IMG/VR virus record: IMGVR_UViG_3300035681_000139
Coordinates: 1 to 22,029 of that record
Length of the DNA: 22,029 nt
Strand: one strand, 5' to 3'
Source of the DNA: a virus
Shown here: positions 1 to 22,029 of the stretch, in pieces
Position numbering within the stretch: position 1 is the first letter of the stretch
How the letters are laid out: every line of letters starts with the position of its first letter
Notes under the pieces: model-generated
Database searches by the model: none
What the model was told of the DNA's origin: nothing
Seen by the model: only the letters and a program-made list of their open reading frames with translations
Program-made: the position numbers and the translations under genes

Positions 1-88
1 CCACCCGGAACTCACCGCGGCCACCCGGCCATTGGAACCATGCGCCAGTCGCGCTGGCATTCGTTGCGAGTCTGATGCCTGTCGCCAT
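1..88 (-). CDS. Partial phage structural-type protein, N-terminus only
   Basis: An ATG at 88-86 opens a reading frame that runs off the left edge of the window. The 29 visible residues start MATGIRLATNASATG and continue through a WPGGRGEF segment. A GGAGA ribosome binding site lies 5 nt upstream (94-98), just after the stop of the fibre-like gene. The ATG-WPGG pattern resembles the first residues of small virion-associated proteins seen in other phages, but this is recollection of a pattern and not a family assignment. The position downstream of terminase and a fibre-like gene also fits a head or neck gene. The rest of the protein and its function cannot be judged here. Confidence 0.6.
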   Translation of the reverse strand, partial: MATGIRLATNASATGAWFQWPGGRGEFRV

Positions 89-100
89 ATCTGTCTCCGA

Positions 101-775
101 TTAGGCCGCAACGGCCTTGATGACTGCGAACTGAAGCACCACCGCCTCGGACAGGTCGGAGCCGCTCAGGATGTTGTGCAGTTGGATGCGGCAGGAGCCG
201 GCCGCCACGGCGGTGACCCCGACGTTGTAGGCATTCGCCGTCGCGCCGGACTTGATGTTGACCACCACCACGTCGGTCGCCGCGATCGCGCTGTTGTTCA
301 GCGTGAAGCTCACCGCCGTCTCGCGGTTCAGCACCGCGTTGTTCATCGTGATGGTGCCGCAGACCTTGTCGAGCGTCACGGCGGTGGCCTTGCTCGTGAG
401 CTGCGTCTCTGCCCCGCCGGCACCGGTCGCGTAGCCGACACCGGCTGACGGAGAGGTAGACCGGATGGACCCGGCTGCGGTCGTGTTGCCGGCCTTGGTC
501 ACCTGGAACCGTGCGGCGCCGCCGACGAGCAGGTTGAGCAGCATCGACCCGGCAGCACTAGCCGTGTCGGTCACATCCATCTTGATGGCCGAGAAGGTCG
601 TGGCGACGTTGTTCCAGACCGCGACGAGGTCGGCCACCGCGCCGCCGGCCAACGCCTTGGCGGTGATTTTCTTGGTCTCGACCGAGCCGGTGTCGACGAT
701 CGGCAGGACATCCGCGGCAGGGTCGAGGTCGCCCTGCGCCAGACTGTCGAACTGGCTAATCTTCTTCGTCGCCAT
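101..775 (-). CDS. Fibre-like virion protein with KKISQ anchor N-terminus (224 aa)
   Basis: The 224-residue protein begins MATKKISQFDSLAQGD and has a VLPIVDTG segment near residue 24. The same pattern (KKISQ, then a VxPIV strand) opens the S74 fibre at 10768-11925. Such N-termini are common on phage tail fibres and appendage proteins and probably attach them to the virion. The rest is rich in Ala, Thr, Val and Asn, low in Cys and without membrane segments, as expected of a beta-structured virion protein. Its ATG overlaps the previous stop by one base (TAATG), so it is likely coupled to the 66-aa gene upstream. The C-terminal half (from about residue 125) could be a small receptor-binding or decoration domain. 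A head decoration protein is an alternative. Confidence 0.65.
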   Translation of the reverse strand: MATKKISQFDSLAQGDLDPAADVLPIVDTGSVETKKITAKALAGGAVADLVAVWNNVATTFSAIKMDVTDTASAAGSMLLNLLVGGAARFQVTKAGNTTAAGSIRSTSPSAGVGYATGAGGAETQLTSKATAVTLDKVCGTITMNNAVLNRETAVSFTLNNSAIAATDVVVVNIKSGATANAYNVGVTAVAAGSCRIQLHNILSGSDLSEAVVLQFAVIKAVAA

Positions 776-975
776 TACATGCCGCCGCCCAGCAGCCGGG
801 TGGTGCCGACCCCGCCCTGCATCCGGGTCTCAGGGGTGGACATCATCGTGGCGGCGCGCCCGCGACGGCGGCGCATCCGGGTGGACTCGATCTCGCGCTG
901 CTTCGCCACGTCGGTCTCGGGCGGCGGGGGAGGCGGCTCAACCTTCGGCATCTTGGGTTTGAACAGGCCGGACAT
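775..975 (-). CDS. Small proline/arginine-rich phage protein (66 aa)
   Basis: This protein begins MSGLFKPKMPKVE, has a run of six prolines at residues 14-19, then a charged segment with four consecutive arginines, and ends in Gly-rich LLGGGM. Similar short proteins with a KPKMPK start and a basic centre sit between terminase and head genes in other podovirus-like genomes; no function is established. A GAGGTG ribosome binding site lies just before the ATG, 31 nt after the terminase stop. The protein should be largely disordered and strongly basic in the middle, so DNA or virion contact is possible. It could be a minor head or portal-associated protein, but nothing in the sequence proves this. 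Confidence 0.65.
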   Translation of the reverse strand: MSGLFKPKMPKVEPPPPPPETDVAKQREIESTRMRRRRGRAATMMSTPETRMQGGVGTTRLLGGGM

Positions 976-1006
976 AACGCACCTCGCGGTCGTGGTTGCG
1001 GCGAGT

Positions 1007-2374
1007 CTAGCCTAGGACTGGGTAGTCCGCTACTGCCGCCCCGGGCCTTGCCCGCTGGACCGTGCCGCGGAATGGGCGCCGCCCCTTGGCGAGGTAGCGC
1101 AGGGCATCGGCGTGGTGGCTCGACCAGTCATGCAGCGGGCGATCCTTGAACCGCTGGAGCCGCTCGTCGTACTCCCGGCGGTACTGCCGGATGGCATCCA
1201 TCGCGCGCGACATCCTGGCCTTGGCATCCTCCGGCTCCTCGCCGGGGAACGGGTCCGGGTTCGCGTTCCACTCAACCGTGGGCAGCATCTGGCGCACCGC
1301 GCTGATGCCGTCGTCAACGGAGTCGGCCTCGAGGACCCGCGGCTTCAGGCCGTAGCCGGCGGCGGTCTCGAGCCGGGACTTGCCCGACCCCCACTCCTTC
1401 ACCGCCCCGTCGTGCGGCCAGATATGGTCGCCGTAGACATAGTCCATGGCCAGGAGCTTCTTGGCGTACCAGTCCAGACCGACGCCCGACCCCTCGAGGA
1501 CGTTGATGATGCGGATCTTGTGGCCGACGAACTGGTAGAACCAGATGACCGTCGAGTCTCCGATGCCGATGTCCCATGCGGTGCCGACCGGTTGGCCGAC
1601 CACGTGCGGGAAGGGGCCGACCCGCCCGTCCTGCTCGGCGCGGCTCATGGCATCGCCGTAGTATGAGCCGGGGATGTCGGCATCGAAGTCGCAGTAATAC
1701 TCCTGCCGGATGATGGCCTCGGCTTCCTTGTCGCCGCGCTCAACCTTCAGCTCCTTGCGCTCGCGTCGGATGGTCTCAATCGGGATCGCGCCTGTGTCCT
1801 CAACCGTCAGCACCTGCCCGAACCAGTCGCGGTCCTTCCGGGCGTAGTCCACCATTCTGGCGAAATGGTTCCGGCCACGCGGGGTCGAGATGAAGATGGC
1901 CCAGCCGTTGTTCTCCGCGAGGATGGGGCGCAGGAAGGCCCATGCGTTGGGGTCGGCGAGCGCATACTCGGAGAACACCACCCCCATGGGCGGCGAGCCG
2001 ATCAGGCTGTTGTAGTTGTCGCTGCCGACCACCTGCCAGGTGCTGCCGTTCTTGAACCGCAGGAACATGTCCTGCTCGCGGGTGGTCTCCCGCAGCTCAG
2101 GCGGGAAGGCGGCGTCGATGCGGCGCCGGCCAGTGTGCGGGTCCACCGCGTCCCAGATGGCCTTCCGCGACTGGTTCGCCTGCGGGAGCATGTGCCAGAT
2201 GCCACCCACCCGGGTCATGGCGCTGACCGCCGCCCAGTGCAGGGACAGGTCGTCCTTGCCGGATCTGCGGTGCCACGCGAGCGCGAGCCGCTTGCAGCCG
2301 CGCTCGAGCGCCGACCATGCGGGCATCTGGTAGTGGCGCGGCCTCCAGCCGTTAGCCGGCAGGTGGATCGGCAT
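1007..2374 (-). CDS. terL: Terminase large subunit (ATPase and nuclease)
   Basis: This is the DNA-packaging motor that translocates and cuts phage DNA at the portal. The 455-residue length is normal for the family. The ATPase part has a Walker A-like HRRSGKDD at residues 35-42, Walker B VVFSEYA at 132-138 and the coupling segment FISTPRGRN at 161-169. The RNase H-like nuclease part starts near residue 265, with Asp268 in WDIGIGDST, an acidic HIWPHDG segment near 317-323 and a C-terminal HHADALRY. The ATG lies inside the end of the small-subunit gene (23-nt overlap), the usual arrangement. The HRRSGKD form of Walker A, rather than GxGKT, is typical of one group of podovirus-like terminases. 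The identification is secure. Confidence 0.95.
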   Translation of the reverse strand: MPIHLPANGWRPRHYQMPAWSALERGCKRLALAWHRRSGKDDLSLHWAAVSAMTRVGGIWHMLPQANQSRKAIWDAVDPHTGRRRIDAAFPPELRETTREQDMFLRFKNGSTWQVVGSDNYNSLIGSPPMGVVFSEYALADPNAWAFLRPILAENNGWAIFISTPRGRNHFARMVDYARKDRDWFGQVLTVEDTGAIPIETIRRERKELKVERGDKEAEAIIRQEYYCDFDADIPGSYYGDAMSRAEQDGRVGPFPHVVGQPVGTAWDIGIGDSTVIWFYQFVGHKIRIINVLEGSGVGLDWYAKKLLAMDYVYGDHIWPHDGAVKEWGSGKSRLETAAGYGLKPRVLEADSVDDGISAVRQMLPTVEWNANPDPFPGEEPEDAKARMSRAMDAIRQYRREYDERLQRFKDRPLHDWSSHHADALRYLAKGRRPFRGTVQRARPGAAVADYPVLG

Positions 2375-2738
2375 CGGTGAACCGCACGACGTTGACCGTC
2401 AGGCCGACATTGCCCGAATGCTCGACCTCGGCCTTGTCGCCGTACCGCTTGGGCAGGAACTTGGAGGCGAACCACTTGCGGGCATCGAGCTCGACCCGGG
2501 CCTGCTGCGCGTCGATGACGCCGTTCCGCATGTCCTCGATGACCTGCTCGGCTTTCTCGACCTGATCCTGCGCCAGTGCTTCCAATGCGCGCGCGTAACT
2601 GTCACCAGCTGTTACCTTCAGCGCCGCGGCTCGGAAGGTCGCCCGATTGATGCCGACCTGCAGACAGGCGGCGTTCTCCGACATGCCGTCCTCGATCAGC
2701 GCGAGGACCGCCCTGACCTGTTCCGCCCTGTCTGGCAT
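2352..2738 (-). CDS. terS: Terminase small subunit
   Basis: The 128-residue protein binds packaging DNA and guides the large subunit. Residues 18-40 form a helix-turn-helix typical of small terminases (SENAACLQVGINRATFRAA). Next comes a helical oligomerisation segment containing VEKAEQVIEDM, and then a DARKWFASKFLPKRYGDK segment shared by many TerS proteins. The frame stays open far upstream, but the ATG at 2738 is preferred because it overlaps the previous stop as TGATG and because residues before it resemble out-of-frame noise (Arg/Pro/His-rich). It overlaps terL by 23 nt. DNA specificity (cos or pac) cannot be read from the sequence. Confidence 0.9.
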   Translation of the reverse strand: MPDRAEQVRAVLALIEDGMSENAACLQVGINRATFRAAALKVTAGDSYARALEALAQDQVEKAEQVIEDMRNGVIDAQQARVELDARKWFASKFLPKRYGDKAEVEHSGNVGLTVNVVRFTDADPPAG

Positions 2739-2908
2739 CACTTCGCCATCAAGCGTCGGGCGGCGGCGCCCTTGCCGGCCTTCTTGGCGGACTGGCGGGC
2801 GGTGTTCATGGCGATGGCGACCGCCTGCTTCTGGGGTCGGCCGGCGCGGACTTCGGTGGCGATGTTGCGGCTGATGGTCTTCTTCCCGTATCCCTGCATG
2901 AGCGGCAT
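2738..2908 (-). CDS. Small basic conserved phage protein (56 aa)
   Basis: This 56-residue gene starts MPLMQGYGKKTISRN and has the pattern GRPQKQAVAIAMNTAR in its middle. Small proteins of this pattern are common beside phage packaging genes; their function is unknown. It is strongly basic (many Lys and Arg) and probably helical after residue 25. The ATG at 2908 is preferred over longer upstream starts because a GGGGAAG ribosome binding site precedes it and it begins 2 nt after the previous stop. Its own stop overlaps the TerS start by one base. A role as a DNA-binding packaging helper is inferred from charge and location only. Confidence 0.75.
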   Translation of the reverse strand: MPLMQGYGKKTISRNIATEVRAGRPQKQAVAIAMNTARQSAKKAGKGAAARRLMAK

Positions 2909-2910
2909 GG

Positions 2911-3207
2911 TCACTTCCCCTTGTTGCGGTTGCTGATTGCCCGGGCCTTGGCCTTGGCGTCTTCCTTGGAGCTGGCTCCCCATGCCCGCAGCGCGAGCGC
3001 GAGGCGGGTGGGCTTGCCGTCCTTCCCAACCATGGGTCCGGGCATGTTGCCCATCCGGGCGAGGAAGGAGGCGCGGCGGGGGTTGTCGCCGGACTTGACC
3101 GGGGCCTTGAGGTTCATGCCCTCGGCCTTGGCGGATCGGCGACCGGCCTCGTTGAGACCGCCCTTCGGGTTCTGCCCTGCCTTGCGCTGCCATGCCGGGG
3201 TCTTCAT
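2911..3207 (-). CDS. DUF6321-like small phage protein (98 aa)
   Basis: The protein begins MKTPAWQRKAGQNPKGGLNE, then has NLKAPVKSGDNPRRASFLAR at residues 32-51, and a C-terminal tail dense in Lys and Arg. The TPAWxRxxGxxxxGGLNxxGR start and NPRRxSFxARM core match what is known as DUF6321, a phage family of unknown function; I make this match from memory of the pattern. The start overlaps the previous stop as ATGA. It sits in a run of tiny genes before the terminase, suggesting a link to packaging or head assembly. It is basic and may bind nucleic acid, but no catalytic motif is visible. Confidence 0.75.
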   Translation of the reverse strand: MKTPAWQRKAGQNPKGGLNEAGRRSAKAEGMNLKAPVKSGDNPRRASFLARMGNMPGPMVGKDGKPTRLALALRAWGASSKEDAKAKARAISNRNKGK

Positions 3208-3452
3208 ACCAGGTTCACGTCTCCACGGTCGGACGGTGGTCTGCCCCCGGGTCCGCCCGGTCTACCCGGCGACGGGGTCGGCTGCGGCCCTCCGAGGCCC
3301 GCTGCGGCGACTCCGGCGGTAGCCCTAGGGGCGAGCCGCGGCACCCTGCCGGCGGCCCCACCGAGGCTTGTGCGGCCCCTGCGGCGGCGAGGGTCGAACG
3401 GGTCTTCCCCCTCGAGGTCGCCGTTGTCGCCGAGCAGCTGCGCCTTCGCCAT
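3204..3452 (-). CDS. Small Arg/Gly/Pro-rich protein of unknown function (82 aa)
   Basis: The ATG at 3452 overlaps the stop of the 51-aa gene by one base (TGATG), and its stop overlaps the next start as ATGA. These two tight junctions are the main evidence that the gene is real. An in-frame GTG one codon upstream is less likely. The N-terminus is acidic (MAKAQLLGDNGDLEGED) and is followed by four arginines and a long Gly/Pro/Ala/Arg-rich tail with no predicted fold. I do not recognise the family. The low-complexity tail could be disordered. Confidence 0.6.
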   Translation of the reverse strand: MAKAQLLGDNGDLEGEDPFDPRRRRGRTSLGGAAGRVPRLAPRATAGVAAAGLGGPQPTPSPGRPGGPGGRPPSDRGDVNLV

Positions 3453-3607
3453 CACTTGCGCCCGAGCGCGGTCTTCATCGACTCCCGGAATGCCTTCGCG
3501 GTCGGCGCGCCGGGGCTGCCGGGTTTCCGCATCTTCTCGCCGGACCCTTCCGCGATCCGCTTGCGCTTGGCCCAGATGTTCGCGTACAGGCCGGGTCTAT
3601 TCGCCAT
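3452..3607 (-). CDS. Conserved 51-aa basic phage protein
   Basis: This 51-residue gene is easily missed because of its size. It starts MANRPGLYANIWAKRKRIAE, continues with GSGEKMRKPGSPGAPTAKAF and ends in TALGRK. The NRPGLYANIxAKRxRI...GSGEKMRKPG pattern recurs in small proteins near phage terminase and portal genes; function unknown. It is very basic, with about 13 Lys/Arg in 51 residues. It starts 11 nt inside the end of the zinc-ribbon gene and its stop overlaps the next ATG by one base. Context and charge suggest a packaging, head or DNA-associated accessory protein, which is inference. Confidence 0.75.
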   Translation of the reverse strand: MANRPGLYANIWAKRKRIAEGSGEKMRKPGSPGAPTAKAFRESMKTALGRK

Positions 3608-3806
3608 CGGGGGTCTCCTTGCTGTCAACTGCCGGTCGCCGGACCAGCGCCCCGCGCGCGAATGTCAACACGGTCGCGCTGGCCTTGGGCGGTGCGGGTC
3701 GGTTGCACTCGTGGCATCGAATCCAGTCGCCCATGCCGTCCGCCACCCAGCCAGAGCTGTTGCAGTTGAGGCAGCGGGCGAACCGGATGCCGTCGTCGGC
3801 GCTCAT
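3597..3806 (-). CDS. Small zinc-ribbon-like protein (69 aa)
   Basis: The 69-residue protein has two CxxC pairs, CLNC at residues 12-15 and CHEC at 31-34, separated by about 15 residues (SSGWVADGMGDWIR). This spacing is that of a small zinc ribbon that could bind one zinc ion. The C-terminal half (from residue 40) is Ala/Arg-rich with no recognised motif. The ATG at 3806 is chosen because upstream in-frame sequence is low-complexity Arg/Gly/Ala and overlaps the nuclease gene in another frame; its ribosome binding site is weak. It could be a DNA- or RNA-binding helper. No named family is assigned. Confidence 0.7.
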   Translation of the reverse strand: MSADDGIRFARCLNCNSSGWVADGMGDWIRCHECNRPAPPKASATVLTFARGALVRRPAVDSKETPDGE

Positions 3807-3826
3807 GCCCTGATGATAGCCCGCCC

Positions 3827-4150
3827 CTACCGGTCGGGCAATGCCTCGCGGATCAGCGGCACCGCATCCTCGAGCCGGAACATGACTAGCCACCCCTGCC
3901 CGTCGCCACGCATGGCGACCACCGGGACTTCCCCGGTGCCGGCGGCTGCGGCGGCCTGGTCCATGAACTGGTGGACCGCGATGGCCTTGCGGCGCTTCAC
4001 CTCGACCCGGAACTGCGCGATGGTCAGGTCGTCGCCGCCGTCTCTGGCCTGCGCGAGGTTCCTCGAGACCACCCACCCCAACTGCTCGGTCAGCAACTGC
4101 GCGAGCTCGCGTTCCCCGGCTGCGCCCTTCCTGCGTTGGCTTGCGCTCAT
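3827..4150 (-). CDS. PD-(D/E)XK nuclease, Holliday junction resolvase-like (107 aa)
   Basis: The protein has the compact PD-(D/E)XK layout: RRKGAAGERE with Glu13 in the first helix, GGDDL with Asp40/Asp41, then a strand ending VEVKRRK with Glu50 and Lys52. A small resolvase or VRR-like enzyme of about 110 residues would cut branched DNA, which can help resolve recombination or packaging intermediates. It starts within the stop of the upstream membrane peptide (ATGA overlap) and lies in the packaging operon, so removing branches before packaging is a reasonable role. A restriction-type endonuclease partner of the methyltransferase is an alternative, but the small size and RKGAxGE start favour the resolvase-like group. 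Confidence 0.75.
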   Translation of the reverse strand: MSASQRRKGAAGERELAQLLTEQLGWVVSRNLAQARDGGDDLTIAQFRVEVKRRKAIAVHQFMDQAAAAAGTGEVPVVAMRGDGQGWLVMFRLEDAVPLIREALPDR

Positions 4151-4257
4151 CGTTCACCCCGGATGATGTAATACAGCAGCAGCAGGAGACTAATCACGCC
4201 GATGATTGCGTAGACCCCTAGCACGATGACCAGCAGATAGGTGATCAGCTCGTTCAA
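4147..4257 (-). CDS. 36-aa membrane peptide with TTG start
   Basis: A TTG at 4257-4255 overlaps the upstream stop as TTGA, and the stop overlaps the nuclease ATG as ATGA. The product begins NELITYLLVIVLGVYAIIG after the initiator and is one long hydrophobic helix to about residue 31, ending with charged IIRGER. No ATG is available in frame close by, so the start rests on the overlap geometry. A single-helix peptide in a phage operon may be a holin-like or membrane-anchoring peptide, but one helix and no lysin neighbour make that only a suggestion. Confidence 0.6.
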   Translation of the reverse strand: MNELITYLLVIVLGVYAIIGVISLLLLLYYIIRGER

Positions 4258-4808
4258 TCGCGCTCCTCTGCGCTGTGCCAGTCGCTCTGCCGCTTCAGGA
4301 ACTTCGGCCACTCTAGCACGGTGACCCAACTGCGGTCCTCGATCAGCACCTGGTTGGTCGGCTGCGCGGTATACCTGCCGTTGTTGAGCGCGAGGAAGTA
4401 GAACTCCTTCGACTGCTCCGGCGCCGCGCTGAAGGCATCGCCGACCGGGGCCAGCGTGAACAGGTACATCCCGCCATGCTCCGCGCCGCTCCGCAGCCGC
4501 GCCTTCGCGTTCATGTTCGACAGGTACGGGTAGTCGAGCAGCGCGAACTGCCAGCCGTATGCGTCCCATGTCTGTGCGTCCGACGCCCGCCATGCCGGCG
4601 CTCCGGGCTTGGAGGCGAGCTGATGCAGCGGCACGTTGCGGTAGACCGCCCCGCACTCAAGCAGGACGTGACACCCGAACGCCCGACCGGGCCACGACGT
4701 GAGACCGAACCAGACCGCCCGCAGCGGCTCATGCTTGCCGATCGCATCGCCGTCGATCCAGACGTACTGGTGCGCCGGCAGCGGTGCGGTATGCGTGTGC
4801 AGGGTCAC
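4254..4808 (-). CDS. Conserved phage protein of unknown function (184 aa, GTG start)
   Basis: The frame is open to 4958, but the upstream part is Arg/Gly-rich noise. A GTG at 4808 overlaps the preceding stop as GTGA and gives VTLHTHTAPLPAHQYVWIDG, a normal-looking soluble protein. It is rich in aromatic residues (VWFGLTSWPG, WDAYGWQFALLDYPYL) and ends with a hydrophilic tail. There is no signal peptide, membrane segment or known catalytic motif. I do not recognise a function, although similar aromatic-rich proteins occur in other podovirus-like genomes. It lies between the small Cys-containing protein and the membrane peptide, both coupled by overlaps. Confidence 0.75.
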   Translation of the reverse strand: MTLHTHTAPLPAHQYVWIDGDAIGKHEPLRAVWFGLTSWPGRAFGCHVLLECGAVYRNVPLHQLASKPGAPAWRASDAQTWDAYGWQFALLDYPYLSNMNAKARLRSGAEHGGMYLFTLAPVGDAFSAAPEQSKEFYFLALNNGRYTAQPTNQVLIEDRSWVTVLEWPKFLKRQSDWHSAEERD

Positions 4809-5053
4809 TTGCGCGGCCCCGCGCACTCGCCCTTGAACATCCGCTCGCAGCGCCCCTCGCTGCTCATGCAGCCGGGATAGCCGCAGGCTGCTTGGTCGCC
4901 CCGCAGCCGCGTCACCTCGGCCTCGAGCTCCGTGATGCGGGCGGCGTACCACGCGCATCGCTTGAGGGCGCTCTCACACTCGCGTCGCCACTCGTCCGGC
5001 GTGTGCTGCTGCGCTAGCCATGCCTTGTCCCACTCGTCCAACTCAATCGCCAT
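4805..5053 (-). CDS. Small coiled-coil protein with Cys-rich C-terminus (82 aa)
   Basis: The N-terminal part (MAIELDEWDKAWLAQQHTP) and the following segment to about residue 52 form a charged helix with heptad-like ITELEAEVTRL, suggesting a short coiled coil. The last 30 residues contain four cysteines (CGYPGC, GRC, GEC), which might bind a metal. The ATG at 5053 is supported by a strong GGAGG site 6-7 nt upstream, inside the end of the methyltransferase gene (11-nt overlap). The family is not recognised. Its stop overlaps the GTG start of the next gene. Confidence 0.7.
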   Translation of the reverse strand: MAIELDEWDKAWLAQQHTPDEWRRECESALKRCAWYAARITELEAEVTRLRGDQAACGYPGCMSSEGRCERMFKGECAGPRK

Positions 5054-6335
5054 GGATGTCCTCCACTTGTTGGATGCGTTCGCCGATCCACCTCATGCAA
5101 TTCACCGCCATCGAATTCCCGAGCGCCTTGTAGCGCGGGCCGTCCGGTGCTTCGGGCTTCTTGCGCCACGGGATGTTCGTGTAGCCGTCAGGGAAGCCTT
5201 GCAGCCGCTCGCACTCGACGGGCGTGAGGCGGCGGACTTGCATAGCGGGAGTCATCACAGACCCCTCAAAGCCGCCTCCTTCCATGCGTGCCTTCAATGT
5301 GCCGAACCCTTCCACGCAAGCGTTTTGCTCCTCGTCTAACCCAATCGCCACCGGCTGCATCACCGCCGGCACAAGGTGGGCATTCCCGCCCGGCGTGTCG
5401 CCGCGGCTGCACAAGGTTTGCGCGGTATCGCCCGTTACCGTTTGGTTGTAAGTGTCAAACGCCACCGGCTGCGCGACCGCCATCCCGTTGTCCTTCGCGC
5501 CGAGCGGGTGCGTGATGTCGCCGCTTACGTCGGGGTCTTGGCGGTTGTGGAAGGCGACTGGCTGCGCGACGAACTGATCTTGCGCCGCCGCCAACGTAAA
5601 GGCGCGTTCCTCGCTGCCGAGGTAGCCCTTGCCAGCCTGCTTGCCGATGTTGGTGCTGCCGCGCGAGCCATCCTCGCGCTCGACGCCGCCACGGACTTTG
5701 AAAATGTGCGGCGCTATTCCTGCGCCACCGCTTGCAACGCCGCCTCCAACGCTGGCGGCAGCGCCTTGCCGCGCTTCCCGGCTCGGCGGAGAATCCCGGC
5801 GCACGCTTTCGCGCTCAAAAAGAACCTGGGCGGCACGCTGCCAGTCTCCAAGATGCGCGACAACGAACACACGACGGCGGCGCTGGGCCACTCCGAACCA
5901 TTGAGCGTCCAAGACTCGGTAGGCCCACCCATACCCCAACTCCCCCAACGCCCCGAGGAAGGTGCCAAAGTCCCGTCCTCCGCCAGATGACAGGACGCCG
6001 GGGACGTTTTCCCAGACAACCCATCTAGGCCGGTAACGCCGAGCGATCGCAAGGTAAGTGAGCATGAGGTTTCCTCGAGGGTCTTCGAGGCCCTTGCGGA
6101 GCCCCGCGACCGAGAAGCTTTGGCAGGGGGTTCCTCCGACAAGAAGGTCAACTGGTTCATCAGGCCACTCCTGGTATTTGGTGACGTCGCCCCAATTCGG
6201 GACGTTGGGGAATCGGTGCTTCAGCACCGCGCTCGGGAACTTCTCGATCTCTGCGAACGCGACCGGGGTCCAACCTAGGTCGTGCCACGCAACGCTCGCG
6301 GCTTCGATGCCGGAGAACAGCGACAGGTATCTCAT
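5043..6335 (-). CDS. dcm: DNA (cytosine-5) methyltransferase
   Basis: This enzyme transfers a methyl group from S-adenosylmethionine to C5 of cytosine in a specific DNA sequence. Visible motifs are LFSGIEA (6-12, cofactor loop), GGTPCQSFSVAG with catalytic Cys71, WENVPG (108-113), QRRRRVF (151-157), and near the C-terminus LTPVECERLQGFP and ALGNSMAVNC (motifs IX and X). The 430-residue length is normal. The variable region between about 180 and 375 should recognise DNA and contains repeated QPVAF-type segments. No cognate restriction gene is adjacent, so it is probably an orphan enzyme protecting phage DNA from host restriction or marking it. It overlaps the HTH gene stop by 4 nt. Confidence 0.93.
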   Translation of the reverse strand: MRYLSLFSGIEAASVAWHDLGWTPVAFAEIEKFPSAVLKHRFPNVPNWGDVTKYQEWPDEPVDLLVGGTPCQSFSVAGLRKGLEDPRGNLMLTYLAIARRYRPRWVVWENVPGVLSSGGGRDFGTFLGALGELGYGWAYRVLDAQWFGVAQRRRRVFVVAHLGDWQRAAQVLFERESVRRDSPPSREARQGAAASVGGGVASGGAGIAPHIFKVRGGVEREDGSRGSTNIGKQAGKGYLGSEERAFTLAAAQDQFVAQPVAFHNRQDPDVSGDITHPLGAKDNGMAVAQPVAFDTYNQTVTGDTAQTLCSRGDTPGGNAHLVPAVMQPVAIGLDEEQNACVEGFGTLKARMEGGGFEGSVMTPAMQVRRLTPVECERLQGFPDGYTNIPWRKKPEAPDGPRYKALGNSMAVNCMRWIGERIQQVEDIHGD

Positions 6336-6529
6336 TGCGACTCCCTCGCCAACATCTCGTTGAGGTTCACCCGGTGCCGCTTGTATAGCACCGACTGGAC
6401 GGTGGTCATCGGCAGGTCGAGCTCACGCGCCAGCTGCTTCAGGGTCGGCAGCGAGCGCCTCGCCTGCTCCCATTCCAGCAGCCGCTTGTATTGCTCGACC
6501 GTCATGCTCGGTGCGTTGCCCCGCCTCAT
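6332..6529 (-). CDS. Small helix-turn-helix protein (65 aa)
   Basis: Residues 28-50 (TLKQLARELDLPMTTVQSVL) fit a helix-turn-helix, with the turn at DLP and a recognition helix starting at MTTVQ. The preceding residues form a charged helix (QYKRLLEWEQARRSLP). The ATG at 6529 overlaps the previous stop as ATGA; an internal ATG eight codons later is possible. It is directly upstream of, and coupled to, the methyltransferase gene, so it could be a DNA-binding regulator of this operon or a partner of the enzyme. The fold is inferred from pattern only. Confidence 0.65.
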   Translation of the reverse strand: MRRGNAPSMTVEQYKRLLEWEQARRSLPTLKQLARELDLPMTTVQSVLYKRHRVNLNEMLARESQ

Positions 6530-6801
6530 CGCGCGCGCTCCTTCAGCCGCGTGACCCCGCGCTCGCCGTAGACCGACCGCACCATCGTCACCACCCGTGG
6601 TTCGCCGAGAACCGCTGCCGGGTCGGCATTGCGGATCGCCGCCGCGAGCTCCTCACGGAACTGCTCGAGGTTCGCGGGGTCCAGTCTCGCATACCGAGCC
6701 TCGAGGTGCTTCAGCCGCCCGATCGGGTCGGTGACCCCGCTCCAATGCGCCGCGGCTGACCGCTGCATCCATCCCAACCGGTCTGGTGTTTCATCGCCCA
6801 T
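6526..6801 (-). CDS. Hypothetical protein (91 aa)
   Basis: The protein begins MGDETPDRLGWMQRSAAAHW and contains mostly helical charged segments such as HLEARYARLDPANLEQFREE. No motif, signal peptide or membrane segment is visible, and I do not recognise the family. The ATG is 11 nt inside the end of the DUF1376 gene and the stop overlaps the next ATG by 4 nt, so it is a tightly coupled operon member. Location after a replication-type gene and before an HTH gene suggests a DNA-metabolism or regulatory role, but only by position. Confidence 0.65.
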   Translation of the reverse strand: MGDETPDRLGWMQRSAAAHWSGVTDPIGRLKHLEARYARLDPANLEQFREELAAAIRNADPAAVLGEPRVVTMVRSVYGERGVTRLKERAR

Positions 6802-7282
6802 GTTTCGTCCTCCTCGCTTCCAGTTTTTTCAAAACGTCTCGAGCCGCCACCGGCCCCTTTTCAGGTGAGGTGGAGGATTGAGATAAGGGTGATGGAGACT
6901 CCGTATTGGAGTATTGGAGTATAGGTAGCATTCCATCCGCATTGCGTTCGCTATGCGTTCGCATACCCTTGTCTCCCCATCGAACTGCCGCCGACTGCTG
7001 TGCTTTCAGGCGTTTCCCGCTCATGCGGGCTATCTCGGAGTTGACACGAGCGTTGGTCCAGCCGTCGTCGCACAATGAAAAAAATTCGCGCAGAACCGCA
7101 TCGACCGCTGCCTTCTCGGCGCGGGTCGTGGCTCGGCAAACCCGGTACCGATCCGCATCAAGGATCGGCCTTTCGGTCGCATAGAGCCGGTCCAGCAGGA
7201 CGCTGTAGACCCCATGCTCGAGCAGACTCAGGTGCGCGGTGTCGCGCGCGTAGTCGCCCAGATGTCGTTGGTAGAACTTCAT
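6791..7282 (-). CDS. DUF1376 (YdaU-type) protein, putative replication protein
   Basis: Residues 1-80 carry the DUF1376 pattern, starting MKFYQRHLGDYARDTAHLSL and including LLEHGVYSVLLDRLYATE. These proteins lie in phage and prophage replication regions and are thought to help start replication; the mechanism is poorly known. After residue 105 comes a Ser/Thr/Pro-rich linker (about 112-140), then a short basic end. The ATG at 7282 is preferred over a GTG seven codons upstream because an AAGAGG site lies 9 nt before it. The linker coding sequence holds short tandem repeats that may be an origin. It is the first gene after the Cro-like regulator, across a 194-bp gap. Confidence 0.8.
   Translation of the reverse strand: MKFYQRHLGDYARDTAHLSLLEHGVYSVLLDRLYATERPILDADRYRVCRATTRAEKAAVDAVLREFFSLCDDGWTNARVNSEIARMSGKRLKAQQSAAVRWGDKGMRTHSERNADGMLPILQYSNTESPSPLSQSSTSPEKGPVAARDVLKKLEARRTKHGR
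6904..6962. repeat. Short tandem repeats inside the DUF1376 gene
   Basis: TATTGGAG occurs twice head-to-tail at 6904-6919, followed by a degraded third copy (TATAGGTA). A second pair, ATTGCGTTCGC and TATGCGTTCGC, lies at 6941-6962. They stand out in GC-rich sequence and encode the linker of the protein. Replication genes of lambda type carry origin iterons in the linker-coding part, so this could be an origin; the number of copies is small. Confidence 0.45.
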
Positions 7283-7378
7283 CCCCTGTAACCTCTTGAC
7301 CACACCCCGGTCGGGTCTTACCCTTCGGGGCGCTGGCTTGTCCTCCTGTCCGGCATGGCCGTTCCAGCGGCCCGGTAG

Positions 7379-7397
7379 GCCCCCGCAAGGGGGCTTT
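7379..7397 (+). terminator. Hairpin with short T tail, rightward orientation
   Basis: A perfect 6-bp stem GCCCCC/GGGGGC with a GCAA loop (7379-7394) is followed on the + strand by TTTATCGTTT. On the - strand it is followed by CTACC, not a T-run. As a classical intrinsic terminator it would therefore stop rightward transcription, although no rightward gene ends here. The T tail is short and the hairpin may act in other ways. Confidence 0.4.
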
Positions 7398-7424
7398 ATC
7401 GTTTGGGGCTAGGGCGGCTTTACA

Positions 7425-7444
7425 GCGGGGCATACCGACCCCGC
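7425..7444 (-). other. GC stem-loop after the Cro-like gene
   Basis: GCGGGG (7425-7430) and CCCCGC (7439-7444) form a perfect 6-bp stem around an 8-nt loop, about 33 nt downstream of the Cro-like stop. No T-run follows on the - strand, so it is not a standard intrinsic terminator. It could pause polymerase, stabilise mRNA or serve as an antitermination element. A stem of nearly identical arms and the same loop length occurs after the first rightward gene. Confidence 0.5.
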
Positions 7445-7476
7445 ACCCCTACCATAGCCTCTGTCCGCAGAGCCGC

Positions 7477-7722
7477 TCACGCGCCCTCTCCTTCGGCTTT
7501 ACGCAGCCCTGCCTTCACCTTGCGGATGAGGCGGCGGGTCGAGGCATTCTGCGCCCCGGCCTCCAGCTCCTGCACCACCTCGCCGGCCAGCTCTCGCAGC
7601 CGGTACTTCTCCGGCACGAGGCCGGTCTTGGCCCACTTCGACACATAGGCCCGGGTCACCCCGAACCTGCGGGCGATCGCCGACTGGTTCCCGTAACGCT
7701 CGAGCAATTCGTCCATACGCAT
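7477..7722 (-). CDS. Cro/CI-like helix-turn-helix regulator (81 aa)
   Basis: The protein contains a clear helix-turn-helix at residues 11-33: GNQSAIARRFGVTRAYVSKW. The following KTGLVPEKYRLREL matches the dimer or wing part of small Cro-type repressors. The C-terminus is basic (RRLIRKVKAGLRKAEGEG). The start at 7722 is set by a strong GGAGGTGA site (7728-7735) 5 nt upstream; upstream in-frame ATGs at 7743 and 7746 have poorer sites. It is the first gene of the leftward operon and faces the rightward operon across a promoter-like region, so it probably binds there and controls both directions. No larger CI-type repressor is in the window. Confidence 0.85.
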   Translation of the reverse strand: MRMDELLERYGNQSAIARRFGVTRAYVSKWAKTGLVPEKYRLRELAGEVVQELEAGAQNASTRRLIRKVKAGLRKAEGEGA

Positions 7723-7767
7723 TGGATTCACCTCCGCCGGCATCATGCCCCTAAACTTTTTTGTTTG

Positions 7768-7822
7768 CAACTGTTGACATGGCCTGATGGCATGGGCATG
7801 ATAACGACCGTTGACAGACAAC
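7768..7822. promoter_or_regulatory. Putative operator half-sites GTTG/CAAC
   Basis: CAAC-T-GTTG (7768-7776) and GTTG-ACAGA-CAAC (7810-7822) are two inverted repeats sharing half-sites. GTTGACA is exactly repeated at 7773-7779 and 7810-7816, 37 bp apart. They lie over the -35 region of the rightward promoter candidate and over the -35 of the leftward one, where binding by the Cro-like protein could block polymerase. Short half-sites can occur by chance, so this is a proposal. Confidence 0.4.
7774..7802 (+). promoter_or_regulatory. Putative rightward promoter
   Basis: A consensus -35 TTGACA (7774-7779) is followed after 17 bp by CATGAT (7797-7802), a 4/6 match to TATAAT. This would start transcription near 7809, 32 nt before the first rightward gene. 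It is the best sigma70-type match in the divergent region. A second TTGACA at 7811 has no good -10 partner. Confidence 0.5.
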
Positions 7823-7824
7823 AA
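7798..7824 (-). promoter_or_regulatory. Putative leftward promoter
   Basis: On the - strand TATCAT (7803-7798) is a 5/6 match to a -10 box, with TTGTTG (7824-7819) as a weak -35 at a short 15-bp spacing. Transcription would start near 7791, giving a leader of about 70 nt before the Cro-like ATG. Its -10 overlaps the -10 of the rightward candidate, so the two promoters would compete for polymerase. Confidence 0.35.
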
Positions 7825-7840
7825 CCACAGGAGACACGAC

Positions 7841-8071
7841 ATGTATCAGCACATCGTTATCACGGGCCGCATCGACACTCTCGACAACCTGCTCGCCGCC
7901 GACCCGCGAAATATCGAAGCCGAGTACCGACTCGCCAACGCCGCCCCCGCGCTTCGGCTTGCGCTGTTGGCTTGCGTGGCAGGTCACGATCAACGCAGCA
8001 AAGACCTCGGTCTGCGTGTTGATGACCCGCCGCACATCGCTGCGGCTCGTCAACTGCTCAACAGCCTGTAA
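7841..8071 (+). CDS. Hypothetical protein, first gene of the rightward operon (76 aa)
   Basis: The product begins MYQHIVITGRIDTLDNLLAA and is mostly helical, with an Ala/Leu-rich core (APALRLALLACVAGHDQR) and ends AARQLLNSL. An AGGAG site 8 nt before the ATG at 7841 supports this start over one ten codons upstream. No domain is recognised. As the first gene under the putative early promoter, it could be an early regulator, antiterminator or host-takeover protein, but the sequence does not decide. A GC stem-loop follows its stop. Confidence 0.65.
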   Translation: MYQHIVITGRIDTLDNLLAADPRNIEAEYRLANAAPALRLALLACVAGHDQRSKDLGLRVDDPPHIAAARQLLNSL

Positions 8072-8079
8072 CCCACCAC

Positions 8080-8101
8080 GGCGGGGGACTGACACCCCGC
8101 C
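8080..8101 (+). other. GC stem-loop after the first rightward gene
   Basis: GGCGGGG (8080-8086) and CCCCGCC (8095-8101) make a perfect 7-bp stem around an 8-nt loop, 9 nt after the stop of the preceding gene. It is followed by CCTTCGGGAG, not by a T-run, and then by the next gene's ATG at 8119. It matches the stem-loop at 7425-7444 in arm sequence and loop length and may attenuate or protect the early mRNA. Confidence 0.5.
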
Positions 8102-8118
8102 CCTTCGGGAGCAACGAC

Positions 8119-8352
8119 ATGACCACTCAAGTCCGCAGCCGCTACTTCAGCATCGTGCCGCGCCACCTGCCGCTCGGCATCCGCTCGGCGATGTCCGCCG
8201 GCATGAGCCTGGCGAACCGCGACGAGGCGATGCGGAAGGCTCGCGAACCCTCGACCGACGCCGGGATGCGCCGGGTGCTTGTCAAGCACGCCAGACTCCA
8301 GAACCACTACATGTTGGCGTTCCTCAAGATCGCCAAGGAGGTCCGCTCGTGA
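8119..8352 (+). CDS. Hypothetical protein (77 aa)
   Basis: The protein starts MTTQVRSRYFSIVPRHLPLG and is basic and helical, with KAREPSTDAGMRRVLVKHAR in its middle. A GGGAG site 7 nt upstream supports the ATG at 8119. Its TGA overlaps the GTG of the next gene. It has no membrane segment or recognised motif. It belongs to the group of small early genes before the recombination cassette; function unknown. Confidence 0.6.
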   Translation: MTTQVRSRYFSIVPRHLPLGIRSAMSAGMSLANRDEAMRKAREPSTDAGMRRVLVKHARLQNHYMLAFLKIAKEVRS

Positions 8353-8531
8353 GCAACGAGGCATTCGACTGGTTCGTGCTGCTGACCGGGTGGTTCGTGC
8401 TGCTCGCGATCGGTGGCCTGATCGGCGCGATCGTGGAGTCCTACCTCGAGCGCCGCCGCGAGCGCGACCCTCATGTCCCGAACCCCAACTGCCGCGCGCG
8501 GGTCACCCGCCGCTGGAACGTGCCGGAATGA
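8349..8531 (+). CDS. Small single-pass membrane protein (60 aa, GTG start)
   Basis: The GTG start overlaps the previous stop as GTGA, and its own stop overlaps the next ATG as ATGA. Residues 8-30 (WFVLLTGWFVLLAIGGLIGA) form one hydrophobic segment, followed by a positively charged tail (ESYLERRRERD), which predicts a single membrane helix with a cytoplasmic C-terminus. It could be an early membrane-acting protein, for example against superinfection, or a holin-like protein. Only the topology is supported. Confidence 0.65.
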   Translation: MSNEAFDWFVLLTGWFVLLAIGGLIGAIVESYLERRRERDPHVPNPNCRARVTRRWNVPE

Positions 8532-8671
8532 GCTCGCCATGGGATGACGATGATTCCTGGTGGCACCATCAGGACCAGCTGATGCAGGAGCTCGAGGAGC
8601 AAGAGCGCATCGAAGCCTGTAACCAAGCACTTTCGATCTACCGACAGGAGAGCAACGATGAACCAGTCTGA
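8528..8671 (+). CDS. Tiny acidic protein (47 aa)
   Basis: The ATG at 8528 overlaps the preceding TGA as ATGA. The product starts MSSPWDDDDSWWHHQDQLMQ and continues with a Glu-rich helix (ELEEQERIEA). It is acidic at the N-terminus and probably disordered there. It overlaps the ERF start by 14 nt, and the AGGAG site of ERF lies within it. Small acidic phage proteins can mimic DNA or bind host enzymes, but nothing here shows that. The coupled layout is the main support for it being a gene. Confidence 0.55.
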   Translation: MSSPWDDDDSWWHHQDQLMQELEEQERIEACNQALSIYRQESNDEPV

Positions 8672-9194
8672 TGACATCAACGAACTCGCAGCCGCCCTGA
8701 GCAAGGCGCAGGCGAGCATCACCGGGGCGCTGAAGGATTCGGCCAACCCGTTCTTCAAGAGCAAGTACGCCGACCTCGCCAGCTGCTGGGATGCCTGCCG
8801 CAAGCAACTCACCGACAACGAGCTCGCGGTAATCCAGACCACCGACATCATGCAGGACGGTCGCACCGTCCTCATCACCACCCTCGCCCACGCCAGCGGG
8901 CAATGGGTCCGCTCGGTGACCCCGGTGTTGGTCAAGGATGACGGTCCGCAGGCGCAGGGCAGCGGCCTGACCTACGCCCGCCGCTATGCCCTCGCCGCCA
9001 TCGTCGGCTTGGCGCAGATCGATGACGATGCCGAGGCGGCGACCGCCCGCAACAGCGTCGACCCCGCGCTCACCCGCAAGGTCGCCCAGTGCGCCACGCT
9101 CGAGGAGCTCACCGCCCTGTTCAAGAGCCTGCCGGAGGCCACCCGCGCCTCGCACAGCAACATCTTTTCCAACCGCAGGAGGGAACTGCAATGA
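8658..9194 (+). CDS. erf: ERF-family single-strand annealing protein
   Basis: ERF proteins pair complementary single strands in phage recombination and genome circularisation. The 178-residue protein has the family core: NPFFKSKYADLASCWDACR (30-48), a strand-rich middle with LAHASGQWVRS, and GSGLTYARRYALAAIVGLA (101-119) followed by an acidic DDDAE. The C-terminal tail from about 130 is variable and helical and may interact with partners. An AGGAG site lies 7 nt before the ATG. The next gene, an exonuclease, starts in its stop codon (ATGA), which fits an annealing protein and exonuclease pair made together. Confidence 0.9.
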   Translation: MNQSDDINELAAALSKAQASITGALKDSANPFFKSKYADLASCWDACRKQLTDNELAVIQTTDIMQDGRTVLITTLAHASGQWVRSVTPVLVKDDGPQAQGSGLTYARRYALAAIVGLAQIDDDAEAATARNSVDPALTRKVAQCATLEELTALFKSLPEATRASHSNIFSNRRRELQ

Positions 9195-9838
9195 CCGAAG
9201 AAGCCACCCCGTACACCGCCGAGCGCGTCGAACTCCAGCGCACCGACGACTGGCGCATCGCCCGCTTGGGGCTCGTGACCGCGAGCCGCATCGCCGACGT
9301 CATGGCCCGCACCAAGTCGGGTTACGGCGCCTCGCGCGCGAACTACATGGCGGAGCTCTTGACCGAGCGCCTGACCGGCCAGCCGTCCCCGTCGTTCACC
9401 AACGCCGCCATGCAATGGGGGATCGACAAGGAGCCGGAGGCCCGTGCCGCCTACGCCGCGCGCACCGGCATCATCATCGAGGAGACCGGCTTCATCCGCC
9501 ATCCGACCCTCGCTGCCGGCGCATCGCCGGACGGACTGGTCGGCGATGACGGCTGCGTCGAGATCAAGTGTCCCTCGACCGCCACCATGCTCGAGTACCT
9601 CGAGGATCGGACCGTGCCGACCAAGTACCGCCTGCAGATGCAATGGCAGATGGCCTGCACCGGGCGGGCATGGAACGACTTCGCCGCCTACGATCCGCGT
9701 CTGCCGGAACACCTGCGGCTGCTCATCATCCGTGAGCCGCGCAGCGTCGACCTCATCGCGGAAATCACCGGGGAAGTCGAGAAATTCCTCGCCGAGCTTG
9801 AGGCCAAGTTCCAGCGGTTGCAGGAGCTGCGCCTGTGA
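9191..9838 (+). CDS. YqaJ-type phage exonuclease (lambda Exo-like)
   Basis: This enzyme should degrade one strand of double-stranded DNA to expose single strands for the ERF protein. The 215-residue length fits the YqaJ viral recombinase family. Visible features are WRIARLGLVTASRIADV (21-37), the helix with WGIDKEPEARAAY (76-88, Glu83), ASPDGL with catalytic Asp114, VEIKCPS with Glu124 and Lys126, and YRLQMQWQMACTG (146-158) with Gln149/Gln151. The C-terminal helix is charged. AGGAGGG lies 7 nt before the ATG. The stop overlaps the GTG of the SSB-like gene. Confidence 0.93.
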   Translation: MTEEATPYTAERVELQRTDDWRIARLGLVTASRIADVMARTKSGYGASRANYMAELLTERLTGQPSPSFTNAAMQWGIDKEPEARAAYAARTGIIIEETGFIRHPTLAAGASPDGLVGDDGCVEIKCPSTATMLEYLEDRTVPTKYRLQMQWQMACTGRAWNDFAAYDPRLPEHLRLLIIREPRSVDLIAEITGEVEKFLAELEAKFQRLQELRL

Positions 9839-10149
9839 AGCAGTACGACCGCACCAACACCGGCACCCTCGGCCGCAACGAACGGAAGGACAAGGACACC
9901 CACCCGGATCTGACCGGCACCTTGAACATCAACGGGGTGGAATACTGGCTGAACGGCTGGACCAAGGTCGCCGGCCCGACTAGCCGCAACCCGGGCCAGC
10001 GGTTCATCAGCCTCACCGTGAAGCCCAAGGACGGGCTCGCGGAGCCGCGCCAACCGACGCAGGGGGGCGGGCAGCAGTCGCCTCAGAAGCCGCGACAGGA
10101 GCCCACAGACCCGTTTGGCGACTTCTCCGACGACGACATCCCATTCTGA
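9835..10149 (+). CDS. SSB-like protein with DDDIPF tail (104 aa, GTG start)
   Basis: The N-terminal 65 residues form a compact beta-rich domain (TGTLNINGVEYWLNGWTK, then RFISLTVKPKD) followed by a Gly/Gln/Pro-rich linker, ending in an acidic tip DPFGDFSDDDIPF. An acidic tip ending in a hydrophobic pair, DDDIPF, is the hallmark of bacterial SSB proteins, where it docks partner enzymes. The domain does not look like a standard OB-fold SSB, so I call it SSB-like by tail and context (exonuclease and annealing protein upstream). A GTG start overlaps the previous stop as GTGA. Confidence 0.7.
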   Translation: MKQYDRTNTGTLGRNERKDKDTHPDLTGTLNINGVEYWLNGWTKVAGPTSRNPGQRFISLTVKPKDGLAEPRQPTQGGGQQSPQKPRQEPTDPFGDFSDDDIPF

Positions 10150-10565
10150 TGACCCGGATATTCCCCAAGGGTACGCCACCAGACCAGATCGCAGCCGCGG
10201 TCTCGGTCTTGGTGCGCGGCCTTGACCAGCGCCGCAGCTGGCAGGTCACCATCCAGCCGTTCCGGCCCCGCCGCTCGTCGGCCCAGAACGCCTTCCTCTA
10301 CGGGGTGGTCTACCCGGCCTTCCTCGAGGGCGGCGGCGAGGCGCTGGGCGGTTGGTCGAAGGAGGACCTGCACGAATTCATGCTCGGCGAATGGGCAGGA
10401 TGGGAGACCCTGTCGATCGGCGGGCGGACGGTCCAGAAACCGTTCCGCCGCTCGTCGAGCTTCAGCAAGCAGGAATTCAGCGATTACCTGGAATTCATCG
10501 CTGCCCGGGCCGCAGAGCTCGGCATCGTGATACCCGAACCCGACTACGGAGACGAACCGACATGA
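10149..10565 (+). CDS. NinB/Orf-like recombination protein (138 aa)
   Basis: The protein has a pattern of the NinB/Orf-type recombination mediators: WQVTIQPFRPRRSSAQNAFL (residues 31-50), then a helical part (WSKEDLHEFMLGE) and FRRSSSFSKQEFSDYLEFIA. In lambda, Orf helps load annealing proteins by acting with SSB. That fits this operon, which places an SSB-like protein, an exonuclease and ERF just upstream. The ATG overlaps the previous stop as TGATG and has no clear ribosome binding site, so translation is probably coupled. Identity rests on the RSxxQN motif, size and context; another phage DNA-binding family is possible. Confidence 0.65.
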   Translation: MTRIFPKGTPPDQIAAAVSVLVRGLDQRRSWQVTIQPFRPRRSSAQNAFLYGVVYPAFLEGGGEALGGWSKEDLHEFMLGEWAGWETLSIGGRTVQKPFRRSSSFSKQEFSDYLEFIAARAAELGIVIPEPDYGDEPT

Positions 10566-10771
10566 CGCAGACCGAACAGATCCGCGCGCACCTGTCCTCC
10601 GGCAAGGACCTCACCCCGCTCGAGGCGCTCAACCTCTACGGCTGCCTGCGGCTCGCGGCACGGGTCGCAGACCTGCGCGAGGAGGGGCTCGACATCCAGA
10701 CCCTGACCGAGGAGCGCGGCGGCAAGCGGTTCGCCCGCTACCGGCTCGTCGGCCAGTTGCCGTTGGTTTAG
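10562..10771 (+). CDS. Small helix-turn-helix protein, last rightward gene (69 aa)
   Basis: The product begins MTQTEQIRAHLSSGKDLTPL and has a winged-helix pattern: LTPLEALNLYGCLRLAARVA then LREEGLDIQTL, then a hairpin KRFARYRLVG. This is like the small HTH domain proteins found near phage recombination or lysogeny genes. It overlaps the previous stop as ATGA, with a GGAGA site in the end of that gene. Its TAG stop shares three bases (10769-10771) with the convergent fibre stop. It may be a DNA-binding regulator of the operon. Confidence 0.7.
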   Translation: MTQTEQIRAHLSSGKDLTPLEALNLYGCLRLAARVADLREEGLDIQTLTEERGGKRFARYRLVGQLPLV

Positions 10772-11925
10772 CCCTCGCCGAGCCGCGCCTCGAGCTGCTC
10801 GACCTTCGCGGAGAGCTCTTTCACCGCGTTGATCAGGTGCCAGACCAAAGGGTCGGTGCTGACCGACAGGGTGCCGGTGCTGTTCTCGGTCACGCACTCC
10901 GGCAGCACCTGACGCAGCTCCTGCGCGATCACGCCCAGCTGCACACCGTCCTTGTCGATGGCGGCATGGGCCGGGAGGTCCGTGATCTCCTCCGGCTTGC
11001 GGTACTCGAAACTGCGGACCCGGATCTGCTTGATGATGCCGAGGCCGTCGTGGTTGTCCACGATGTTCTTCTTGATGCGCTCGTCCGAGGTCGTCTCCCA
11101 GGTGGTGACGTTCTTCCCGTTGAAGGCACCGCTGGTGCCGCCGATGAAGGCGGTGTTGCTGCCCTTGCCGGCGATGCTCGGCCCCACGACGATCTCGTTC
11201 GTGACGTTGTTCGCGCTCGCATCAGCACCGAAGCCGACATACACGTTCCCGGTTCCGGTCGTGATTGTGTCGCCGGCCTCATACCCGACCGCCGTGTTGG
11301 TGCCGGCGGTCGCAGCAGCTAGCGCACGGCCTCCGACTGCGGTGCTTTGCGCCCCGGTAGTGACGAACAGCGCGCGATAGCCGACAGCGGTGTTCTGCGA
11401 GGTCGTGCTTGCCGTTTGAAGCGCATCAGCACCGACAGCGGTGTTCTGGGTTCCGGTGGTGACGGCATAGCCAGCGGCGTAACCAATCAAAATGTTGTCC
11501 GATCCGCTGGTCAGGCCGTAACCGCCACGCCACCCCATGCTGACATTTCTCGGGCCGGTCGTGATGAAGGGCGATGCGTCGGTTCCGACCACGACGTTAT
11601 CGGCGACGCTGCCTGCGCCGAGTCCGATCCTGACGCCATTGAAGGTCGCATCAGCAGAGAACGTCTGCGCTCCGGTGAATGTCTGCGCCGCGTCGGTTCG
11701 CGCCGCCGTGAAGTTGGCATTGGGCGTGGTCATCACGCGGGTGGTGCCAGCGCCCGGACCTGCGACCTGCAGGATGCCGGTCGTCGCATTGGAGCGCAGG
11801 TTCTTGACCGTGAGGTCATCGACTGGGACCTTGACGGTGCTGCTGGACTGGACGATCGGAACGACCTCTGTGCCGGCTAGCGGCGTGGTCGCGGCGGTCA
11901 GTTGCGAAATCTTCTTGTCGGCCAT
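10768..11925 (-). CDS. Tail fibre/appendage protein with S74 chaperone domain
   Basis: The protein begins MADKKISQLTAATTPLAGTE, an N-terminal anchor like that of the 224-aa fibre-like gene. The middle (about 140-240) has repeated NTAVG/STAVG units at irregular 16-30 residue spacing, like stacked beta-roll head repeats. The C-terminus from 278 is an intramolecular chaperone of the S74 type: TTSDERIKKNI with Ser280 and Lys285/286, then LGVIAQELRQVLPE. In this family the domain trimerises the fibre and cuts itself off at the serine. Residues 360-382 make a coiled coil. An AGAGGA site precedes the ATG. It follows the tailspike gene and ends against the rightward operon. Confidence 0.88.
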   Translation of the reverse strand: MADKKISQLTAATTPLAGTEVVPIVQSSSTVKVPVDDLTVKNLRSNATTGILQVAGPGAGTTRVMTTPNANFTAARTDAAQTFTGAQTFSADATFNGVRIGLGAGSVADNVVVGTDASPFITTGPRNVSMGWRGGYGLTSGSDNILIGYAAGYAVTTGTQNTAVGADALQTASTTSQNTAVGYRALFVTTGAQSTAVGGRALAAATAGTNTAVGYEAGDTITTGTGNVYVGFGADASANNVTNEIVVGPSIAGKGSNTAFIGGTSGAFNGKNVTTWETTSDERIKKNIVDNHDGLGIIKQIRVRSFEYRKPEEITDLPAHAAIDKDGVQLGVIAQELRQVLPECVTENSTGTLSVSTDPLVWHLINAVKELSAKVEQLEARLGEG

Positions 11926-11938
11926 AAAGAATCCTCTC

Positions 11939-13822
11939 TTAAATGTCGCCGCCGAAGCAGGCGAGGTTGGCGGCAGCGGTCAGGTCTCTCGGTGTCGATG
12001 TCCCAAGCGTCACGACACGGACGATGAATCCGCTCGTGGTCTTGTCGGTCACATAGGCATAGTCATCCGGTGCGGCGCAGGTCACCATGACCGCATAGTC
12101 ATCTCTGGCGGCGGCATTCGTGAATGCGACTTCATAGACGCCGGTCGCAGACTTGGTGATGGTGTTCACGTTGAACCGCGAGGAGCTCCCGGTTCCGCCG
12201 ACATTGATCAGCGAGTGCGCGATACATGCACCGACGTTGGCGATGTTGTTCGTCGCGGTGACATCGCGCAGAACGACCCGCTTGTGGCCGTTTGCCGACT
12301 CCGACACCATGAAGCGGCCAAGCCTCGGGGTACCTTCATACGATGCGATGAAGCCATAGCCGGGTTCCGTGACGGTTTTCTCGACGTACTGCCCAGCGGA
12401 TCGGGTGTTCGTGGAAACGATACGGCCACCTACCGCGAACAGATCGCCTTCAGGAACCTGCGGCGGCAACCCGATGCTGAAGGAGCCATACCGGAAATCC
12501 TGCGCCAACCAAGGCATCGGCGTACTGGTCCACGAGGTACCGGACACGTTTGAGGTGCTGATGTTGACCGGCGACGTGCCGTATCTCAACGGGAGGCCAG
12601 CCGCGAATCGACCGGAATTCCACAGCACCGTGGTGCTGTTTGCGGTCTGCGACAGGATCATTCCGCGCGCGCCGTTGGACTGATAAACGACGTCATTGAC
12701 GGAAGGGGCGGATGACCAGTTTGAGGTCCCGACCCCGGAGATGACGATTACGGTCCTGTAGGTATTCGCAAGAACGCCGGAGAACTTTTCATCTCTCGGG
12801 TAACTGATATACAGGTTCGTCCAGCGCGGAGTCTGCTCGTCGAGGATGTTGTATGACGCCCTCGCCGGATCTGTCAGGTCTTGATTTGGCGCGAGCCATT
12901 GGTTCGCGCCGGTCACATCCTTGCGGACATCAACGACCACGCCGGGGTGGAACGGAGCCGTGAATCGCCACTCATTGACGATGCCTCCGGTCACTTCTGT
13001 CGGGTAACTGCTGTTGGAGGAGAACAGGACCAACTCGCCGGAGCCGAGATCGCTGACGGTTCCCGGCGTACTCATGTCGGAATCGACGTAATACTCGAGG
13101 TTGCAACGCTGCGGGAAGGTCAACTGCGTTAGGTTGAACTTGACGCCAGCCGGCACGAACACCGTGCCGCCGATTGACGGGAGCGAATTGAGCGCGAGCT
13201 GGATCTTTGCGGTTTCGTTGCTGCCATCACCGATGGCACCGAAGTCTGCCGCGCTGATCGTGTCTCGCAGCTTGCTGTTCACCGAGCGCGGCGTCGCACC
13301 AGTCCCGGCCTGCGTGAAGATGTCGAGCGTGGCATCGACCCCGACCGTCGCAGCCGGCAGACCGTTGGCATCGAAGGAGAGGAACTTGCTCGCCCGGGCG
13401 CTGGCTGCGGGTATCGTCGGCGAGGCGGCGGGGTCGGAGGCCGGGAACTGGAGCGCCCGATCGGCCACCTCATCGACCTGCTGCACCAGCATCGTGAGCT
13501 TGTCGAGCGCGTCCTCGAGCGACTCGGCGGGGAGCCGATCATTCGGGAGCAGGTCGGTCTCCTGCGTGGCCGGCGCGTTCCGCAGGATGGTGAGGGTGGT
13601 GCCGGCGGCAGGGGCGACCAGCATCGTGATGGACCCGCCGTTCTCGTTGCCGGCTCCGGTCACGGTGTAGTTGGTGGTCAGGGACTGGACCACCTCGGCC
13701 GTTCCGGTCCGCAGGATGACCCGCAGGTCCGCGGCTGCGAGGAAGTAGAACGGCACCGCGAAGACGGTGGTGGTTGCGTTGCCGGTGTAGCTGGCTCTGG
13801 CGGTGGTCGACGAGACGGTCAT
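11939..13822 (-). CDS. Tailspike: T7-type fibre N-terminus with pectate-lyase-like body
   Basis: Residues 1-130 match the T7 tail fibre N-terminal connector: MTVSSTTARASYTGNATTTV, then FAVPFYFLAAADLRVILR, ending in LPAESLEDALDKLTMLVQQV. This part attaches to the tail. Residues 190-227 start a right-handed beta-helix as in pectate-lyase-type spikes (SAADFGAIGDGSNETAKIQL then GGTVFVPAG). The rest, to 627, is strand-rich and unfamiliar, and the C-terminal 90 residues are probably a trimerisation or receptor domain. No catalytic residues of a named depolymerase can be identified. A GGGAG site lies inside the end of the giant gene. It is likely the host-recognition protein. Confidence 0.85.
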   Translation of the reverse strand: MTVSSTTARASYTGNATTTVFAVPFYFLAAADLRVILRTGTAEVVQSLTTNYTVTGAGNENGGSITMLVAPAAGTTLTILRNAPATQETDLLPNDRLPAESLEDALDKLTMLVQQVDEVADRALQFPASDPAASPTIPAASARASKFLSFDANGLPAATVGVDATLDIFTQAGTGATPRSVNSKLRDTISAADFGAIGDGSNETAKIQLALNSLPSIGGTVFVPAGVKFNLTQLTFPQRCNLEYYVDSDMSTPGTVSDLGSGELVLFSSNSSYPTEVTGGIVNEWRFTAPFHPGVVVDVRKDVTGANQWLAPNQDLTDPARASYNILDEQTPRWTNLYISYPRDEKFSGVLANTYRTVIVISGVGTSNWSSAPSVNDVVYQSNGARGMILSQTANSTTVLWNSGRFAAGLPLRYGTSPVNISTSNVSGTSWTSTPMPWLAQDFRYGSFSIGLPPQVPEGDLFAVGGRIVSTNTRSAGQYVEKTVTEPGYGFIASYEGTPRLGRFMVSESANGHKRVVLRDVTATNNIANVGACIAHSLINVGGTGSSSRFNVNTITKSATGVYEVAFTNAAARDDYAVMVTCAAPDDYAYVTDKTTSGFIVRVVTLGTSTPRDLTAAANLACFGGDI

Positions 13823-13825
13823 CGG

Positions 13826-16800
13826 TCATTGCTCCCTTGGCGGCCCGTACAGAACCTCGTACATGAACTGCTGCGGCGACTCCGGGTTCCGCTCGTCATT
13901 CAGGACATCGAGAGTGTATTCCCCGCTGATCCTGATTTGCCTCGTCGGCAACCCGAAGATGTATCCGCTGCTCTCAAACAGATCCCATGCGACGTCATTG
14001 AACTCCCGGTCCCCGGCTAGCACATCCGACGTCCGCATGAACGTGCGCCCAACCTTCTCGATCGACCCGGCGACCGGCGACAGTCGCCAACTCGGCTGAT
14101 ACGCCATCTCGCCCTCGCCGGTCAAGTTTATCATGGTGGCCTCGACCACCCCAGAACCTTCCTTGAGGATCGGCACCGAGGCCAACGGATAGAGCAGCAT
14201 CTTGCGGATCGCCCACCAGGTCTCGTCCTCGTCCTCGTCCGGGCCGCGCCCCGCCAGGATTTCGCCCAGCGCCGCCGGCAGGATGACTAGCGCCAGCATC
14301 CGGGCGACCGCCCGGGGCATGTCGCGCACCCGGCGGGTGGTCGCGCCGACGTCACGCATCCGGGCATACAGCACCGAGAATGGGGTGTAATACATGGTCA
14401 GCAGCTTCATCAGCTCGTTGTCGCGCTGCACCGCTGCAAGGTCTTTAGCGCCCGCTGCGCCCTGCGAGAGCCGGACCGACCTGTCCCCTGCCCGGATGGC
14501 GTCCTCCTCCCCTAGGCCCTCTGCGAGCGCCTGACGGTATGCCCCGATCCATGTCGGGATGGTGATCTGCCGGTCGGCCATCGCGGTCAGGTAGAACGCG
14601 GACCGGCGGATGGCCGCCAACGGTCCGACCTCGCCACGCAAGGTGCGGAGACTGTCGCGGACATCGCGGTCGATGTTGTCGGATCGGAACTTCATCTCGC
14701 CCGACCGATCGTAGACGAACTGCTCAAGGGTCTCGCGGTGGGTGGACCACGGCCCGAACCGGTTGTAGTCGATGAGCGCCTGCGTGAAGAAGCGCGGCTT
14801 GACGGTGTCGAGCGCGGGGCCGATGCCGGCGAACTGCGCCATCATGGTCGTGACCTTCCAGCCCATGGTGACGATAGCCATGTTGGTGCGGAACTGCATG
14901 ATCGCGCGCGAGAACACGTTCCCGGAGTGCAGGGTGTCGGCCCGGTCGGACACCAGCACCTGCATCCACTTGGTGAACTCCCGGTAGCGGGCCTCGCCTA
15001 GCCGGTCAATCATCACCTCCTTGATCTCCTCGTCCTTGAGGATCTTGTTGAGGCTGAAGATGGCCTCGCGGTGGGAGATGTCCTTGATGACCTTGGTCAG
15101 GTGACTGGTCAGCACCTGCTCGTAGTCGAGCCGCACCGCCGCCTTCAGGTTCTCGACGCGCTGCTTGGTGTAGCCGCGGTCGGTCCGCGCGCGACCGTAG
15201 GCGTTCGACATGAACTGCGAAACCGACTCGGTCGCCTCGGCCTGCTTGTCGCCGACCGCCGAGAGCTTCGGGTCATAGGCCAGCGGGAAGTACCCGCCGC
15301 GGTAGTCACCGAACCGGGTCTGCACCACACGCGGCTCAACCTTCGGCGGCGCCACCCCGGACGTGCGCTCCTCGAGCGCCTTGATCTCCGGCCACAGGGA
15401 ATTGACCGCATCCCAGATGCCTTGGATGTAGTCCCAGTCCTCCTTCGCCAACTTGCCGAGCGCGGCGTTGATGGAGGAATCGCTCCACCCGTACCCGTCC
15501 CGCAGCCGCTGGTAGTTGCTGTCATTGCCGACATTCATGGCGATGCTGATGAGGGTGTAGCGGGTGACCGGGGATTCGATCCCGGGCAGCAGCACATCGA
15601 CCTTGTCGGTCAGGGAATCGCCCCAGCCCTTCGGCATCGACTCGGTCAGCTCCTGGATCTTCTGGGTCACCATCGCGTGAAGCTCGTATTCCTTCACCTG
15701 CGCGTCATTCGCCAGGTCGAACACGAACCGCGCCCACGGCCCATTAATCTTGCCGCCGTCCAGCCACTCAACCATCTGCTCAACCTTGAGGATGGCGGCA
15801 TCGAACCGCCGCCACGCCTTGGCCCCGCGCGCGCGCAGCGGCTCGCCGACCGTGTTGGGGATGCGGAGCTCGCCGGTCGTGGCGAGGCGATCGGACTCGG
15901 TCGCCGACTTGATGAGCTCGTCCTTGGTCTCTTGGAACTCCACCGCCGCAGCCTTCCGCAGCAGCTTGTCCTTCAGCCGTGCGAGGTGTTCGATGTTCCG
16001 CACGGTGTCGTAGACCGCCCGCAGCTCATCGACCGATGCGTTCTTGTAGTTGACCAACCGCGCCTCGTCGAGCAGCTGGTCTGGGACATTGACGATGAGG
16101 CCGAGCGCGGCCTGCTGCTCGGCGAAATCGGCCAGCGATTGGCGGCGGGCAAGCACCCGCAGCGGCACACGCCGGAACTCGTACTTCTCGAGGATGGCGT
16201 CGATCTGGTCGAGGTAGCCGCCGCCGGCCTTCGCTAGCCGCTCGCGGGTCGCCTTCTTGTCGAACTTGTTGGCATAGTCGTAGATGCGGTCGAGCTGCTG
16301 CTGCGCCTTGCGGGCCTCGAGGTACATGTAGTGGTTCAGCAGCTCGCGCTGCTTCTCGGTCGCAGCCGCGTTGTAGTCCTTCCTGCGGATCGCATCGAAC
16401 GCCGCCTTCGATGCGCGGCGCTCGGCGAGCAGGTACTTTCCGGGCGAGATGTCCCGCGCCATCATCTGCCCGATGCGACCGGCCGCAGCCCGGGCGAACG
16501 CCTGCGGGTCGGCCATGGCGGCATCGACCATGTCCATGCCGGCGCGGCGCTGCTCGGCCTCCTCACGGCGCAGGGCAGCGACCACCGGGCGCACCTGCCG
16601 CTGGAGCCGGCGGATGGCGACGAGCTCCGCCTTCAGGACATTGGCCCGCTCGGAATTGTGGATGGCGGCCATGGCCTCGTCGGCGATCGTCCCGTCCAGC
16701 CGCATGTCGCCGAACTCCGCAGCCATGCGGTTCGCGGTCTCGGCCTCGATGAGCTCCTTGCGCGGGCGCAGGTTGATAAGCGCCGTCATCAGCGCCTCGC

Positions 16801-19800
16801 CGCTCTCGAACCCGAGCATCTCGGCTGCGGTGTCGATGTCGGTGCCGCCGTCCTTGGTGTAGACCTTCCGCAGGAACCGGGGCATCCGCTTCAGGTACTC
16901 GGAGCCGAACCGGTTCTCCAGCGCCTGGCGGGAGAGCTTGACGGGGACGCCGTCCGGCAGCTTGCCCTCGGTCAGGATCGCGGCTGCGCGGTAGGCCGGC
17001 GAGGAGTCCACCTCCTCGGTGACCTTCTCAAGCATCTTGGCGCGCTCGGCCTTCCACCACTTCTCGCGCTCGCGCTGGTACTCGCGGATGAGCCGCCCCT
17101 GCAACTTCTCCTTCGCCGCCTCGCCGGCAGCCTCTGCGGTCTTCTTGTAGGCCGCGAACTCGGCCTCCGTCATGCCGGCATCCTGCGCGCTGGCGAACAC
17201 CTCCCGCACGTCGAGCTCGGCATTGGCCGACTCGATTTCCTTGTCGGTCGCATAGATGCGGTCGAACACGCCACGGACATCGTCGTTCATCCGCACGTTG
17301 AGGTTGGTCAGCACCCGGTAGACCAGCGTCATCCACGCCCGCACCCGCTGGAAGATGGTCCGCAGCTCGGCGCTCGGGGCCTTGCCCTCCATCAGGTACG
17401 CCTCATTGGCGCGGGCGAACTCCTCATGCTGCTTGACGCCGATTTCGGCGCGGGACTTCACCCCGAACCACTTCATCAGCGTCTCGGCGTCGGCCTTGAT
17501 CTGCGGGCTGGCGTCCGGGCGCTCGGCGAGATCGAGCAGCACCTCGAGGTAGAAGTGGCCGGTCTCGTGGATGAAGGTCGAAAGGTCGGCCTTCTCGAGC
17601 AACCCGATGCGGACCCTGCGGTCGGCGCCGAACTGGATATAGCCGCGCTTGTCGGTCTCGCCTTGGAACAGCGGCATCCCGCCGACCACGGCCTCGCGCA
17701 TCTCCGGGGTGATGTCAAACCCGAACTGCGTCATCTTCTTCTGGCCGGCGGCGCGCGCGACCATCGTGTCGGCGAAGTTTCTTGCAACTTCACGCGCCAT
17801 CTCCGGCATGTTGACGGCGTCATAGTCCATCAACCAGTTGTCGATTTCGCCTTCGGTTACCAGATCCTCGAGGTCGGCATACACGATGACATCATTGGCA
17901 TCGAGCGTACCGCGCATGTATTTCATCGCCTGCTTGACGATTTCTGCGCGGTCGAGTTTGATGCCCTCGGTCTTCGGCAGCCGGACGGTGCTGAGAGTGC
18001 CGCCGAGTTTCGGCACCATCTTCTTGACCGCAGACGGCACGATGTCATCGTAGAACGCCCGCATTCCCTTGCCGCCGATCTTGATCTCAACGCCGGTCAG
18101 GACGCGGCGACCGGTCTCATCAGGCTCTGCCTCAAGCAGCTTGTCGGCCAACTCCTTGCCGATGATGCTCGGCAGGTTCTTCGCGTCGGTGAACTGATCG
18201 ACAATCGGGTTGCCCCTCATGTCGAGCGCGATGAAGTTTCTGTACTGCTCCTCCCACGAAATGGCGCTGACATCCTTGTCCAACTGATAGCGCGCGACGG
18301 ACTGGTCGCCGTTGATGAACGCGACACGGTCATAGCCTTCCGACGCAGCCATCGTGATGATGCGCTTGAGCGCGAGCGCAACCCATGCGTCGGTCTTTTG
18401 GACGAACGGCGCTGCATTGACGCTGCCAATCAGCGAATCGATGCGCGCCTGCAGGGATGCCAACTCAGCGGCTTCCTCTGCGGAGAGAGGGTTGCCATCG
18501 CTCTGCGAGCGCACATACAGGTTTGAGAGACGGGACTGCTCTGCGTTGTTCAGCGGCGTGGCGCCGCGACCTCTAAAGCCTTCCTCGCGTCCTTCCTGCG
18601 CCCAATCCGACTGAACCTCCTCAACAAACAGCACCTTCTTGCCGTCCGCATCGACGCGATCATTGACGCGAAAGTGCGCGAGGACATTGGAAAAATGTCC
18701 CCAATGCTCGCTCGTAAACGGGCGCTTGGCCTCCGGTTGGCGGCTGAACTCAATCGTCCCGCCGAACCGATCCTCCGCGATGGATTTGAACCGGCTGACA
18801 TCCTCGTCGGCAAGGTTGTCGAACTCCACATCGAACCGCCCGAATGACGGGTCGGAAGGTTCTGCGATGCGGACAGTCTCGGACCTGAATCCCGCCGCTA
18901 TAGCAACCGACACGAATCTGGCGGCGGCTTCTTCATTGGGGAAATTGATGGTGCCGAACCCGCCGGCAGGGGTCTCCATCGGCAGGCGCAGCAGCACCTC
19001 GCGGTAGTTGGTGCCGCCAGGAAGCACTAACCGCCCGCGGTTGAACCGAGCAAGGTTGGCAACCCGGCTGGTGTACGTGTTCACAATCTGCTGGACATTC
19101 TCCGGCAAATCCTCTGGAGAGACTGCATCGCCCTCCGGGTCGATATACACGATGTCGGGGTCATCATCGTCGGCCCGGTCGAGGTTGACCGAGTAGCCGG
19201 TGCCTTCCAGAGCCGCGTTGAAGTCGGCCTCAACGTAGTTGACCTGACCAAGCACGGTCTCCTCTACCCGCACACCGTTGGCGGCGAGGTAGTCGATGAC
19301 GGCTTGGCGGGTGACCTTGCCCTGCTGCAGGTCCAGCCATTCGCGGATGCCAGACCATTCGACCTCGTCGGCCTTGATGCGGCCCTTGTTGACGAGGGAA
19401 TTGAGCGCGCCCTGCCAGCCGGATGCCGGCAGCGGCTTGTCCTCGAGGGAGGCTACTCCGCGGGCGAGGGCGGAGTAGAAGCCGGGGCCTGCCGTGACGC
19501 TCTGGAAGAACCTTCGCGCCGCGCCTTCAGCACCGCCGCCAGTCTCCGATACGCCTCCGCTTCTTGCGAAGTCGCTTGCTCCGTCGCTGAATCCATAGCT
19601 CTTGGCTCCGGTGCCGAGGTGGTTGAATAGCTGCTGCTCGAAGAACCAGATGACGGACTGGACCTGGTAGGGCTTGATTCCGACTTCCTTCGCGGCTGCA
19701 TTGAAGATCTCCTTGGCGACCCGGCGCTCTGGCTCGGTCGGGGCGTCAACTATTGTACCATCCTCGCCGAGCATACGCCCGAAGTACCGGTTGAAGGTAC

Positions 19801-22029
19801 GGGTCGCCCACATGTCAATCGTGAGCTCAGGGATGCCATTGATGTTGGCGACGAACGGACCGACCTTCGGCCCGAACATGAACAGGCCGATTTTCTCGTC
19901 GGTCATCTTGCCATCGACGCCGGGACCCATGTTGCCCCACTTCCTGCGGGCGTCGTTCAGCTCCTTGACCGTATGCGCCGAGAACAGCCATTCGACGGCC
20001 TTCTCCTCGCCGAGGTCTTTGACCATGGCGTTGAGCATGTCGAGCTGCTTTTTCTTGTTGGGCGACTGGGTGCCGCCGGCCCACAACCCCTTGGTCTTCG
20101 GGTTCTCGCCGGGAATGACCCCGGTCTGCTCGTAGTGCTGGAATGCCTCTGCGGTGATTTTCCAGTTGAGGTTGGCGGTCGTTTGCGGCGACAGGATCGC
20201 GGCCATCACGGAGAACAGCTGCCGCTTCGTCTCGCTGGCGAGGCCGGGGATGAGCCGCTGCGTAATCTCAAACGCCTTGGCGATGTCCTGCTCGTACCAG
20301 TCGAGGCCGGACTTGTCCTGATCCATCTGGTAGCGCAACTCCGCAACGAGCTGCTTCACCGCGCGCTTCTGCTCTTTCGGGTCGTTGTAGTCGCGCTTCC
20401 CGGTGATGCGATCGAAGAACGCAGCGACATCGTTGACCTTCATGCGCTGCTTGCCGGTCAGCGGCGGCCCCATGCGGAGCGCGATGGCGGTGTCTTGCGC
20501 GGCCTTCTTCGGGAGCTTGACCTTGGAGTCAGGCTCCTTCCCGGGCTTGCCGCTCTGGAAGAAGATGTCCCCGAGAACGGTGGGGTACATGTTGTTCTGC
20601 TCAACGCTCGAGACGCCGGTCTCGGTGTTGATGAAATCCTTCGCGGGCGCATCAAGCTGCCGCAGCATCTTGATGACGTTGTTCGACCCCTGCTGCGTCA
20701 TCTCACCGCGATGGACGCCAATCACGCCGTTGGCATTAGCCAGCGAGATGGCGCGGGACAGGACATCGACGCCGCCCGGGCGGCGCAGCTTCTCCAACTG
20801 CGACATGTCGTAGGGCAGGAACCCGATCGGCTTGTTGGTGTTGTCGAGCAGGATGAAGCCGGACTCCCTGCCGGCGATGCTCGCAGCGGCCTCTCTTGCA
20901 GCATCAGGGCCGATGATTGAGGGGCCGAGCGCGCCATGCTCCACGAATTGGCGACCGATGACGGTGACCTTCTTCAACTTGCCGACCGCGCCGGTTCTGC
21001 CGGTCTCCTCGCCCTTGTTGGTCTGCGCGTGTTGCCACGGGCGGTTGTCGATGGTCGCCCCACCGCCGATTGCCAAGATGCCATTCGGCTTGATGCCGGT
21101 GCCGACAAAGATGTTGTGGATTATCTTCTCGACCTGCTTGTCCGCATCAGACAGGAAGTAATTCCCGCTCGGATGGTTGTGCGCCACCCAGATGTTGGCG
21201 GCACCTTGGATGCGGAATGCCTCCGCAGCGATCTGCCCCCAATAGACCGCAGCCGACGAGATGTCGCCGATGGCGGTGCCGACGATAGCCAACGGCTTGC
21301 CGTTCTTGTCGGTGACCAACACATCGAACCGCTCGCGGGTTCCGCGCGCGAGGGTGGCGAATGCAGCAGCCGCTTCAGCCGGGGTTCGCACCCGATCCGC
21401 AGCGATTTCGCGCACCGAATCCTTCACCATCTCGGTGCGCTGTGCGTAGCGCCCGGGCGCGGTGTCGATGGTCTTGACCCCAGCGGCTCCGGCTCTGCCG
21501 GCGTTGGGAGGCAGCGCGAGCAACTGGTCGGCGGTCCATGCCTCCAACTGCTCGATGGACGGCACCTCATAGGGGGCGTCGCCCTGCTCGTGGAACGCGA
21601 AGATGCGGAACCCGGCATCCCACTTCCGCCGCGCATCATCCAAGCTCTCAATCTGCACCCCGAAGTTTCGCAGCCGGGTCGAGAGGGGCTGGTTGAACTC
21701 CACCTCCGGCACCCCGCCCATGCCCTCGCTCGCCTTGGCAATCAGCGCCTTGACGGTCGCGTTGTCGGTGGTCGTGACGTCGATGCCCTGCTGCCCGAGG
21801 AACTGCTCCAGCCCCTCGAGCGCGTCGGCAAGCTCGGCCAGGTCCGCCCGCTCCTTCCCGGGCATGAACACGCCCTCACCGCGGAACTCCCGGTCCATGG
21901 CGTCGAGGAAGGTCTGCTCGGTCTCGCCGACATCGAACCCGGCCTCGAGCGCGAGCTCGCGGGCCTCGTCGAACGTCATGCCGGTCTCGGACACTAGCGC
22001 CTTCTCGCCGACCCGGCGGTTGTCGCGGT
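13826..22029 (-). CDS. Giant phage polyvalent protein, 5'-truncated by the window (at least 2,733 residues)
   Basis: The frame stays open to the window edge, upstream of a GTG at 21994, so the true start is outside. Residues below are counted from that GTG. A RadC-like JAB domain lies at 190-315 with HNHPSG (272-277) and SDAD (282-285). Domains recurrent in phage polyvalent proteins follow: 500-800 (with ILSPQTTANLNWK), 825-915 (EWSGIREWLDLQQGKV), and 990-1445 (FVEEVQSDWAQ, ending FDITPEMREAV and PLFQ). A zinc-peptidase motif HETGH is at 1476-1480. Residues 1600-2300 are mostly helical. The C-terminus has SAFYLTAMADRQITIP and AAGAKDLAAVQR plus two hydrophobic stretches (2562-2582, 2596-2611). 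The gene lies 3 nt before the tailspike. It is probably packaged and injected; domain identities are from motifs only. Confidence 0.85.
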   Translation of the reverse strand, partial: RDNRRVGEKALVSETGMTFDEARELALEAGFDVGETEQTFLDAMDREFRGEGVFMPGKERADLAELADALEGLEQFLGQQGIDVTTTDNATVKALIAKASEGMGGVPEVEFNQPLSTRLRNFGVQIESLDDARRKWDAGFRIFAFHEQGDAPYEVPSIEQLEAWTADQLLALPPNAGRAGAAGVKTIDTAPGRYAQRTEMVKDSVREIAADRVRTPAEAAAAFATLARGTRERFDVLVTDKNGKPLAIVGTAIGDISSAAVYWGQIAAEAFRIQGAANIWVAHNHPSGNYFLSDADKQVEKIIHNIFVGTGIKPNGILAIGGGATIDNRPWQHAQTNKGEETGRTGAVGKLKKVTVIGRQFVEHGALGPSIIGPDAAREAAASIAGRESGFILLDNTNKPIGFLPYDMSQLEKLRRPGGVDVLSRAISLANANGVIGVHRGEMTQQGSNNVIKMLRQLDAPAKDFINTETGVSSVEQNNMYPTVLGDIFFQSGKPGKEPDSKVKLPKKAAQDTAIALRMGPPLTGKQRMKVNDVAAFFDRITGKRDYNDPKEQKRAVKQLVAELRYQMDQDKSGLDWYEQDIAKAFEITQRLIPGLASETKRQLFSVMAAILSPQTTANLNWKITAEAFQHYEQTGVIPGENPKTKGLWAGGTQSPNKKKQLDMLNAMVKDLGEEKAVEWLFSAHTVKELNDARRKWGNMGPGVDGKMTDEKIGLFMFGPKVGPFVANINGIPELTIDMWATRTFNRYFGRMLGEDGTIVDAPTEPERRVAKEIFNAAAKEVGIKPYQVQSVIWFFEQQLFNHLGTGAKSYGFSDGASDFARSGGVSETGGGAEGAARRFFQSVTAGPGFYSALARGVASLEDKPLPASGWQGALNSLVNKGRIKADEVEWSGIREWLDLQQGKVTRQAVIDYLAANGVRVEETVLGQVNYVEADFNAALEGTGYSVNLDRADDDDPDIVYIDPEGDAVSPEDLPENVQQIVNTYTSRVANLARFNRGRLVLPGGTNYREVLLRLPMETPAGGFGTINFPNEEAAARFVSVAIAAGFRSETVRIAEPSDPSFGRFDVEFDNLADEDVSRFKSIAEDRFGGTIEFSRQPEAKRPFTSEHWGHFSNVLAHFRVNDRVDADGKKVLFVEEVQSDWAQEGREEGFRGRGATPLNNAEQSRLSNLYVRSQSDGNPLSAEEAAELASLQARIDSLIGSVNAAPFVQKTDAWVALALKRIITMAASEGYDRVAFINGDQSVARYQLDKDVSAISWEEQYRNFIALDMRGNPIVDQFTDAKNLPSIIGKELADKLLEAEPDETGRRVLTGVEIKIGGKGMRAFYDDIVPSAVKKMVPKLGGTLSTVRLPKTEGIKLDRAEIVKQAMKYMRGTLDANDVIVYADLEDLVTEGEIDNWLMDYDAVNMPEMAREVARNFADTMVARAAGQKKMTQFGFDITPEMREAVVGGMPLFQGETDKRGYIQFGADRRVRIGLLEKADLSTFIHETGHFYLEVLLDLAERPDASPQIKADAETLMKWFGVKSRAEIGVKQHEEFARANEAYLMEGKAPSAELRTIFQRVRAWMTLVYRVLTNLNVRMNDDVRGVFDRIYATDKEIESANAELDVREVFASAQDAGMTEAEFAAYKKTAEAAGEAAKEKLQGRLIREYQREREKWWKAERAKMLEKVTEEVDSSPAYRAAAILTEGKLPDGVPVKLSRQALENRFGSEYLKRMPRFLRKVYTKDGGTDIDTAAEMLGFESGEALMTALINLRPRKELIEAETANRMAAEFGDMRLDGTIADEAMAAIHNSERANVLKAELVAIRRLQRQVRPVVAALRREEAEQRRAGMDMVDAAMADPQAFARAAAGRIGQMMARDISPGKYLLAERRASKAAFDAIRRKDYNAAATEKQRELLNHYMYLEARKAQQQLDRIYDYANKFDKKATRERLAKAGGGYLDQIDAILEKYEFRRVPLRVLARRQSLADFAEQQAALGLIVNVPDQLLDEARLVNYKNASVDELRAVYDTVRNIEHLARLKDKLLRKAAAVEFQETKDELIKSATESDRLATTGELRIPNTVGEPLRARGAKAWRRFDAAILKVEQMVEWLDGGKINGPWARFVFDLANDAQVKEYELHAMVTQKIQELTESMPKGWGDSLTDKVDVLLPGIESPVTRYTLISIAMNVGNDSNYQRLRDGYGWSDSSINAALGKLAKEDWDYIQGIWDAVNSLWPEIKALEERTSGVAPPKVEPRVVQTRFGDYRGGYFPLAYDPKLSAVGDKQAEATESVSQFMSNAYGRARTDRGYTKQRVENLKAAVRLDYEQVLTSHLTKVIKDISHREAIFSLNKILKDEEIKEVMIDRLGEARYREFTKWMQVLVSDRADTLHSGNVFSRAIMQFRTNMAIVTMGWKVTTMMAQFAGIGPALDTVKPRFFTQALIDYNRFGPWSTHRETLEQFVYDRSGEMKFRSDNIDRDVRDSLRTLRGEVGPLAAIRRSAFYLTAMADRQITIPTWIGAYRQALAEGLGEEDAIRAGDRSVRLSQGAAGAKDLAAVQRDNELMKLLTMYYTPFSVLYARMRDVGATTRRVRDMPRAVARMLALVILPAALGEILAGRGPDEDEDETWWAIRKMLLYPLASVPILKEGSGVVEATMINLTGEGEMAYQPSWRLSPVAGSIEKVGRTFMRTSDVLAGDREFNDVAWDLFESSGYIFGLPTRQIRISGEYTLDVLNDERNPESPQQFMYEVLYGPPREQ

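Follow-up and report, generated by a model that had tools for sequence, protein, structure and literature searches.

Three small basic phage gene families, linked, shuffled and naturally fused, make up a unit in the head-building region

Three small genes rich in lysine and arginine, here called g2, g4 and g5, recur together in tailed phages: they lie close to one another in shuffled orders, are joined in places into a single protein, and sit in the head-building region; in the phage analysed here they are translationally coupled and under coding constraint. One way to understand this association is to regard the three as late, basic modules of a single head-morphogenesis unit, which would enter the prohead or virion and there bind DNA or the inner side of portal and head; the probability of this reading is put at about one half. 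The window, meaning the whole stretch of DNA analysed, is a complete virus record of 22,029 bases (IMGVR_UViG_3300035681_000139).

The operon and its coding character

Five tiny genes on the minus strand, g1 to g5 (3806-2738), lead into terS and then terL (Table 1). They are tightly joined: g1 overlaps g2 by 11 nt, g2 overlaps g3 by 1 nt and g3 overlaps g4 by 4 nt; a 2-nt gap separates g4 from g5, g5 overlaps terS by 1 nt, and terS overlaps terL by 23 nt. The original prediction, made from the letters of the window, had described five tiny coupled genes ahead of terS; the coordinates and translations agree exactly with the sizes and junctions it gave. It had also picked out the 51-, 98- and 56-aa genes as dense in Lys and Arg, and the composition confirms this: these residues make up 25% of g2, 23% of g4 and 23% of g5 (net charge +10, +17 and +12), against 12-15% in g1, g3, terS, terL and the upstream PDDEXK-type gene.

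All five look like real genes, to judge from substitution patterns and from the clear ribosome-binding sequences before g2 (AAGGAG) and g5 (AAGGGG). Median dN/dS against relatives is 0.25 for g1 (19 usable pairs), 0.16 for g2 (62), 0.24 for g3 (20), 0.115 for g4 (66) and 0.25 for g5 (52), figures not meant for close reading, since terS came out at 0.74 by the same method. Pairs were left out if coverage fell below 60%, if they had fewer than 8 differences or if their synonymous difference reached 0.7; the highest values for a single pair were 0.96 (g2) and 1.12 (g4). A further statement, that a 51-aa gene is below many gene-calling cut-offs, is wrong for current callers, whose cut-offs do not exclude 51 aa; yet a clear g2 gene in MW202483 (L002:5001-5153) is missing from the deposited annotation.

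In a close relative (L094), terL is followed downstream by a portal gene of the PF12236 head-to-tail connector family; the operon of the window therefore probably opens the late head region of a phage resembling podoviruses. Elsewhere in the window, the products of the gene after terL and of the tail-fibre gene have similar starts (MATKKISQ.. and MADKKISQ..), suggesting that they may have a common N-terminal attachment module.

Table 1. Genes of the operon and other genes of the window
Gene	Position	Strand	Length (aa)	Description
g1	3597..3806	-	69	CxxC-x15-CxxC, zinc-ribbon-like; net charge 0; local operon partner
g2	3452..3607	-	51	basic module; phrog_16028
g3	3204..3452	-	82	Gly/Pro/Arg-rich; local operon partner
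g4	2911..3207	-	98	basic; DUF6321 domain (domain DNA 2980-3174)
g5	2738..2908	-	56	basic, predicted helical hairpin; phrog_2423
terS	2352..2738	-	128	PF20901 Sf6_terminase, E 2.1e-13; phrog_1482
terL	1007..2374	-	455	phrog_2, E 3.3e-20
Gene after terL	101..775	-	224	start similar to that of the tail-fibre gene
Methyltransferase-like gene	5043..6335	-	430	DNA methyltransferase family matches; upstream of the operon
Recombination genes	8658..9838	+		ERF-type and YqaJ-type; strand opposite to the operon
Tail-fibre gene	10768..11925	-	385	start similar to that of the gene after terL
Large gene	13826..21994	-	2,722	RadC-like JAB domain and DUF7178 match; upstream of two tail genes

Families of the five proteins

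The g4 protein matches the Pfam domain DUF6321 (PF19846) with 76.1 bits (E 3.4e-21), above the curated cut-off of 28.5 bits, and none of 14 control genomes matches that domain. It also matches phrog_4689, one of the PHROGs that correspond to DUF6321 (the others being phrog_727, 3477, 10346 and 11180). The other two basic proteins match PHROG profiles over nearly their full length: g2 matches phrog_16028 (E 4.1e-24; residues 4-47 on profile positions 3-46 of 50) and g5 matches phrog_2423 (E 1.3e-16; residues 1-44 on profile positions 1-44 of 52). Both PHROGs are listed without function, and no source was found that pairs them with each other or either of them with DUF6321. The consensus of g2 reads GLYANI..K..RI..GSGEKMRKPG..GAPTA..F..S.KTAK, with 16 invariant columns (alignment A5, n=20); that of g5 reads MPL.KGYSKK.IS.NI..E..AGRPQKQAVAIA..AR. 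Among 50,697 phage records, 493 match g4 (E<=0.01), 104 match g2 and 431 match g5, the last two counted at E<=0.1 and some of the g5 matches being weak.

Several other assignments were considered. DUF6496 (PF20106) has no match to the g5 of the window at E<=1, and the matches to it from 7 of 38 g5 relatives (best E 0.0079) are too weak for membership. The DUF6321 genes of phages Greip (gp45, L249) and MinM2 are labelled RecA-like recombination protein, apparently a copied label; for the g4 of the window that name is unsupported in Pfam and PHROGs, and it is read as a transferred annotation. The Pfam matches of g1, a zinc ribbon among them, are all sub-threshold, and g3 has nothing at E<=1 in Pfam, PHROG or NCBIfam.

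The g4 of the window differs from many of its relatives. Among the 268 DUF6321 domains scored for a cysteine pair (of 276; being kin rather than independent cases, they are given no Fisher p-value), 162 have both cysteines, 104 neither and 2 only one; the window's g4 is without the pair. In T4-like cyanophages, moreover, the same domain forms the C-terminal tail of large proteins, whereas here it stands alone, encoded alongside g2 and g5 in an operon of translationally coupled genes.

Linkage across phages

Relatives of g4, g5 and g2 were gathered separately from IMG/VR, where at least 594 stretches match g4 and at least 597 match g2; the best 80 loci for each were taken and all their ORFs profile-searched. 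Among the best 80 g2 loci, g4 is found in 64, within 1 kb in 62 and on the same strand in all 64, and g5 in 35, every time within 1 kb. The best 80 g5 loci hold g4 in 65 cases and g2 in 49; the best 80 g4 loci hold g2 in 57 (43 within 1 kb) and g5 in 12. All told, 84 of 235 distinct viral loci have all three modules, 105 have two and 46 have one, with the caveat that many loci are closely related and such counts overstate independent events. The partnerless cases (14/80 g2-seeded, 19/80 g4-seeded and 13/80 g5-seeded loci) include many short contigs.

Proximity is kept while order varies. The order g2-g4-g5 occurs in 53 loci, g4-g2-g5 in 30, g5-g2-g4 in 11 and g4-g5-g2 in 1, tallies that include eight annotated phage loci as well as the window and its own copy (L001). 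In the second of these arrangements terL stands before the modules and the portal gene after them in 27 of the 30 loci. The full order of the window, g1 and g3 included, is seen in 37 loci, again counting the window and L001.

The remaining two genes behave otherwise. The whole IMG/VR viral collection yields 44 contigs with g1 relatives and 25 with g3 relatives, and the fetched stretches nearly always hold the trio as well: g2, g4 and g5 accompany g1 in 38, 40 and 39 of 44 loci, and g3 in 24, 25 and 24 of 25. Being both rare and nearly always beside the trio, g1 and g3 are taken as real operon partners within one lineage, and their membership of a wide unit is rejected. The search for co-occurrence that had been proposed for all five genes thus gives a divided answer: g2, g4 and g5 occur together beyond chance, and g1 and g3 are confined to a single lineage.

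Cellular genome contigs contributed 62 loci: g4 alone in 52, g2 with g4 in 8 and g5 with g4 in 2. Most are titled as metagenome-assembled genomes from scattered taxa, so they look like phage sequence in bins. In the T7-like cyanophage Syn5, g2, g4 and g5 are all missing from the late region between the nucleotide-metabolism and tail-fibre genes; not every phage of this kind therefore needs the trio.

Natural fusions

PHROG matches hinted at fusions, and five fused ORFs were then found in the first set of loci. A query with a fused protein gave 80 loci, with ORFs joining g2-g4 (66), g5-g2-g4 (5) and g5-g4 (1); these numbers are not rates, as the query was itself a fusion, two of the five triple fusions share 98% identity, and one of the five (L255) is the same contig as L200. 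Because g2, g4 and g5 recur together and are also found joined in natural single proteins, they are regarded as parts of one unit.

Two of the g2-g4 fusions (L199 and L206) have an extra N-terminal module, MPSKSxxQHRLM (phrog_16759), which has a further match at the start of PHROGs that bear the name virion structural protein; 28 of the 40 rows in alignment A1 begin similarly. This module may belong to the set as its fourth member. In longer proteins the DUF6321 domain is terminal: of 13 ORFs of more than 250 aa, 12 have it at the very C-terminal end. A separate kind of join is seen in S-RIP2 (L248:4992-5504), where one ORF combines a g2 module with a beta-barrel domain resembling a cyanophage outer-membrane protein (PF24653).

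Placement among head genes

The nearest long neighbours of g2 in its 80 loci (same strand, 150-900 aa, duplicates removed, n=109; one protein may match several families) include terL (phrog_2) 27 times and portal families 19 and 4 times, the rest being other or unknown; terminase and portal are the most frequent named neighbours. Among 94 proteins encoded more than 2 kb off in the same loci, portal phrog_156 appears 2 times and scaffold families 8 and 3 times, and terL is not among the 25 families listed of 134. In three sets of loci that contain terL, the nearest module lies within 1 kb of it in 37/44, 39/48 and 54/62, where about 14, 14 and 20 loci would be expected for one random point outside terL, a comparison that favours the observed figures in that the nearest of up to three modules is set against a single point.

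Individual phages show how far the placement ranges. In MW202483 and OR003940, g2-g5 lie between terL and portal, and in MEP401 two genes separate g4 from terL. HTVC022P has g2-g4 between scaffold and capsid, S-RIP2 has g4-g2 between portal and capsid genes, and P-SCSP1u has g4-g2 between capsid and tail tube. The g5 gene follows the coat gene in MW202867 and the head proteins in PB1, where ORF19 is a weak relative of it (E 0.01), and lies between head morphogenesis and capsid genes in phiEap-2. The sole annotated fused locus (L258) has its gene downstream of a head-protease-like gene and upstream of a virion-protein-like one. The head link is not clear in Pelagibacter phage Greip, whose g4 has small genes around it and a DNA-stabilisation gene a few kb away. 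That basic genes of this kind lie near terminases in other phages had been part of the original prediction, and the terL and portal neighbours uphold it; T7-like phages, whose modules have scaffold, capsid and tail-tube genes around them, show that the association is one with the head module and not with terminase alone.

The same placements bear on the main rival explanation, which is unlikely though the strongest of its kind: the modules would be assembly-stage cofactors, acting with terminase, portal or scaffold and leaving before the particle is complete. The direct coupling of the window modules to terS is what such cofactors would show, as are the prevalence of terL and portal among the named neighbours, the scaffold-capsid position in HTVC022P and the portal-capsid position in S-RIP2. 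The positions of the modules beyond the terminase region speak against it.

Virion reports and predicted structure

T4-like cyanophages encode large proteins ending in DUF6321 between terS and terL. One of them, S-CREM2 gp137 (490 aa, DUF6321 at 409-490), appears in the virion proteome table of that phage, identified by 4 unique peptides at a coverage of 4.1% (PMC10665884). Another, S-SCSM1 ORF29 (517 aa, DUF6321 at 438-517), bears the record label 'virion protein'; as mass spectrometry is reported to have identified 45 proteins in virions of this phage (PMC9602691), the label presumably means detection by that method. These reports of DUF6321-tailed proteins in virions count against cofactors that leave the particle. 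In S-SZBM1, on the other hand, the 165-aa DUF6321 protein SSZBM1_192 is absent from the 30-protein virion table, in which the nearby proteins 190 and 195 are present (PMC9146016), and this lack of detection suits the cofactor explanation. In the same table SSZBM1_195 (L253, 87 aa), whose gene adjoins terS, ranks third by abundance index (PMC9146016).

No stand-alone g2, g4 or g5 protein was traced in the parts of the virion reports available, and the accessible text of the cryo-EM account of P-SCSP1u names no component resembling them. The corresponding portions of the papers on PB1-like and phiKZ-like phages, P-SSP7, YongM and S-CREM1, and of the 2010 paper on T4-like cyanophages, hold no usable statement on these genes. 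A literature search found no paper naming DUF6321 or DUF6496, and broader searches, in the text they returned, found nothing on such a gene set.

AlphaFold2 predicts g5 as a helical hairpin (H9-21/H26-54; mean pLDDT 80.7, pTM 0.60). A triple fusion is predicted as short helices (pLDDT 68.6, pTM 0.39), and at that pTM only the short helices are used. A BFVD search with the fused model gave 8 matches at E<=0.001, mainly DUF6321 proteins and including the S-SCSM1 lead; the match to the prohead protease A0A8S5NQY6 covers 43 columns at 58% identity, with an E of 2.6. Searches of the PDB with single sequences and profiles gave nothing credible, and Foldseek with the g5 model no match at E<=0.001; no credible DNA-binding relative was found by sequence (Pfam, PDB, profiles) or by the g5 fold search. 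The one profile match, of g5 to a TAL-type protein (E 0.51), and the matches of g5 to thiolases (E>=0.73) are at chance level and were rejected. Common ancestry of g2, g4 and g5 was likewise set aside: profile comparisons detect no relation among them, and the G-x-P turn common to the modules is therefore taken as chance or convergence.

What the modules may do

A mechanism in keeping with a head-morphogenesis unit can be outlined. Coupled translation in the packaging operon would yield the basic modules alongside the motor; being small and helical, they could be taken into the prohead or virion; and their charge would then bind packaged DNA or those surfaces of portal and head that face it. 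The same modules would be deployed as separate genes, as one fused protein or, in the case of DUF6321, at the C-terminal end of a large virion protein. Late timing, the presence of the stand-alone modules inside the particle, DNA binding and any benefit from it all belong to this proposal, which for DNA binding draws on charge and predicted helices.

Known systems offer partial likenesses. HU, IHF and TF1, histone-like proteins that bend DNA, are small and basic like the trio; none of g1-g5 matches an HU/IHF-type family in Pfam at E<=1, and the predicted g5 is a bare helical hairpin. The internal proteins of T4 (IPI-III) and the Dar proteins of P1 travel in the phage head and enter the host with the DNA, and carriage in the head with DNA is the likeness proposed here; the trio has no match to them in family and PDB searches, and an ejected defence role is not indicated.

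Such a role is nonetheless the substance of a second rival, quite improbable, by which the modules would be basic proteins packed in the head that reach the host along with the phage DNA and act there upon its DNA or its defences. It would fit small, basic, head-linked, modular and shuffled genes, and the reports of large DUF6321 carriers in virions. Counter-defence genes change fast, however, unlike the strongly constrained g4 and g2, and unlike modules spread over phages of unrelated hosts. The weakest rival, that basic hitch-hikers with no common function stay together through phage kinship alone, can appeal to the heavy redundancy of the loci and to single-module loci (46/235 viral; 52/62 on genome contigs, with g4 alone), but it is already disfavoured, and highly improbable, given that order is shuffled while proximity is kept, and that the genes have repeatedly fused in frame, in phages whose terminases, portals and capsids differ.

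Membership of one head-morphogenesis unit is thus the preferred reading of g2, g4 and g5. The suggestion that all five tiny genes might form an unrecognised packaging or head-DNA system survives in reduced form: the basic trio is a unit in the head and packaging region of unrelated phages, and the unit has three genes, not five. A bolder reading, possible and offered tentatively, is that T7-, T4-, P22-like and other tailed phages have in common a head-DNA system, chromatin-like or portal-anchoring and so far unrecognised, of which the modules would be the interchangeable parts.

Implications

Three orphan families of unlisted function, known by name only, are here joined into one unit by natural fusions and set in the head-building region. 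Should the modules prove to be head components, they would be widespread ones, and proteomics based on trypsin might overlook them, since proteins so rich in Lys and Arg would yield very short peptides. The fused forms would let their function be tested on a single protein.
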